A stretch of DNA of 64,000 nucleotides. Source: Pseudomonadota bacterium. Lineage in GTDB: Bacteria > Pseudomonadota > Gammaproteobacteria > Pseudomonadales > Moraxellaceae. The position numbers and the translations under genes are program-made. Below are positions 1-64,000 of this stretch, one piece after another. The DNA is taken from positions 1 through 64,000 of the forward strand of contig JAJZHK010000005.1 in NCBI GenBank assembly GCA_021804565.1. The letters are read 5' to 3'. Below the pieces are notes generated by a model. It was given only the letters and a program-made list of their open reading frames with translations. It ran no database searches and was not told where the DNA came from. How positions within the stretch are numbered: the first letter of the stretch is position 1; the number at the start of each line of letters is the position of its first letter.

Positions 1-63
1 GGGGATCGAACCCCCGACCCTCTCCTTGTAAGGGAGATGCTCTCCCAGCTGAGCTAAGCACCC
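1..63 (-). tRNA. tRNA-Val (anticodon UAC), 3' end cut by the window edge
   Basis: Read on the minus strand the gene begins GGGTGCTTAGCTCAG, the usual gammaproteobacterial tRNA-Val 5' half. A TCTCC/GGAGA anticodon stem encloses a CTTACAA loop with anticodon TAC. The T-arm (GGGGGTTCGATCCCC) is complete up to base 1. The acceptor 3' strand lies outside the window. Confidence 0.95.
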
Positions 64-118
64 AACAGCGTGTGGGGGCGCATTATAGGGACATCCACAG
101 GCATGTCAACGATTATTT

Positions 119-613
119 TCAAGCCTCGACGATATCGACACGGCAACCCGGACGCACCCATTCGAAAAGATCGATCATGTCCTCATCGTGCAGCCGTATA
201 CAGCCATGCGACCTCGGCACCCCCACCGGTTCGCTGGGCGGGGTCGCATGGATATAGATGTATCGACGCATGCTATCGACCTGACGCCAGCGATTGAAAC
301 CCGGCTGCAGGCCGCTCAGCCAGAGAATACGTGTCAGTATCCAGTCGCGCTCAGGATACTGTACGGCCAGTTCAGGCGACCAAATCTCTCCGGTCGGCCG
401 GCGTCCGATGAACACACTGCCCACAGCGCACCCTGCGCCTATGCAGGCACGCACCTGATGCCAGCCCCGTGGGGTCTGCTGGCTGCCCTGCTGCTCACCC
501 AGGCCACGCAGCGCGGTGGAACAGGCACTGATGCGCACACTACGGCCTGCCTCTATCCAGTGCAAGGTCTGATCAGACGCGCGCACCCGTAAATAGCGAT
601 CCTGGCCGCTCAC
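119..613 (-). CDS. L,D-transpeptidase (YkuD family), probable peptidoglycan-modifying enzyme
   Basis: A 164-residue protein ending in the YkuD signature SHGCIRL, with His136 and catalytic Cys138 and the downstream Arg140. Enzymes of this family form or exchange peptidoglycan cross-links or attach proteins to meso-diaminopimelate. No signal peptide or LysM domain is visible, so either the true start is elsewhere, export is unusual, or it belongs to the small cytoplasmic-looking YkuD subfamily. Translation starts at a GTG that overlaps the stop of the upstream LOG-family gene (GTGA), so the two genes are translationally coupled. Confidence 0.82.
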   Translation of the reverse strand: MSGQDRYLRVRASDQTLHWIEAGRSVRISACSTALRGLGEQQGSQQTPRGWHQVRACIGAGCAVGSVFIGRRPTGEIWSPELAVQYPERDWILTRILWLSGLQPGFNRWRQVDSMRRYIYIHATPPSEPVGVPRSHGCIRLHDEDMIDLFEWVRPGCRVDIVEA

Positions 614-1263
614 GCGTCACCCTCCTGCTGATAGGAGCGGTAATGATGGCCGATGATGTGCATGGCCTCCTCGGCCGTATCGACCAGCTGAAACAAAGAC
701 AGGTCTTCAGCGGCGATACAACCCTGCATCAACACCGTCTGCTGCAGCCAGTCCAGGAGGCCCTGCCAATACTCACGACCGATCATGACGATAGGAAAGG
801 GTTCGATTTTTTCCGTCTGGATGAGCGTCACGGCCTCAAACAGCTCATCCAGTGTCCCCATGCCCCCGGGAAAAATGGCAAAGGCGATGGCGTGCTTGAT
901 AAACATGAATTTACGCACGAAGAAATAACGAAAGCTGAGACCCAGCTCCTGATAGGGATTAGGGCGCTGCTCAGCGGGCAGGGTGATATTGAGGCCTATC
1001 GACAGCCGGCCGTGGCCTTGGGCGCCTTTGTTACCCGCTTCCATGATGCCAGGACCGCCGCCGGTGATCACCGGGATCCCGGCTTGTGCCAGCATGCGCG
1101 CCAACGACTCCGCCTGTTGATAGTAGGGACTTTGCGCAGGCAGGCGGGCGCTGCCAAAAATATTCACCGCCGCCCCCACCTTGGCGAGGTGCTCGATGCC
1201 ATCGACCAACTCAGACTGTATGCGCAAGACGCGCCAAGCCTCGGGCATTTTCTTGTCGAACAT
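610..1263 (-). CDS. LOG-family (TIGR00730) nucleotide hydrolase, cytokinin riboside 5'-monophosphate phosphoribohydrolase-like
   Basis: A 217-residue Rossmann-type protein with both family signatures: GGGPGIMEAGNKGA in the middle and PGGMGTLDELFEA in the C-terminal half. Characterised members split N6-modified AMP into base and ribose 5-phosphate; many bacterial ones have no assigned physiological role. The length is a little above the roughly 190 residues of the shortest members because of an N-terminal extension. The ATG start is followed by an ordinary reading frame, and the 3' end overlaps the L,D-transpeptidase gene by four bases. The enzyme class is secure; the substrate is inferred from the family. 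Confidence 0.85.
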   Translation of the reverse strand: MFDKKMPEAWRVLRIQSELVDGIEHLAKVGAAVNIFGSARLPAQSPYYQQAESLARMLAQAGIPVITGGGPGIMEAGNKGAQGHGRLSIGLNITLPAEQRPNPYQELGLSFRYFFVRKFMFIKHAIAFAIFPGGMGTLDELFEAVTLIQTEKIEPFPIVMIGREYWQGLLDWLQQTVLMQGCIAAEDLSLFQLVDTAEEAMHIIGHHYRSYQQEGDA

Positions 1264-1314
1264 GCCACCTACTCCACTCTCGCTCTGACCTGCACAGTCT
1301 AGCTGAAGATCAAC

Positions 1315-1611
1315 TCAGTGCAGCAGACGAGCCTCGCCACCCTCACCTTGCAGCATCCGCCTTTGCAACTCACCGGCGGCCTGCAAGCCTGCCGCGATCA
1401 TGGCCTGGGTGACAGCACCCAAATGCTCTCCTAACAAGAGCTGGGCGTCGGGAGAAAACTGCATGCGCAACAGCGGCTCGGTCGTCGCCAAGGACTCTTC
1501 CTGCGGCTCGCGCCGCAACTCGATCTGGCCTGGCGCGACTTCAACGATTTCAAGCCAGGACGATGCGTTCTCTTCTTTCAGCAAAATCAGGCACTCCTGA
1601 ACGATTACCAC
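1315..1611 (-). CDS. Small conserved-type protein of unknown function (98 aa)
   Basis: I do not recognise a domain. The product is short, acidic and soluble, begins [11 protein letters not shown], and has an amphipathic C-terminal half rich in Ala, Leu and Gln. Translation would begin at a GTG overlapping the preceding gene by seven bases, which, with the shared strand and codon use, makes it a credible member of the topA-linked group. From memory, Pseudomonas also has small uncharacterised genes between topA and lexA, so this may be a lineage marker. No function is proposed. Confidence 0.6.
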   Translation of the reverse strand: MVIVQECLILLKEENASSWLEIVEVAPGQIELRREPQEESLATTEPLLRMQFSPDAQLLLGEHLGAVTQAMIAAGLQAAGELQRRMLQGEGGEARLLH

Positions 1612-2123
1612 TCCTGCATCTGCTGTCGCCCAGCCTCAATAGCCGCACGCAAGGCCCGCCACCACTGGCTGAGACGATCGAAGCCCGGACCTCGGGACTC
1701 TTGCGCCGTCGCGATCATGGCAGGTGCAGATGGCCGGGTATCCTTACCATTTTCGGCGGGGGGTACACGTAAAGACGACCACGCTTCCTGCAGGTCATGC
1801 AAATCATCACCGCGCTCTTGCCAACGCTCGGACAAGGTGATCAACTCCGGTGCGACGATATCCGCCGCCTTGAGCATACGCTCAAGATCGGCCAGATCCC
1901 GCGGCCTGTCCAGCTTGTAAAACTCCGCCAGCTCAGCCAAAAAAGACAACCAGGCCAATTCCAGGTGGAGCAGCACCGACTCCTGATAGGATATAGCCCA
2001 GGCCTCGCGATTGAAACGCTCTTCGTCAGTTTGCAGAGCTGCCCAGGCCTCTAGATGCAGCTGTGCATGATAAAGTTTCTCTGCCGTACGCCCTATCGAC
2101 GCCTGACGCCTTGCCCTGTTCAT
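1605..2123 (-). CDS. DUF6586-like uncharacterised helical protein
   Basis: A 172-residue, largely alpha-helical soluble protein beginning MNRARRQ. I chose the ATG that forms an ATGA overlap with the topA stop over an in-frame start 30 bases upstream inside topA. Its N-terminal half (Tyr/His/Leu-rich helices about residues 15-70) resembles the DUF6586 proteins found next to topA in pseudomonads; that match is from memory and unverified. The C-terminal third ends in a Trp/Arg/Gln-rich helix. Overlaps on both sides indicate one transcript with topA. Function unknown. Confidence 0.6.
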
Positions 2124-4720
2124 GCCGTCCTCCCGCTCCGGCTGACCTGCCACTGCCCATCTCGATAGTGGGCCTGCCAGCCGGTGGCCTTGCCTTGCTC
2201 CTCACTCGCCACATACTGCTCGCGCGTTTTCCGCGAAAACTTGAGTACCGCCGGTCGACCCTCAGGATCAAACTCAGGTGCATCCAGAAGATAAGCGTAT
2301 TTCGGATCCAGCTGCGCGGCGACCGAACGCAAGTCACTGACACTGGGGGCCCGCGTCTCGCGATGCTTAGGAAAGGTGCTGGCGGCGAGAAAAAGGCCGG
2401 CCGCGCCATCACGCAGCAGAAAATGGTCATCGGCACGCGCACAGCGCAAATGCGGCAAGGCGATGGGCGCAGATTTGGGCGGCGCCGCCTCGCCATTGCG
2501 CAGCAGCTTGCGGGTGTTACCACAGCTGGCCGAGGTGCAGGCGAAGTACTTGCCGAAGCGGCCGGTCTTCAGCTGCATTTCGCTGCCGCACTTGTCACAG
2601 ACCAAAACCGGTCCGTCGTAGCCTTTGAGACGAAAATGTCCGGTTTCGACGACATAACCGTTGCAGTCTGGGTTGTTGCCGCAAACATGCAGCTTACGAT
2701 GCTCATCGATGAGGTAGGAGGTCATCGCCGCCTGACAGACCGGGCAACGACGCTTGGCGCGCAGCTCACGGGACTCGCCCTCTTCATCGCTATCGTCGAT
2801 CGCCAGCACTTCATCGCCGGGCAACAGATTGATGGTGCCCTTGCAGCGCTCTTTAGGCGGCAAGGCATAACCTGAGCATCCAAGAAAAACCCCGGTCGCC
2901 GCCGTTCTGATCATCATCGGACGCGCACAGATGGGGCAAGGAATATCAGTGGCCGTCGGCAGATTGCGGCGCATCCCCTCGGCATCAGCCGCCTTGCGCA
3001 GCCGTTGACGAAAATCGCTATAGAAGTCGTCGAGCACCTTTTCCCAGTGCATCTGCCCCTTGGCAATCTTGTCCAGCTCATCTTCCAGATGAGCGGTGAA
3101 GTCATAGTCCAGCAAATTGGTGAAGCTCTCCACCAGGCGATCGGTGACTATTTCGCCCATTTTCTCGGCATAAAAGCGCTTTTGCTCGACTTTGACATAG
3201 CCACGCTCCTGTATCGTCGAGATGATGGCTGCGTAGGTCGACGGCCGGCCTATGCCACGCTTTTCCAGTTCCCTGACCAGGGTGGCTTCGGTGTACCGCG
3301 GTGTCGGCTTGGTAAAGTGCTGGCTGGGCAAGAGCTCGCGCAGCGTGAGCCGCTCGCCGGCCGCAATATCGGGCAGCGTCACTTCTTCTTTATCACGTTG
3401 TGCGGGTGGCAGGATGCGGGTAAAACCATCGAACTTGAGGATACGACCGCGCGCCTTGAGTTCGAACACATCCGCCTGCACCGTCAAGGTACTCGACAGA
3501 TATTGCGCATCTGGCATCTGACACGCGACAAACTGCCGCCAGATCAGTTCATACAATCGCTCGGCGTCGCGCTCCAAGCCGCTCACCGTGCCCGGCTCGG
3601 CGAACACCTCCGAGGGGCGTATGGCCTCATGAGCCTCCTGGGCATTGTCAGAGGCCACGTAGCTGACAGGTTTTTCGGGCACATAAGCGGCGCCCAGATG
3701 CTCAAGTATATATTGACGACAAGCGCTGACGGCATCGACGCTGAGATTGGTCGAATCGGTACGCATATAGGTGATATGCCCGGCCTCGTACAGACGCTGC
3801 GCCAGTGTCATGGTTTTTTTGACCGAGAAACCCAGACGTGTACTGGCCGCCTGCTGCAGGGTCGAGGTGATAAAAGGTGCGGCAGGACGCGTACGGGTCG
3901 GCTTATCCTCACGCTGAGCAACCTGATACTCAGCCTGCCGCAGGCGCTCGAGCGCCACCTCCACCTGCGCTTTGCTGAGCGGACGAAAAGCCTGCTTGCC
4001 TTCCTTGGTCACCTGCAGACGTAAAGCATCACCGGCCTCGCCACGGGTGTCGGCATGAACCTCCCAGTACTCTTCCGGTACAAAAGCGCCGATCTCGCGC
4101 TCACGCTCGACGATCAAGCGTACCGCCACGGACTGCACGCGGCCGGCCGAAAGGCCGCGCGCCAGCTTTTCCCAGAGCAGGGGGGAGACCATGAAGCCGA
4201 CCACCCGGTCGAGAAAGCGCCGCGCCTGCTGCGCGTCGACACGATCCTGGTTCAGGCGCCCCGGGTGGCGAAAGGCTTCGGTGATGGCGTTTTTGGTAAT
4301 TTCATTGAAAACCACCCGCTGATAGCGCTCACGGTCGCCGCCGATGACCTCACGCAAATGCCAGGCGATGGCCTCTCCCTCACGATCCAAGTCGGTGGCC
4401 AGGTAGATGGTATCGGCTTCTTGGGCCAGGCGACGCAACTCTTCAACCACCTTCTCCTTGCCCGGAAGAATCTGGTAGTGCGCCTTCCAGTGGTCCTCGG
4501 GATCCACCCCCATACGCGCCACCAGGGCTCGCTGCGCTTTCAGCTCCGGCGACAAGTCAGCGGGTGCCGCCTTCCTGGGCGTGGACTTCTCGCCCTGGCC
4601 ACTGACCGGCAGATCACGCACATGACCGACACTCGAGCGCACAACGTATTGTGAACCGAGGTATTTATTGATGGTCTTGGCCTTGGCCGGGGACTCGACG
4701 ATAACGAGAGACTTTCCCAT
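2120..4720 (-). CDS. topA: DNA topoisomerase I (omega protein)
   Basis: An 866-residue type IA topoisomerase that relaxes negative supercoils. The N-terminal TOPRIM domain ([20 protein letters not shown]) carries the acidic DLDREGE cluster (residues 110-116). The catalytic tyrosine is Tyr318 in ITYMRTDST. The [17 protein letters not shown] segment is typical of the central domain. Three C-terminal zinc ribbons follow, with Cys pairs CPIC, CPVC and CDKC, and then a basic tail. Length matches the gammaproteobacterial enzyme. It heads a run of overlapping minus-strand genes with the two small genes downstream. Confidence 0.98.
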
Positions 4721-4774
4721 AGATATTGTGATTCCAATCAGGCACAGGGCAAATAGGCCGCATATATAAGCAGC

Positions 4775-5221
4775 TTAACTCATGTGGTCAATAGCTGAAG
4801 ATGTAAGTTCATCGATCAGGGCTGGCAAAGGGGCCAGATCCGACGCCTCACCGCTCTCATCCCAATACACATGCAGATAGGCTGACTCACACTCCACCGC
4901 CGACAAGAGCTCAGCCCGCAGCCGCTGCAGCAGGGCCGGCACCGGCCCTGCCGGCAGAGCCTGCCAGCGCCCTTCAGCATCCCGGAGAAAGCGGCAGCGC
5001 GGCAAGGCCTGCTGCGGACAGGGCCAGCTGTAACGAGCGACCAGAGCTGGCGCCGTCGTCCACCACGCGGGAGGTTTCAGCAAACGCACCTGCCATCCGG
5101 ATTTTTGAGCTTGTTCGCGCAACCGCATGCGCCGCCTGTCTTCAGGGTGGGGTCTGAGCATCAGCCACTGGGCAACGAGGTAGAGAATGATCAGTAAGGA
5201 AACGGCCCAGGCGGCCTTCAA
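4775..5221 (-). CDS. Membrane-anchored protein of unknown function
   Basis: A 148-residue protein with one N-terminal membrane segment (about residues 4-22, AVSLLIILYLVAQWLML), a basic stretch that would be cytoplasmic, and a soluble domain with several Trp and Cys residues. No family recognised. A TTG start overlaps the upstream gene's stop by four bases (TTGA), so it is probably co-translated with the Cys-motif protein upstream. It lies between that gene and topA with no clear promoter of its own. Confidence 0.6.
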   Translation of the reverse strand: MKAAWAVSLLIILYLVAQWLMLRPHPEDRRRMRLREQAQKSGWQVRLLKPPAWWTTAPALVARYSWPCPQQALPRCRFLRDAEGRWQALPAGPVPALLQRLRAELLSAVECESAYLHVYWDESGEASDLAPLPALIDELTSSAIDHMS

Positions 5222-5898
5222 GCGCCCTCTCCCTGGTAAAAAATATGCTTGACCCTGGCCATCTGGGCATCGATGGAACTGGTCATGCTCGAAGACATAT
5301 TGAAAAAACTGAGCAAAGCCTTGGAATTGGAGTCGTTCTGAAAAGCGGCCACGACACGCTGCCAGAACGCATGGTTGACCAGTTGCAGTCGCTCATTCAT
5401 GCGCACCAAGCCTCGCAGTTCCCAATCAGGCTCACCGCCCTCGTGCATGATGAAATACTGCTTGAGCAGATAGATCGAGGCCGCACGGATGATGAATTCC
5501 TCCTGTGAAGCGAAGGGCAAGTGATTGTGTGCATTCGCCTTCAATTCAGAAAAGATAGGACAGGCACTGGTGGCCATGATGAGCCCCATCAATGCGCGCA
5601 CACCCTCCTCAAGACTGGCGCGCTTGACATATTCACGCTCGGGCGTGGTGACCTTGACCAGGGCCTTGGTGAACGAAGGCAGATGCTGAAAATCCCGCGC
5701 CACCCGATCGAGGTCGACCGCCGCCGGACAATGGCTGTACTCGTTCGCCTGCAAGGGACAGTTGGTGCAGCGATTATTTTCCAGACGCGTCCACGCCGGC
5801 GCATCGACGGCATCCTGGCGAGGATCGTAACGGCGCTCCGTATCGACCCTGTAGGTCAACTCCAGACCGTCATCAAAGGTAAAATGGTAGTCGATCAT
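5218..5898 (-). CDS. Uncharacterised cysteine-motif protein (DUF6901-like)
   Basis: A 226-residue soluble protein. The N-terminal part opens with a beta-rich 'YHFTFDDGLELTY' segment, followed by a Cys cluster (NRCTNCPL then HCPAAVDL, about residues 43-65) that could bind a metal. A mainly helical C-terminal domain follows. I associate this layout with the DUF6901 family from memory; the assignment is tentative. The gene is divergent from lexA and shares the 223-bp intergenic region, but the SOS box lies close to lexA, so SOS control of this gene is not implied. Confidence 0.6.
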   Translation of the reverse strand: MIDYHFTFDDGLELTYRVDTERRYDPRQDAVDAPAWTRLENNRCTNCPLQANEYSHCPAAVDLDRVARDFQHLPSFTKALVKVTTPEREYVKRASLEEGVRALMGLIMATSACPIFSELKANAHNHLPFASQEEFIIRAASIYLLKQYFIMHEGGEPDWELRGLVRMNERLQLVNHAFWQRVVAAFQNDSNSKALLSFFNMSSSMTSSIDAQMARVKHIFYQGEGA

Positions 5899-6055
5899 GT
5901 CGCCTCGTCCTCAAACTCAAGCATGTGCATTAAGGTAGCTGATAACGTCGACTGTCACCAGCGAGATGCAGCAGCAAGTTCGACAATGCGAACGATGACG
6001 CCTTTCTTTGATCTTTACACCTCGTCAGCCACGATCGACCATAAGCGCCAAACAA

Positions 6056-6071
6056 CTGTACATGAGTTCAG
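6056..6071 (+). promoter_or_regulatory. SOS (LexA) box upstream of lexA
   Basis: The sequence CTGTACATGAGTTCAG fits CTG-N10-CAG exactly. It sits 51 bp upstream of the lexA start and overlaps where the -35 of a promoter with a TATAGA -10 (6078-6083) would lie, the classic layout for LexA autorepression. Confidence 0.8.
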
Positions 6072-6121
6072 TCATTCTATAGACTGTGCTTCTTACCTCG
6101 CCATGCCCTACGGAGCCCGCC

Positions 6122-6760
6122 ATGCGTCAGCTTACCTTGCGTCAGGCTGAGATTCTGGAATTCATACGCGACAATCTTGAACGTGACGGCATCCCGCCGA
6201 CGCGAGCAGAAATCGCCCTGCGCTTCGGCTTCAACTCACGTACCGCCGCTGTTGATCATCTGCGCGCTTTGGAAAGAAAAGGCTATATCCATCTTTACCC
6301 TGACCGCTCGCGCGGCATACAGCTGTTAATGACCGACCCGGAGCCAGCGCAGCCGCCTGACGAACAGGACATCGAGTGGATCCCGCTCATTGGGCAGGTG
6401 GCCGCTGGACTGCCCATTGAAGCCATCGAACAGCATGATGAGAAGGTTCCTCTCCCGAAAGGGCTTTTTGCCACATCACCGACGTTTCTCCTGCGCGTGC
6501 GTGGCGACTCGATGAAAGATGCAGGCATTCTTGAAGGCGATCTCATCGCCGTCTACAAGACCTCGATCGCCCGCAAGGGACAAATCGTTGTCGCCCGTAT
6601 CGACGAAGAGGTCACGGTCAAATACCTCGACTATGAGAACGGCATCCCCAAACTGTTGCCGGCCAACGCCGCCTACCAGCCCATGCTCATCACCAGTGAG
6701 AAGCTGGTCATTGAAGGCGTCTATGTCGGATTGATACGGCATGCCCCCTTCAGCATCTGA
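6122..6760 (+). CDS. lexA: LexA, SOS-response repressor and self-cleaving protease
   Basis: A 212-residue protein with an N-terminal winged-helix DNA-binding domain (MRQLTLRQAEILEFIRDN onwards) and a C-terminal S24 protease domain. The cleavage site is Ala95-Gly96 (VAAGLP), and the catalytic dyad is Ser130 (GDSM) and Lys167 (EVTVKYL), 37 residues apart as in E. coli. I chose the ATG at 6122, preceded by GGAG, rather than ATGs upstream. Transcription is probably autorepressed through the CTG-N10-CAG box. The last 20 bases overlap the next gene, so LexA and the flavoprotein are likely co-transcribed; no sulA follows. Confidence 0.97.
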   Translation: MRQLTLRQAEILEFIRDNLERDGIPPTRAEIALRFGFNSRTAAVDHLRALERKGYIHLYPDRSRGIQLLMTDPEPAQPPDEQDIEWIPLIGQVAAGLPIEAIEQHDEKVPLPKGLFATSPTFLLRVRGDSMKDAGILEGDLIAVYKTSIARKGQIVVARIDEEVTVKYLDYENGIPKLLPANAAYQPMLITSEKLVIEGVYVGLIRHAPFSI

Positions 6761-7976
6761 ACGCAGCGCCCTGGTCATAGGCTGCGGTGCCGCCGGCCTG
6801 ATGGCCGCCGACCTGCTCAGCCGTGCGGGCTGTCGGGTGACTGCTATCGACCATATGCCCAGCGCTGCGCGCAAACTGCTGCGTGCCGGCATCGGCGGAC
6901 TGAACGTCACCCACAGTGAACCCCTCGAGCGTTTCCTCGAGCGCTACCAGACCGACTACCCTCCCCTGCTCACGGCGATACGCAGCTTTGGTCCGCAGCA
7001 GCTCATCGAGTTTCTCCATGAACTGGGCGTCGATACGTTTGTCGGCAGCTCGGGCCGTGTCTTTCCTAGCACGATGAAAGCATCCCCACTCTTACGCGCC
7101 TGGAAAGCCCGGCTCGCCACACAAGGCGTCAACTGGCTGCTCGGTCACCGCTGGCTGGGACGCAATGAGCAGGGAGGACATCGGCTGCAAAATACCGTCG
7201 GACAGCACCTCGACCTGCACGCCGATATCTGCATACTCGCTCTGGGCGGGGCCAGCTGGCCGCGCTTGGGCACCGACGGCCACTGGAGCGCACATATGCC
7301 ACAAGCCTGCGCGCCTTTTGCAGCCAGCAATGTCGGCGTCGAGATCGAGCTCACGAGCAGCTGGCAGCATCATCGTGGCGCAGCCTTGAAAGACTGTCGA
7401 GTCAACATCGCAGGACTCAGCCAGCGCGGTGACCTGCTGATGAGCACCTACGGGCTCGAAGGTGGCGCCATCTACGCCTTGTCACCCGCCCTACGCCAAG
7501 CCCTCGCCGAAACGGGCTCAGCCACGATCGAGCTCGACCTGCGTCCGCAACTGAGCAGCGCCGACCTGTTACGCAAGCTGCAGGCACAGGCGAGCAAAAC
7601 CAGCCTCAGCAACCGCTGGCGCAAAGCCGGTCTGCGTGCGGTCGAAATGGACCTCGTGCGCGATCACCTCGATCGCGCACTGTGGAAAGATGACGCCCAG
7701 GTGGTCGCTTGTCTGAAAGCCCTGCGCCTGCAGGTCAGCGCTCTGCGCCCCCTGGCGGAAGCCATCAGCTGCAGCGGTGGCGTTCGCGCCAGCAGCCTGG
7801 ATGAAAACTTCATGCTCAAATCCTGGCCCGGGGTTTTCTGCGCCGGGGAGATGTTGAACTTCGATGCTCCGACCGGAGGCTATCTGCTGACAGCAGCATG
7901 GGCCAGCGCGCACGCCGCCGCCCACGCCGCCTTGGCCTGGTCAGCGCAGATGCGGGCTGGCCGCGAGGGTCTGTAG
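6741..7976 (+). CDS. NAD(P)/FAD-dependent flavoprotein, HI0933/YhiN superfamily (PP_4765 type)
   Basis: A 411-residue protein with an N-terminal dinucleotide-binding motif (ALVIGCGAAGLMAADLL) followed by ARKLLRAGIGGLNVTHSEP, the signature of the PP_4765-type branch of the HI0933 flavoproteins. A C-terminal FAD-binding segment is also present (CAGEMLNFDAPTGGYLLTAAWAS). Substrate and role are unknown for the family. It overlaps the end of lexA, so it may be expressed under SOS control. Its 3' end converges on and overlaps the SppA-like gene by 36 bases. Confidence 0.85.
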   Translation: MPPSASERSALVIGCGAAGLMAADLLSRAGCRVTAIDHMPSAARKLLRAGIGGLNVTHSEPLERFLERYQTDYPPLLTAIRSFGPQQLIEFLHELGVDTFVGSSGRVFPSTMKASPLLRAWKARLATQGVNWLLGHRWLGRNEQGGHRLQNTVGQHLDLHADICILALGGASWPRLGTDGHWSAHMPQACAPFAASNVGVEIELTSSWQHHRGAALKDCRVNIAGLSQRGDLLMSTYGLEGGAIYALSPALRQALAETGSATIELDLRPQLSSADLLRKLQAQASKTSLSNRWRKAGLRAVEMDLVRDHLDRALWKDDAQVVACLKALRLQVSALRPLAEAISCSGGVRASSLDENFMLKSWPGVFCAGEMLNFDAPTGGYLLTAAWASAHAAAHAALAWSAQMRAGREGL

Positions 7977-8912
7977 ACCGGCAAAAACACCTTCGGCAGC
8001 GCTCAGACCCATCTTCTTGGCGGCCTGGTCAAAAGGATTGCCCTCATGGGTAAAGTTGACCAGATTGGGCGCATGCACGATCTGCCTGGCGACATCAGCA
8101 GCACTGCCAAAACCATCGGCCAAACCCAATTGCACCGCCTGGTCACCGGTCCAAAACAGACCGGAAAAGGTATTGGCATCGACATGCAGACGCTGGCCAC
8201 GCCCTTCACGCACAGCGGCGATGAATTGTTGGTGCACCTGCTCGAGCACGGCGCGCAGATAGGCCTGTTCATCCGGCTTGACCGCCGAGAAGGGATCGCC
8301 TATCGCCTTATGGGTGCCTGCCGTCAGAACTCGCCGCTCGACACCGAGCTTTTGCAAGGCCTGGGGGAAACCAAAGCCGTCCATGATGACGCCGATCGAA
8401 CCGACGATACTGGCTGGACTGACATAGATCTCATCGGCAGCCGCAGCGATATAGTAGGCCCCCGAGGCGCCGATATCGCCGATCACCGCATAGACCTTGC
8501 GCTGCGGGTGCTCACGCCGCAAACGGCGAATCTCGCGATAGACCTGATCGGCCTGCACCGGGCTACCGCCCGGGCTATCGATCTTGAGGATGACGGCCTT
8601 GCAGTGTGGATCAGCAAAAGCATCATCGAGACCGGCGATGATGTGATCAGCGCTGGCATCGGCATGATCGGCAATGACCCCATCGACATTGATGACGGCA
8701 CTGAAATCCTGCCCCAGGCTGCCACTCTCCAGCCGTTTCGGCAACAAGCTGCCAACGATCAGCACGAGCAGAAAGATATAGACCAGCCGAAAAAAAATTC
8801 TCCAGCGACGCGCCCGACGCTGCTCAGCCAGCAGGGCCATGGCGACACGCTCCAACCCACCGACAGGAATACTTTCCTGGTCGGACTGATGACCCCATGC
8901 ATCACGACTCAT
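7941..8912 (-). CDS. sppA: Signal peptide peptidase SppA-like, S49 family, short single-domain form
   Basis: A 323-residue inner-membrane serine protease expected to degrade leftover signal peptides. One transmembrane segment lies at about residues 41-56, followed by a periplasmic S49 domain with Ser150 (GDIGASGAYY) and Lys202 (GTHKAIGDPF). The 52-residue spacing equals that of the Ser/Lys dyad of Bacillus SppA. The length matches the half-size enzyme, not the double-domain E. coli SppA. It follows the HAD phosphatase by seven bases, in the order rluC-HAD-sppA common in gammaproteobacteria. Confidence 0.9.
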   Translation of the reverse strand: MSRDAWGHQSDQESIPVGGLERVAMALLAEQRRARRWRIFFRLVYIFLLVLIVGSLLPKRLESGSLGQDFSAVINVDGVIADHADASADHIIAGLDDAFADPHCKAVILKIDSPGGSPVQADQVYREIRRLRREHPQRKVYAVIGDIGASGAYYIAAAADEIYVSPASIVGSIGVIMDGFGFPQALQKLGVERRVLTAGTHKAIGDPFSAVKPDEQAYLRAVLEQVHQQFIAAVREGRGQRLHVDANTFSGLFWTGDQAVQLGLADGFGSAADVARQIVHAPNLVNFTHEGNPFDQAAKKMGLSAAEGVFAGLQTLAASPHLR

Positions 8913-8919
8913 GATCTGA

Positions 8920-9576
8920 TTATCCCCCGCCTACAGCGTCCAGCAGATAGTGACGCAAACTCCGCATGGAATCCAGTACGCAAAGTGGCTTTTCCGCCAG
9001 CAGCAGCTGCCGCTCGTGCGCGCCCCAGCTCACACCGATAGCCGGCATACCGGCCGCCCGCGCCATCGCCAGATCGTAACAGGTGTCGCCGACCATGATC
9101 GCCGACTCAGGCTCATGCCCAAGGGCATCGAGGATGTCGTAAAGCATGCGCGGATCCGGCTTGGAAGCGCTTTCATCGGCGCAACGGCTGACCCGAAAAT
9201 AGGCTGCGACGTCCTGCTCCTGCATGACCCGATCGAGCCCACGGCGACTTTTACCGGTGGCCACCGCCAAGTCGACCTGAGGATGCAGGGCGCTGAGCAA
9301 GTCCCGCGCCCCCTCGTAGAGACCGGCCTGACCACCATCGCCGGCGACAAAACGGCGCGCGTAGGCCGCGATCAGGTCCTGCCGCTGCTGTTCGCTGCTG
9401 GCGGGAAACAGGATGCCCATCGCCACATCCAGGCTTAAACCTATGATGTGCAAAATTGCCGCCGGTTCGGGCACCGCCATGGCGCAGTCCTGGGCGGCCA
9501 AACGCAAGGTCTGCACGATCTGCGCGGTCGAGTCCATCAAGGTCCCGTCCCAATCAAAAATCAGCAAGCGCTTCAT
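8920..9576 (-). CDS. HAD-family hydrolase, phosphoglycolate-phosphatase-like
   Basis: A 218-residue HAD-IA protein. Motif I is FDWDGTLMDS at the N-terminus (nucleophile Asp in DWDGT), motif II is VATGKS, and the last motif is MVGDTCYDLAMARAAG. The helical cap between motifs I and II is typical of phosphoglycolate phosphatase relatives, but the substrate cannot be read. The ATG overlaps the rluC stop (ATGA), which marks translational coupling with the pseudouridine synthase. Confidence 0.85.
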   Translation of the reverse strand: MKRLLIFDWDGTLMDSTAQIVQTLRLAAQDCAMAVPEPAAILHIIGLSLDVAMGILFPASSEQQRQDLIAAYARRFVAGDGGQAGLYEGARDLLSALHPQVDLAVATGKSRRGLDRVMQEQDVAAYFRVSRCADESASKPDPRMLYDILDALGHEPESAIMVGDTCYDLAMARAAGMPAIGVSWGAHERQLLLAEKPLCVLDSMRSLRHYLLDAVGGG

Positions 9577-10538
9577 AGCGAGACCCCCAGCCTGGCGCGC
9601 AAGTCGAGAAAGCCTTCCGGAGCGGGGGCAGCAAAATGCAGGCTGCCGCGCCCAGGCAGCTGCAGCTCCAGTTCAGCGGCATGCAAAAAAAGTCGCGCCA
9701 GCCCCTGCTCTCGCCAGCAGGCGTTGATCCGGGCGTCACCGTATTTGTCGTCACCGAGCACCGGATGACCGAGGCTTTGCGCATGGACACGGATCTGGTG
9801 GGTGCGCCCGGTATGGATACGCACGCTGGCAAAGCTCAGTCCACCGACGACGTCCTGCACCTGGAAGTCACTGCGCGCCGTTTTACCCTGCTGGTCGATG
9901 CGTACCCGTCTTTCACCGGAGGGCAAGACATACTTATGCAAGGGTCGCTCGACACGATGCCGGCGCCCCTTGACCTCCCCGACCAGAACCGTGTCATAGC
10001 GCTTGAACATGTGCTCTTCACGCAGCTGCGCCTGTAAAGCGAGCAGGACCTGGCGCTGGCTGGCCACGAGCAAGAGTCCGGAGGTATCGCGATCGAGTCG
10101 ATGCACCAGCTCAAGAAATTTGTACTGCGGCCGCAGCGCCCGCAGGGCCTCGATCACCCCCAGCTGGACGCCACTGCCGCCATGGACCGCCAACCCGTGC
10201 GGCTTGTCGAGGACCAGCAGGCCGGCGTCTTCAAAGAGGATACGCGACTGCAGATGGGTCGCCAGTTCTTGTCCAGGGCTGGCTGGCAGGGTGCTGGCGG
10301 CCAGCCGCAGCGGCGGCACCCGGACCCGATCACCCAAGGCCAAACGCAGGTCGACACGTGCCCGGCCGCGATTGACACGCACCTCCCCGGTGCGCACGAT
10401 GCGATAGATGAGCGCTCGTGGTGCGCCTTTGAGCTGTCCGAGCAGAAAATTGTCCAGCCTCTGCCCTGCATGCCCCTCATCGACCACGACGTGCTTGGCC
10501 TGGAGCCCTTCACTCACCTGAAACCCCTTGAATTTCAT
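9573..10538 (-). CDS. rluC: 23S rRNA pseudouridine synthase RluC (positions 955/2504/2580 in E. coli)
   Basis: A 321-residue RluA-family enzyme with an N-terminal S4 RNA-binding domain (GQRLDNFLLGQLKGAPRALIYR) and a catalytic domain containing LVHRLDRDTSG, which carries the nucleophilic Asp. The segment GRTHQIRVHAQSLGHPVLGD is also typical. I chose the ATG at 10538 (MKFKGFQ) rather than one 48 bases upstream that would lie in the rne promoter. It is divergent from rne, the standard arrangement, which supports RluC over RluA or RluD. Confidence 0.92.
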   Translation of the reverse strand: MKFKGFQVSEGLQAKHVVVDEGHAGQRLDNFLLGQLKGAPRALIYRIVRTGEVRVNRGRARVDLRLALGDRVRVPPLRLAASTLPASPGQELATHLQSRILFEDAGLLVLDKPHGLAVHGGSGVQLGVIEALRALRPQYKFLELVHRLDRDTSGLLLVASQRQVLLALQAQLREEHMFKRYDTVLVGEVKGRRHRVERPLHKYVLPSGERRVRIDQQGKTARSDFQVQDVVGGLSFASVRIHTGRTHQIRVHAQSLGHPVLGDDKYGDARINACWREQGLARLFLHAAELELQLPGRGSLHFAAPAPEGFLDLRARLGVSL

Positions 10539-10557
10539 AGAAATAAACGACAAAAAC

Positions 10558-10586
10558 TTGGCGCAACAGAAAGTTTGTGCTAGCAT
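10558..10586 (+). promoter_or_regulatory. Sigma-70-type promoter for rne
   Basis: TTGGCG (10558-10563) and TAGCAT (10581-10586) are separated by exactly 17 bases, with a TG extension just before the -10. Transcription would start near 10593, giving a leader of about 400 nt. Confidence 0.6.
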
Positions 10587-10592
10587 CCTGTG

Positions 10593-10996
10593 GCCCGTTA
10601 GCGTAGATCCTTGCCCAGCAGATCTTTCATGTCTGACAAGGAACCGCCTCCAGTATAAGGAAACGGGCAGCTCGTGCGCCAGCGCAATACCAGGCTCTTG
10701 GACCTAAAGATTTAAGGTCGCCTGTGTTTACGGGCAGCACGAGATGCGGAGGGTGGTAGCCCCCAAGCTGCCGTATCTATCATGCCTGGCGTCTGCACGA
10801 CAGACGAACGAGGCGAGGAATTTTGTGCCCGCACCGGCCAAGCCGGGCGGCTGAGGACGTGCGCCGATTTGACGAACGCCGATCTCCGTGCCCCAACCAG
10901 GGCCGACAACATGCACGACAGCTGGCATGAGCCGCTTGTCGCCTCGCCCCAAGTTCTACTGCCGTCGCCCAGGCCATCTATCTTTGACGGTCCACT
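10593..10996 (+). promoter_or_regulatory. Long structured 5' leader of rne
   Basis: The stretch of about 400 bases between the predicted promoter and rne holds no convincing gene. Visible structure includes a five-pair stem GACCT/AGGTC (10701-10719) and a larger hairpin (10730-10774) whose arms are ACGGGCAGC and GCTGCCGT, with an internal GGG/CCC stem. In enterobacteria the rne leader folds into hairpins that RNase E itself recognises for autoregulation; the same role is inferred from position and length, not from a matched motif. Confidence 0.5.
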
Positions 10997-13462
10997 ATGA
11001 AACGTATCTTGATCAACGCCACGCACCATGAGGAAATCAGGGTTGCGATGGTTGATGGGCAAAAGCTCTATGACTTTGATGTCGAGCACCTGGCCCGCCA
11101 GCAGAAAAAAGCCAATATCTATAAAGGCATCATCACCCGCGTCGAGCCTTCACTGGAAGCGGCTTTTGTCGACTACGGTGCCGAACGGCATGGCTTTTTG
11201 CCGCTCAAGGAAATCGCCCGCGAATACATGAAAGGCGGTAAGGACAACCGCGGCAACATCCGTGAGCAGCTCCAGGAAGGCCAGGAAATCATCGTCCAGG
11301 TGGAGAAGGAAGAGCGCGGCAACAAGGGTGCAGCCCTGTCCACCTTCATCTCCCTGGCGGGCCGCTATCTGGTCCTGATGCCCAACAACCCGCGCGCCGG
11401 TGGCATCTCGCGCCGGGTTGAGGGCGAAGAACGTCAGGAGCTCAAGGACACCCTGGCGCACCTCAATATCAGCCCGGAAATGGGCATCATCGTGCGCACC
11501 GCCGGCGTGGGTCGCTCGCCTGAAGAACTGCAGGCTGACTTTGACTACCTGATGACCTTGTGGACGGCGATCAAAAGTGCCGGCGAAGAGCGCCGTGCGC
11601 CTTTCCTGATCTACCAGGAGTCCAATGTCGTCATCCGTGCCGTGCGCGACTACTTGCGCAATGATGTCAGCGAAGTCCTCATCGACAGCGAGCCGGCCTG
11701 GGACCAGGCCATGGACTTCGTGCAGAAGGTCATGCCACACCTGGCCAGCCGCATCAAGCTCTACAAAGACACCGTGCCGCTGTTCAACCGCTACCAGATC
11801 GAAGGACAGATCGAGACCGCCTACCAGCGCGAAGTCAAGCTGCCTTCGGGAGGTTCGATCGTCATCGACCCCACCGAGGCCCTGGTCTCGATCGACATCA
11901 ACTCAGCACGCGCCACCAAAGGCGGCGATATCGAAGAGACCGCGCTCAACACCAACCTGGAAGCCGCTGACGAGATCGCCCGGCAGCTGCGCCTGCGCGA
12001 TATCGGTGGCCTCATCGTCATCGACTTCATCGACATGACCCCGGTCCGCAACCAGCGCGCCGTGGAAGATCGTCTGCGTGATGCCCTGGCGGTGGATCGC
12101 GCACGCATCCAGACCCAGCGCATCTCCAAGTTCGGCCTGCTTGAACTGTCACGTCAGCGCCTGCGCCCGTCGCTGGAAGAAACCTCAGGCCTGGTCTGCC
12201 CACGCTGTCATGGCACCGGCGTCATCCGTGACGTGCGCTCGCTGTCACTGTCCATCTTGCGTCTGATCGAAGAGGAAGTGCTCAAAGAGCGCTCTGCCGA
12301 GATCAGAGCCCGTGTGCCGGTCGTCGTGGCTGCTTTCATTCTCAATGAAAAGCGTGCCGTGCTCACCGAGCTGGAACTGCGCTGCGGCGTGCGTATCGTC
12401 GTGCTGCCGGATCCGCATATGGAAACACCGCATTACGATGTACAGCGTCTGCGTGACGACCAAATCGAGGAAGGCAACATCAGCTCTTTCCGTCTGGTTG
12501 AAAACATCCAGCCGCCGGCACCGGAGCAAGGCATCGACACCCTGCAGCCTCTGCAGCCACGCACCCAGGCTGCCGTGTCCATGGTACAGCGCCCCTCCAT
12601 CAGTACGGAATCGAGCAGCGTCGCCGCACCGAGCGAAGCACCGACGAAAGCCGGCTTCATGGCCTGGTTCAGCAAGCTCTTCGCCATCAAGGCGGAAGCC
12701 CCCGCCCCTGCTGCGGCACCCAGCCCGGTCGTGAGCGCCCCCGAAGGCCAGCGTGGCGCTCGTCGCCATCCCGCTGCGCGCGGCGGTGGTGATCGCCCGC
12801 GTACGCCAGCGCGTGAAGGACGTCATCCCGAGCAGGCTCGTCAGGAACCACGTCCTGAACGCAGCGAAAGAGCAGAAAAAGCGGCTCCGCAGGAAGGCCG
12901 TCAGGGTCAGCAGCAAAGACCGCCGCGCCCGCCACGTCCGCGCCAGGAACGTGCTCCTGCCGCCGCCCCCAGCGCTGAGGACTTCAGCGCTGTTGGCAGC
13001 AGCGGCGAGCAGCCGGCTGCGGAAGTGCGTCAGCGGCCGCCCCGTGAGCGGCGCGAAAGACGTGAGCGCGAGCCCCGTCAACGTGATGCGACGCTGATCT
13101 CTGAAGGCACCCCGATGCTGGTGGAGAGCAGGCCGGCTGCGGCTGTGCCTGAAGTGCCGCCGGTCGAGACGGTGCTGCCGCCTGTCGCACTCAGCCAGGA
13201 GCACCATACGCCGAGCCCTGCTGCGCCCGCCGCCCAGCCCGAACCGGTGGCCAGCCCTGCGCTGCCGACGCCAGCCACGCTGGAGACGACGGTGAACGAG
13301 GTGCCCAAACCCCGGCGCGCAGCCAATGATCCGCGCGAACGTCGCCGGCAAATGCGCGCCCCAAACAGCGCGCCACCCCTTGAATCCGTGGAAGTCAGCT
13401 CAGGCCCGACTGCGCCAGAAGCTCCCGCAAAGCCTGATGAGGAGCCGCCTTTGGTTTCTTAA
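10997..13462 (+). CDS. rne: Ribonuclease E, degradosome endonuclease
   Basis: An 821-residue endoribonuclease for mRNA decay and rRNA/tRNA processing. The catalytic half is complete: an S1 domain (about residues 35-120), the 5'-sensor/RNase H-like region, catalytic Asp300 (SIDINSAR) and Asp343 (VIDFIDM), and the Zn-link Cys401 and Cys404 (CPRCHGTG). The C-terminal third is low-complexity, rich in Arg, Pro, Ala and Glu, as expected of the disordered scaffold that binds RNA and degradosome partners, but shorter than in E. coli (1061 aa). The gene stands alone between a long leader and a strong terminator. Confidence 0.97.
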
Positions 13463-13469
13463 ACAGCGC

Positions 13470-13500
13470 CCCCCCTGACCCCATGGGGCAGGGGGGTTCT
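13470..13500 (+). terminator. Rho-independent terminator after rne
   Basis: A GC-rich hairpin starts 8 bases after the rne stop. Six C-G pairs, a T-A and a G-C pair and four more C-G pairs close an AT loop, with one bulged A; TTCTT follows. Confidence 0.8.
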
Positions 13501-13581
13501 TGCTGATGCAGCAGCGGCTCAGAACAACGCCAAGGGGACGATCAAGCCAAGTCGCACTCGACCTGATCGTCCCCATCGGCC

Positions 13582-13914
13582 TTACTGACGACTGATTTGT
13601 TCGCTGACGTGGTTCTCCTGACGATTGATCCGCGCCTGATCATGCCGGGAGATATGGCCGCCATCGCGGCGTGCCATATGTTGCTCCTCCTGACGAATAC
13701 GCTGATCTTCATGATGCAGATGCCGTGCTTGTTGTGGACTCATCTGGCCATTTTGTACCTTGTCATGGATACGGTCATTCTGATTGCCCAGTCGATGATT
13801 GACCTGCTCACGTCGCGGATGGCTTTGCTGCCAGGATGTGTCAGCCCGCACAGGACCCACCCATCCTGCCAGACCAAACATCAGGGTCACCACCAGAACC
13901 TTCGATTGTTTCAT
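13582..13914 (-). CDS. Small exported His/Gln/Arg-rich protein of unknown function
   Basis: A 110-residue protein with a Sec signal peptide (MKQSKVLVVTLMFGLAGWVGPVRADT, cleavage probably after the Ala of RADT). The mature part is highly charged and helical and repeats Asn/Arg/Gln/His patterns such as NHRLGNQNDRIHDKV and RINRQENHVSEQI. Small proteins of this composition, with a conserved GGHIS/T turn, are widespread in proteobacteria but uncharacterised. I used the internal ATG preceded by GAGG, because the longer frame upstream lacks a signal peptide at its start. Confidence 0.7.
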   Translation of the reverse strand: MKQSKVLVVTLMFGLAGWVGPVRADTSWQQSHPRREQVNHRLGNQNDRIHDKVQNGQMSPQQARHLHHEDQRIRQEEQHMARRDGGHISRHDQARINRQENHVSEQISRQ

Positions 13915-13976
13915 GATACACCTCATCCAAAATATTGAACTCATCAAAATCCCAGACAACTGACGCCCTGAAGCGA

Positions 13977-15680
13977 CTACAGGCTGATATTCATGCCGGA
14001 CACTGAAGTGCTGGTGCGAAGATCGGCATAGCCGGATACAGGGTAGTATTTGTGCGTGCAATGCGCCGCGCTCGTGTTGCAATTATCAAGACGCACGTAA
14101 GCATAGTAGTAAGCACTTGGCACATCTGATCCTACCCCGGTAAAGGTGTAGTTTTGCGTGCCATAGGCCACAAAATTGATCGGGATCGCCGAAATGATAT
14201 GCGCAAAGCGCGCCAACACGATCTGCCCTTCCGTGTAATTACCAGGCAAGGCCGCTGCGAAGGCGATCGTACCGCTGACACTGCCGGCTTGGACCGGGCT
14301 GATGATCTGCGGAGAAGGCAGGATGAAATTGAGCGCATTGCTGGAGTTCAGGCTGACACTGCCGCCATAGTTGTAGAATGCGCTTTCGTTGGCGATGGCC
14401 GAGTAAGCACCATTGCCCTCCACCGGCGTTGTCGCACTAAAGCTCAGGCCGCCCGGATTATAAGCGGCAATTTGCGGATCGGCGTTGACCAGCCAGAACG
14501 CCTGATTCCAAGGCGCAAGACCTGCTCTGCCCAACTCTCCGGTCAGAGGATCGGTATTCGTCCAGCGAATCTCATGCGGCAATGAGGAACTGCCGGGGGT
14601 TTGCTCAAAAATGACATTGCCTGCGGTCAAGGGAGCCAAAGGTGCGCCCATCTGTGCAGCATACTCCGACTCGATCGTGATGGGTAAAGGCGTACTAGAA
14701 ATCTGCGTGGCACCCGTCAGGGCCACACCGGAGTAGGCCCCCGCAGCAGGCACACCCGTCACCATCAGCGTCTGCATCTGACGACCTCGGACCACCACAT
14801 CATAGCTGACCGGGTTGCCTGAGCTATCGGTCTTGGGCAGAGGAGCCAGTGTGAACTGACCCGTCTTGGGATCAACACGTGTGCTCCGTATATCCCTGTA
14901 ACGGCTGCCATCAGCACTGATCTGTTCGGCGTGGACGAATAAATTGAAGGCGCATGAACTCGCCGGCACGCTGCCACTGCACAGCGCACTGCTATCGACC
15001 GTTCCCGTGATACCGCCAGACTGGCTCAAGTCGAAGTAGGCCAAATCAGGTTTCATCGTGAAAGACTGGGTCTGGCCTGAGCGAAACGGCACGATGATCT
15101 TGTCCAGATTGAAGTCGGTGGCCAGATTGAGTGGCGAACCCGGGGTGACCGTAAAGCTGCCCTGCAGTTGTATACCCTGCACTGGATAGGGGATCTCCAG
15201 GGGAGATTCACTGACTTGCCCCTGGGCATTGGTGTACTCCACCTGATCATTCCACTGCAGGGGCTGGGGTGAAGTCTCGTTATCGAACAGGGCCTGAGCC
15301 GAGGAACTGAGTGTATCGGTATCGGAGAGAAAGAAGAACCGGATTTGCTTGTAAGTGCCAGCTGGCAAGCTCAGTTGCGAGAAAATGGCATTGTTCATGA
15401 TGCCATTATTGAGAGCGGCCAGATCGATGGTGACCGGCGTCGGCAAATTGAAACTCAGCCACCCTGGCGTAGACGCACCCCAAGTGGCATTGGCATCCGT
15501 ATGAAAGGCAATTCCACTCAGTGTGACCCAGACATGATTGAAGCTATTCGATGGAGCATCGGTCACGGCCATATCCATCGTACCATTGGTGGCCGGAGAA
15601 CTGCTGCCACCGCCACAAGCACTCAAAGCCAGCCCCAGACTCAAGCCCAGATAACGCAACTTGAAAGAACCATACGACAT
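13977..15680 (-). CDS. DUF4382-domain lipoprotein
   Basis: A 567-residue protein with a lipoprotein signal (LGLSLGLALSACGGGSSS; lipidated Cys in LSAC). A DUF4382 domain follows, opening with MDMAVTDAPSNSFNHVWVTLSGIAFH. The rest is Ser/Thr/Asn-rich beta-type sequence with carboxypeptidase-regulatory-like stretches. It probably sits at the outer membrane. DUF4382 proteins have no established function; a role in surface adhesion or ligand binding is only inference. Of several in-frame ATGs, the one at 15680 has GGAG at ideal spacing. A palindrome lies about 80 bases upstream. Confidence 0.75.
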   Translation of the reverse strand: MSYGSFKLRYLGLSLGLALSACGGGSSSPATNGTMDMAVTDAPSNSFNHVWVTLSGIAFHTDANATWGASTPGWLSFNLPTPVTIDLAALNNGIMNNAIFSQLSLPAGTYKQIRFFFLSDTDTLSSSAQALFDNETSPQPLQWNDQVEYTNAQGQVSESPLEIPYPVQGIQLQGSFTVTPGSPLNLATDFNLDKIIVPFRSGQTQSFTMKPDLAYFDLSQSGGITGTVDSSALCSGSVPASSCAFNLFVHAEQISADGSRYRDIRSTRVDPKTGQFTLAPLPKTDSSGNPVSYDVVVRGRQMQTLMVTGVPAAGAYSGVALTGATQISSTPLPITIESEYAAQMGAPLAPLTAGNVIFEQTPGSSSLPHEIRWTNTDPLTGELGRAGLAPWNQAFWLVNADPQIAAYNPGGLSFSATTPVEGNGAYSAIANESAFYNYGGSVSLNSSNALNFILPSPQIISPVQAGSVSGTIAFAAALPGNYTEGQIVLARFAHIISAIPINFVAYGTQNYTFTGVGSDVPSAYYYAYVRLDNCNTSAAHCTHKYYPVSGYADLRTSTSVSGMNISL

Positions 15681-15760
15681 TTTCATCTCCATGCACTCCC
15701 TCAGCGATTAGGAAGTCATCCAGGACAACCCTGCATCCTGACTTGACCCCCTCAGTCTAA

Positions 15761-15777
15761 ATGGGAAATTTTCCCAT
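15761..15777. promoter_or_regulatory. Perfect palindrome in the promoter region of the DUF4382 lipoprotein gene
   Basis: ATGGGAAA and TTTCCCAT flank a single T. On the minus strand the palindrome lies between a TTTACA box (15777-15782) and a TTTAGACT segment (15754-15761) that could be -35 and -10 elements. This is the position of a repressor operator; the binder is unknown. Confidence 0.4.
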
Positions 15778-15890
15778 GTAAATATCTCTGAACCCACCAG
15801 ATCAGAGCGCATCGACCACTGTGCTCCTGTAAAGCCTGACCCCTTGATTGCTGCGGCTGTCACCTGCTCTGGCCCGGGGATGCCTTCATC

Positions 15891-16767
15891 ATGCGTTTTT
15901 TGAATCCACGCACTGATTTTGCCTTCAAGAAAAATCTTTGGCTCTGCGGAGAGTGAGGATATTCTGCTGTCCTTTCTCAATGCCATCCTGGATCTGAAGT
16001 CACCCTAGCAGATTGCAGCGGTGGAGATCATCGATCCCTACCTCGCGCCGAAGGTTGTCGGCATGAAAGAGAACTATGTCGATGTCAGGGCGCGCGATGA
16101 ACAGGGGCGCAACTGTATCATCAAAATGCAGGTGCTGAACGTCAAGGGCTTTGAGAAGCGGGTCTTGTACAACGCCTGCAAGAGCTACTCCAGTCAAGTT
16201 GTTGAGGGCCAGTCTTACCGCCTGCTGGCCGACGTCATCGCCGTAACCCTGACCGATTTTGTCATGTTCAAGGAGGCGCCGGGGGTCGTCAACAGCTTCA
16301 AGCTGCGAGGTGAAGAGGGTGGTTTATATATCGATGACCTGCAGTTGATCTTTGCCGAATTGCCCAAGTTCAACAAGGATGAGACCCCGTTGTCGCGCGT
16401 TCTCGATCGGTGGTTTTATTTTCTCAGACATGCATCTGACCTGAAGGCCGTGCCGAAGACACTGGACACTGAACCTGCACTGCGTCACGCCCTGAAGATT
16501 GCCAATCGCGCCGGTCTGAGCCAGGAAGAACTGGACATCCAGGAAAAGCGGGAGATGTTTATTCGCGATCAACGCGCAGCCCTGACCCTGGCCTGGTCTC
16601 AGGGGCAGGAGCAGGGATTGAAGCAAGGTCGTGAGGAAGGCCGAGAGCAAGGCGAACAGACCGCTCGATTGAACATAGCCCGCCAGTTGCCGGCTGCGAT
16701 GGATGATGCCGGCATGGCAGCCGCCACGGGCCTTGGTATTGATGTCATCAGGCAGCTACGCCGCTAA
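15891..16767 (+). pseudogene. Broken Rpn/PD-(D/E)XK-family nuclease (putative transposase-like) gene
   Basis: The frame opens with MRFLNPRTDFAFKK, the standard N-terminus of this family. It then shifts at a run of five A (15930-15934) where four would keep IFGSAESEDILLSFLNAIL in frame. After that, an in-frame amber codon interrupts at 16006-16008. The remainder is an intact 248-codon frame from 16021, containing the VDVRARDEQGRNCIIKMQVL core (conserved acidic and Lys/Gln residues) and a helical tail with QGREEGREQG repeats. Family members are linked to RecA-independent recombination. Two independent lesions argue for a dead gene, though the downstream part could still be translated from a GTG. 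Confidence 0.82.
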
Positions 16768-16830
16768 ATCGTCTGCCGTGTCAGAGTCTTCCCCCCATCG
16801 ACGACAAGCCTGAGAGCCTGTGCCCGTCAC

Positions 16831-16867
16831 GGTCCCTGGCACCGCAGGCAGCCGGTGCACTGGGACC
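16831..16867 (-). terminator. Stem-loop downstream of pntB, no clear U-tract
   Basis: GGTCCC (16831-16836) pairs with GGGACC (16862-16867), and an inner GCACCG/CGGTGC stem lies inside. It lies 16 bases after the pntB stop. No T-run follows on the minus strand, so it may protect the 3' end or act weakly as a terminator. Confidence 0.4.
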
Positions 16868-16882
16868 TGATATCGGGAAGCT

Positions 16883-18271
16883 CTAGTGTCCGCCGCCGAG
16901 TACACCCTTGACCATATCCTCAGCGACCTTCTTGGCGTCACCAAAGATCATCATGGTCTTATCCAGATAGAAAAGATCATTATCGAGGCCGGCATAGCCG
17001 GTCGCCATGGAGCGCTTGATGACCAGGACGGTACGGGCCTTGGCCGCTTCAAGGATAGGCATGCCGTAGATAGGCGATGCCGGGTTGTCCTTGGCCGCCG
17101 GGTTGACCACATCGTTGGCGCCTATCACCAGCACCACATCGGTGGCGGCGAAGTCACTGTTGATGGACTCCATCTCGAAGACTTCTTCATAGGACACGTC
17201 GGCCTCAGCCAGCAGGACATTCATATGTCCCGGCATACGCCCAGCCACCGGGTGTATGGCATAACGCACGGTCACACCTTTGCCTTTGAGGGCATCGGCA
17301 AGCTCTTTGACGGCATTTTGCGCACGCGCTTGTGCCATGCCATAGCCGGGAACGATGATGACGCTATCGGCATTGGCCATCAGAAAAGCGGCGTCATCGG
17401 GAGAACCGGCACGGTGGGTACGGTCGCCCGCATCAGCGATGTCAGCGACCGCCGCAGATTGACCAAAGCCACCAAAGAGCACGTTCAGCAGGGAACGGTT
17501 CATCGCCCGGCACATGATGTAGGACAAGATGGCACCGGAGGAGCCGACCAGGGAGCCGGCGATGATGAGCATGGAATTGTTCAGGGTAAAACCGATCCCC
17601 GCAGCTGCCCACCCGGACAGGGAGTTGAGCAGCGAGACCACCACCGGCATATCGCCACCACCGATAGGAGCGATCCAGAAATAACCAAAAACCAGGGCTA
17701 CCACCGTCATACCCAGGAAGGATTGGACATCCTCGCTGACAAAGTAGTTGGCACCGAGCACGAGCATGAGCAGGAAGAGCACCCCCTGCACCGGCTTGAC
17801 CCAGACTCCCTTGAGCGGGCGGGCAGCAAGCTTGGCCGACAGTTTGCCCCAGGCGATGACCGAAGCGGTAAAGGTGATCGCGCCGACGAAGCAGCCGACG
17901 AAAAGTTCAAAACGATGAACCGTATCGTGCTGCATGCCTTGATGAAAAACAGCCGCGAGGGCGATGAGAACAGCCGCCAGACCGACCAGGGAGTGCATCA
18001 TCGCCACGGTCTCTGGCATCTGCGTCATCGGCACGGTACGGGCGCGATAGATGCCTATGGCGGCACCTACGGCCATGGCCGCGACGATCATCAGCACATT
18101 CGGGTTGTGGGCCAGAAAGAAGGTGGTGAGCACCGCCAGGCCCATGCCCAGCATGCCGTAACGATTACCCATCACCGCCGAGGTCGGCGAGGACAGACCG
18201 CGCAGGGTCAAAATAAACAGGATGGCACCGACAAGGTAGGCCCAATCCGCGTACTGAGCGAAGTTTTGCAT
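16883..18271 (-). CDS. pntB: NAD(P) transhydrogenase, beta subunit
   Basis: A 462-residue subunit with multiple membrane helices in the N-terminal 250 residues (proton channel) and the NADP(H)-binding domain III at the C-terminus (VIIVPGYGMAQARAQ, AIHPVAGRMPGHMNVLLAEADV, VLVIGANDVVNPAA). It couples hydride transfer between NADH and NADP+ to proton movement across the inner membrane. Length is standard. It is the third gene of a pntAa-pntAb-pntB operon, 12 bases after pntAb. Confidence 0.96.
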   Translation of the reverse strand: MQNFAQYADWAYLVGAILFILTLRGLSSPTSAVMGNRYGMLGMGLAVLTTFFLAHNPNVLMIVAAMAVGAAIGIYRARTVPMTQMPETVAMMHSLVGLAAVLIALAAVFHQGMQHDTVHRFELFVGCFVGAITFTASVIAWGKLSAKLAARPLKGVWVKPVQGVLFLLMLVLGANYFVSEDVQSFLGMTVVALVFGYFWIAPIGGGDMPVVVSLLNSLSGWAAAGIGFTLNNSMLIIAGSLVGSSGAILSYIMCRAMNRSLLNVLFGGFGQSAAVADIADAGDRTHRAGSPDDAAFLMANADSVIIVPGYGMAQARAQNAVKELADALKGKGVTVRYAIHPVAGRMPGHMNVLLAEADVSYEEVFEMESINSDFAATDVVLVIGANDVVNPAAKDNPASPIYGMPILEAAKARTVLVIKRSMATGYAGLDNDLFYLDKTMMIFGDAKKVAEDMVKGVLGGGH

Positions 18272-18283
18272 AGAGGCTCTCCC

Positions 18284-18613
18284 TTATTTCTTTTTCTTCT
18301 TGAACATATCCAGCATGCGCTCGGTCACGGCAAAGCCACCGAAAATATTGATGCTGGCAAGAAGAACCGCGCAGGCGCCGAGTATCGAGGTCGGGGTGAT
18401 GCTCTGACCCTGGATGCTGACGCTCTGCAACATGGCGCCGACGATGATGATGCCGGACACGGCATTGGTCACCGCCATCAAAGGCGTATGCAAGGCTGGT
18501 GTGACACTCCAGACCACGTAATAGCCGACAAAAATAGCCAGCACAAAAACCGTGAACACACTCACGAAGGGAACATCTGCGGCCGACTGTACGGCCTGCA
18601 ACACGGGATGCAT
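18284..18613 (-). CDS. pntAb: NAD(P) transhydrogenase, alpha subunit part 2 (membrane domain)
   Basis: A 109-residue membrane protein with three or four hydrophobic helices ([49 protein letters not shown]) and a terminal Lys run. It corresponds to the C-terminal membrane part of E. coli PntA. The start is the ATG of MHPVLQAV rather than a longer in-frame extension. The split into separate alpha-1 and alpha-2 genes is the Rhodospirillum-type arrangement. Confidence 0.93.
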
Positions 18614-18626
18614 GACGACCTCCTGC

Positions 18627-19760
18627 TCAGTTGGGCTTCTTGTAGAGAACTTGACCCTGATCAACGATCAAGGTGGGCTTGACCATGTCATCTTCCCGGT
18701 TCAACTTCAAACTGGCGCTGTCCTTATCATGCTGCGGCTGCAGGAAATTGAGCAGATTACGCGCATAAAGAGCCGATGTCTCGGTCGCCACGGTGGCCGG
18801 AATATTACCGACGCCGAGGATGCTGACGCCATTGTCGGTGAGCACCGTCCGATCAAGCACGCTGCCTTCCACATTGCCCCCTGAGGCCACCGCCATATCG
18901 ACGATCACCGAACCGGGACGCATCTTGGCCACCGTCTCTGCACGCACCAGCACCGGCGCCTTGCGTCCGGGGATGAGTGCCGTCGTGATGACGATATCGG
19001 CGGCACTGACGGCCTTGTCGACCACCGCCGCCTGATCACGCACATACTCCGGCGAGGGCACCCAGGCGTAACCACCGGTCCCCAAAGCCTTGGCCTTCTC
19101 TTCTTCACTCATCGGCACATCCAGCCACTTGCCGCCGAGCGACTCCACCTGTTCGCGCGCCGCCGGACGCATGTCCGAGGCCTCGACGACGGCCCCCATA
19201 CGGCGGGCGGTCGCAATGGCCTGCAAACCGGCAACACCGACACCCAGGATGAGGATACGGGCCGGCTTGACCGTGCCGGCGGCGGTCATCAGCATAGGAA
19301 ACATGCGCTGATAGGCATTGGCCGCCATCAGCACGGCTTTGTAACCGGCAACGTTGGCCTGCGATGACAGGACATCCGAACTCTGCGCGCGGGTGATGCG
19401 CGGAATCAGCTCCATGGCGACACAGGTGATGCCTTGCGCTGCATAGGCATCGAGATGTGGATTGGTCGCTGGGGCGTACATGCCGACCACGATGGCTCCA
19501 CGCTGCATCAACGCGGTCTCGGCGGCATCAGGCGCCTGAACCTTGAGAATAAGATCACAGTGACTGTAGACACTGGCAGCATCGGCGACTATGCGCGCTC
19601 CGGCTTCAGCATAGGCGGCATCCACATAACTGGCGGCGCTACCGGCTCCGGACTGCACAAGAACCTGATAACCCAGGCCCACGAACTTCTTCACCGTTTC
19701 CGGCGTTGCCGCGACGCGGGTTTCGCCTGGAGTGATCTCGGTGGCTATCCCTATCTGCAT
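18627..19760 (-). CDS. pntAa: NAD(P) transhydrogenase, alpha subunit part 1 (NAD-binding domain)
   Basis: A 377-residue soluble domain I of the alanine dehydrogenase/PNT family. The N-terminus is [23 protein letters not shown] and the Rossmann motif is [22 protein letters not shown]. It ends without the membrane helices of E. coli PntA, which are supplied by the next gene. I chose the ATG at 19760, preceded by GAGGG at good spacing, over a TTG two codons upstream. First gene of the pnt operon; the 206-bp gap to lysS should hold its promoter. Confidence 0.95.
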
Positions 19761-19973
19761 GGTCAACCCTCATGTTGTCTGACTGGTTGGACGGGTGAAG
19801 CAAGGACGCTAACCTTGCCCAACGCGCAGGCGAACCTGCCCACCTCTGCCAATACCGGCAAAAGGCAGGCGATTGTAATGGAACATGAAGGTTCTGTGTC
19901 AGTCTGCGTGCGGTTTTTTGTAAAATTCTCTATAAATGGGTCGAATTTTCCCAGGCCATGTTAAGCTCGAGGG

Positions 19974-21488
19974 TTAGGCCTCAGGGCGCATATGGGGAAA
20001 CAGGATGACATCGCGGATGCTCGGTGCATTGGCAAAGAGCATCACCAGCCGGTCTATGCCGATGCCCTCCCCGGCGGTCGGTGGCAGGCCGTACTCGAGG
20101 GCGCGGATATAGTCGGCGTCGTAGTGCATGGCCTCATCGTCCCCGGCTTCCTTCTCACGCACCTGGGCCAGGAAACGCTCGGCCTGATCTTCAGGATCAT
20201 TGAGCTCGGAAAAGCCGTTGGCAATTTCGCGGCCACCGATAAAAAACTCAAAACGGTCGGTGATCGCCGGGTTTTCGTCATGGCGTCGCGCCAAGGGCGA
20301 GACCTCGGCAGGATAGGCCGTGATGAACGTTGGCTGACGCAATTGCGTTTCCACCGTCTCTTCAAACAGATAGGTCAACAACTTGCCCCAGGTCCACTCC
20401 GGCTTGACGGAAAAACCCAGGCTGAGCAGCTTGTTGCGCAGGCTCGCCACATCATCGACGCCTGTCTCGCCGAGATCCGGGTGCTGGCGCAGCACCGCTT
20501 CACGCATCGTCAGTCGCGCAAAAGGCGCCGCAAATGAGTAGGTCTCCTCCCCGTAAGGCAGCTCGGTGGAGCCGAGGATGTCACGCGCCAGCTGCTCCAG
20601 CATCTGCTCGGTGAGGTCCATGAGATCACGATAGTCGGCGTAAGCCTGATAAAACTCGATCATGGTGAACTCAGGGTTGTGGCGTGTCGACAAGCCCTCA
20701 TTGCGGAAATTGCGATTGATCTCAAAAACACGCTCGAAGCCACCGACCACCAAACGCTTCAGATAGAGCTCCGGGGCGATACGCAAAAACAGGGGCATAT
20801 CGAGGGCATGGTGGTGGGTGGTGAAAGGCCGGGCCGCGGCCCCGCCAGGAATGGTGTGCATCATCGGCGTCTCCACTTCCAGATAGCGCCGGGCCAGCAA
20901 AAATGAACGTATCCCGGCGATCACCTGCGAACGCAGGATGAAGGTGCGCCGGGTGGCCTCACTCATGATGAGGTCGACATAGCGCTGACGGTACTTGAGC
21001 TCCTGATCGCTCATCCCATGAAACTTGTCCGGCAAGGGCCGCAGCGACTTGGTGAGCAGGCGCAAACGGCTCACCTTCAAAGAAAGTTCACCGGCCTGGG
21101 TACGAAAGACCTGCCCGGTGGCGGCGATGATGTCGCCGATATCCCAGTGCTTGAAGGACTGATAGACCTCTTCACCGACGCTATCACGGGTGATGTAGAG
21201 CTGCATACGACCGCCAGCATCCTGAATCGTGGCAAAGCTGGCCTTGCCCATCACCCGTCGCAACATCATGCGCCCGGCCAGGGCGAAAGTTTGATCGACT
21301 GCAGCCAGCTGCTCTTCGCTACACGCTGAATAGGCCTGGACCAGGTCATCGCTGCGTGTATCTCGACGAAAGTCATTGGGAAAGGCGATGCCCTGCTCCT
21401 GACGCAAGGCGGCAAGCTTGAGCTTGCGCTCGACGATCAGCTTGTTCTCATCGACAGCCGCTGCCGTCTTGGTCTTGTCCTGACTCAT
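19974..21488 (-). CDS. lysS: Lysyl-tRNA synthetase, class II
   Basis: A 504-residue class II synthetase. An N-terminal OB-fold anticodon-binding domain covers about residues 60-170. The catalytic domain carries motif 1 ([18 protein letters not shown]), motif 2 ([20 protein letters not shown]) and motif 3 ([11 protein letters not shown]). Length matches E. coli LysS. It lies 13 bases downstream of prfB, the usual prfB-lysS pair, and closes the long minus-strand series that begins at rpsP. Confidence 0.98.
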
Positions 21489-21501
21489 AGTGTCACCTCA
21501 G

Positions 21502-22597
21502 TCACAGCCCCATCTTCAAAGAGGCCTGAATAAATTCATCGAGATCGCCGTCGAGGACAGCTCCCGGGTTGGAGTTTTCAATCTGGCTGCGCAAATCCTT
21601 GACGCGGGACTGATCGAGCACGTAGGAACGTATCTGGCTGCCCCAGCCGATATCGGACTTGGTCTCCTCGAGCGCCTGCTGGGCGGCATGACGCTTCTGG
21701 ATTTCCAGCTCATAGAGTTTGGCCTTCAACTGCTTCATCGCGGTGTCGCGGTTTTTGTGCTGCGACCTGTCGTTTTGACACTGCACGACGACATTGGTCG
21801 GCAAATGGGTGATACGCACGGCCGATTCCGTTCGATTGACGTGCTGTCCACCGGCGCCACTGGCACGGTAGACATCGATACGCAAATCAGCAGGGTTGAT
21901 ATCGATTTCGATATCATCGCTGATCTCGGGTGACACGAAGACCGCCGCAAACGAGGTATGGCGACGGTTGCCCGAGTCAAAGGGCGATTTGCGAACCAGA
22001 CGATGCACCCCAATCTCGGTCCGCAACCAGCCAAAGGCATAGTCGCCTTCAACCCGTACGGTGGCCGACTTGATGCCAGCGACTTCACCGTCGGTGACTT
22101 CCAGCAGTTCGGTCTTGAAGCCATGACGCTCAGCCCAGCGCAGGTACATACGCAAGAGCATATTGGCCCAGTCCTGCGCCTCGGTCCCACCCGAACCGGC
22201 CTGGATGTCCAAAAAGGCATGGCAGGCGTCAGTCTCCCCGGAGAACATGCGCCGGAACTCAAGATCGCCGACCTTGCGTTCGATCGCATCGAGCTCGCTA
22301 CCGACATCGCTGAGCAGGGACTCGTCGTCTTCAGCGACCGCCAGATCCAGCAGTTCACCGGCATTGAACAGGTCGTCAGCGACCCCCTGCAGGGTATGAA
22401 CCACCAGCTCCAGGGCGCCGCGCTCCTTGCCCAGACCCTGCGCCCGGCCTGGATCGTTCCAGACCGCGCCATCTTCAAGCTCGCGGACCACCTCTTCCAG
22501 ACGTTCGACCTTCAGGTCGAAGTCAAAGATACCCCCGTAGCGCTGAAGAACGCTCACCGAGATCCTTGATGCGCAGCAGATAGGGATTGATTTCCAT
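21502..22597 (-). CDS. prfB: Peptide chain release factor 2, with programmed +1 frameshift
   Basis: RF2 releases finished chains at UGA and UAA. The gene starts at an ATG at 22597 ([13 protein letters not shown]), reads 24 sense codons to ...LRGYL, then meets an in-frame TGA (22525-22523) in CTTTGAC preceded by a GGGGG Shine-Dalgarno-like element. A +1 shift there continues as [11 protein letters not shown]. The rest carries the [10 protein letters not shown] recognition loop and the catalytic GGQ in [18 protein letters not shown]. The product is about 365 residues. The frameshift is the known autoregulatory device: low RF2 favours shifting. Confidence 0.97.
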
Positions 22598-22653
22598 GAG
22601 CACCTCGATCAAAACGCAGCATTTTATAGCAAGGCTGGCTTGGGCTCCAGCTT

Positions 22654-24360
22654 TTAGGCAGCGATAGGCTCGGCACGCTCGATACGCAGCTGCAAGCTTT
22701 CACGTCCACGAAAATAATTGAGTTCGAGCGCATAGACCAGGCGCACGCGCCGCGCTGTCGTTGGCCAATGGCCCAGATCCGGCTGAAACCAGATGCCATC
22801 GAAGACGCTATTGTCATGATCCAGACCCAGCGTCAGCTTGAGAAAACGCTCCTGCAGCAGCCGTTGCTCGAGCACGAGAAACTCACCGATGAAGCGTGGT
22901 TCTGGCACCCCCTGCCCCCAGGGGCCGGCCCGCTGCAAGAGCCGGGCCGTGGCCACATTGAGATCCTCAGCGGCCAAAGCGCCGTCATGCCACAGCACCC
23001 GGGCGAAAAGCTCAGCCGCGCAGGTTTCCTGGACCGCCCGCTGCAGCTGCTGACGAAAGCGCTCCAGCCCCTGGCGGGCCAAACTCAGTCCCGCCGCCAT
23101 GGCATGCCCGCCAAAGCGGATGATCAAACCGGGATTGTGCGCATCGACCCAGGCGAGCAGATCACGCATGTGCACACCGGGCATGGAACGCGCCGAACCT
23201 TTCAGCTCGCCCGGCTGCTCGGCGTCGGCGAAGACGACCACCGGGCAGTGGTGCTTTTCTTTCAGGCGTCCGGCGAGTATGCCAATGACCCCGGCATGAA
23301 ACTGACGATCGTACAGCACGACGCTCTGCTGCGGCGCAGCACCGAGATCGAGTCGGGGCAACAAAGCCTGCGCTTGCGCTTGCATACTGGCTTCGATCTG
23401 ACGCCTTTCCTTGTTGAGCAGGTCCAGCTCCTCAGCCATGGTCAAGGCCACCTCTGGCGAGTCCTCAAGCAGGAACTCGATACCCTGACGCATATCCTCG
23501 AGCCGTCCAGCCGCATTCAGGCGTGGCGCCAGATAGAAGCCCAAATCACTGGCCTGCAGGCGCTCAGGCGTCAGCCCGGCCATCTCGATCAGGGCTTTCA
23601 GCCCCGGACGGCACGCGCCACGACGCAGGCGCTGCAGGCCCTGCTCAACAAGAATACGATTGTTGCGATCGAGGCTGACCATATCAGCGACGGTACCCAA
23701 AGCCACCAAGTCCAGCCAGCTCGCCGCCGAAGGCCAGTCGCGTCCTGGCCAGCTTGACTGCAGCTGGGTGCGCAGAGCCGCCATCAGGTAGAAGGCCACG
23801 CCCACCCCAGCGAGGTGCTTGCTCGGAAAAGGACAACTGGCCAGGTTGGGGTTGACGATCACATCGGCCGGCGGCAAGCGCTCACCCGGCAAGTGATGGT
23901 CGGTGATGAGCACCTGCATCCCAGCCGCCTTGGCCAGCTCGACGCCTTCATAACTGGCGATGCCGTTGTCGACCGTGATCAGCACGTCGGCACCCCCTCC
24001 GGCGAGGATGGACTCGACGAGCGCAGGGCTGAGGCCATAGCCCATGGTCAGCCGATGCGGCACGCAAAAATCGACGTGCTCATAGCCATAGCTGCGCAAG
24101 GCGAGCACCATCAAGGCGGTGGCGGTCGCTCCGTCGGCATCAAAATCACCGCATATGAGCACGCTGGACTGCTGCTGCCGCGCGACCAGAAGCAGTTCAA
24201 GGGCGACGTCGATACCTTGCAAACGCGGCGGCAACAAACCTTGTAGACGCAGCTGCAGATCTTCAGCCTGCAGCCCGCGAGCGCTATACAGACGTGCCAG
24301 CAGCTCTGGCTGCCCCTGCCAGTGCTGCGCGTCGACATGCGCTTGCCGCTGTCTGATCAC
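22654..24360 (-). CDS. recJ: Single-stranded-DNA-specific 5'-3' exonuclease RecJ
   Basis: A 568-residue DHH-family exonuclease acting in RecFOR recombination and mismatch repair. The motifs CGDFDADGATATAL, ITVDNGIAS and ITDHHLPGE coordinate metal, and the DHHA1 motif appears as RFGGHAMAAGLSL near residue 410. A C-terminal OB-like domain completes the usual length. The GTG start overlaps the thrC stop (GTGA), so it is coupled to the threonine genes. Confidence 0.96.
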   Translation of the reverse strand: MIRQRQAHVDAQHWQGQPELLARLYSARGLQAEDLQLRLQGLLPPRLQGIDVALELLLVARQQQSSVLICGDFDADGATATALMVLALRSYGYEHVDFCVPHRLTMGYGLSPALVESILAGGGADVLITVDNGIASYEGVELAKAAGMQVLITDHHLPGERLPPADVIVNPNLASCPFPSKHLAGVGVAFYLMAALRTQLQSSWPGRDWPSAASWLDLVALGTVADMVSLDRNNRILVEQGLQRLRRGACRPGLKALIEMAGLTPERLQASDLGFYLAPRLNAAGRLEDMRQGIEFLLEDSPEVALTMAEELDLLNKERRQIEASMQAQAQALLPRLDLGAAPQQSVVLYDRQFHAGVIGILAGRLKEKHHCPVVVFADAEQPGELKGSARSMPGVHMRDLLAWVDAHNPGLIIRFGGHAMAAGLSLARQGLERFRQQLQRAVQETCAAELFARVLWHDGALAAEDLNVATARLLQRAGPWGQGVPEPRFIGEFLVLEQRLLQERFLKLTLGLDHDNSVFDGIWFQPDLGHWPTTARRVRLVYALELNYFRGRESLQLRIERAEPIAA

Positions 24361-25439
24361 TCCATATGCCCGAGAATGGCACGCTCAACATCAGCCAGAT
24401 TGGCATCCAGGGTCTTCAGCACCGCCGACTGACACTGACCTATGGCCGTATCCGGATCTTTCAGACCATTCCCGGTCAGGGTGCAGACCACTTTGCTCCC
24501 CTCCGGAATGCGTCCCTGACGGATATCACGCAAAGCCCCGGCCAGCGAGGCGGCCGAAGCCGGCTCACAAAACACCCCCTCATGCATGGCCAGCAGGCGC
24601 TGGGTGTCGAGGATCTCGCTGTCTTGCAACTCGTCGAACCACCCCCCTGAGGTCTTTTGCAGTTCCCAGGCCTTGTCCCAGGACTGAGGATTGCCTATGC
24701 GTATCGCGGTGGCCACCGTTTCTGGATGCGCCACCGGTCCGCCGCGCAGAAAAGGTGCCGAACCGGCGGCCTGGTAACCCACCATTTTCGGGCGTTGCAC
24801 AACGACACCGCGCTCAAAATACTCGCTATACCCCATCCAGTGGGCGGTGATATTGCCGGCATTACCGACCGGGAGGCAGTGGTAGTCAGGCGCCGCTCCG
24901 AGTTCTTCGATGATCTCAAAAGCCGCTGTTTTCTGACCTTGCAGGCGAAACGGATTGATCGAGTTGACGATGGTCACCGGTACCTGCTGGGCGACCTGCT
25001 TGACCAGTTCCATACCGGCATCGAAGTTACCGCGGATCTGCAAAGTGATGGCTCCATACATCATCGCCTGGGCCAGTTTGCCCATGGCGATCTTGCCCTC
25101 CGGGATGAGGACAAAAGCACGGATGCCGGCACGCGCCGCATAGGCTGCGGCAGCGGCTGAAGTGTTACCGGTCGAGGCGCAGATGATGGCACGTGAGCCC
25201 TCCTCCACCGCCTTGGTCACCGCCATGGTCATGCCACGGTCCTTGAACGAGCCGGTCGGATTCAGTCCTTCGTACTTGACGTAGATATCGACGTCTTTAC
25301 GCAACAAACGCGGGATATTGCTCAGCCGTATCAGCGGCGTATTGCCTTCCCCCAAGGAGATGATGCGTGTGTCATCTGACACCGGCAGGTGATCGCGATA
25401 TTTATTGATCAGACCTGTATAGCGACTTCCAAAACCCAT
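24357..25439 (-). CDS. thrC: Threonine synthase
   Basis: A 360-residue PLP enzyme converting O-phosphohomoserine to threonine. The PLP lysine is in NPTGSFKDRGMT, with the glycine-rich phosphate loop further on (VGNAGNITA). It belongs to the shorter class common outside the enterobacteria. The ATG at 25439, with GGGAG seven bases upstream, is preferred to a GTG six codons earlier. It follows hom by 20 bases, giving the hom-thrC pair of the aspartate pathway; lysC, the first step, is at 34809. Confidence 0.96.
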   Translation of the reverse strand: MGFGSRYTGLINKYRDHLPVSDDTRIISLGEGNTPLIRLSNIPRLLRKDVDIYVKYEGLNPTGSFKDRGMTMAVTKAVEEGSRAIICASTGNTSAAAAAYAARAGIRAFVLIPEGKIAMGKLAQAMMYGAITLQIRGNFDAGMELVKQVAQQVPVTIVNSINPFRLQGQKTAAFEIIEELGAAPDYHCLPVGNAGNITAHWMGYSEYFERGVVVQRPKMVGYQAAGSAPFLRGGPVAHPETVATAIRIGNPQSWDKAWELQKTSGGWFDELQDSEILDTQRLLAMHEGVFCEPASAASLAGALRDIRQGRIPEGSKVVCTLTGNGLKDPDTAIGQCQSAVLKTLDANLADVERAILGHME

Positions 25440-25459
25440 GGCATGCTCCCGCTGCACCT

Positions 25460-26776
25460 TCAGGCGTCCAGATTTTCCAGACGAATTTTTACGACCCGAT
25501 CGACGATGTCCTCGAGCGCCTCCATACGGGCCAAGGCCTGATTCATGGCCCGCTCCTGCACGATCTTGGTGACGATGATCACCGGCACCTGACCTGCGGC
25601 ATGGGCCGGCTTTTGCAGGATGGCCTCGATACTGATGCCCTGATCGCTGAGAATACGCGTCACCTCTGCCAGAACCCCGGGCCGGTCATTGGCCTGCAGG
25701 CGCAGGTAATAAGCTGTGTGCACCGCCTCGACCGGCAGCACCGGCGTATCGTAAAGGGCATCGGGCTGGAAGGCCAGATGGGGGACCCGTCCGCCATGAC
25801 CTTCGCGCATGGCACGCACGACATCGATCAGATCAGCGACGATGGCCGAGGCCGTCGGACCCGCTCCGGCCCCTGCCCCATAGTAGAGCGTCGGACCGAC
25901 CGGATGGGACTGTACCAAAACCGCATTTTTGACCCCGTGCACGTGGCTGATCAAGCGGTCGCTGGGGATCAGCGTCGGATGCACGCGCAGTTCTATGCCG
26001 GCAGGCGTGCGTCGCGCCAGGCCCAGATGCTTGATGCTATAGCCCAGCTCAGAGGCGTAGGCCACATCGATCACCGCCAGGCGGCTGATTCCTTCGGTGT
26101 AGACCTTGCTGAACTGCAAGGGGATGCCAAAAGCCAGGGAGGCCAGGATCGTCAGCTTATGCGCCGCGTCGATACCTTCCACATCGAAGGTCGGGTCGGC
26201 CTCAGCATAGCCCAGCGCCTGCGCCTCTTTGAGCACATCCTGAAAATCACGGCCCTTGTCGCGCATCTCGCTGAGGATGTAGTTGCCTGTACCATTGATG
26301 ATACCGGCCAGCGCATCGATGCGATTGGCCGCCAGGCCTTCACGCAAGACCTTGATGATCGGCACGCCCCCGGCAACGGCCGCTTCAAAGGCGATATAGA
26401 CCCCATGGCGCTCCGCCAGAGCGAACAACTCATTGCCATGCTCGGCGAGCAGAGCCTTGTTTGCAGTCACCACATGCTTGCCGGCAAGAATGGCCTGGGT
26501 GACCAGTTCGCGTGCTGTGGTCGTGCCGCCCATGACCTCGACGACGATATCGACCTGGGGATCCTGCACAACGGCAAAGACGTCACGGCTGACTTTGACC
26601 TGCGAGGTATCGACATCAGGGCGATCGCTACGGGCACCGATATGAACGACTTCGATAGGGCGTCCGGTACGCCGGGCGATTTCATGTGCATTTTCCTGCA
26701 AGAGCCGAAAGGCCCCGCCACCGACCGTGCCTAAGCCTACGATACCGACCTTGACCACATCCTGCTTCGCCTGCAT
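25460..26776 (-). CDS. hom: Homoserine dehydrogenase (monofunctional, with ACT domain)
   Basis: A 438-residue enzyme reducing aspartate semialdehyde to homoserine. An N-terminal NAD(P) motif (VGIVGLGTVGGGAFRLL) and the catalytic domain (AGIINGTGNYILSEM; the conserved Lys lies in DAAHKLTILASLAFG) are followed by a C-terminal ACT domain (about residues 350-435), typically the threonine feedback site. Several ATGs are possible; 26776 (MQAKQDVVKVG) gives the family length. No aspartate-kinase domain is fused. Confidence 0.96.
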   Translation of the reverse strand: MQAKQDVVKVGIVGLGTVGGGAFRLLQENAHEIARRTGRPIEVVHIGARSDRPDVDTSQVKVSRDVFAVVQDPQVDIVVEVMGGTTTARELVTQAILAGKHVVTANKALLAEHGNELFALAERHGVYIAFEAAVAGGVPIIKVLREGLAANRIDALAGIINGTGNYILSEMRDKGRDFQDVLKEAQALGYAEADPTFDVEGIDAAHKLTILASLAFGIPLQFSKVYTEGISRLAVIDVAYASELGYSIKHLGLARRTPAGIELRVHPTLIPSDRLISHVHGVKNAVLVQSHPVGPTLYYGAGAGAGPTASAIVADLIDVVRAMREGHGGRVPHLAFQPDALYDTPVLPVEAVHTAYYLRLQANDRPGVLAEVTRILSDQGISIEAILQKPAHAAGQVPVIIVTKIVQERAMNQALARMEALEDIVDRVVKIRLENLDA

Positions 26777-26839
26777 GCCTGACATTCCTGATACTTGAGC
26801 GCCCGTGGGGCGCCACATTAAAAAATCCACCGGCCGTCG

Positions 26840-27577
26840 TCAATGCTGTGCCAGACCAAGAGCCTGCTCAAGATCGCTGACACTCAAATAGCCACCTATC
26901 TTATGTCCGGCGGCATCGAATAGTGTTGGAGTTCCATCGACGCCCAGACGCTGACCCAAAGCATAATCACGCTGGATGATGGCATCACAAGCGGTGCCGC
27001 CCTGGGGCAGGGCCGCCCCGGCCAAGGTGCGATTGAAAGCTGCCTGCGGATCCTGGGCGCACCAGACGGTGGCCATCTTGCGAGCCGTGATGCCGCGCGT
27101 ACCGGTGCGTGGCCAGGCCAGATAGTGCAGTTCGATACCGTGCGCACTGATGGCTTTGATCTGACCATGCAGTTTCCGGCAATATCCGCAGTCGACGTCG
27201 GTGAAGGCGTAGACGACGGCGCGAACCTTACCGACGGCGGGGAAGATGATCTGGTCATGCACCGGCACCTGGGCCAGCAGCGAACGGGCATCGCGACTGA
27301 GGGCCAGATCACCAAGATCCTCCATACGGTCGCCGACAAAACGCACAAAATCACCCTGCAGCATGTACTGACCATCAGCGCTGACGTAGACCGGTGCCAT
27401 GCCCACCGACTGCACCATATACCATCCCGGGGCGGCCACCGGCTGGATGCTGTTGACCACCACATCGGGGAAGCTGTGTGCAAAGCGCGCGCGTATAGCC
27501 GTCTCGGCGCCATCGGCGGCATACGCCAGCGCACTGATCAGGGCCAAGCCCAGACAGAAAATTCGATTCCACCTCAT
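26840..27577 (-). CDS. dsbC: Thiol:disulfide interchange protein DsbC
   Basis: A 245-residue periplasmic disulfide isomerase. A signal peptide (residues 1-20, cut near AYA-AD) precedes the N-terminal dimerisation domain and a thioredoxin domain with the active site Cys130-Gly-Tyr-Cys133. The cis-Pro segment (GTPTLFDAAGHKIGGY) is present. It isomerises wrong disulfides and is kept reduced by DsbD, which is not in this window. It sits between xerD and hom, as in many gammaproteobacteria. Confidence 0.95.
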   Translation of the reverse strand: MRWNRIFCLGLALISALAYAADGAETAIRARFAHSFPDVVVNSIQPVAAPGWYMVQSVGMAPVYVSADGQYMLQGDFVRFVGDRMEDLGDLALSRDARSLLAQVPVHDQIIFPAVGKVRAVVYAFTDVDCGYCRKLHGQIKAISAHGIELHYLAWPRTGTRGITARKMATVWCAQDPQAAFNRTLAGAALPQGGTACDAIIQRDYALGQRLGVDGTPTLFDAAGHKIGGYLSVSDLEQALGLAQH

Positions 27578-27579
27578 GG

Positions 27580-28461
27580 TTATGCCCTCGGATGATGTGC
27601 CGCGTGCAAGGCCTGCAGACGTGCACGTGCGACATGGGTATATATCTGGGTCGTGCTAAGACTGGCGTGCCCTAGCAACATCTGCACCACACGCAAGTCC
27701 GCTCCATGGTTGAGCAGATGCGTGGCAAAGGCGTGACGCAGGGTGTGCGGCGAGAGACTCGTGCGCACGCCCGCTTGCAAAGCCATCGCCTTGATACGAT
27801 ACCAGAACGCCTGTCGGGTCAGTGGATTTCCGGACGGTCCTGGAAACAAAAAAGGGCTTTCATGCTGCTTGAGAAGATCGGGACGTCCCGCGCTCAGATA
27901 GAGCTCCAGGCAACGCAAGGCCTCGGCACCCACCGGCACCAGGCGATGCTTGTCACCCTTGCCCAGCACCCGGACCACACCCTGGCGCAAATTCAGGGCC
28001 TGTACGGGCAGGCTGACCAGCTCACTCACCCGCAAACCGCTGGCATAGAGCAGTTCGAGCATGGCCCGGTCCCGCAGACCAAGGCTGCTGGAGGTGTCCG
28101 GTGCCGCCAGCAAGCGTTCGACGTCTTCCTCGGAAAGATCACGCGGTACCTGGGCCACCATGCGTGGGCGCAGCAAAGCACGCGTGGGGTCCTCGAGGAT
28201 CTGTCCCTGCGACAGCAAAAAACGGTAATAGCGGCGTAGACTCGACAGCAGCCTGGCCTGTGAACGTACCGAGCAACCGGCGGCGATGCGGGCGGCGAGG
28301 AGACGCTGCAAATCCTCGGCGCGCGCCTGCGCCAGGTCTTGGTCCAGTTGCATGGCGCTCAGACGCAGATCCGACACGTAGGCCGAACGGGTACGCGGGG
28401 ACATGCCCAGAAGAGCCAGATGGCGCAGGAAAGGAAGGAACTCGGCGGGGGTCTCAGGCAT
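27580..28461 (-). CDS. xerD: Site-specific tyrosine recombinase XerD
   Basis: A 293-residue recombinase that resolves chromosome dimers at dif with XerC. The N-terminal SAM-like core-binding domain is followed by the catalytic domain with Arg144 (ASGLRVSEL), Lys168, His239 and Arg242 (SPHTLRHAFATHLL), His265 (LLGHASL) and nucleophile Tyr274 (TQIYTHVA). All catalytic residues are intact. XerD rather than XerC is favoured by its place next to dsbC and recJ. Confidence 0.94.
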   Translation of the reverse strand: MPETPAEFLPFLRHLALLGMSPRTRSAYVSDLRLSAMQLDQDLAQARAEDLQRLLAARIAAGCSVRSQARLLSSLRRYYRFLLSQGQILEDPTRALLRPRMVAQVPRDLSEEDVERLLAAPDTSSSLGLRDRAMLELLYASGLRVSELVSLPVQALNLRQGVVRVLGKGDKHRLVPVGAEALRCLELYLSAGRPDLLKQHESPFLFPGPSGNPLTRQAFWYRIKAMALQAGVRTSLSPHTLRHAFATHLLNHGADLRVVQMLLGHASLSTTQIYTHVARARLQALHAAHHPRA

Positions 28462-28502
28462 GGCGACAGGGGCCTGACGGCCCCCTCGACGACAGGAACG
28501 CC

Positions 28503-28877
28503 TCAGGCGTTCTTGTTGCGCGCCACCAGCTTTTCGCGAATACGCGCAGCCTTGCCGGAGCGGTCACGCAGATAGTAAAGCTTGGCACGACGCACCGCAC
28601 CACGACGCTTGACCGCCACCGAGTCGACCAGCGGCGAATGGGTCTGGAAACAACGCTCGACACCCACACCATTGGAGATCTTGCGCACGGTGAACGAAGA
28701 GTTGAGACCACGATTTTTGATCGCGATGACGACGCCTTCGTAAGCCTGCAGACGCTCACGCTCGCCTTCTTTGACCTTCACCTGAACGATGACGGTATCG
28801 CCGGGGCCGAACTCAGGCAGACCCTGCTTCATCTGACGATTCTCGATCTCCTGGATCAGAGGATGCTTGCTACTCAT
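28503..28877 (-). CDS. rplS: 50S ribosomal protein L19
   Basis: A 124-residue ribosomal protein with the full L19 pattern ([66 protein letters not shown]). It lies at the 30S-50S interface. It is the last gene of the classic rpsP-rimM-trmD-rplS operon, 55 bases downstream of trmD. Confidence 0.99.
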
Positions 28878-28932
28878 GACACACTCCCAAACGTCTGCAG
28901 AGGCTCAAGCGCATGCAGATCACAAAACGGGC

Positions 28933-29697
28933 CTAGGCCCCATCGGTATGGTCCTCGACCATACCCGCTATCCAGCCACGTTCCTGAGCGCTGAGCTCGA
29001 CAGCACTCAGCAGATCGGGACGCCGGCTGGCTGTCCGCAGGACGCGTTGACGATGACGCCAAGCCGCGACCTCGGCATGATGCCCCGACAGCAGAACCGC
29101 CGGCACCTCATGCCCTTGAAAACTGGGGGGACGCGTATAGTGCGGGCAGTCCAGCCAGACCTCACTAAACGAATCCTCCTGCGCCGATTCGCCATGACCC
29201 AGGGCCCCTGGCAACCAGCGCGTCAGCGCATCGACCAGCACCATCGCTGGCAACTCCCCACCGGAGAGCACATAGTCGCCTATCGAGCACTCGGCATCGA
29301 CGGCCATCTCGATCAGGCGCTCATCGATACCCTCATAGCGACCACAGAGCAAGATCAAACCCAAACGCTGGTGCTCTTGTGACCACGCCTTGACCTGCGC
29401 CTGCCGCAGAAGTCTGCCCTGTGGACTCATATAAACCACCCAGGGCCGCAAGCTGCGCTCTTGCGCTTGCGCTCGCGCCTCCTGCAAGGATTGCAGCAAA
29501 GGCTCGATCATCATCACCATGCCCGGACCACCACCGTAAGGCCGGTCATCGACCCGTCGATAAGCCCCCTGGCCATGCTCGCGCGGGTTGAACATCTGCA
29601 GCTCAAGCAAACCCTGCTGCACCGCCCGACCGATCACACCGTGTCCCGTCAAAGCGGCGAACATCTCCGGAAACAGCGTCACTACGCCGATCCACAT
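28933..29697 (-). CDS. trmD: tRNA (guanine37-N1)-methyltransferase
   Basis: A 254-residue SPOUT methyltransferase that makes m1G37 to prevent frameshifting. Visible are MWIGVVTLFPEMF at the start, DDRPYGGGPGMVMM, the knot region LILLCGRYEGIDERLIE, and YVLSGGELPAMVLVDALTRWLPG. I took the ATG of MWIGVV (29697) rather than one nine codons upstream, since the former matches the family N-terminus and lies 8 bases after rimM. Confidence 0.98.
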   Translation of the reverse strand: MWIGVVTLFPEMFAALTGHGVIGRAVQQGLLELQMFNPREHGQGAYRRVDDRPYGGGPGMVMMIEPLLQSLQEARAQAQERSLRPWVVYMSPQGRLLRQAQVKAWSQEHQRLGLILLCGRYEGIDERLIEMAVDAECSIGDYVLSGGELPAMVLVDALTRWLPGALGHGESAQEDSFSEVWLDCPHYTRPPSFQGHEVPAVLLSGHHAEVAAWRHRQRVLRTASRRPDLLSAVELSAQERGWIAGMVEDHTDGA

Positions 29698-29705
29698 GCC
29701 GCCTC

Positions 29706-30224
29706 CTAAAAGTCTGGATCCCAATCCACGGTGATCTGGCGATGCTCACGATCGACCTTCTTGATCACCTCTTTGAGTATCCAGGGCAGGAGGCGTTCAC
29801 GCCGGTCCAGGCTACGCTCATCCCCGTGGACCACCAGAACATCATTGGCCCCGGTTTCCATCATGGCGTGCACATAACCCAAGTCTTGCCCTGCCTCGGT
29901 GCCGACACGCATGTCGATCAGCTCCGACCAGTAATAGTCGTCTTCCGGCAGTTCGGGCAACACATGGCTGGGCACGCATACATCCCAGCCGACCAGAAGG
30001 TCGGAAGCGTTGCGATCGTCAACACCACGCAACTTGACCACCCAACCTTTACCCTGGGTTCGCCACTGCTCGACCTCGACTTTCTTTTCCTCGCCGCCAT
30101 GGCGCAAAAGCCATGGGCCATAAGAAAAGATATTCTCAGCCGGACTGGTATGCGAGTACACCCAGAGCCAGCCGCGCAGTCCATGGGCTGCGCTCAGTCG
30201 CCCCAGCGTCAGCTCATCGCTCAC
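29706..30224 (-). CDS. rimM: Ribosome maturation factor RimM
   Basis: A 172-residue 16S rRNA-processing protein that binds S19 during 30S assembly. The N-terminal RimM domain (LGRLSAAHGLRGWLWVYSHT) and the C-terminal PRC-barrel (WSELIDMRVGTEAG...LVVHGDERS) are intact, ending in VDWDPDF. Translation starts at a GTG two bases after the rpsP stop. Confidence 0.97.
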   Translation of the reverse strand: MSDELTLGRLSAAHGLRGWLWVYSHTSPAENIFSYGPWLLRHGGEEKKVEVEQWRTQGKGWVVKLRGVDDRNASDLLVGWDVCVPSHVLPELPEDDYYWSELIDMRVGTEAGQDLGYVHAMMETGANDVLVVHGDERSLDRRERLLPWILKEVIKKVDREHRQITVDWDPDF

Positions 30225-30226
30225 CG

Positions 30227-30472
30227 TCAGGCGGCCGGCAGTTCCTTGACCAGGGCAGCCACCCGCTCCGACATCTGCGCACCCGCCTGCTGCCAGTAAG
30301 CCAGACGCTGGGCATCGATGCGCAGGCGCTCGGCATTGCCACCACCGATAGGGTTGAAAAAGCCTATGCGTTCGATGAAACGACCATCACGAGCATTGCG
30401 GCTATTGGTCACCACCACCTGGTAAAAAGGCCGCTTCTTAGCACCACCGCGCGCCAAACGTATCGTCACCAT
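30227..30472 (-). CDS. rpsP: 30S ribosomal protein S16
   Basis: An 81-residue protein starting [21 protein letters not shown], the invariant S16 N-terminus, with [15 protein letters not shown] chose the ATG at 30472 rather than an extended frame to 30565, which would run through the promoter. It opens the ribosomal operon. Confidence 0.99.
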
Positions 30473-30553
30473 AATCTCGTATCCTCGATTCGAAACAGTC
30501 TCAACTTGAAGCCCCGCCTGAGAAACAAGCAAAGACCCTGATAAAGGGCAAGG

Positions 30554-30582
30554 ATTATACAGCAAGCGATCTACGCAAGGAA
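30554..30582 (-). promoter_or_regulatory. Promoter for the rpsP operon
   Basis: A perfect TATAAT (30554-30559, minus strand) lies 80 bases before the rpsP start. A -35 is not obvious: TTCCTT is at normal spacing, while a better TTGCGT is only 13 bases away. Confidence 0.5.
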
Positions 30583-30621
30583 GCCCTGATCCCTGGATAT
30601 CTCGCCACCCGTCCGCTCACC

Positions 30622-30645
30622 GTCCCTCGCCCCGTGGCGGGGGAC
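30622..30645 (-). terminator. GC-rich hairpin after the phosphoesterase gene
   Basis: A ten-pair stem GTCCCTCGCC/GGCGGGGGAC with a four-base loop lies 25 bases past the stop at 30671. No T-run follows, so its terminator role is uncertain. Confidence 0.4.
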
Positions 30646-30670
30646 CGATGAGCACCCGGATTGCAGCGGC

Positions 30671-32398
30671 CTAGGGCAAGGGCATTCCGGTCGTCGCATC
30701 CAGCGCGTAAGGGCTGTTGTTGGGGCTGGCGCTGAAATTGAACATGTCCATGATCGAGCCGGTTGTGGCGTCAAAAGAGCCGCCGCCCAGACGCTGTCCA
30801 GCCAGCCAGTTGTCCTCGATGAAGCGGACGATCGAGGACTGCGAAATCTGCACGTGGCTGACATAGTTGCTCTTGGCCCAGGGCGATATCACCAAAAAGG
30901 GCAGCCGGGCACCAGGACCACAACGACCATTGACCGGCGCACCCGCCAGCCCGTTCATCGCCGTACCTGTACCACACTGCCCCGCCCCACTCAGCTGATC
31001 AGCGATGCTGTCGTGCGAGGCGTTGCTCGGGCTGACAAACGCGTGATCGTACCAACCATCGGAGTCATCCCAGGCGATGATGACCGCGGTATTCTGCCAG
31101 TCAGGCTGTTTCATGAGAAAGTTGATGACGCTGGTGGTAAAGGCCTGCTCATCCAGCGGGTCAGAGTAGCCGGCATGAGCATCCTGGAAGGCCGGCGCCT
31201 TGATATAGGACACGGCCGGATAGTTGCCTGCGCTTACCGCGTCGACAAAATCATGGTAATCGTACTCGTGATTGGCGGGATCCAGGGTCTGACCATCCGA
31301 CTCATAGGTATAACCGATGGCGTTCACGGCCGCCGGACGCAGATGCTGCGGGTTGGAGGTCGATGCGTAGTACTGGAACCAGTTGTGGTGCTGGATATAG
31401 TCCACCACATTCTTGTTATAGGCACTGGAGAAGGTCGAGCGCTTGCACCCGGTGGTGCCATTGCTGTTGGTCACCGTAAGATCAAATCCGGCCATGAACC
31501 CGCCCCAGGTGATTTTGGCAGCATTCAGCAGGTCACCGATATTCTTGCCGGTCATCATCACCGTATTGCTGGTGTTGGAACAGACATCGTAGGCGGGATC
31601 GACATCATTGACGAGCGTATGGCCACCCTGGCCATCATTGATGTAGTACGAGGAGTAGGCCCAATAAGGATTACTCGTCGATGGCGCGGCATTGAAAGGC
31701 GGCGTGTTGGAAAGCACCAGCTGCACACCATTGGTCTGCCCCGATACGGCTTCCAACGCGCCAGGCGTAGAAGGTCCATAAGTGTCGGCATAAGCGTTAT
31801 CGCTCATGGCATAGTGCTGGGCGTAGTTCCACATCGCCGTCACCGTGTTGCCGTCAAAGTAGCCCATCACCTGGCCACTGGTTCCAAAAGGACCGGCACC
31901 ACCCGAGCTGCCAAAACCGGTGTACTTGGGAAAAAGGTCCATCAGGCCATTGTCAAAGGCCAGCTGTTCTGCGGTATAGGCATGGTCCTGGTCAGCGGTG
32001 GCTGCCTGCGAGCGATCCAGTCGAAAGGGATTGGAAGCCCCCGTACCATTCTGGCTATTGGTCAGGTTGGGGTTATTGAAAAGCAGCGCCGTACTCAGAC
32101 CATTGACCGCAGGAGTCCCTGGCAACGCCGTGAAAGCCGGCTCACCTGCAGGATTGCTGGCATTGGGGTAGGTCGCGAAATAATGGTCAAAAGAGACGTT
32201 TTCATTATAGATGACCACCAAGTGCTTGATCGGGGTCGCCGTCGGCGTGTTGTCGGCGTTCCAGGTCAGGCCCTGAGTCGAACCTTTGGCAGCGAGTATC
32301 GCCGCAGCGTTGCCTGAACTGGTCGAGTTGCTATGACACCCGACCAGGACAGCGACTAAGGCTCCTGATGCGAGTACCCAAGACGTGGATTTAGACAT
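30671..32398 (-). CDS. Phosphoesterase-family lipoprotein (acid phosphatase / phospholipase C-like)
   Basis: A 575-residue exported protein with a lipoprotein signal (WVLASGALVAVLVGCHS). The N-terminal motif HLVVIYNENVSFDHYFATYPN and the C-terminal motif AVIIAWDDSDGWYDHAF are the metal-site segments of the PF04185 phosphoesterase family, which includes phospholipases C and acid phosphatases. Phosphate release from extracellular organic phosphate is a reasonable inference; the actual substrate cannot be read. It is a single gene with an AGGAG ribosome-binding site directly beside a perfect inverted repeat. No Pho-box was found. Confidence 0.85.
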   Translation of the reverse strand: MSKSTSWVLASGALVAVLVGCHSNSTSSGNAAAILAAKGSTQGLTWNADNTPTATPIKHLVVIYNENVSFDHYFATYPNASNPAGEPAFTALPGTPAVNGLSTALLFNNPNLTNSQNGTGASNPFRLDRSQAATADQDHAYTAEQLAFDNGLMDLFPKYTGFGSSGGAGPFGTSGQVMGYFDGNTVTAMWNYAQHYAMSDNAYADTYGPSTPGALEAVSGQTNGVQLVLSNTPPFNAAPSTSNPYWAYSSYYINDGQGGHTLVNDVDPAYDVCSNTSNTVMMTGKNIGDLLNAAKITWGGFMAGFDLTVTNSNGTTGCKRSTFSSAYNKNVVDYIQHHNWFQYYASTSNPQHLRPAAVNAIGYTYESDGQTLDPANHEYDYHDFVDAVSAGNYPAVSYIKAPAFQDAHAGYSDPLDEQAFTTSVINFLMKQPDWQNTAVIIAWDDSDGWYDHAFVSPSNASHDSIADQLSGAGQCGTGTAMNGLAGAPVNGRCGPGARLPFLVISPWAKSNYVSHVQISQSSIVRFIEDNWLAGQRLGGGSFDATTGSIMDMFNFSASPNNSPYALDATTGMPLP

Positions 32399-32409
32399 GC
32401 CATACTCCT

Positions 32410-32439
32410 GATTAAACGGTTTTTAATAACCGTTTAATC
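32410..32439. promoter_or_regulatory. Perfect 12-bp inverted repeat just upstream of the phosphoesterase ribosome-binding site
   Basis: GATTAAACGGTT and AACCGTTTAATC flank TTTAAT. The repeat starts 12 bases before the ATG and touches the AGGAG. It may be a repressor operator or an mRNA hairpin controlling ribosome access. Confidence 0.55.
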
Positions 32440-32504
32440 TTATGGCCGGCATATTGCACTTTCGTGTCGTGCTGATGAAACCCCTACCCTGTTCGCCCGT
32501 CCCC

Positions 32505-33749
32505 TCATAAGCACTCAAAACGCAGGCCCGCATAGCGGATCAGGCGATCGATATAGGCGCCACCCAACACCGTGGCCGGCGTCCAGAAGCCACCGCCACG
32601 ACCCGGCTCGACGCCGGCCCGGGCACGATCCAGGGCCAGGCTGATCGCCGCTTGACCGAGCATTTTGGCGGTGCTGCCATAACCGGGGTCGCGATCGCCG
32701 GTGACCTGGACGCGCAAGGTTTGACCCTGCTCGGTGCGCCCCCAGAACCGGATATCAAAATGACCCGCTCTTTGCGCCTCAGGGCTGGGGCCCTCACCTG
32801 GCAGGGGTAGCAAGAAGCGCTGCATCATGCCGCGAACCGGCCGAACCACGGCTCCCGCCATGAAGGCGGCAAGGCCGGCCACCACCGCCAGAGCCCGCAG
32901 ACGGCCTGACCAGCCATCACCGGTGAGCAGCGCTTCATCGTAGCGAAACTGGGACCCATAGGCTTGTGCCGACAGCGCATTGGAGCGGTGTACCACGCGC
33001 TCATTGATGGCGGCCATCACGAACGGCGCCAGCCAGGATGCAAAATCGGCATCGTACTCAGCACTTTTTACCGCGTGCTGACGCACACTCACACCATCGC
33101 GAGGTGGGCAGATGGAGTAAGGATTGATCAGCTCCTGACGCACGACAGGATCGGCCATGGCCTCCTGCACAAGGTTCATCATGCTCGCTACCGTACCGCC
33201 AGAGGCGCCGCCCTTGATCGTTTTGACGCGCATCTTGACCTGGGTCGCCGGAGCCTGCCATTGCCGCTGCGCCTGCTGCTGGAGAAAGTAGACACCCATA
33301 TCCGAAGGCACCGAGTCGAAACCGCAGCAGTTGACAATACGGGCGCCTGATTGCTGCGCGACCGCTTCATAGCGGTTCAGCATTTTCCTGATCCACTGCG
33401 CTTCGCCGCTCAGGTCACAGTAATCCGTGCCACTCTCTGCACAGGCCTGGATCAAAGGCTCGCCGTAGAGCGCGTAAGGCCCCACAGTAGACACCACAAG
33501 CGTGGTCTGCGCACAAAGGGCCTGCAACCGGCTGGCGCTCGCCGCATCGGCAACGATGATGGGCAGCCCCTGCCCGAGTTCGCCCAGTTCCCGCTTGAGC
33601 GCTTCCAGCTTGGCGGCAGAACGACCGGCGATCGCCCAGCGCAAGCTATCGCTCCCCGTCGCGAAATGCTCGGCCAGATAGCGCGTCAAAATCTGGCCGA
33701 CAAAGCTGGTGGCACCGAATACCACAAGATCATAGGCGGGAGCCTTCAT
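32505..33749 (-). CDS. Saccharopine dehydrogenase-like NAD(P)-binding protein (trans-acting enoyl-reductase type)
   Basis: A 414-residue protein with an N-terminal Rossmann motif (DLVVFGATSFVGQILTRYLAEHF) and the adjoining AIAGRSAAKLEAL, then TVGPYALYGEPLIQACAESGTDYCDLSGEAQW, the hallmark of the saccharopine-dehydrogenase-like group that includes the mycobacterial trans-acting enoyl reductase. True saccharopine dehydrogenase is unlikely in this lineage. The substrate is probably a lipid or polyketide intermediate, by family analogy only. It stands alone between the phosphoesterase gene and tRNA-Ser. Confidence 0.8.
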   Translation of the reverse strand: MKAPAYDLVVFGATSFVGQILTRYLAEHFATGSDSLRWAIAGRSAAKLEALKRELGELGQGLPIIVADAASASRLQALCAQTTLVVSTVGPYALYGEPLIQACAESGTDYCDLSGEAQWIRKMLNRYEAVAQQSGARIVNCCGFDSVPSDMGVYFLQQQAQRQWQAPATQVKMRVKTIKGGASGGTVASMMNLVQEAMADPVVRQELINPYSICPPRDGVSVRQHAVKSAEYDADFASWLAPFVMAAINERVVHRSNALSAQAYGSQFRYDEALLTGDGWSGRLRALAVVAGLAAFMAGAVVRPVRGMMQRFLLPLPGEGPSPEAQRAGHFDIRFWGRTEQGQTLRVQVTGDRDPGYGSTAKMLGQAAISLALDRARAGVEPGRGGGFWTPATVLGGAYIDRLIRYAGLRFECL

Positions 33750-33982
33750 AGCGTTTTCCCTGTGCGCAAGATGATTGAGCCACCTGGCCTCAAGCCGGCA
33801 GCGGCGTCCGCGCCCATCATAGTGGAAAGCTCAGGCTCCATCCAGCAAGGGCGTCGCTGCACGCTGGCCTCGCCACACCGATCTACCGGCCACACAAACG
33901 GCTGCAGGCAAGGCTCGGAGAGCCTCAGGAAAGGAGAACGCAGTCCCGAGCAGCGTATAAGAATGGCTTGGTGCCTGGGATT

Positions 33983-34073
33983 TGGCGGTGAGGGGGGGAT
34001 TCGAACCCCCGACACCCTTTTGGGGTGTACTCCCTTAGCAGGGGAGCGCCTTCGGCCTCTCGGCCACCTCACC
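33983..34073 (-). tRNA. tRNA-Ser (anticodon GCU), with encoded CCA
   Basis: On the minus strand the gene starts GGTGAGGTGGCCGAG and has the long variable arm of a class II tRNA (ACACCC/GGGTGT). The anticodon loop is CTGCTAA with anticodon GCT. It closes with CCTCACC, discriminator G and CCA. Its position beside csrA matches E. coli and relatives. Confidence 0.97.
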
Positions 34074-34087
34074 TTCTAGAGCGCGCA

Positions 34088-34115
34088 ATCATACCATGCA
34101 TATCGGCTTTGAAAA
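34088..34115 (-). promoter_or_regulatory. Promoter for tRNA-Ser
   Basis: TATGAT (34088-34093) and TTTTCA (34110-34115) are 16 bases apart on the minus strand, with the -10 about 15 bases ahead of the mature tRNA. Confidence 0.45.
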
Positions 34116-34157
34116 GGGGGCGCCGAGCAAATATTACTGAGAGTCTGTGCTCGCCCA

Positions 34158-34175
34158 TGTCAGCTTATGCTTACA
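34158..34175 (+). promoter_or_regulatory. GacA-type upstream activating sequence
   Basis: TGTCAG-CTTATG-CTTACA matches the Pseudomonas rsmY/rsmZ consensus TGTAAG-N6-CTTACA at 11 of 12 fixed positions. It lies about 80-90 bases ahead of the GGA-rich RNA; a possible -10 (CATAAT, 34242-34247) follows. A chance match next to such an RNA is unlikely. Confidence 0.65.
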
Positions 34176-34249
34176 AAAGCTTCATGCTAATACGCACATT
34201 TTTTGCAGCTCGATGATCTGTCCTGAGATCCACCGCCTCGCCATAATGA

Positions 34250-34416
34250 CCCCCAGGAAGGCACGATGCCTCAGGATCAACAAGGATGCAGGTTTGCGAT
34301 GGGGCGGAGCCCGATCAGGCAGGATGCCTAGAGCCAGGAGGCTTGAACAGCAGACACCAGGGACAGGACAGGGATGAGCAAGAGCGGCCAGGTTGATCCT
34401 GGCCGTCTTATTTTTT
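34250..34416 (+). ncRNA. Candidate CsrA/RsmA-sequestering small RNA (RsmY/RsmZ/CsrB type)
   Basis: Nine GGA triplets lie between 34256 and 34374. Three are presented in loops of consecutive short hairpins: GGGC-GGA-GCCC (34302-34312), AGGC-AGGAT-GCCT (34317-34329) and AGCC-AGGA-GGCT (34332-34343). This is the known CsrA-binding format. The RNA would end at an intrinsic terminator at 34385-34416. It faces csrA convergently, with the csrA stop 75 bases past the T-run, and a GacA-like box lies upstream. No credible protein is encoded. The 5' end is uncertain by about 20 bases. The expected role is to titrate CsrA when GacS/GacA is active. Confidence 0.75.
34385..34416 (+). terminator. Rho-independent terminator of the GGA-rich small RNA
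   Basis: An eight-pair stem CGGCCAGG/CCTGGCCG with a TTGAT loop is followed by TCTTATTTTTT on the plus strand. The T-run orientation shows that it ends plus-strand transcription, not csrA. Confidence 0.85.
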
Positions 34417-34490
34417 GCGCCTCACCCCAAGCAGGGCAAGCGTACGCCAAGGCGCACGGTCAAGCACACCTTGAGTCAGCTCTGCGGCCC

Positions 34491-34688
34491 TCAGTCGAGC
34501 ATGTCCTGGTGATCGCCATGATCTTTTTCACGCTGGATGCGCTGATAGATCTCCTCACGATGCACAGCCACATCTTTGGGTGCATTGACACCTATACGCA
34601 CCTGATTCCCTTTCACACCCAGCACGGTGATGGTCACTTCATCACCGATCATCAAAGTCTCGCCGACACGGCGGGTCAAAATCAGCAT
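34491..34688 (-). CDS. csrA: Carbon storage regulator CsrA/RsmA, mRNA-binding translational regulator
   Basis: A 65-residue protein beginning [16 protein letters not shown] and containing [22 protein letters not shown]. Residues Leu4 and Arg44, central to GGA binding, are present. As a dimer it blocks ribosome-binding sites carrying GGA motifs, controlling carbon flux, motility and biofilm. The gene lies downstream of lysC on the same strand, and the candidate titrating RNA converges on it. Confidence 0.98.
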
Positions 34689-34808
34689 CTCAATCTCCTT
34701 GAGGGTAAAGCTGTATCATCATGTCCTGCGGAGCATGCCTCGACTCCTTATGACAGTATTGCAAAGCTTTACCAAAATGAAAGTCTATCAGGTCTTATCA
34801 GGCTGATT

Positions 34809-36038
34809 TCATTCGACCGCTGCATCCAGATCAAAGGCACTGTGCAAGGCACGCACCGCCAGCTCCATATACTTTTCCTGAACCACGACCGAGATCTTGA
34901 TTTCCGAGGTCGATATCATCTGGATATTGATACTTTCCCGTGCCAGGGTTTCGAACATCTTGGCAGCGACCCCGGCGTGCGACCGCATGCCCACACCCAC
35001 CAGCGAGACCTTGGCAATCTTGTCATCACCGCTGACCTCACGGGCGCCAATCTCACCGGCGATACGCTCGAGAACGGTCAACACCTTGCGATAATCAGCA
35101 CGGTTGACGGTAAAGGTGAAATCGGTCAGACCGTCGGCGCCGACATTCTGCACGATCATGTCGATCTCGATATTGGCCTCACCCACCGGACCCAGAATAC
35201 GATAGGCGATACCCGGTGTATCGGGAACGCCACGCACCGTCACCTTGGCCTCATCGCGATTGAAGGCGATTCCGGAGATTACAGGTTTTTCCATACTATC
35301 CTCGGCATCCAGAGTAATCAAGGTTCCCTCGCCGCCCTCCTGAAAGCTGGAGAGCACGCGCAGGGGCACGTTATATTTTCCCGCAAATTCAACCGAACGT
35401 ATCTGCAACACCTTGGACCCCAGGCTGGCCATTTCCAGCATTTCTTCAAAGGTGATGCGCTGCAGACGCCGTGCCTGCGGAACGACGCGCGGATCGGTGG
35501 TATAGACGCCATCGACGTCGGTGTAGATCTGGCATTCATCCGCCTTCAGCGCCGCCGCCAAGGCCACCCCGGTGGTGTCCGAACCACCACGACCCAAGGT
35601 GGTGGTATTGCCTTCGGCATCGATACCCTGAAAACCGGCCACCACAACGACCTTGCCGGCCGCCAAATCGGCACGCATGCGCTCATCATCGATCGCCTCG
35701 ATGCGCGCCTTGCCGTAGGCCGAGTCGGTGAGCACGGCCACCTGCGCTCCGGTGTAAGAGCGCGCCGGCACACCGGCTTCCTGCAAGGCGATGGCCAGCA
35801 AGGCAATGGTGACCTGCTCGCCGGTCGCGACCATCTGATCCAGTTCGCGCGGATCAGGATCATGACTGAGGGCTCGGGCCAAGGCGATCAGCCTGTTGGT
35901 CTCACCACTCATCGCCGAGACCACCACCACGAGATCATGCCCCTGCTCGCGCCAGCGCTTGACCCGCTCAGCGACAGCCTGGATACGCTCGGGGGAACCT
36001 ACCGAAGTACCGCCGTATTTTTGGACGATCAACGCCAT
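34809..36038 (-). CDS. lysC: Aspartate kinase (monofunctional)
   Basis: A 409-residue kinase catalysing the first step of the lysine/threonine/methionine pathway. The catalytic domain opens [19 protein letters not shown] and includes [19 protein letters not shown]; two C-terminal ACT domains (about residues 265-400) are the usual feedback site. I used the ATG at 36038; a longer frame upstream encodes no kinase sequence. It lies 16 bases after alaS and 120 before csrA, the order alaS-lysC-csrA. Confidence 0.97.
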
Positions 36039-36054
36039 ACCGTATTCCTCAGTC

Positions 36055-38691
<2,637 letters not shown>

Positions 38692-38782
38692 AGGCCTGGA
38701 AACTCTCAATCGACACGCGTCGGAAGCATCACAAAAACGCCGATTATAGCGTGATTGTCTGCCCATGAGCAAAGAGAACCCG

Positions 38783-38806
38783 GCACCCGGTGTGCGCACC
38801 GGGTGC
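38783..38806 (-). terminator. Terminator after recA-recX
   Basis: A perfect nine-pair stem GCACCCGGT/ACCGGGTGC with a six-base loop begins 12 bases past the recX stop. A short pyrimidine stretch (TTCTCTTT) follows after four bases. Confidence 0.6.
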
Positions 38807-38817
38807 TGTCCGGCCGT

Positions 38818-39291
38818 CTAGGATGAGCTGTCGTCGACGAGAAAAAAAGAGCGCACCAGGGCGTGCGCCTGGCCCTGGCTGTAGCCCCGATATTGCAGAA
38901 AACGCATCATGCGTGCCCGCTCCCTGACATCGTGGGCATCGACACCCGCAAAGCGCGCCCGCAACAGCGCGCGAGGATCGGCGCTTTCCATATCCCAGGC
39001 GGCCAGGGTGGCGCTGATCAGCTCGGCGGCCAGACCCCGCTGTTGCAGACGCTGACGCAGACGCAGAGGACCATGACCACGCTGTTGCGCCGCCCGCAGC
39101 TCCAGCTCAGCCACCCTCTTGTCGTCCTGCCAAGCACACTGCTGCAACTGATCCAGGAGCGCCTGCACAAGCTCGGGCTCACCGCCCTGCAGCTTTTGCT
39201 CCAGCTCCTGACGACTGAGCTCACGCCCGGCCAGAAGGGCCAGAGCGCGAGCACGCAAAGCCTCAGAACTCAGCGGCCTCGACGTCATCAT
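38818..39291 (-). CDS. recX: RecX, regulator of RecA
   Basis: A 157-residue, Leu/Arg/Gln-rich helical protein with three-helix RecX repeats ([64 protein letters not shown]). It limits RecA filament growth. The start overlaps the recA 3' end by 29 bases; two adjacent ATGs (39291, 39288) are possible. Co-transcription with recA puts it under SOS control. Confidence 0.9.
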
Positions 39292-40306
39292 GCGAATCCG
39301 CGGCGACAGGCAAATCATCACCGATCAGTTGTTCACGTATGCGCGCTTCTATGGCAGCGGCCACGTCGGGATGCTCTTCCAGGAACTTGCAGGCATTGGC
39401 TTTGCCCTGACCTATCTTGTTGCCCTGATAGGCATACCAGGCCCCAGATTTGTCGACCGCCCCAATCTTGACACCCAGATCGACGATTTCACCGCTGCGG
39501 TTGATGCCCTTGCCGTAGAGAATTTCAAAGTGCGCTTCGCGGAAGGGCGGCGCCACCTTGTTTTTCACCACCTTGACACGGGTTTCTGAACCGACCACTT
39601 CCTCGCCTTCCTTGACCGACCCCGTACGCCGGATATCCAGTCGTACCGAAGCATAGAATTTGAGAGCATTACCACCGGTGGTGGTTTCCGGGTTGCCAAA
39701 CATGACACCGATCTTCATGCGAATCTGATTGATAAAGATGACCAGGGTGTTGGAGCGCTTGATATTGCCGGTGATCTTGCGCAAGGCCTGCGACATCAAG
39801 CGCGCCTGCAAACCGACATGCTGGTCGCCCATCTCGCCTTCGATTTCGGCGCGCGGCGTCAAGGCCGCCACCGAGTCGATAACGACGATATCGACGGCAT
39901 TGGAGCGCACCAGCATATCGGCGATTTCCAGGGCCTGCTCACCGGTATCCGGCTGCGACACCAGCAGATCCTCAACCTGCACCCCGAGCTTGGCGGCATA
40001 GACGGGATCAAGGGCGTGCTCGGCATCGACAAAGGCGGCCGTCCCCCCATGGCGCTGGCACTCAGCGATGACCTGCAAGGTCAGTGTGGTCTTCCCGGAG
40101 GACTCCGGGCCGTAGATTTCGACAATACGACCACGCGGCAACCCGCCTATACCCAGGGCGATGTCGAGCCCCAAAGAACCGGTTGAGACGGCAGGAATAC
40201 TACCCACCTCCGGGTGATCGCCGAGGCGCATGACGGTGCCTTTGCCGAACTGCTTTTCTATCTGAGCCAGTGCGGCCCCTAAGGCCTTGCGCTTGTTCTC
40301 ATCCAT
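39263..40306 (-). CDS. recA: RecA recombinase
   Basis: A 347-residue protein with Walker [10 protein letters not shown] (residues 66-74), Walker B VIDSVAAL, the DNA-binding L2 region ([23 protein letters not shown]) and an acidic C-terminal tail. It drives strand exchange and LexA cleavage. The start is the ATG of [10 protein letters not shown]; a frame six codons longer is less like the family. A CTG-N10-CAG box lies about 53 bases upstream. Confidence 0.99.
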
Positions 40307-40358
40307 GCCGTGATCCTCGTGCATTGGCGGGGTTGTAGGGCCAGAGTGTATGCGAAAA

Positions 40359-40374
40359 CTGGCCTTATGTACAG
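40359..40374 (-). promoter_or_regulatory. SOS (LexA) box upstream of recA
   Basis: CTGGCCTTATGTACAG on the plus strand fits CTG-N10-CAG. It overlaps the last codons and the TAA of cinA (40365-40367), so the recA operator is embedded in the end of the preceding gene. Confidence 0.78.
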
Positions 40375-40853
40375 TTGTTTAAGCACTCCACGGCCAGTGC
40401 CAAAGCACGCTCGACCGTGCGCCGACGAACCTCCTGCCGGTCACCGTCAAAATGGTGCCGTTCCAGCCGTGCCGGCTGACCGCGCCGGCCCAGCCCAAGA
40501 CAGACCGTACCGACCGGTTTGTCCGCCGTACCGCCTTGCGGACCGGCGATACCGCTGGTGGCGATGGCCCAATCAGCGCCCGATCGCTGCAGGGCACCGT
40601 GCAGCATGGCCTGAACGACCTCCAGACTGACCGCACCATGCTCTGCGATCAAAGCTGCATCGACACCCAGGCAGCCCTCTTTGGCCTCGTTGCCATAAAC
40701 GACCCAGCCGTAGGCAAACCAAGCAGAGCTGCCTGGCAGATCGGTCAGCGCCGCAGCCAGCAGGCCGCCACTGCAGGACTCGGCCACACAGATCCACTGT
40801 TGACGTGCGCGCAACATGGCGCCCAGCTCCTGCACATGCGCCGCGACAGACAT
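40365..40853 (-). CDS. pncC: CinA C-terminal domain protein, nicotinamide-nucleotide amidase (PncC)
   Basis: A 162-residue stand-alone CinA_C domain: [35 protein letters not shown], then [24 protein letters not shown]. It deamidates NMN in pyridine-nucleotide recycling. The N-terminal MoaB-like half of full-length CinA is absent, as in E. coli YgaD. Position before recA is typical (cinA-recA-recX). Its stop shares one base with the dctM end (TGATG), linking it to the TRAP genes upstream. Confidence 0.93.
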
Positions 40854-42136
40854 CAGCCATGCCCCAGCAGACCCAGGCTCAGCCAGGGGATATAGGTGAG
40901 TATGATCAGCGCCAAAAGTAACACCAGCATGAACGGCCAGGTGGCACGAACAAGATCAATGATAGGCCGCTTGAAGCGGTAACTGGCAATGTAAAGATCC
41001 ATGCCTATGGGCGGCATAAGATAGCCAATTTGCATGTTGGCGAGAAAAATGATGCCCAGATGCACGGGATTGACACCAAAGCCCACAGCCATCGGCAAAA
41101 TGAGCGGCACCATGATGACCAGCGACGAAAAGATATCGAGAAAAGCCCCGAGAGCCAGCAGCAGCAGGTTGAGCAGGGCCAAAAAGACGTAGCGGCTATG
41201 CACATGGGCATTGATCAGCGCGAACAGATGACTGGGCACCTCCTGCTCGATCAACCAATTAGTCAAGGCCATGGCGCAGGCGAGCACCAACAGCAGACCA
41301 CCGATCATCACCCCTGCTTCACGTGCCAGGTCCGGCAAACGCCGCCAGGGGATGTCACGATAAATGAGCACTTCTATCACCAGGGCATAGAGCGCGGTGA
41401 CGGCAGCCGCCTCACTGACCGCGAACCAGCCACCATAGATGCCGCCCAGCACCAGCAAGGGCAAGGGCAGCTCAAAACGTGCCGACCACAAGGCAGCGCG
41501 CAGCTCAGGCCAGGAAAAAACCTGTACCGGCACCGCACTGCGCCGCACCACGAACCAGCCGAATACTGCCAGCAGGATCAGGATCAGCAAAGACGGCAGC
41601 AAGCCGGCCACAAACATCTGCTCGATGCTGATGCCTGCTCCTTGCGGCAATTGCTGAACGATGATGCTATAGAGAATCAGAGGCAAAGACGGCGGCAGGA
41701 GCAGTCCCAGACAGCCTGAGGTGGTCACCAGTCCCAGGGCGAACCACTCCGGATAGCCGCCCTCGCGCAAAGCCGGGTACAGCAAAGCCCCCAGGGCGAC
41801 GATGGTCACCCCAGAGGCTCCGGTGAAAGCGGTAAAAGCGGCGCAGGCGACAAAAGCCACCAGCGCCAGACCGGAGGGCATCCAGCCGAGCAAAGCCCGG
41901 CTGAGACGCACCAGGCGTGCAGAGCTGTGGCCTTCGGACAGGAGGTAGCCGGCGATGGTGAACAGCGGCAGGGCGAGGAGCACCGGGGTCTGGGTGATAC
42001 GATAAAGCTCCGTGCCTATGGCAGCCAAAGCCGTATCGTCATGGTGATAACCAAGCAGGGCCCCGCCAGCCAGCAAAGCAAACACCGGCACCCCGGCCAG
42101 AGCACACAGCAGAAACAGCAGGATGATCAAAACCAT
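40853..42136 (-). CDS. dctM: TRAP transporter large permease DctM
   Basis: A 427-residue membrane protein with about 12 hydrophobic segments and the DctM patterns GASGVTIVALGALLYPALREGGY, TTSGCLGLLLPPSLPLILY and IGYLMPPIGMDLYIASYRF. It is the sodium-coupled import channel of the tripartite system. It overlaps dctQ by 10 bases. The substrate is probably a carboxylate or other organic acid, but cannot be read from the sequence. Confidence 0.93.
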   Translation of the reverse strand: MVLIILLFLLCALAGVPVFALLAGGALLGYHHDDTALAAIGTELYRITQTPVLLALPLFTIAGYLLSEGHSSARLVRLSRALLGWMPSGLALVAFVACAAFTAFTGASGVTIVALGALLYPALREGGYPEWFALGLVTTSGCLGLLLPPSLPLILYSIIVQQLPQGAGISIEQMFVAGLLPSLLILILLAVFGWFVVRRSAVPVQVFSWPELRAALWSARFELPLPLLVLGGIYGGWFAVSEAAAVTALYALVIEVLIYRDIPWRRLPDLAREAGVMIGGLLLVLACAMALTNWLIEQEVPSHLFALINAHVHSRYVFLALLNLLLLALGAFLDIFSSLVIMVPLILPMAVGFGVNPVHLGIIFLANMQIGYLMPPIGMDLYIASYRFKRPIIDLVRATWPFMLVLLLALIILTYIPWLSLGLLGHG

Positions 42137-42612
42137 GATCCGTGCACTCGTGAACGAACCCGTAAGGCATGTCGCGCATAATGCATGCTGATGAGGGCAA
42201 AGCCCAGCGGCAGGATGGACTCCGCCATCCAGCTCGGCACCTGGGCAAAGGCATAAACCCCCGAGTCCTTATCGAGCTGAACAAACTGCCAGGTGACAAC
42301 ACTCAAAACCGCCGACAAGGCGGCAACACTCAGCGCCACCAGCCGCCGCAGCGGCTGCGCCCAAGCCGGCGGCAAAAAGCGTTGGGCGATGTCCAGGCCC
42401 AAGTGGTGCTGGTCCCGGGAAGCGACGACAGCGCCTAGCACGGCCAGCCAGAGCACCTCGATACGCAAAAAATCATCGGCCCACATCAGCCCTCCCTGCG
42501 CCGTATGGCGCAAGATGATCTGCAGCACCGCCACGACGATCATCAGGAGAAAGGCGAGCAGAAGCAGAATATTCTCGATCTGGCGTAAAAACCAGCCCAG
42601 CCTCGCCATCAT
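42127..42612 (-). CDS. dctQ: TRAP transporter small permease DctQ
   Basis: A 161-residue protein with four membrane helices and the DctQ-type ADDFLRIEVLWLAVLGAVVASRDQHHLGLDI segment. It pairs with DctM in the inner membrane. The ATG overlaps the dctP stop (ATGA); a second ATG follows immediately. Confidence 0.9.
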   Translation of the reverse strand: MMARLGWFLRQIENILLLLAFLLMIVVAVLQIILRHTAQGGLMWADDFLRIEVLWLAVLGAVVASRDQHHLGLDIAQRFLPPAWAQPLRRLVALSVAALSAVLSVVTWQFVQLDKDSGVYAFAQVPSWMAESILPLGFALISMHYARHALRVRSRVHGSWF

Positions 42613-43604
42613 GGATGGCCTGCGATCGCTGCGCGTATCTGTGCCCAGCCTGCCGCACTGATCATACCTTCAGCCAACAGATTCTGTATGGCCGCCTGGC
42701 TGGCCGCCTTCCACGCTGCATAGGCCGATGCATCCGGATGCACCACCTGTACACCCTGTGCCAGCAGGGCCCGATAAGCCGCCTGACCATCCAGGCGATT
42801 GCGTTGATCGAGGGTGCGGAAGGCCTCACCCATGACCTGGCGAACGACCGCCTGATCGGCGGGCGACAGCTTCTGGAAGTCACGCTGCGCAATCGCCAGG
42901 GTGCCTAGCAGATAGCTCATCGGCAAATCATTGAGATAATGCACCTGGGTCTGCCATTGCAAAGCCAGGGTGGCGATAGGGGAAGCCGCGACCACATCGA
43001 TGATGCCCGTCTGCAGGCTGGGCAGGACATCGCCGAGGGACAGGGGAACCGGCGTCACCCGGAAACTGCGCAGTGCCGTCGCCGACAAACGGTCACCTTC
43101 AGGAATCCATACCTTGTGCTGGCGCAGCTGCGCGATGCTGGCGACAGGCGCTTTGCTGCTCATGATGTAGACGAAACCACCATCGGCAAAGCCAAAGGTC
43201 AGCCAGCCCGCCTTCTCCAGCTCGCCGGCCAGCAGCGGATCCATGACCCGACGCGCCCGCTCAAGCTCGGCCTCATTCTGGAACAGCATGGGCAGCGAGT
43301 AGAGCTGCGTATCGGGCACACTGCCGGACAGACTCGCCAGGGTGACAGCGCCCCCGGCCAGCTCACCGACCCGTATCTTGCTGAGCACGGTATTGTCATT
43401 GCCCATGCTGCCGCCGGTGTAAAAGCGAAAATCGACACGGCCGGCTGTTTTTTGTTTGATTTGTGCCGCCGCCGCGCGCAATGTCTGCATCCAGGCGGAG
43501 CCATCCGGGGACAATGTCGCGATACGTAAGACCGTCGCCGAGGCCGAAGCCATCATCGACAGACCCAGCAAGATCAGCGCTGCCCTTTGCCATATTTTCA
43601 TCAT
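42609..43604 (-). CDS. dctP: TRAP transporter substrate-binding protein DctP
   Basis: A 331-residue periplasmic protein with a signal peptide (AALILLGLSMMASASATVLRIATLS, cut near ASA-TV). A DctP domain follows, with the family segments RVDFRFYTGGSMGNDNTVLSKIRVGELAGG and LRQHKVWIPEGD, the latter holding the region around the ligand-binding arginine. First of the three TRAP genes, downstream of a TatT-type lipoprotein, which points to the DctP/TatT subclass. Confidence 0.92.
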   Translation of the reverse strand: MMKIWQRAALILLGLSMMASASATVLRIATLSPDGSAWMQTLRAAAAQIKQKTAGRVDFRFYTGGSMGNDNTVLSKIRVGELAGGAVTLASLSGSVPDTQLYSLPMLFQNEAELERARRVMDPLLAGELEKAGWLTFGFADGGFVYIMSSKAPVASIAQLRQHKVWIPEGDRLSATALRSFRVTPVPLSLGDVLPSLQTGIIDVVAASPIATLALQWQTQVHYLNDLPMSYLLGTLAIAQRDFQKLSPADQAVVRQVMGEAFRTLDQRNRLDGQAAYRALLAQGVQVVHPDASAYAAWKAASQAAIQNLLAEGMISAAGWAQIRAAIAGHP

Positions 43605-43646
43605 CCACCCTCTCTCTTCGCAGCCACCCTGACAGGTCGCCTCATC

Positions 43647-44492
43647 TCAAAAATAGTCGTCTGCCGATTGCAGCAGCTCCGAGGCTTTTTTCTGTGCCAA
43701 ACAGTTCTTCAGGGTCCAGCCTGGCGCATGCGGATCGGCCGCCAGCACTTCATGCAGCAAGCGGTCATGCATGGGGCGGTCATAATTAGCCCGAGCCACC
43801 TGCTGCGCCAGGATGACCTTGGCCATCAAATCATGACCCTGCGAAAGCTTGATCGCCTGATCAAGTTCAGCCACACCCTCTTTTTGCCGCCCCCCCAAAG
43901 CGGGAGGCAACAAGGTCTCCATGGCACCGAGGTACAGGTGCACGCTGCCCTGCTGAAAATCCGGATCAACGCGATCCACCGCCTGCAAGAGCAGCTGGAC
44001 CCGAGCCAGATCGGCGATAGCATTCCAGTCACTGGAACGCGCCTGTATCCAGCTGGCCCAGACACTGGCCAGGGCAAAAACAGCCGCGACATCCCCTTTG
44101 TCGATGACGGCCAGCTCTTCGCTCAGCTGCGGCAGGGGCTCCTGGCGTACCTGGCACCAGGTGGTGCGGCGCAAACAGACCGCCCGTGTCACCTCTGCGA
44201 GGGCTTTATCGGTTAAGGCCAACTGGCGAGGACCTGGAGCGATGAAAGAACCGGCGTAGGCGGCATTGAGCTGGGCTGCGGACAGTAGCAGATCCTGCTG
44301 ATCAGCATGGCGTTGCAGCATGGCGTCGAGCAGCAGCAGATAGGCGGGTACGGCGGCCTGCACCATGGCCGGATCGTCACTATTTTCCAAAGCCTGACTG
44401 AGATCTCCGGCCACGCCCCGACCTGCCTGACTCATCAGCGAGCTACAACCCATCAGGGACAGCGACAAAAGAAGAAGACGCAACAAACGCAT
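43647..44492 (-). CDS. TRAP transporter TatT-component-type lipoprotein
   Basis: A 281-residue protein with a lipoprotein signal (MRLLRLLLLSLSLMGCSS) and an all-helical TPR-like body. The segments QLNAAYAGSFIAPG and PDFQQGSVHLYLGAMETLLPPALGG resemble TatT proteins, which form trimers around the DctP subunit in Treponema. Adjacent position, 42 bases before dctP on the same strand, supports the call. It may capture hydrophobic ligands for the transporter. Confidence 0.8.
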   Translation of the reverse strand: MRLLRLLLLSLSLMGCSSLMSQAGRGVAGDLSQALENSDDPAMVQAAVPAYLLLLDAMLQRHADQQDLLLSAAQLNAAYAGSFIAPGPRQLALTDKALAEVTRAVCLRRTTWCQVRQEPLPQLSEELAVIDKGDVAAVFALASVWASWIQARSSDWNAIADLARVQLLLQAVDRVDPDFQQGSVHLYLGAMETLLPPALGGRQKEGVAELDQAIKLSQGHDLMAKVILAQQVARANYDRPMHDRLLHEVLAADPHAPGWTLKNCLAQKKASELLQSADDYF

Positions 44493-44659
44493 GCAGGGCC
44501 TCGTACACAATGATGAGTCGCGCGGGAGAGGGTCGATTATTACAAGCTCCACCCCTGCTGACAATCAGCTTGCAGCAAAACCCTCGCCCGGGCAGTCTAT
44601 ATCATCGTAGAAATTATCGATATGCTGTCAACTTAAGCCTGTCGACAGGACCCGCACCC

Positions 44660-46060
44660 ATGTCCGGAACGAGACTGACATCGCCTTACGGGGCGCCTAT
44701 GACCTTGACCGTGGTCGTCCTCTGGGCCCTGCTCTATGCGCTCCTGGTGCGCCCATCGATACAAGAAGCACAGCGCTTGGCGCAGCTTTATCAACAGCAG
44801 ATCATGCCGCTGGAATGGCCCTACTATCAGACCTATCTGGCGGCCCATGGGCAGCTGCAGGCAGCCGATGCGATCAAAAACGGCGTCACCAGGCAGCGCT
44901 GGCCTGAGCTCGTCGGGCAGATGCAAGCTGACCAGGGTTTCGTCGCCGATTTGCGTGATCAAGGTCGTGCCTTCATGGACTCCACCACCTGGGAGCGCTG
45001 GAACCGCTTACGCACCCAGCACGATCAGGACTATCAGCACCTGATCCTTTTTCGCTGGGGCATCGCCCAAGGCCCAGCCGGCCTGTACCGGCCCATGACC
45101 TTCCTGACCGCCCTCACCCTGCAAGCCAGCCTGCCCCTGCTCCTGCTCAGCGCCTTCAGCATGCTGCTGCTGGGCTTCCCCCTGGAGCTGCGTTTTGGGT
45201 CCTCATCCATCCTCGGTCTGGGCGTGATCGCCGGTGTACTGGGTGGCTTGGTGATGGATCTCGTCCACTTCAAGCAGGCCGGCCTGCTGCTGGGCGCCAG
45301 CGGAGCCCTGAGCGCCTTGTGGGGCGTGGCCTTACGCGAACACGGGCCCCTGAGCTACCGTCCAGGACCCCGCCCGCTGACCTTACCGCGGCTGCCGGTC
45401 CTGGCCGGCGCTCTGCTCAGCCTGCTCGGCCTGCTCTATCTCAACGATCAATGGCCCGCCGCCGCGCTGGGCCTCTGTATCGGCCTCATCGCCCAAGCCA
45501 GGCTCCAGCCCACCGCATCAAAAACCCTGGCGGCAGAACCCGAACCGAAGGCCGAGGATCCTGTCGATGCGCTGCTGACACGCGCCTACGCCTGCATCAT
45601 CAACCTGCAGCTGGCGGCGGCTCACGCGATGCTACAGGCCGCCCGCGAGCAGCACCCTGACGATGGACGCCTGCTTTTTGCCCTGCATCCCCTGCAAAAT
45701 CTGTTCGCGCCTGAAGCTGCGCTGGCGCTGCGCCAGCGTATGCTCCGTCTCGCCCACCACGATGAAGAGCTGGCTTGGCGATTGCTGCTGGCACACCGGC
45801 AGGCGGCAACGCCTGCGCAAGATCCTTTGGCAGGCGTCGATCCCGTCGCCAGCATACGCATGCTCATACGGCTGGGGGAACTCAAGGAAGCGGAATCGAT
45901 GACCCGCAAGGCGCTGACGCAAAAACAGAGCTCGGCGCTTTGGGGCAAGGCTCTGCTCGAGCTCTCGGCCGCCTACCGTCAGCAGGAGCAAGGCTTTCTC
46001 AGCGAGCACTACGAGCGCCTTGCCCGTGAGCACGAGGCCGCCTCTCAAGGGCACAGATGA
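44660..46060 (+). CDS. Rhomboid-like membrane protein with helical-repeat C-terminus, probable pseudoprotease
   Basis: A 466-residue protein. Six or seven hydrophobic helices (about residues 15-310) contain LLGFPLELRFGSSSILGLGVIAGVLGG and LLLGASGALSALWGV, which match rhomboid helices 2-4 including the GASG serine motif. The last core helix (LYLNDQWPAAALGLCIGLIAQ) shows no catalytic His, and the oxyanion His/Asn of helix 2 is also absent. The C-terminal 150 residues are TPR-like. I used the ATG at 44660. It is divergent from the TatT gene. The fold is fairly sure; inactivity is inferred. Confidence 0.65.
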   Translation: MSGTRLTSPYGAPMTLTVVVLWALLYALLVRPSIQEAQRLAQLYQQQIMPLEWPYYQTYLAAHGQLQAADAIKNGVTRQRWPELVGQMQADQGFVADLRDQGRAFMDSTTWERWNRLRTQHDQDYQHLILFRWGIAQGPAGLYRPMTFLTALTLQASLPLLLLSAFSMLLLGFPLELRFGSSSILGLGVIAGVLGGLVMDLVHFKQAGLLLGASGALSALWGVALREHGPLSYRPGPRPLTLPRLPVLAGALLSLLGLLYLNDQWPAAALGLCIGLIAQARLQPTASKTLAAEPEPKAEDPVDALLTRAYACIINLQLAAAHAMLQAAREQHPDDGRLLFALHPLQNLFAPEAALALRQRMLRLAHHDEELAWRLLLAHRQAATPAQDPLAGVDPVASIRMLIRLGELKEAESMTRKALTQKQSSALWGKALLELSAAYRQQEQGFLSEHYERLAREHEAASQGHR

Positions 46061-46710
46061 CGTCGAAAGAACTCCTGGGTACGCGCCAGTGCGAGGCTGG
46101 CCAGGATCGCATCGTAGACTTCAGGACGCGACTCGTTGCAAAACGCATGCTCCGCTTCATAGCGAAAGATCTCGGCCTGACGTCCAGCAGCATGCATGGC
46201 CGCTTCAATTTCATCGACCCACGCCGGGGTGATCCAGGCATCTTTCTGGGCAAAATGCCCCTGAAAAGGTATCGCGATATCGGCGGGATCGATCCAGCTC
46301 CGTGGTGGCCAACCATAAAAGCAGACCACCGCCTCAACCGGCAAACGTACAGCCGCGGCCACGCTTAAAGCTCCGCCCATACAAAAACCGCTCACCCCAA
46401 CACGATAGCCCAGCGAGCGAAGGTAACTCACGGCAGCGGCAACGTCCTGATCCGTCGCCGCCGGAAAATCGAGATGGTCCATGAGATGCTTGGCCTCATC
46501 AGCGTCATGAGCCCGACGGCCATGATAGAGGTCAGGTACCAAGGTGTGAAACCCAGCCACCGCATAGCGGTCAGCCTGGGCGCGGATCTGATCATTGAGA
46601 CCCCACCACTCCTGCAAAAGCACAATCGCGGCCTGGCCGTCCTGTGCCGGGGAAAAATAGGCCTCACAGAGCCCACCATCGGGGCGCAAAATCTTCACGT
46701 CCTGACCCAT
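46045..46710 (-). CDS. Dienelactone hydrolase family protein
   Basis: A 221-residue alpha/beta-hydrolase with a Cys nucleophile in GVSGFCMGGALS, His in EAEHAFCNESRP, and the family opening with IVLLQEWWGLNDQIRAQADRYA. These are the Cys-Asp-His features of dienelactone hydrolase, but stand-alone homologues act on varied esters or lactones, and no aromatic-degradation genes are nearby. Its 3' end converges with and overlaps the rhomboid-like gene by 16 bases. Confidence 0.87.
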   Translation of the reverse strand: MGQDVKILRPDGGLCEAYFSPAQDGQAAIVLLQEWWGLNDQIRAQADRYAVAGFHTLVPDLYHGRRAHDADEAKHLMDHLDFPAATDQDVAAAVSYLRSLGYRVGVSGFCMGGALSVAAAVRLPVEAVVCFYGWPPRSWIDPADIAIPFQGHFAQKDAWITPAWVDEIEAAMHAAGRQAEIFRYEAEHAFCNESRPEVYDAILASLALARTQEFFRRHLCP

Positions 46711-46745
46711 AGTCTATCCTCTTGCACCATGTTGATGAGCACAAC

Positions 46746-48083
46746 TCAAGCCCCCGGCAAGGACGCCATACGCTGGCGCGCCTGCGCCGCCAGAGGATGC
46801 TGGCGATAGCGCTCCTGCACAAACCTTAGCATAGCTCGCGCCTTGCCATGCTGCTGCAGGCTGGCCAACATATCAGCAGCCAGTATATAGGCCTCGGGGA
46901 TGCAAGGGTCCTGGGGCGCCTGCTGATGCCAGGCATGCAAAAGCCGCAAGGCCACGCGCAACTGGCCTTGCTGCTGCAGCAATTGCGCCAGCGCCAGACG
47001 CAAGCTTCCCATCTCAGGATAATAATCGGGCCAGATCTGCAAAACCCTGCCCAGCAACTCAAGACAGGCCTGCTCTTCGCCGGCTTGCAACAGGTGCACG
47101 AAGATGCGCGGGATGAAAGCGCTCAGCTCTTCGCGTGCCTTGAGCTGCAGCAGCAGGTCTACGTAGGCGCGCTGCTGCTCGTGACTGGCACTCGCCGCCT
47201 CGGCGCCAAGACGCAGGACGCGTCCTGCCTTGTCGTAATAACCCTCGCGCAGCCAGACCCGAAAACGTGCCAGCTGTGGATCCAAAGCCGCAGACCGCCT
47301 GGACCGCGACGCGCGCTCCGGCCAGTCCAGTTCGGGCAGCACCAGCAGCTGGATCACTCGTAATGACACCCAAGGCAGGTAGGCACAGGCCACACAGGCC
47401 AAAGACACGGCCCAGCGTTGCGGGATCACCTCCGCCAGCAGTTCCCAGGCGATGACTTCCAGCAAGGCCAGCGACAAATTGACGAGGACCACCAGACCTA
47501 AAGCAGAACTTGCTCGCCCGAGGCTCGCGACGTAGGCCCAGGGATGCCTGAGCACTCGCCAGTCCTGCTTTTGCAAGATGAGCAACTGCGTCAAAGGCAG
47601 GACGAGCAGACACAAAAAGCCACCCGGCCATGCCCAGAGCGGCCATAGCCACTGCAAGACCGCCAGCAGGCCGAGCAAGGCTGTGCGACTGAGCAGCAGC
47701 GGTGGGAGCAGGCTGGGATCGAGCAGGGCTGCCGGTGACGGACGCATGCGTGTCAAGCTGAGCGCTTCGAAGATCAGGCCAGGCAAAGCTGGGGCCAGCA
47801 GCAGCGCGGGTGGCCACTGCGGGCTCAGCAGGCCACCAACCACAGCGATCGCCAGCAGACCGAAAGCCCCCCCCTGATGCAGCGGCGGCCCGAGCAGGCT
47901 GTGCAGGTCGATCGCCGATCTCGGTGCGCCACCGTGCCGGCGCATGCTGGCCTCACACAGCGGACACTGATTGGGCTCGCTACCCGCCTGTGCCGCCGGT
48001 GCGCACTCGGCACACAGGGTCAGATGACACTGGCTGCACTCTTCCTGCGCAACGACCCCGGGATGGTAACGACAGTAGCTCAT
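46746..48083 (-). CDS. Membrane protein with N-terminal B-box-like zinc domain and C-terminal TPR region
   Basis: A 445-residue protein. Residues 1-42 hold a Cys/His cluster (C4, H7, then CSQC, CAEC and CPLC pairs) resembling B-box or RING-like double zinc sites. About five membrane helices follow (residues 65-270), then a soluble helical-repeat region with Leu/Gln/Ala-rich TPR-like units. The ATG at 48083 overlaps the stop of the rhomboid gene (ATGA) and has GAGG upstream; a start at 48113 is possible. Coupling suggests it works with that protease, as adaptor or substrate; this is inference. Confidence 0.65.
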   Translation of the reverse strand: MSYCRYHPGVVAQEECSQCHLTLCAECAPAAQAGSEPNQCPLCEASMRRHGGAPRSAIDLHSLLGPPLHQGGAFGLLAIAVVGGLLSPQWPPALLLAPALPGLIFEALSLTRMRPSPAALLDPSLLPPLLLSRTALLGLLAVLQWLWPLWAWPGGFLCLLVLPLTQLLILQKQDWRVLRHPWAYVASLGRASSALGLVVLVNLSLALLEVIAWELLAEVIPQRWAVSLACVACAYLPWVSLRVIQLLVLPELDWPERASRSRRSAALDPQLARFRVWLREGYYDKAGRVLRLGAEAASASHEQQRAYVDLLLQLKAREELSAFIPRIFVHLLQAGEEQACLELLGRVLQIWPDYYPEMGSLRLALAQLLQQQGQLRVALRLLHAWHQQAPQDPCIPEAYILAADMLASLQQHGKARAMLRFVQERYRQHPLAAQARQRMASLPGA

Positions 48084-48931
48084 GGCACAGGCCTCGCATC
48101 GATCCTCGCCCATATCATCGCCAGCACCGCACCGCTCAACAGGCCACCGACATGAGCGGCATTGGCTGTGGCACCCAGCACACTGTCCAGCGCACCGCTC
48201 ATACCGAGCAGTAGCCAGAGCATGAGCGCCCAGAACAGAGGCATGGGGAGACGAAAGCCCAGTTCGGGTCGCCAGCGTGGATAGAGCGCCAGATAGGCCA
48301 CCAGACCATAGATCACCCCAGACAAACCACCGAACTGCGGACCGGCCCACCAGCACTGCGCAGCATTGGACAGGAGCGCACAGCCGAGGCTGAGCATCAG
48401 CAGTCGCCGGCTCGACTGCAAAAGCTCAACAGCCTGTGCCAACTGCCACCACCAGAGGAGATTAAAAGCCAGGTGCATCAAGGAAAAATGCAGAAAACAG
48501 GGCGTCAGCAGACGCCAGGGTTGCGCCATCATGACCGACCAGGACACCGGTGCGCCGAGGGCCGCGAGAATACCGGTCGGGTTCCACAGCAGCATGAGAT
48601 AGACCAGCGTGCAGATCAGCAGGACCAGAGCCGTCAGCGGCCCCATGCCCCGCCACAGACGCGCCCAGTAGCCCAGCTCATGATGCGCATAAACACGCTG
48701 CGGCAAAAGCTTGCCCTGCTGCCATGAAGCATCGCGTATGCGCTTGTCCTCAGGATGCGCCAGGGTGAGCTGCAGGATCGCGCGTGCTGCCTGGGCGTCT
48801 TCATCCTTGAGGACGACCAGGCGTAGCTCGCGGCCGACCTGATCGAGACGGCAGGCAATGCCGGCTGCATCCAGCTGATCACGCAAGCTGAGGGCGAGAT
48901 GGGTGTTTTGCAGGCGATGAAGTTCGAACAC
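48080..48931 (-). CDS. Rhomboid-family intramembrane serine protease (GlpG-like)
   Basis: A 283-residue protein with an N-terminal cytoplasmic domain (residues 1-75) and a six-helix rhomboid core. The helix-2 motif is FLHFSLMHLAFNLLWWWQLAQAVE, the catalytic Ser lies in FGGLSGVIYGL, and the catalytic His is in ANAAHVGGLLSG. All active-site residues are present, unlike the relative at 44660. The start is probably the GTG at 48931 with GGGAG upstream, five bases after the preceding stop. Substrates unknown. Confidence 0.88.
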   Translation of the reverse strand: MFELHRLQNTHLALSLRDQLDAAGIACRLDQVGRELRLVVLKDEDAQAARAILQLTLAHPEDKRIRDASWQQGKLLPQRVYAHHELGYWARLWRGMGPLTALVLLICTLVYLMLLWNPTGILAALGAPVSWSVMMAQPWRLLTPCFLHFSLMHLAFNLLWWWQLAQAVELLQSSRRLLMLSLGCALLSNAAQCWWAGPQFGGLSGVIYGLVAYLALYPRWRPELGFRLPMPLFWALMLWLLLGMSGALDSVLGATANAAHVGGLLSGAVLAMIWARIDARPVP

Positions 48932-48936
48932 GGCCG

Positions 48937-49989
48937 TCAATCTCCCGGGTGAACAAGAGGGGCTGTGGCCATATTGTGCAAACTCAGACGACGCGCATCC
49001 GGGTGCAGTCGTTTGAGGCTTCGGCAATCGCTAAAAAAGCGCGAGAAACGGCCTTCATCGTGCTGCAACAAAGCATCGAAGGCCGGCACCAGATCATGGT
49101 AGTCGGCGACGGAGATCAAGCTGGCATTGTTGGTGGCCTTGATCAAGGGAGCGTAGTCTGCCGCGCCAGGCAGACGCTGGCTGAGCACGGCGAAGTGTTG
49201 CTGCAAGCTGGCCAAGATGGCGGCTTTGCCCTGCGCCTGGATGGCAGGATCGGAGGTCTTTGCATAGAATTCGCCCAATTGCTGGCGCGTCTGCATCAGC
49301 ATCTGGGTGATGCTCTGCTGGACCTGCTTCTGCTGCTGCCAGGCACGTAAATCCAGACCATAGGCCTGACCATAGCGGCGTACCCCCGCTTCAGCCACCG
49401 CGGTGGCAAAACTCTCGTTGAAGCCGGTGTCACCTTTGAAGAAAAGACGCTGATGGGCAAGCTCATGAAAAATGAGCTCGGCCAGATCCGGCTCAGGCAG
49501 ATCCAGAAAACCATTGAGCACCGGGTCTCTGAACCAGCCCAAGGTCGAAAAAGCCTGCACCGGCGCCACATAGGTATCATTACCCCGCCGCGCCAGGGCT
49601 TGCGCATAGCGCTGTGCCTTGTCTTCATCGAAAAAGCCGTGGTAATCCAGACAGCCGAGAACGGGATAGCACCAACGATGCGGCTGCAAACTGTAACGAG
49701 GTGCAGCAAGAACCGCCCAGGCGACGTCATGGCGACCTATATCGGCGTAGGTGTCGTATTGGTGGGCCGCCGGCAGATCCATCTGCTCACTGGCGAACTG
49801 CCGGATACGCTGCACCATTTCCAGACGGGAGCGCAGGCGAGCATCCAGTTGCGGATCGGACAGCAGCGCCGGAATGGGTCGCCGCGCATGCAGCACCTGC
49901 ATTTCTCCGCGTACCCCCTGTTGATAATAGCTCAGCGTTTCACAGGCCCCCAGCAGCAGGGCCAGGCCGGCCAGCAGAGCCACACGCAT
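48937..49989 (-). CDS. Predicted zinc aminopeptidase lipoprotein (PF10023 type)
   Basis: A 350-residue exported protein with a lipobox (MRVALLAGLALLLGACETLSYY; Cys16) and a zinc-metallopeptidase motif ELIFHELAHQRLFFKGDTGFNESFATAVAEAG, where HELAH and the distal Glu form a gluzincin-type site. The stretch YYQQGVRGEMQVLHARRPI is typical of the putative aminopeptidases in PF10023. It precedes the GlpG-like gene in the same transcript. A longer frame to 50031 overlaps rsmI and is rejected. Confidence 0.85.
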   Translation of the reverse strand: MRVALLAGLALLLGACETLSYYQQGVRGEMQVLHARRPIPALLSDPQLDARLRSRLEMVQRIRQFASEQMDLPAAHQYDTYADIGRHDVAWAVLAAPRYSLQPHRWCYPVLGCLDYHGFFDEDKAQRYAQALARRGNDTYVAPVQAFSTLGWFRDPVLNGFLDLPEPDLAELIFHELAHQRLFFKGDTGFNESFATAVAEAGVRRYGQAYGLDLRAWQQQKQVQQSITQMLMQTRQQLGEFYAKTSDPAIQAQGKAAILASLQQHFAVLSQRLPGAADYAPLIKATNNASLISVADYHDLVPAFDALLQHDEGRFSRFFSDCRSLKRLHPDARRLSLHNMATAPLVHPGD

Positions 49990-49996
49990 CCATGCT

Positions 49997-50836
49997 TCAG
50001 TCTTTGGGCTCACGCGCCAGCGCCTCCTCATAGAACCATTTACGCCGTCCGCCGGTCAGACGCGCCGCCAAGGCGGCAGCCTGGCTGGGCGGGAGCTCTT
50101 GCAGCAGGATATCAAGAACACGTCGATGCTCTTGCACATCACCACCACTTTGTGACGCACACCCGGCCAGCACCAGCACGATCTCGCCACGACATTGATC
50201 GGCATCATGACGGACGCGCTCGCAGAGCTCGCTGAGCGGCATGCGCAGCACCGTTTCATAAGCCTTGGTCAGTTCCCGGCAGAGGGTGATCGAACGGTCG
50301 CCCATCACACCGAGCAGGTCTGCCAGTGTCTCTTGCAGGCGGTGCGGCGCCTCGTAAAAAATCAAGCTGCGCTGTTCTGCAAACAGCTCGGCAAGACGGC
50401 CACGGCGTGCCGCGGAACGCGCCGGCAGAAAGCCTTCAAAGACGAAACGGTCACAGGATTGCCCGGACACGCTGAGGGCCGCCATCGCAGCGCTGGCACC
50501 TGGCACCGTACGCACCGGCACCCCGGCGGCATGCGCTGCGCTGACCAGACGAAAGCCTGGATCACTGATCAGCGGCGTACCGGCATCGGAGACCAAGGCC
50601 AACTGCTCACCGGCCAGCAAGCGATGCACGAGCAGTTCGGCCTGCTCGGCCTCGTTGTGCTCATGCAGAGCGATCAGTGTCTTGCGCAGGTCAAAATGTT
50701 GCAGCAACTGCAGGGTATGTCGCGTATCTTCTGCCGCGATGGCATCGACTTCGGCGAGTGTGCGCAAAGCTCGCGCACTGATGTCGCCCAGGTTGCCAAT
50801 CGGGGTCGCCACAACATAAAGTACACCTGCCGTCAT
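49997..50836 (-). CDS. rsmI: 16S rRNA (cytidine1402-2'-O)-methyltransferase
   Basis: A 279-residue tetrapyrrole-methylase-fold enzyme: GVLYVVATPIGNLGDISARALRTL, AEDTRHTLQLLQHF, LVSDAGTPLISDPGFRLV, and YEAPHRL. It modifies C1402 in the ribosomal decoding centre with RsmH. It is divergent from lpoA, the classical yraL-yraM arrangement. Confidence 0.96.
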   Translation of the reverse strand: MTAGVLYVVATPIGNLGDISARALRTLAEVDAIAAEDTRHTLQLLQHFDLRKTLIALHEHNEAEQAELLVHRLLAGEQLALVSDAGTPLISDPGFRLVSAAHAAGVPVRTVPGASAAMAALSVSGQSCDRFVFEGFLPARSAARRGRLAELFAEQRSLIFYEAPHRLQETLADLLGVMGDRSITLCRELTKAYETVLRMPLSELCERVRHDADQCRGEIVLVLAGCASQSGGDVQEHRRVLDILLQELPPSQAAALAARLTGGRRKWFYEEALAREPKD

Positions 50837-50907
50837 GAGTCGTCACCTGATGCACGGCGTCATACCGTCTGCATGGTTGTGCCATTATCGATGAGGGGGA
50901 GCATAGC

Positions 50908-52017
50908 ATGAGCTTGGAAGGCCAGACAGCAGCGGTGGCTGCGCGTAGTGCCTTGTTCATGTTTTTAGGCTTGGCCCTGAGTTTGACGAGCCCTGCCTTC
51001 GACGCTGTTCTTCTGCCCCAACAAGGGCCTTGGGCGCAGGCGGCTGATGATCTGAGCCTTGGCCTGATCGCCGCCTATGCACAGTCGAACAGGACCAGCA
51101 GCAACCCGACGGAACTGCGTTTTTATGACAGCTCGCAAGGTGATATCCGCGCACTGTATGCAAGTGCCGTGCATGACGGTGCCGACTTCATCATCGGACC
51201 GCTGGAGAAAGACAAGGTGGATGCCCTCTTGTCGGACGGTCAAGGCTTCGCCGTCAAGACCCTGCTGCTGAACCGCTCGACGCAAGCGCCGCTGGCGCAA
51301 AGCTGGCAGTTTTCGCTATCCCTGGAAGACGAGATCCCCACCCTGGTCACCACTGCCCGTCGTGCCGGCATAGAGCACGCGCTGATCGTCTACGATGACG
51401 ACGGCAACTACGCTCAACGCGCGCACACCTGGGCACAAGCCTGGCGCGCTGCCGGGGGCAGCGTCATCGAGGAAGCGGCACTGCCGGCACACGCCACCCT
51501 GATGAAAACGCTGCAAAGCCTGCTATTTAGCACCAGCGAACAAAAACGCGGACATGGTCGGCACGCACGGCGCGTCATCCTGCAGACACCACGGCCCATC
51601 GACGCCCTGTTCATCGCCTGCGGCCAGCGCAACGGCAGCCAGATCTATCCGCTCTTGCAACACCTGCATCGCAATCTTCCCCGCTATGCACTGTCGAGCG
51701 CCGTCGACATGCCAAGTCGGCGAACCCAATGGCAGGACCTGATCGGCTTGGTCTACACCGAGCTCCCCGGACTTCTGCAAGCCCCGGACAGCCTGCGTTT
51801 GTTCGATGTGCTCATGCATGAGCGCAGCTCTGATCAGCGCCTGTTTGTCATGGGTATGGACAGCTGGGCCCTGGCCCGTCAACTCGGCACAGACCATCCT
51901 TCCTGGCCCTACCAGGGACTGACCGGCCGCATCGACGCACAACAGGGCCTGCTGCAACGACAACTTCCAGCCAGCCGCATCGCCGGCGATGGCCCACACC
52001 TGATAGAACAGCCATGA
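50908..52017 (+). CDS. lpoA: LpoA-family penicillin-binding protein activator, short form
   Basis: A 369-residue protein with only the periplasmic-binding-protein-like domain of LpoA (LLPQQGPWAQAADDLSLGLIAAY; GADFIIGPLEKDKV; DALFIACGQRNGSQIYPLLQ). In E. coli LpoA is an outer-membrane lipoprotein that activates PBP1A. Here the N-terminal TPR domain is missing, and the N-terminal hydrophobic segment (ALFMFLGLALSLTSPAFDA) has no lipobox Cys. It could be a soluble periplasmic or anchored form. It overlaps diaA by four bases; yraN, usually next, is absent. Confidence 0.8.
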   Translation: MSLEGQTAAVAARSALFMFLGLALSLTSPAFDAVLLPQQGPWAQAADDLSLGLIAAYAQSNRTSSNPTELRFYDSSQGDIRALYASAVHDGADFIIGPLEKDKVDALLSDGQGFAVKTLLLNRSTQAPLAQSWQFSLSLEDEIPTLVTTARRAGIEHALIVYDDDGNYAQRAHTWAQAWRAAGGSVIEEAALPAHATLMKTLQSLLFSTSEQKRGHGRHARRVILQTPRPIDALFIACGQRNGSQIYPLLQHLHRNLPRYALSSAVDMPSRRTQWQDLIGLVYTELPGLLQAPDSLRLFDVLMHERSSDQRLFVMGMDSWALARQLGTDHPSWPYQGLTGRIDAQQGLLQRQLPASRIAGDGPHLIEQP

Positions 52018-52613
52018 GTGATATTCTCGAGCGCACCGCCTCCTGGTTTGACACCACCCGCGAGCAGATCCAGGACAATTTTCTGGCCAATGGCGAGGCT
52101 TTGGTGGCCGCCGTCGAGTTGATCGTTGAGGCCATGATAGGTGGCCATCGTGTACTCTGCTGTGGCAACGGTGGCTCCTCCGCCAACGCCCAGGCCTTTG
52201 TGGCCATGATGATCCATCGCTATCATCGTGAGCGGCCTTCACTACCGGCTCACCTGCTAACCCCCGACATCCCCACTTTCAGCGCCATCGTTGGCGAGTC
52301 CTCATTCGCCGACGTCTACGCACGGCCGGTACGTGCCTACGGGCAAAGCGGGGATATTCTGCTGTGCATGTCCGCCACCGGTCAGGCCATCAACATCTTG
52401 CAAGCCATCGATGCGGCCCATGACAAAGACATGCGCATCGTCGCACTGACCGGCTATGACGGCGAGGACATCGCCCGCATGCTGCATGAAACCGATGTCC
52501 AGATACACGCCCCTTTCGACCGTCATGCAGCGATACATATGGCCCACCACGCCGTGCTGCACTGCATGGCCCACCTCATCGATGAACAACTGTTCGGAGT
52601 CGAAAATGACTAA
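52014..52613 (+). CDS. diaA: DiaA-like SIS-domain protein (DnaA initiator-associating / phosphoheptose isomerase family)
   Basis: A 199-residue SIS protein with RVLCCGNGGSSANAQAFVAMMIHRY and the loop GDILLCMSATGQAINILQAIDAA. The order lpoA-diaA-dolP favours DiaA, which stimulates DnaA assembly at oriC, over GmhA, which usually sits in lipopolysaccharide loci. The phosphosugar-binding residues are largely kept, so enzymatic activity is not excluded. It overlaps dolP by eight bases. Confidence 0.85.
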   Translation: MSDILERTASWFDTTREQIQDNFLANGEALVAAVELIVEAMIGGHRVLCCGNGGSSANAQAFVAMMIHRYHRERPSLPAHLLTPDIPTFSAIVGESSFADVYARPVRAYGQSGDILLCMSATGQAINILQAIDAAHDKDMRIVALTGYDGEDIARMLHETDVQIHAPFDRHAAIHMAHHAVLHCMAHLIDEQLFGVEND

Positions 52614-53235
52614 ATGGAAAGTCGCAGCAATCCTGCTCGGTCTCGCCATCGGCCTGGACGGCTGCACGAGCCTGATGGCCACCGCCAGCGGACCTGGACC
52701 GGCCACCCGACCGGCCTACGATCGCAGCCTCAGCCAGAGCATCGCCGATCTCGAAGTGGAAAACACCGCCAATATCGACATTTACAAGGCGGACAGCCGG
52801 TTTCGTGACGCCAATGTGCACGTCGTCAGCTTTTACGGCACGGTGCTCCTCTATGGCCAGGTGCCGGCCGCCGATCTCAAGGCCAAGGCTGAGCATGAAG
52901 TCAATCAAATCAGCGGCGTCCACCACCTTTACAACCAGCTGAAAGTGACCGGCACCGACTACTACCTGGCCCGCGCCAGCAATAGCGTCATCGCCACCCG
53001 CATCAAATCGCGCCTGATGTTTGCCGACGGCATTCCCTATGCGCGCATGAAAGTGGTGGTCGATGATGGCGATGTTTACATCATGGGCAAAATCAGCCAT
53101 AGCGAAGCCGACCATGCGGTGAGCTTGATCAAAGACATAGGGGGGATCAAGAAGATCATCAAAATCGTCGACTACGTCGACGATCAGGCTACGCCTCCTG
53201 CCGTTCAGGTCGCCGCACCAGCCACAGCCGGCTGA
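52606..53235 (+). CDS. dolP: BON-domain outer-membrane lipoprotein DolP (YraP)
   Basis: A 209-residue protein with a lipoprotein signal (ILLGLAIGLDGCTS) and two BON domains (about residues 40-110, VHVVSFYGTVLLYGQV, and 115-185, VVVDDGDVYIMGKI). In E. coli DolP supports outer-membrane integrity and BAM function at division sites. The C-terminus ends in a Pro/Ala tail. The start overlaps diaA, so the two are translated together. Confidence 0.9.
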   Translation: MTKWKVAAILLGLAIGLDGCTSLMATASGPGPATRPAYDRSLSQSIADLEVENTANIDIYKADSRFRDANVHVVSFYGTVLLYGQVPAADLKAKAEHEVNQISGVHHLYNQLKVTGTDYYLARASNSVIATRIKSRLMFADGIPYARMKVVVDDGDVYIMGKISHSEADHAVSLIKDIGGIKKIIKIVDYVDDQATPPAVQVAAPATAG

Positions 53236-53242
53236 GCCCGTC

Positions 53243-54466
53243 TCAAGCGGCGCAATTATCCAGTTGCCATTGTTCGGCGTAGAGCTCGTAACTTCCCGGC
53301 AACAGGCTGGAAGCGATCTTCAGAGGCTGACCCTGTTCGTCATGGGTGCATTCATCCAACCGTATGCGGCGGGGTTGTGGCAAAGCACGCTTGTCGGCAT
53401 CAAGCAACAAGAGCAAATTGGGTCGCAAACGCCGCAGTGGATTCTGCTCCGTCACGATGCCCACCTCACCGGAGCTCAAACGCACCAAGGTGCCGGTCGG
53501 GTACACACCGATGGCCTGTATGAACTCATCGACCAGACGTGCCTGGAAGGCTTTGTTGCGCAATTCAAACAAACGCGACACCGCCTCGACCGAAGTCAGC
53601 GCCAAGCTGTGCTGACGCGGGCTGGTCATGGCGTCATAGGTGTCGACGATACCAGCGATCTTGGCCATGGGACAGATGGCTTGCCCGGACAAACCTTGCG
53701 GATATCCTGAGCCATCGAAGCGTTCATGGTGTTGCGCCACCACCATGAGCATCTCCTGGCTCATGAAGCTCAAGGGGGTCAGAATATCCAGACTGTGCTG
53801 CACATGCGCCTCAATCAGCGTCCGCTCCTCGGCATTGAGCCTGGCCTGCTGAATCAGCGTCGCCGGCAGACGCACCTTGCCGACATCCATCAGCAATATC
53901 GCCAGCGCCATGGCATCGAGAGCCGTTTTGCTCAAACCCAGATGACGACCAAAGACGATGGCCCACAGCGTACTGCGGATGGCATGGGCGTAGCTGTAAC
54001 CATCACGATCACGCATGCGCGCCAGCCAGACCATGGCATCTGGATTACGAATCACCGAGTCCACCATTCCCGAGGCGACATCCGCCGCCTGATCGAAGCG
54101 CATGAGACTGCCGCGCTTCATTTGCGCGAAAATCTCGACGACTGTGCGCTGCAACTCGTTGAACACCTCTTCCGCTGCACGCACCTCTTCGGGCATCGAT
54201 ACCAGGGTGGGGTAGACCGGCAGCCGTGAACGCAGGACGGATGGCGAGGGCTCTGTCAGCTTGTCGATGACCTGCTTGTTGCTGCGCCGGACATCGATGT
54301 AGACATGGCGGCAATATTTGCGCAAGGCCAAAATTTCATCGTGGCTACGCAGATAAAAACCCTGCAAGGGGAAAGGTGTTTCTATCCAAGGTCGGTCCAA
54401 TTTGGAGACAAACATCCCCATGGCCAGATGTTCGACCGGCAATTTGCGCATCTCTATGCTCATCAT
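53243..54466 (-). CDS. HD-GYP domain protein with DUF3391, putative cyclic-di-GMP phosphodiesterase, HD motif altered
   Basis: A 407-residue protein with an N-terminal DUF3391 region (RKLPVEHLAMGMFVSKLDRPWIETPF) and a central HD-GYP domain. The GYP motif is intact (HHERFDGSGYP, residues 246-256) and His161 is present, but the HD pair reads Met193-Asp194 in LLMDVGKVRLP. Loss of that metal-binding His suggests changed or lost phosphodiesterase activity, as in other degenerate HD-GYP proteins. It converges closely on dolP and is a single gene. Confidence 0.87.
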   Translation of the reverse strand: MMSIEMRKLPVEHLAMGMFVSKLDRPWIETPFPLQGFYLRSHDEILALRKYCRHVYIDVRRSNKQVIDKLTEPSPSVLRSRLPVYPTLVSMPEEVRAAEEVFNELQRTVVEIFAQMKRGSLMRFDQAADVASGMVDSVIRNPDAMVWLARMRDRDGYSYAHAIRSTLWAIVFGRHLGLSKTALDAMALAILLMDVGKVRLPATLIQQARLNAEERTLIEAHVQHSLDILTPLSFMSQEMLMVVAQHHERFDGSGYPQGLSGQAICPMAKIAGIVDTYDAMTSPRQHSLALTSVEAVSRLFELRNKAFQARLVDEFIQAIGVYPTGTLVRLSSGEVGIVTEQNPLRRLRPNLLLLLDADKRALPQPRRIRLDECTHDEQGQPLKIASSLLPGSYELYAEQWQLDNCAA

Positions 54467-54549
54467 GCCTCCCGCGACGATTTCGCGTCGACCTTGAAAT
54501 TCTTATGTCAATACTATAACGCCAAAAAATCGTAAGGCATGAGCGCCAA

Positions 54550-54565
54550 CCTGGAAATTTCCAGG
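54550..54565. promoter_or_regulatory. Perfect 16-bp palindrome ahead of the HD-GYP gene
   Basis: CCTGGAAATTTCCAGG lies 84 bases upstream of the HD-GYP start and 27 bases past the phasin stop. It is a candidate operator for a dimeric regulator; no regulator is identified. Confidence 0.35.
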
Positions 54566-54592
54566 AATCATGAATGCCATCACAGCCTCAGG

Positions 54593-54994
54593 CTATTTTT
54601 TAGGCAACTGTGCACGAATCTCGTCGAGAACCATGGTCAATGCGTCCAACCTGGCATTGATCGCCTCGATGTCGCGCTGAGAGGGGATGCCGATGCGTCC
54701 CAGCGTCGTCGCCAAGCCGTCGTCGAGAACCCGCTCGACGCGACCCAGGGTACCGGAAGCCTTCTCACGCACCTTCTCACGCACCTCCTCAACCACCCCG
54801 GCAGCCTCTCGCGTCCGCCCCTCGATCTCCTCGCCCGCCTTGACCAGGGCATCAAAGAAGTTTTCAGCACCCTCCTCATTGCGCGAAAAGGCGCCCAAAC
54901 CCGCCAGCCAAATCTGTTTGGTATAGTTACGTAGCTCACTGGGCGAACCGCTCCACTTGCCGCGCGATCGCCCTTTGCGTGACAGATCTGTCAT
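54593..54994 (-). CDS. Phasin-family (polyhydroxyalkanoate granule-associated) protein
   Basis: A 133-residue amphipathic, helical protein: LRNYTKQIWLAGLGAFSRNEEGAENFFDALVKAGEEIEGRTRE, the signature of PhaF/PhaI-type phasins, then a long coiled coil ending in MVLDEIRAQLPKK. It would coat storage granules, but no PHA synthesis genes are in the window. The ATG at 54994 follows GGGG at six bases. No Lys/Ala-rich DNA-binding tail like that of PhaF is present, so it is PhaI-like. Confidence 0.85.
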   Translation of the reverse strand: MTDLSRKGRSRGKWSGSPSELRNYTKQIWLAGLGAFSRNEEGAENFFDALVKAGEEIEGRTREAAGVVEEVREKVREKASGTLGRVERVLDDGLATTLGRIGIPSQRDIEAINARLDALTMVLDEIRAQLPKK

Positions 54995-55057
54995 CACCAT
55001 CCCCTTTCCCGTTCAAGACCCGTCCATTTTAATGCACCCTGAGCACAGCCCCAAGAC

Positions 55058-56185
55058 TCAAGTCCTGGCATGCAGCAAAATATTGACCAGCCAAGCAAGG
55101 AGCAGCGCCGGCCCCAGCATCAACCAGACGTGTGATCGGCCCAGCATCTCAGCCTGCAGCTGCCGCCAGGTCCTCGCCGTCGGCCGACCGGCCTGCAGAC
55201 GGGCCGCAAGCAGCGCCTGCTCATGGCGGGCGACGCCACTTTCGGCCAGGCAGGACATCAGCATAGGCCGTGCCAGATGCTGGGCACGCTGACGCAAACG
55301 CTGCAGTCCCGAATCCCCCAGAAAGCGCACAAAAGTACGGGTGGTCAGGCGATGCTGCAAGAGGGCCTCCAGATGACGGGTCACGACGGCATCGGCCAGC
55401 TCGGCGCCCTCACCTGCCCACAGACAGGCCAATAGACGCCGGGCGCGCAGGTTCTCGATCAGGGCGGCATCGACCGCATCATCCAGTTGCGCATCGAGCG
55501 GCAGGCGCCGCCATAGAAACTGGCCGGCCCACCAGGGCAAGATGAGACTGGCAGCGCAAACACCTGCAGCCACCTGCGGCGTGCGCAGAGTCCATGCCAA
55601 GATACCGAGCAGCGCGCCCAGTCCTGCCCAGATCAGATTGTAAGAGAACGGCCAGGGCAGGAGACGACGATAGAGGACGGCATCCCGGGCCGACTGGCGC
55701 AGGTCAGCAGCCGCCTGCGTCACCCAGTCGGCGTGCTTGTCCATCAGCTGGGTCAAATCTTCGATGATGCCGTCCATCATCGCCGGCAGATCATGCCGTA
55801 TCTGCTGCATCACGCGCTGACGCGCCCACAGTGGCAGATTTTCCCAGAGGACAAGATCTTCATGAGCGAGCACCTGCTCAAGTATCCAGGACAGGCGCTC
55901 TTGTGCACGCGCCGTCAGATAGGCGGCCATCCATTCCGGCTGCAGGCTTTCAAACCAGGACTGGGCACCTTGCCGGCCGAGGCGCAAGCGCAGCCAGGAG
56001 CGCAGTCTATCCTCGCTGCTGACGAGCAGAAAGCCTCGCCACGGCCACCAGGGCACGGGCTCCTGGGGGTGCAGCAAAAGCGTATGAAACAGCATGCCCG
56101 AGGCAAGCGCAAGCAAAGCTGGCGTCAGCAACATCGCTGCCTGTGTTGCCGTACTCAGCGCCACATCAGCACCCCCCATGACCAT
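55058..56185 (-). CDS. DUF445-like membrane protein of unknown function
   Basis: A 375-residue protein with N-terminal helices (MLLTPALLALASGMLFHTLL), two central helices (about residues 200-250) and a C-terminal helix (VWLMLGPALLLAWLVNILLH). Between them lie long amphipathic stretches. The outline, with a HPQEPVPWWPWRG segment and repeated DL..LMDKHADWV-type helices, resembles DUF445/YjiN-like membrane proteins, but the match is weak and from memory. Function unknown. It lies upstream of the phasin gene on the same strand, with a 63-bp gap. Confidence 0.55.
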   Translation of the reverse strand: MVMGGADVALSTATQAAMLLTPALLALASGMLFHTLLLHPQEPVPWWPWRGFLLVSSEDRLRSWLRLRLGRQGAQSWFESLQPEWMAAYLTARAQERLSWILEQVLAHEDLVLWENLPLWARQRVMQQIRHDLPAMMDGIIEDLTQLMDKHADWVTQAAADLRQSARDAVLYRRLLPWPFSYNLIWAGLGALLGILAWTLRTPQVAAGVCAASLILPWWAGQFLWRRLPLDAQLDDAVDAALIENLRARRLLACLWAGEGAELADAVVTRHLEALLQHRLTTRTFVRFLGDSGLQRLRQRAQHLARPMLMSCLAESGVARHEQALLAARLQAGRPTARTWRQLQAEMLGRSHVWLMLGPALLLAWLVNILLHART

Positions 56186-56350
56186 CCCAATAACGGCCGC
56201 AAACCGTCATCATACGGTCATGTTGACGATTGTAGAAGCCCAGCACAGCAGCAACAATGACTGTCTTGACGTCATGGCGATGAGTCAAGGTCAAGACAGC
56301 CTCTACAATACACGGCATAATGCTCAAAATGACTGGGCTTGCAAATAACG

Positions 56351-57091
56351 ATGGCCGACGCCTCCCCTCACAAAATGCCTGAGGCACACCAGCATACCCT
56401 GGGGCATTATCTGACCCTCGGCCTGCTGGAAACTTTTTTCAACGGCCTGCTCGCTATCGACCCGGCGTCGCTGAGCGCGCTTGCCACCCATGCCGGCACG
56501 GTGATCAAGCTCAAGATCCGCGACCCCTACCAGGTCCTTTATCTGTTGATCGACAGTGACGGCATCGAAGTGCGCGATGAATACCCGGGTCGCGCCGATA
56601 TCCGCATCAACTGCACGCTCTACGCTCTCGGTCGCTGCCTGTTGGGCATGAGCCTCCCTGAGGGTCAATGGAAGGTCTGGGGCCCGCCTGAGAAAATAGC
56701 GGCACTCAGCGACATCGCCCAAAGCTATGAACTGCGCACATCTGCCCGTCTATGGCTGCGCCAGCACGTCAACCTGAGCGAGATCCTGCAGAAAATACGT
56801 CAGCAGGACTCCTCATGGCTACGTGATCTGACCCCCATGCCCGGGCTGTTGCGCGATACCCTGCAGCAAATGCGCCAGACCAACACCCTCATCGAGCGCC
56901 AGCAGGCCCTGATGGCCGAGCAAATGCAGCTGTTTCGCCGCGACCGCCGGGATGACACGCTGCTGGTCGTCCTGGTGCTGATGATGATGGCCCTGTCGCG
57001 CTGGCCGCAGGCTCAAGCGGCTGAACCGATAGCGGACGTGCTGCTCTTGTTGCTGCCCCTATATCTTCTCCTGCGCCGCTGGCGCCACTGA
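56351..57091 (+). CDS. SCP2-domain protein with C-terminal membrane segments (UbiJ-like N-terminus)
   Basis: A 246-residue protein. The N-terminal 110 residues (LETFFNGLLAIDPASLSALATHAGTVIKLKI ... ADIRINCTLYALGRCLLG) resemble the SCP2 lipid-carrier domain found in UbiJ. A helical linker follows, then two C-terminal hydrophobic helices (about residues 205-242). UbiJ supports ubiquinone synthesis but lies with ubiE/ubiB, which are not here, so this is probably a paralogue with a membrane anchor. The start at MADASPHK has a weak ribosome-binding site. Confidence 0.65.
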   Translation: MADASPHKMPEAHQHTLGHYLTLGLLETFFNGLLAIDPASLSALATHAGTVIKLKIRDPYQVLYLLIDSDGIEVRDEYPGRADIRINCTLYALGRCLLGMSLPEGQWKVWGPPEKIAALSDIAQSYELRTSARLWLRQHVNLSEILQKIRQQDSSWLRDLTPMPGLLRDTLQQMRQTNTLIERQQALMAEQMQLFRRDRRDDTLLVVLVLMMMALSRWPQAQAAEPIADVLLLLLPLYLLLRRWRH

Positions 57092-57122
57092 GCGAGCACC
57101 CGGCCGGCAAAAAGCGTCTACC

Positions 57123-57446
57123 ATGGCAATTCTGATGATCAAGGATGAGCTTAAAGCGACCCGATGACTCCAGCACTGCCTGCGCCAAGAAGGCACCAAT
57201 ACCGATATCGTGCATGAGGGTGCCGATGGCCTCTATAGGGCCCTGGGCGGAGACCATGACCTGCTCATCCTCGACATCATGCCCCCTCGCTGTGAGGGCT
57301 GGAATATTCTGCAAACACTCGAGTCGGTTCGGCGAGAACCGCCGGTGTCCTGCTCAGCGCACTCGATGCTGGCGCCACCAACGACCTGGGCCAAGCCTTT
57401 GCTTTTAACGAGTTGCTGGCGCGACCGAAGCATTTTTCTTCCATAG
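57123..57446 (+). pseudogene. Decayed OmpR/CopR-type response regulator fragment
   Basis: The frame from 57123 reads MAILMIKDELKATR, a stop at 57165-57167, then a recognisable receiver domain (LLILDIMPPRCEGWNILQTL; phospho-Asp in LDIM) and a frameshift near 57345-57352. In the shifted frame LLSALDAGATNDLGQAFAFNELLAR recalls the end of the receiver (...KPFAFNELLAR) with an internal deletion that removes the conserved Lys. No DNA-binding domain follows. A stop, a shift and a deletion make it a clear relic, probably of a metal-responsive regulator. Confidence 0.75.
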
Positions 57447-57698
57447 ACGACTCATGCCCTGTCAAGCAATCGACATGGATAGTATGACTCTGGCCAGCCC
57501 TCGGGCTCTGCCACAACAGCCTGCACCCACCTTGCTACGCCTGCCCGGCACGCTGTGTCGACTCCCCCTGCGCCAGATGCGGGCCGGAGACCTGTGTCCC
57601 CCTGCCGAGCGGGCACTGACGGTCTGCACAGAGTGCCTTGGCAGTACTGCAACTATCCAAGCGAAGACCCGCCCAGCGTGGCCCCCTTCAAAACAGCT
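57447..57698. other. Spacer between the response-regulator relic and arsS promoter
   Basis: About 250 bases without a convincing gene. A 100-codon frame crosses it (57454-57756), but its Pro/Ala/Cys-rich product has no family resemblance and it runs through the promoter into arsS. It may be further debris of the lost two-component genes. Confidence 0.4.
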
Positions 57699-57726
57699 TG
57701 TAAGAAAAACCGCCGGCCTCCCGACT
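57699..57726 (+). promoter_or_regulatory. ECF-sigma-type promoter ahead of arsS (copy 1)
   Basis: TGTAAGAAAAA (57699-57709), 12 bases, CGACT (57722-57726). The same two elements with the same spacing precede the methyltransferase gene at 63004-63031, while the 12 bases between them differ. The TGTAA-type -35 and CGA-type -10 fit extracytoplasmic-function sigma promoters. It lies 26 bases before the arsS ATG. Confidence 0.65.
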
Positions 57727-57752
57727 GAAGCCTATCTTCCTGGAGGCTGTTC

Positions 57753-58733
57753 ATGAAATCCACCCTGAGTTTATTGGAGTCCACCGACTTTCCGGAAATT
57801 CATCGTACTCACCTGGAAACCCTGCAGGCCAATCTCGGTTATCGCTGCAACCAGAGCTGTGTGCACTGTCATGTCAACGCCGGCCCCCAGCGCAGCGAGA
57901 TGATGAGCGATGAGGTGATCCAGCTCATGCAGCAGCTCTTGGACCAGGAGACCCTGCGCTGTCTGGATCTGACTGGGGGAGCTCCAGAGCTGCATCCGCG
58001 ATTTCGCGACCTGGTTCTCCATGCCCGGCGCCAGGGCATCCACGTCATCGATCGCTGCAATCTCACCGTGCTGTTGGAGCCTGGCCAAGAGGATACCGCT
58101 GATTTTTTGGCCGAGCATCAGGTTGAGATTGTCGCCTCCCTGCCTTGCTACAGCCTGGACAGGGTCGATCAGCAACGTGGCCGGGGAACTTTCGAAAAAA
58201 GTATACAGGTTCTAAAGCGCCTGAATCGCTTGGGCTACGGCATCCCCGCCAGCGGAAAAATCCTCAAGCTGGTTTACAACCCTGTCGGCGCGACCCTGGC
58301 TCCTGACCAAAAGCAGCTGGAGGATAGGTATCGCCGCGAGCTGTCTGAAAAATTTGATCTGCAGTTCAGCGCTTTATTGACCCTGACCAACATGCCCATA
58401 CAGCGCTTTGGTGCCGTTTTGATCGCACAGGGTCAGTTTGACACCTATATGAACCTGCTCAAAAGCAGCTACCAGGCCGCCAACCTTGCTCAACTCATGT
58501 GTCGTACGCTGATCAGTGTGGACTGGCAGGGCTATCTGTACGACTGCGACTTCAACCAGCAACTGGGTTTAGCCATTCCCCCCCACAGCCGGTCCTCATC
58601 ACCCTGGCATGTACGTGACCTCCTGCAGACTGGGCTTAGGCCGAGGCGGATCAGGGTGGCGGACCACTGTTATGGATGCGCGGCAGGACAGGGCTCCAGC
58701 TGCGGGGGAGCGCTGACGGGGAGCACCGCATGA
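57753..58733 (+). CDS. arsS: Arsenosugar biosynthesis radical SAM protein ArsS
   Basis: A 326-residue radical SAM protein of the TIGR04167 group (radical SAM/Cys-rich). The cluster motif is CNQSCVHCH (Cys32, Cys36, Cys39). A conserved VDWQGYLYDCDFNQQL segment follows, then the C-terminal Cys motif HCYGCAAGQGSSCGG (Cys306, Cys309, Cys317). Some members carry selenocysteine here; this one uses Cys codons only. ArsS is thought to attach the 5'-deoxyadenosyl group to methylated arsenic on the way to arsenosugars. A GGAGG ribosome-binding site precedes the ATG. First gene of a tightly packed operon. Confidence 0.9.
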   Translation: MKSTLSLLESTDFPEIHRTHLETLQANLGYRCNQSCVHCHVNAGPQRSEMMSDEVIQLMQQLLDQETLRCLDLTGGAPELHPRFRDLVLHARRQGIHVIDRCNLTVLLEPGQEDTADFLAEHQVEIVASLPCYSLDRVDQQRGRGTFEKSIQVLKRLNRLGYGIPASGKILKLVYNPVGATLAPDQKQLEDRYRRELSEKFDLQFSALLTLTNMPIQRFGAVLIAQGQFDTYMNLLKSSYQAANLAQLMCRTLISVDWQGYLYDCDFNQQLGLAIPPHSRSSSPWHVRDLLQTGLRPRRIRVADHCYGCAAGQGSSCGGALTGSTA

Positions 58734-60889
58734 GTCTGGTCCGACGTTCCATACTGCTGCTCATCCTGCTCGCCTTGGCAAGCCCACTGTTTTTCCTGGG
58801 TCACCGCTACATGAACCTGACTTTCCTGAAAGCACAGATGAGCGTGCTACTCGCCTTGCATCATGAACACGCTTTTTTCTTCACGGCTGCCTTCTTTTTC
58901 CTATATGTGGCCGTGGCGGCCCTGTCCGTCCCAGGAGCTGCCATGATGACACTGGCGGCCGGAGCCCTCTTTGGTCTTATCCAGGGCACCTTGCTGGCTT
59001 CCTTGGCCTCCAGCTTAGGTGCCCTGCTCGCCTTTCTGGGATCGCGTTACCTCTTACGTGATTACATAGAGAGGCGATACGCTGAACGCATGCGCAACAT
59101 CGATCAGGGCTTGGAGCGCGAGGGCGCTTTTTACTTGCTTACTTTACGTCTGCTACCTTTGTTTCCCTTTTTCCTGGTCAATGTCCTGCTGGGTTTGACG
59201 CGTATGCGTTCGGGCACTTTCTATATGCTCAGCCAGCTGGGCATGCTGCCTGGCACACTGGTGTACGTCAATGCCGGCACCCAGCTGGCGCATATCTCCA
59301 AGCCCACAGATATTCTGTCGCTACGTATCCTCGGAGCCTTCGCTTTGCTGGCACTCTTCCCTTGGATAGCACGCATGATCTTGGATCCATGGAGAGCTTA
59401 TCGGGCCTTGCGCGGATGGGCACGTCCCCAGCACTACGATCGCAATTTGATCGTCATCGGTGCTGGAGCGGCGGGTCTGGTCAGCGCTTACATCGCTGCC
59501 GCGGTCAAGGCCAAGGTGACCCTGATTGAAAACCATCGCATGGGCGGTGACTGTCTCAATTACGGATGCGTTCCCAGCAAGGCTCTGATTCGTAGTGCCA
59601 AACTGGCCCACCAAATCCGTCATGCCGACCGCTATGGGCTGCGACCCACATCGGCAATTTTTTCTTTCCAAGAGGTCATGCAAAGGGTGCAGTCGGTGAT
59701 TCAGCAGGTGGCACCGCACGACAGTTCTGAGCGCTATACCGCCCTAGGGGTCGAAGTCTTGCAGGGGCATGCTCGCCTGGTCGATCCATGGACGGTTGAA
59801 ATCAAGGATACCGAGGGACATATTCAGCGTCTCACCACGCGTGCGATCATCCTCGCCACCGGGGCCAGCCCTAGCGTCCCAGACCTGCCTGGCTTGGAGG
59901 ATGCAGGTTACCTGACATCGGATACGCTTTGGGAGGAACTGGCACGGCGGGAGAAAATTCCTGCACGGCTGGTGGTCTTGGGGGGGGGCCCCATAGGTTG
60001 CGAGTTGACGCAGGCGATGGCCCGCCTCGGCGCCAAAGTCACCCAAGTGGAACGATCGGACAGGCTAATGGCGCGTGAGGACGTCGATGTCTCCGCCCTG
60101 GTCTTGTCCGCACTGCAAAATGAGGGTGTCACGGTACTCACCGGGCATGAAGCGCTGCGTTGTGAGCGGATGGATGGACGCAAGTTCCTGGTGCTTGAAC
60201 ATGGAGGACAGAACCAGCGCATCGAGTTCGATGATCTGATTTGTGCTGTGGGGAGAACAGCCCGACTGAAGGGGTACGGCCTGGAAGATCTCGGCATTCC
60301 GACCGGAAAAACCATCACCACCAACGAGTACCTGCAGACATCCTTTCCCCATATCCTGGCCGCAGGCGATGTGGCAGGACCCTATCAATTGACCCATACA
60401 GCAGCTCATCAGGCATGGTATGCCAGTGTCAATGCCCTTTTTGGCTTCGTCCATAAATTCAAAGTGGACTATCGCGTGATTCCTTGGACCACCTTCGTGG
60501 ACCCGGAAGTGGCCAGGGTAGGATTAAACGAGCAGGAAGCCAAGGCCCAAGGTATCCGCTACGAACTGACACACTACGGCATCGACGATCTTGATCGCGC
60601 CATGGCCGATGGTTCGGCTTACGGATTCATCAAGATACTGACCGTGCCCGGTAAGGACAAGATATTAGGCGTGACCCTGGTGGGAGAACATGCCGGCGAT
60701 CTGTTGGCAGAGTTTGTTCTGGCCATGAAATGGGGACTGGGTCTGAACAAGATCCTGGCTACTCTTCATACGTACCCCACGCTTTCTGAGGCCAACAAGT
60801 ATGCCGCAGGTGCATGGAAACGAGCCCACACTCCGCAGGCGCTACTACGCTGGCTGGAACGTCTGCATCACTGGCGGCGGGGGAATTGA
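58730..60889 (+). CDS. Fusion of VTT/TVP38 membrane domain with mercuric-reductase-like flavoprotein
   Basis: A 719-residue protein. Residues 1-225 form a VTT (TVP38/TMEM64) membrane domain with LSVPGAAMMTLAAGALFGLIQG and RLLPLFPFFLVNVLLG. Residues 238-719 form a pyridine-nucleotide disulfide oxidoreductase with FAD motif IVIGAGAAGL, redox pair Cys275/Cys280 (GGDCLNYGCVPSK), NAD motif VLGGGPIGCELTQAMARLG and the C-terminal dimerisation domain ending AGAWKRAHTPQ. The terminal Cys pair of true MerA is absent. The ATG overlaps the arsS stop (ATGA). A membrane-tethered thiol or arsenical redox role is inferred from context. Confidence 0.88.
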   Translation: MSLVRRSILLLILLALASPLFFLGHRYMNLTFLKAQMSVLLALHHEHAFFFTAAFFFLYVAVAALSVPGAAMMTLAAGALFGLIQGTLLASLASSLGALLAFLGSRYLLRDYIERRYAERMRNIDQGLEREGAFYLLTLRLLPLFPFFLVNVLLGLTRMRSGTFYMLSQLGMLPGTLVYVNAGTQLAHISKPTDILSLRILGAFALLALFPWIARMILDPWRAYRALRGWARPQHYDRNLIVIGAGAAGLVSAYIAAAVKAKVTLIENHRMGGDCLNYGCVPSKALIRSAKLAHQIRHADRYGLRPTSAIFSFQEVMQRVQSVIQQVAPHDSSERYTALGVEVLQGHARLVDPWTVEIKDTEGHIQRLTTRAIILATGASPSVPDLPGLEDAGYLTSDTLWEELARREKIPARLVVLGGGPIGCELTQAMARLGAKVTQVERSDRLMAREDVDVSALVLSALQNEGVTVLTGHEALRCERMDGRKFLVLEHGGQNQRIEFDDLICAVGRTARLKGYGLEDLGIPTGKTITTNEYLQTSFPHILAAGDVAGPYQLTHTAAHQAWYASVNALFGFVHKFKVDYRVIPWTTFVDPEVARVGLNEQEAKAQGIRYELTHYGIDDLDRAMADGSAYGFIKILTVPGKDKILGVTLVGEHAGDLLAEFVLAMKWGLGLNKILATLHTYPTLSEANKYAAGAWKRAHTPQALLRWLERLHHWRRGN

Positions 60890-60891
60890 TC

Positions 60892-61692
60892 ATGTGCTTA
60901 CGTCTTCTGTTACTTCTTGTCGTTTACGCCCTGGCTGGCTGTAGTCAGGCAGCTGCCTTTGATGCGGGGGCCTGGAGTCATCTGCTACAAAAACATGTGC
61001 GCGTCTATCAGGGAGGGAGTGTGACGGCTGTCGATTATGCAGGGCTCCTGGCCGATAAACCTGCATTAGATCGTTTTCTGCACGCTACCTCAGCAGTCCG
61101 TGCGGAGGCCTTTGCGCGCTGGCCGAAACAGGATCAGCTGGCTTTTCTTATCAATGCCTACAATGCTTGGACCATCGACTTGGTGCTGACGGGATACCCT
61201 GGACTGCACTCCATCAAGGATCTTGGGGGACTGTTTGCTTCTCCCTGGAAAAAGAATTTCATCCCCTTGCTGGGTCAATTGCTGTCCCTGGATGATATCG
61301 AGCAGGGACTGATTCGTGGCTCCGAGACTTTCCATGAACCACGGGTCCATTTTGCCCTCAATTGCGCCAGCCGAGGCTGTCCGCCCTTGCGGCCCGAGGC
61401 TTATGATGGGGCCCATCTGGAGCAACAGCTTGATGATCAGACCCGTAAATTCCTGAAGGATCGTGACCGCAACCGCCTGCAGGGGCACACCCTGCAGATT
61501 TCATCGATATTCAAATGGTACGCTGACGACTTTACCCAGGGATGGCATGGCATGACCCGTCTTCCTGTCTTCCTGGCTCACTATGCCTCCGCCTTGGGCT
61601 TGAATGCGACTGAAACCCGATTACTGCTCGAAGGTAAGATCGATATCACCTACCTGCCCTATGATTGGCAACTGAACGCGGCGGGCAGCTGA
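60892..61692 (+). CDS. DUF547-domain lipoprotein
   Basis: A 266-residue exported protein with lipobox LVVYALAGCSQA. The DUF547 core includes VDYAGLLADKPALDRFL, LAFLINAYNAWTIDLVL, HFALNCASRGCPPLRPEAY and SIFKWYADDF. The conserved Asn-Ala-Tyr-Asn and Cys-Pro segments suggest an enzyme-like fold, but biochemistry is unknown. DUF547 genes recur in arsenosugar clusters. It starts two bases after the preceding stop with a G-rich ribosome-binding site. Confidence 0.88.
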   Translation: MCLRLLLLLVVYALAGCSQAAAFDAGAWSHLLQKHVRVYQGGSVTAVDYAGLLADKPALDRFLHATSAVRAEAFARWPKQDQLAFLINAYNAWTIDLVLTGYPGLHSIKDLGGLFASPWKKNFIPLLGQLLSLDDIEQGLIRGSETFHEPRVHFALNCASRGCPPLRPEAYDGAHLEQQLDDQTRKFLKDRDRNRLQGHTLQISSIFKWYADDFTQGWHGMTRLPVFLAHYASALGLNATETRLLLEGKIDITYLPYDWQLNAAGS

Positions 61693-61693
61693 C

Positions 61694-62371
61694 ATGATGC
61701 AGCTATCCGTCATCGTCCCCCTACTTAATGAGAAAGCGCAGTTACCCGAACTACTGGAGCACCTACATGCTCTGCAAGGGCATGGGTGCGAGATTCTTCT
61801 GGTCGATGGTGGTAGCGACGATCACTCCCCGGAGATCGCCCGCAGTCTAGGATTCACCGTCCTGGACTCAGCACGTGGGCGTGCTGCTCAGATGAATGTG
61901 GGGGCCAGGGCAGCCCAGGGTGATATGCTGCTGTTTCTTCATGCCGATACGCGTCTCCCAACATTTGCCGACGTACTGATCCGTGTGGCATTGATGCATC
62001 AGCGTCACGTTTGGGGTTACTTTGCTGTGTATATCCAAGGAAAACCTCCTCTGTTGCGCGTGATCGCCAAACTCATGAACTGGCGTTCTCGTCTCAGCGG
62101 CGTGGCCACCGGCGACCAGGCTCTGTTCATGAAACGTACGGCTTTTGCCAGCGTTGGCGGGTTCCCGGAGCAGCCCCTCATGGAAGATATTGAAATGTCC
62201 CGCCGTCTGCGCCGGCTTTCAAGACCTGCTTTTTTAGCGCAACGCGTCATCACCTCAGGACGCCGCTGGGAGTCCCATGGCGTATGGAAAACCGTCTTTC
62301 TGATGTGGCGACTTCGCCTGGCCTACTGGTGGGGCGTGCCGGCCGAGGTTCTGGCCGGCCATTATCGATGA
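61694..62371 (+). CDS. TIGR04283-type glycosyltransferase, arsenosugar-associated
   Basis: A 225-residue family 2 glycosyltransferase: LSVIVPLLNEKAQLPELLEHL, then ILLVDGGSDDHSPEIA, with DXD-like LFLHADTRLP and VATGDQALFMKRTAFASVGGFPEQPLMEDIEMSRRL as acceptor-side motif. TIGR04283 members co-occur with ArsS-type radical SAM proteins and are annotated as arsenosugar glycosyltransferases; direct proof is lacking. It overlaps the next gene by four bases (ATGA). Confidence 0.88.
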   Translation: MMQLSVIVPLLNEKAQLPELLEHLHALQGHGCEILLVDGGSDDHSPEIARSLGFTVLDSARGRAAQMNVGARAAQGDMLLFLHADTRLPTFADVLIRVALMHQRHVWGYFAVYIQGKPPLLRVIAKLMNWRSRLSGVATGDQALFMKRTAFASVGGFPEQPLMEDIEMSRRLRRLSRPAFLAQRVITSGRRWESHGVWKTVFLMWRLRLAYWWGVPAEVLAGHYR

Positions 62372-63021
62372 AACCTATCCATATCGTCATTCTTGCCAAG
62401 GCACCGCAACCCGGCAGGGTCAAGACACGCCTCATACCTGCGCTGGGGGCCCATAGGGCGGCGCGCTTGGCCCACCACATGCTGCAACACACGCTGCAAC
62501 AGGCTTTACAGGCTCAGATCGGACCCGTAGAGCTCTGCGCAGACCCTGCACTGACCGAGCATGCCTGGTCAGCGGTGGTCCTGCCCGCAGCAATCGCGGT
62601 GAGTGAGCAGGGACAGGGGGATCTGGGGCGGCGTCTTGCCCAGGCGGTACGGCAGCATACACAAGCAGGTGCCTCGGTATTGCTGATCGGGACCGATTGT
62701 CCGGACCTGGATGCGATGACCCTGCAACGCTCTGCGCAATCCCTGAAGGAGCATGATGCCGTCATGATTCCCGCCTTTGATGGCGGCTACGTGCTGCTTG
62801 GCCTGCATGAATACCATCCCTCACTTTTTGAGGATATGGCCTGGAGTACGCCCCATGTGGCACACGAAACCCAGGCACGACTGCACGCTCTGGATTTGAG
62901 CTTGGCCATCCTACCGAAACTTCATGATATCGATGAATCAGCGGATCTCACTCATCTACCGGAGACCTGGCGGGATATTTTTATTCCAGGTGAGCCATCT
63001 TTTTGTAAGAAAAATGGATGA
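62368..63021 (+). CDS. TIGR04282-type (DUF2064) glycosyltransferase, arsenosugar-associated
   Basis: A 217-residue nucleotidyltransferase-fold protein: IHIVILAKAPQPGRVKTRLIPALG at the start, LGRRLAQAV, LLIGTDCPDLDAMTLQRSAQSL and AFDGGYVLLGLHEYHPSLFEDMAWST. This is the DUF2064 pattern, the regular partner of TIGR04283 in these clusters. The final codons overlap the second ECF-like promoter, whose TGTAAGAAAAA lies inside them. Confidence 0.88.
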   Translation: MKPIHIVILAKAPQPGRVKTRLIPALGAHRAARLAHHMLQHTLQQALQAQIGPVELCADPALTEHAWSAVVLPAAIAVSEQGQGDLGRRLAQAVRQHTQAGASVLLIGTDCPDLDAMTLQRSAQSLKEHDAVMIPAFDGGYVLLGLHEYHPSLFEDMAWSTPHVAHETQARLHALDLSLAILPKLHDIDESADLTHLPETWRDIFIPGEPSFCKKNG

Positions 63022-63031
63022 TGGAACGACT
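63004..63031 (+). promoter_or_regulatory. ECF-sigma-type promoter ahead of the ArsM-type gene (copy 2)
   Basis: TGTAAGAAAAA (63004-63014), 12 bases, CGACT (63027-63031), identical in both elements and spacing to the arsS promoter. The -35 part lies in the 3' end of the preceding gene and the -10 is 32 bases before the ATG. Confidence 0.65.
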
Positions 63032-63063
63032 CTAAGGGTAACAACACCTCGGAGAGCTGTAGC

Positions 63064-64000
63064 ATGCGTGACCTCGTCCAGAATTATTATGGCCAGCAGC
63101 TTCACAGTTCCAAAGATTTAAGGACAACAGCCTGCTGTGATACATCAGCGCCTCCCCCATGGCTCAGACCTTTGTTGTCGCAGATTCACCCTGAGGTACT
63201 CGATCGCTACTATGGCTGTGGCCTGAGCTGTCCAGCCTTGCTGGAAGGTTGTCGGGTTCTCGATCTGGGCTGCGGATCGGGGCGCGATGTCTATTTGTTG
63301 TCGCAACTGGTTGGGGCATCCGGTCAGGTGGTAGGTGTCGATATGACCGATGAGCAACTGGCCCTTGCAGAAAAACACCATGCCCATCATGTGCAGAACG
63401 TGGGCTACGACAATATATGCTTTATCAAGGGCTACATCGAACAGCTCGATGCCCTGGAACTGCCACCCGCCAGCTTTGATGTCATCGTTTCCAACTGTGT
63501 TGTCAACCTTTCGCCTGACAAGGCTGCGGTCTTACAGGGCGTTTTCAAGCTGCTTAAATCCGGTGGCGAGTTTTATTTTTCTGATATCTATGCCGATCGG
63601 CGCATTCCCGATTCCCTACGCCATCATCCAGTGCTCTATGGAGAGTGCCTGGGTGGAGCTTTGTACTGGAATGATTTTATCAGCTTGGCGCGTCAGAGTG
63701 GATTTGCTGACTCACGTCTGGTCAGCGACCATCCCCTGGGCATCACCGATGACATCCTGGGTCAACTGGTCGGAGAGATCCAGTTCTACTCGGCGACCTA
63801 TCGTCTCTTCAAGCTAGCTGGACTGGAGCCTGCCTGTGAGGACTACGGCCAGGCCGTGATTTATCGGGGCAGCCTGCCCCACCACCCGCATCATTTTGTC
63901 CTGGACAAACATCACGACATGAGCACGGGACGCATATTTCCCGTGTGCGGCAATACATGGCGCATGTTGCATGAAACGCGTTTTGCGCCCCATTTCACCT
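63064..64000 (+). CDS. arsM: ArsM-type arsenite S-adenosylmethionine methyltransferase, 3' end outside the window
   Basis: 312 codons are present with no stop before the edge. The N-terminus MRDLVQNYYGQQLHSSKDLRTTACC has the Cys24-Cys25 pair common in ArsM proteins of arsenosugar clusters. SAM motif I is VLDLGCGSGRD (residues 65-75). The arsenic-binding cysteines are probably Cys145 (SNCVVNLSPDK) and Cys195 (GECLGGALYWNDF), 50 residues apart as in algal ArsM. It methylates As(III), supplying the substrate for ArsS. It has its own copy of the cluster promoter. Confidence 0.9.
   Translation, partial: MRDLVQNYYGQQLHSSKDLRTTACCDTSAPPPWLRPLLSQIHPEVLDRYYGCGLSCPALLEGCRVLDLGCGSGRDVYLLSQLVGASGQVVGVDMTDEQLALAEKHHAHHVQNVGYDNICFIKGYIEQLDALELPPASFDVIVSNCVVNLSPDKAAVLQGVFKLLKSGGEFYFSDIYADRRIPDSLRHHPVLYGECLGGALYWNDFISLARQSGFADSRLVSDHPLGITDDILGQLVGEIQFYSATYRLFKLAGLEPACEDYGQAVIYRGSLPHHPHHFVLDKHHDMSTGRIFPVCGNTWRMLHETRFAPHFT

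Follow-up and report, generated by a model that had tools for sequence, protein, structure and literature searches.

Does the space between csrA and the neighbouring tRNA-Ser(GCU) gene encode an RNA directed at the CsrA protein? Sequence is a poor guide to Csr decoy RNAs. In the window (the whole stretch of 64,000 nucleotides analysed here), a preliminary description had read the interval 34158–34416 as a GacA-activated, CsrB/RsmZ-like RNA set beside csrA, and it is very probable that a small RNA mopping up the global regulator CsrA is encoded there. All parts of the predicted RNA lie within one intergenic space, bounded by two genes on the minus strand, tRNA-Ser(GCU) (33983–34073) and csrA (34491–34688, 65 aa). 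No other csrA was found in the genome. The RNA is on the plus strand, divergent from the tRNA gene and convergent with csrA.

A palindrome of the GacA/UvrY type, TGTCAG-CTTATG-CTTACA (TGTCAG-N6-CTTACA), occupies positions 34158–34175 of the plus strand, and is found at the same position in relatives. The -10-like element CATAAT (34242–34247, plus strand), picked by eye, follows this box by 66 bases. No good -35 was seen in the promoter, and the -10-like element is not among the picks of a consensus promoter scan of the window. The transcript should start near 34254 and measure 160–165 nt or so; the predicted CsrA-binding RNA is thus given here as 34254–34416, about 163 nt, both ends being deduced. 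Since the transcript starts just past the -10-like element, the initial part of 34158–34416 is promoter. The interval does run from box to terminator, as had been described, but the RNA begins only at about 34254.

Nine GGA motifs start at 34256, 34274, 34284, 34306, 34322, 34337, 34361, 34366 and 34372, and cover 119 nt (34256–34374). Three are in the loops of consecutive perfect hairpins, GGGC-GGA-GCCC (34302–34312), AGGCA-GGA-TGCCT (34317–34329) and AGCC-AGGA-GGCT (34332–34343). The RNA is closed by an intrinsic terminator (34380–34416), with a stem of 8 Watson-Crick pairs (34385–34405) and a T-rich tail ending at 34416. The preliminary description had located motifs, loops, terminator with T-run and upstream box exactly where they are; it had also set the RNA directly beside csrA, as is the case, the distance from terminator end to csrA being 74 bases. 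An early hairpin at 34259–34271 (AGGCA-CGA-TGCCT) carries CGA in the loop, and the aligned place in both same-genus relatives has GGA; one CsrA site seems therefore to have been lost in this species.

Nine GGA in 119 nt are the highest count found in the window, both strands included. When the whole window was shuffled 200 times with dinucleotides preserved, 63 of the shuffles contained a cluster of at least nine GGA somewhere, so that the density by itself is within the reach of chance. For GGA placed in the loops of perfect hairpins (at least 4 pairs), the window maximum is three per 120 nt, the runner-up having two; such hairpins hold only 3 of the 9 GGA of the RNA. These loops, together with the terminator and the 18-base palindrome in the same space, say more than the count does. 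The RNA core folds only a little better than its shuffles (z −2.56), as does the whole of 34158–34416 (z −1.71). In the window RNA the mean unpaired probability is 0.59 for GGA versus 0.36 overall, some GGA being partly paired in the prediction. As GGA density is unexceptional, the case for an RNA gene rests on comparison across loci.

In both other genomes of the same genus (g1), palindrome, GATAAT, GGA array and the same terminator stem are found in the same space and in that order. The boxes (TGTCAGCAAAAGCTGACA and TGTCGGTAAAAGCTGACA) have the same position as in the window. L002 (TGTCAG/CTGACA) and genus g4 (TGTAAG/CTTACA) have a perfect palindrome, its two halves differing together; that of the window and that of L003 are imperfect. 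The terminator stem CGGCCAGG/CCTGGCCG is identical in the three same-genus genomes. The place aligned to 34332–34343 reads CGGCA-GGGA-TGCCG in L002 and CGGCA-AGGA-TGCCG in L003, with GGA again in the loop. Both sides have changed in 6 of 38 predicted pairs among the three same-genus copies, and in 9 of 31 pairs when g5 and g12 are taken together; the alignments are small and structure-blind, and the covariation terms slight (−0.54 and +0.24 kcal/mol). Model R3, built from g1, identifies one full copy in each of the three genomes; whatever else it matches there is an echo of the terminator on the opposite strand. The array is thus kept in the csrA-tRNA-Ser space of relatives, while the spacer between terminator and csrA has diverged, and could not be aligned even among same-genus copies.

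The comparison family, f1, includes one genome 92% identical over 2.8 kb to a Moraxella lacunata csrA locus, as well as two g15 genomes, with identities of 77% and 81% to a csrA locus of Acinetobacter baumannii; because of these identities f1 is taken as Moraxellaceae. Convergent GGA-rich RNAs with a terminator right after csrA were identified at 15 of 15 csrA loci in genera g1, g4, g5, g12 and g13. They reside in both g4 genomes, all four g5 genomes, the one g12 genome, and the five g13 genomes in which csrA was found, out of nine searched. The box is TGTAAGCATTTGCTTACA in g4, at the same position as in the window, and TGTAGGAAATATCCTACA in three g5 genomes, with a variant in one; g13 features the right half only, CCTACA. 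Box and -10-like element are spaced by 66–67 bases in g1 and g4 (5/5 loci), and by 42–45 bases in g5, g12 and g13 (10/10 loci, measured from the half box in g13). The -10-like element is CATAAT or GATAAT in all five g1 and g4 loci; throughout the 15 loci, -10-like elements and terminators were chosen by visual inspection, L216 having a poor -10. From the -10 to the end of the terminator the loci measure 124 to 335 nt, and from the RNA to csrA 7 (in L015) to 182 bases. In the g13 loci L214 and L215 a long inverted repeat, TGTAGGAAATT at the left and CCTACA at the right of a wide spacer, lies upstream of the RNA, at the site taken in other genera by the 18-base GacA box, and may represent a different operator arrangement. 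A Group II intron RNA (L007:282–504, G005:C137; 182.9 bits) is found about 1 kb from csrA in g4.

Eleven other f1 genera, including Acinetobacter and Moraxella, provided 26 csrA loci, and no csrA-side RNA was seen in the 450–620 bases read after the gene. No more than 5 GGA per 120 nt follow csrA in these loci, and a loose box pattern within 1 kb is present in one only (L133, AT-rich). GGA-rich RNAs beside csrA were found in none of the two A. baumannii and two g15 loci examined. The two Acinetobacter loci (L111, L112) were obtained from a DNA search of a plasmid collection; this gene for an RNA-binding regulator is misleadingly labelled there as a predicted resistance gene, "rsmA, RND antibiotic efflux pump", and one of the records, at 3.66 Mb, seems to be a chromosome placed among the plasmids. 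The tRNA-Ser gene directly adjoins csrA, with no RNA in between, in the g3 loci L005 and L006 and in several outgroup loci.

A covariance model from five g13 copies, R2, matches 9 of 10 RNA loci outside its training set (E 6e-5 to 0.044), each time inside the RNA and on its strand, and none of the 26 csrA loci of RNA-less genera. The window's own RNA is missed by R2. Terminator stems echoed on the opposite strand account for six further matches (E 1e-5 to 0.014); another match, L012:2228–2321 (E 0.096), falls outside any RNA. As the opposite-strand echoes score equally well, much of the cross-genus signal of R2 may come from the terminator. Model R3 reaches at best E 0.049 in other genera; being weak outside g1, it leaves cross-genus homology to rest largely on position and parts.

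RNA presence, coded by genus, was mapped onto a LysC tree, made from one gene by a short search (48 rows). The RNA is found in g5 and g12, in g1 and g4 not in g3, in g13 not in g2, and is missing from a 19-row Acinetobacter/Moraxella side; at least 4 changes are needed. One early gain followed by three losses fits the tree, and multiple gains could also have led to the same distribution.

Adjacency to csrA had been called unusual, and this agrees with a survey of 80 named csrA loci, nine of which have less than 1 kb downstream: none features a dense GGA array with a box, and a short RNA of the g13 type (5 GGA, half box) would be missed by the same survey. At least 8 antisense GGA per 160 nt were counted within 1 kb of csrA in 12 of the 80 loci, none of which is a Csr-like array by eye. 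Antisense reading of tRNA genes explains many of the GGA in the four loci closest to csrA. L083, also among the twelve, has an AT-rich, loose-pattern palindrome upstream of the tRNA. The csrB gene of E. coli, too, presumably does not adjoin csrA.

The preliminary description had called the RNA one of an unannotated type. The window RNA never reaches the gathering score of the Rfam Csr/Rsm families (clan CL00106; RF00018, RF00084, RF00166), the best match being to CsrC (18.5 bits versus 61, E 0.0029). For the same-genus L002, PrrB_RsmZ gives 24.1 bits, its gathering score being 44. According to the available text of PMC11882849, sequence conservation is usually absent among classical Csr RNAs, and repeated GGA motifs are common to them. 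GGA motifs are many in the RNAs described here (9 in the window RNA, 5–17 across the 15 syntenic copies). In the window RNA they are exposed, in terms of predicted unpairedness and of the three hairpin loops; an intrinsic terminator is present, as are a putative promoter of its own with a candidate GacA/UvrY site and a gacA gene in the genome, all features expected of Csr/Rsm antagonist RNAs. The RNA resembles RsmY, RsmZ and RsmX of Pseudomonas in being short, with GGA in hairpin loops, a GacA palindrome at a set distance, a terminator and more than one copy per genome; it differs from them in adjoining csrA, in falling below Rfam gathering scores, and in being unalignable with the tools used. 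GacA sites are given as TGTAAG-N6-CTTACA, at −75 for rsmY and −196 for rsmZ, in the accessible part of PMC4950607; the box of the window RNA, centred at about −88 from the predicted start, resembles the rsmY arrangement. As in the enteric CsrB and CsrC, elements of the CAGGA(U/A/C)G type are repeated in loops, but GGA are 9 rather than the 22 of CsrB (motif and count from the part of PMC7652899 available).

No report of a Csr RNA adjoining csrA was found in the literature, searched largely outside subscription papers, and the Csr decoy RNAs of Moraxellaceae found there are computational predictions only. RsmA-regulating RNAs of Acinetobacter ADP1 were reportedly predicted early by Kulkarni, in 2006. 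Such RNAs are placed at ACIAD0018/0019 and ACIAD2750/2751 in PMC5568370, and a CsrB-like RNA is drawn in the A. baylyi model in the accessible part of PMC12442408. The ADP1 predictions concern the same bacterial family and the same kind of RNA as that of the window.

The genome (G000; 2.52 Mb, 91 contigs) contains four sites matching the box pattern TGTMDGNNNNNNCHKACA, versus one for the reversed control, and two of the four head GGA-rich RNAs. The other two, L141 and L142, are followed by no GGA array on either strand. The second RNA, about 190 nt long with 10 GGA, maps to the minus strand at G000:C32:14769–14958 (L143:1554–1743). Its near-perfect box, TGTAAGCATAGGCTTACA at C32:15127, is 157 bases from the -10-like element, a distance resembling that of rsmZ (−196 in the available text of PMC4950607). 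Several GGA are in hairpins such as GGCCAGGATGGCC, and the terminator is GGGCGGGCAACCGCCC-T6. A LysR-type gene on one side and a periplasmic binding protein gene on the other were recognized by eye as neighbours. Rfam CsrB gives 33.2 bits (E 1.1e-5), the gathering score being 71; when run over the whole genome, the CsrB model provided no lead. Of the 30 consensus pairs of the second RNA, 10 are preserved through changes on both sides in at least one sequence.

The second RNA is strongly conserved in three genera, g1 (3/3), g3 and g4. Two g3 genomes, in which csrA has no adjacent RNA, have two nearby copies each: both were found in G004 (L146, G004:C32), one by model R1 in G030 (L148, G030:C185), the further G030 copy (L148:926–1038) by Rfam PrrB_RsmZ at 29.1 bits. 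With this family the second RNA of g3 reaches 33.6 bits versus a gathering score of 44. A third g3 genome, G019 (94% complete), was found without second RNA, csrA-side RNA and strong GacA match (best 4.9e-31). In g4 the second RNA is present in G005, and was not found in G020, an assembly 86% complete. Weaker matches (E 5e-9 to 3e-6) are in six g13 genomes and one g2 genome. In g2 a weak relative with about 5 GGA (L192, G029:C2:18098–18242; 43.6 bits) sits downstream of an inverted CCTACA/TGTAGG pair, in the order opposite to the usual box. Weak R1 matches in 19 further genomes (E 0.008 to 0.99) were taken as chance, no more than 5 GGA being present at the 12 loci checked. Models of the two RNAs of the genome do not match each other well: R1 has no match in the window RNA, and R3 matches the second RNA with E 0.5 only.

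The regulators are also at hand. The genome has one GacA/UvrY relative (292.5 bits versus an NCBIfam cut-off of 280), encoded next to uvrC and pgsA, both identified by eye. A GacS/BarA-like kinase scores 675.8 bits, the next best in the genome 459.5; the curated cut-off for GacS/BarA is 890, and all 17 genomes searched score below it. GacA relatives turned up in 56 of the 58 genomes searched, also in RNA-less genera, and gacA presence therefore does not mark RNA-bearing genera.

The core of the preliminary reading is borne out, given box, -10-like element, GGA array and terminator in five genera, some covariation, a second RNA found through its box, and gacA with a GacS-like gene in the genome. 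We regard it as highly probable that 34254–34416 (plus strand) is a Csr/Rsm-type decoy RNA, activated by GacA, sequestering CsrA and partnered by the second RNA. As a gene, and in its kind, the predicted RNA is well supported; its function is a predicted one, though titration of CsrA is well supported by the anatomy of the putative RNA. Transcription, control by GacA, binding to CsrA and titration are what we infer from the DNA. When GacS/GacA is active, GacA would bind the palindrome at 34158–34175 and turn the promoter on. The RNA would offer several GGA sites to CsrA dimers, and their capture would free the mRNA targets of CsrA. It would act together with the second RNA (G000:C32:14769–14958), as RsmY does with RsmZ in Pseudomonas.

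The place beside csrA may simply reflect inherited gene order. It is rather unlikely that csrA and decoy form an ancestral linked module of Moraxellaceae, in which GacA-driven convergent transcription reduces CsrA synthesis in cis besides titrating the protein, and which was dissolved with the loss of the RNA in the Acinetobacter/Moraxella lineage. The transcript could instead be mainly a cis-antisense or transcription-interference device lowering csrA, with GGA motifs of secondary importance, as the convergent layout of all 15 loci in five genera and the closeness of csrA (74 bases in the window, 7 in L015) would suggest; yet a terminator, read by eye, closes all 15 copies, and what is kept is the GGA-rich content. 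The csrA-side spacer, 7 to 182 bases long and unalignable within a genus, counts against an antisense role, and the antisense control of csrA by read-through which had been suggested is not supported, for the same reason. We hold such a device very improbable. Slighter still is the chance that a fortuitous GGA cluster lies before the terminator of csrA, with no separate RNA gene: shuffles reach the GGA density and the folding score is modest, but box, -10-like element, GGA array and terminator occur together at one place in five genera, these parts are kept while the spacer to csrA has diverged, and the same box heads the second RNA in the same genome. A short protein can be practically dismissed: the region is overlapped, mechanically, by two open frames (63 and 76 aa), but from one genus to another the -10 and the terminator end are 124 to 335 nt apart, and no reading frame is kept, because 1-base gaps interrupt the array in the alignment of the three same-genus copies.

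The decoy RNA, by far the favoured reading, belongs to a known kind; what is unusual is its position on the csrA side, common to several genera. The syntenic anchor, the box-to-promoter rule and the second RNA are direct experimental targets. Scanning genomes for GacA boxes can reveal Csr-type RNAs which fall below Rfam thresholds, as the second RNA shows. With genera that have the adjacent decoy and genera that lack it, one can ask how control of CsrA fares in its absence.
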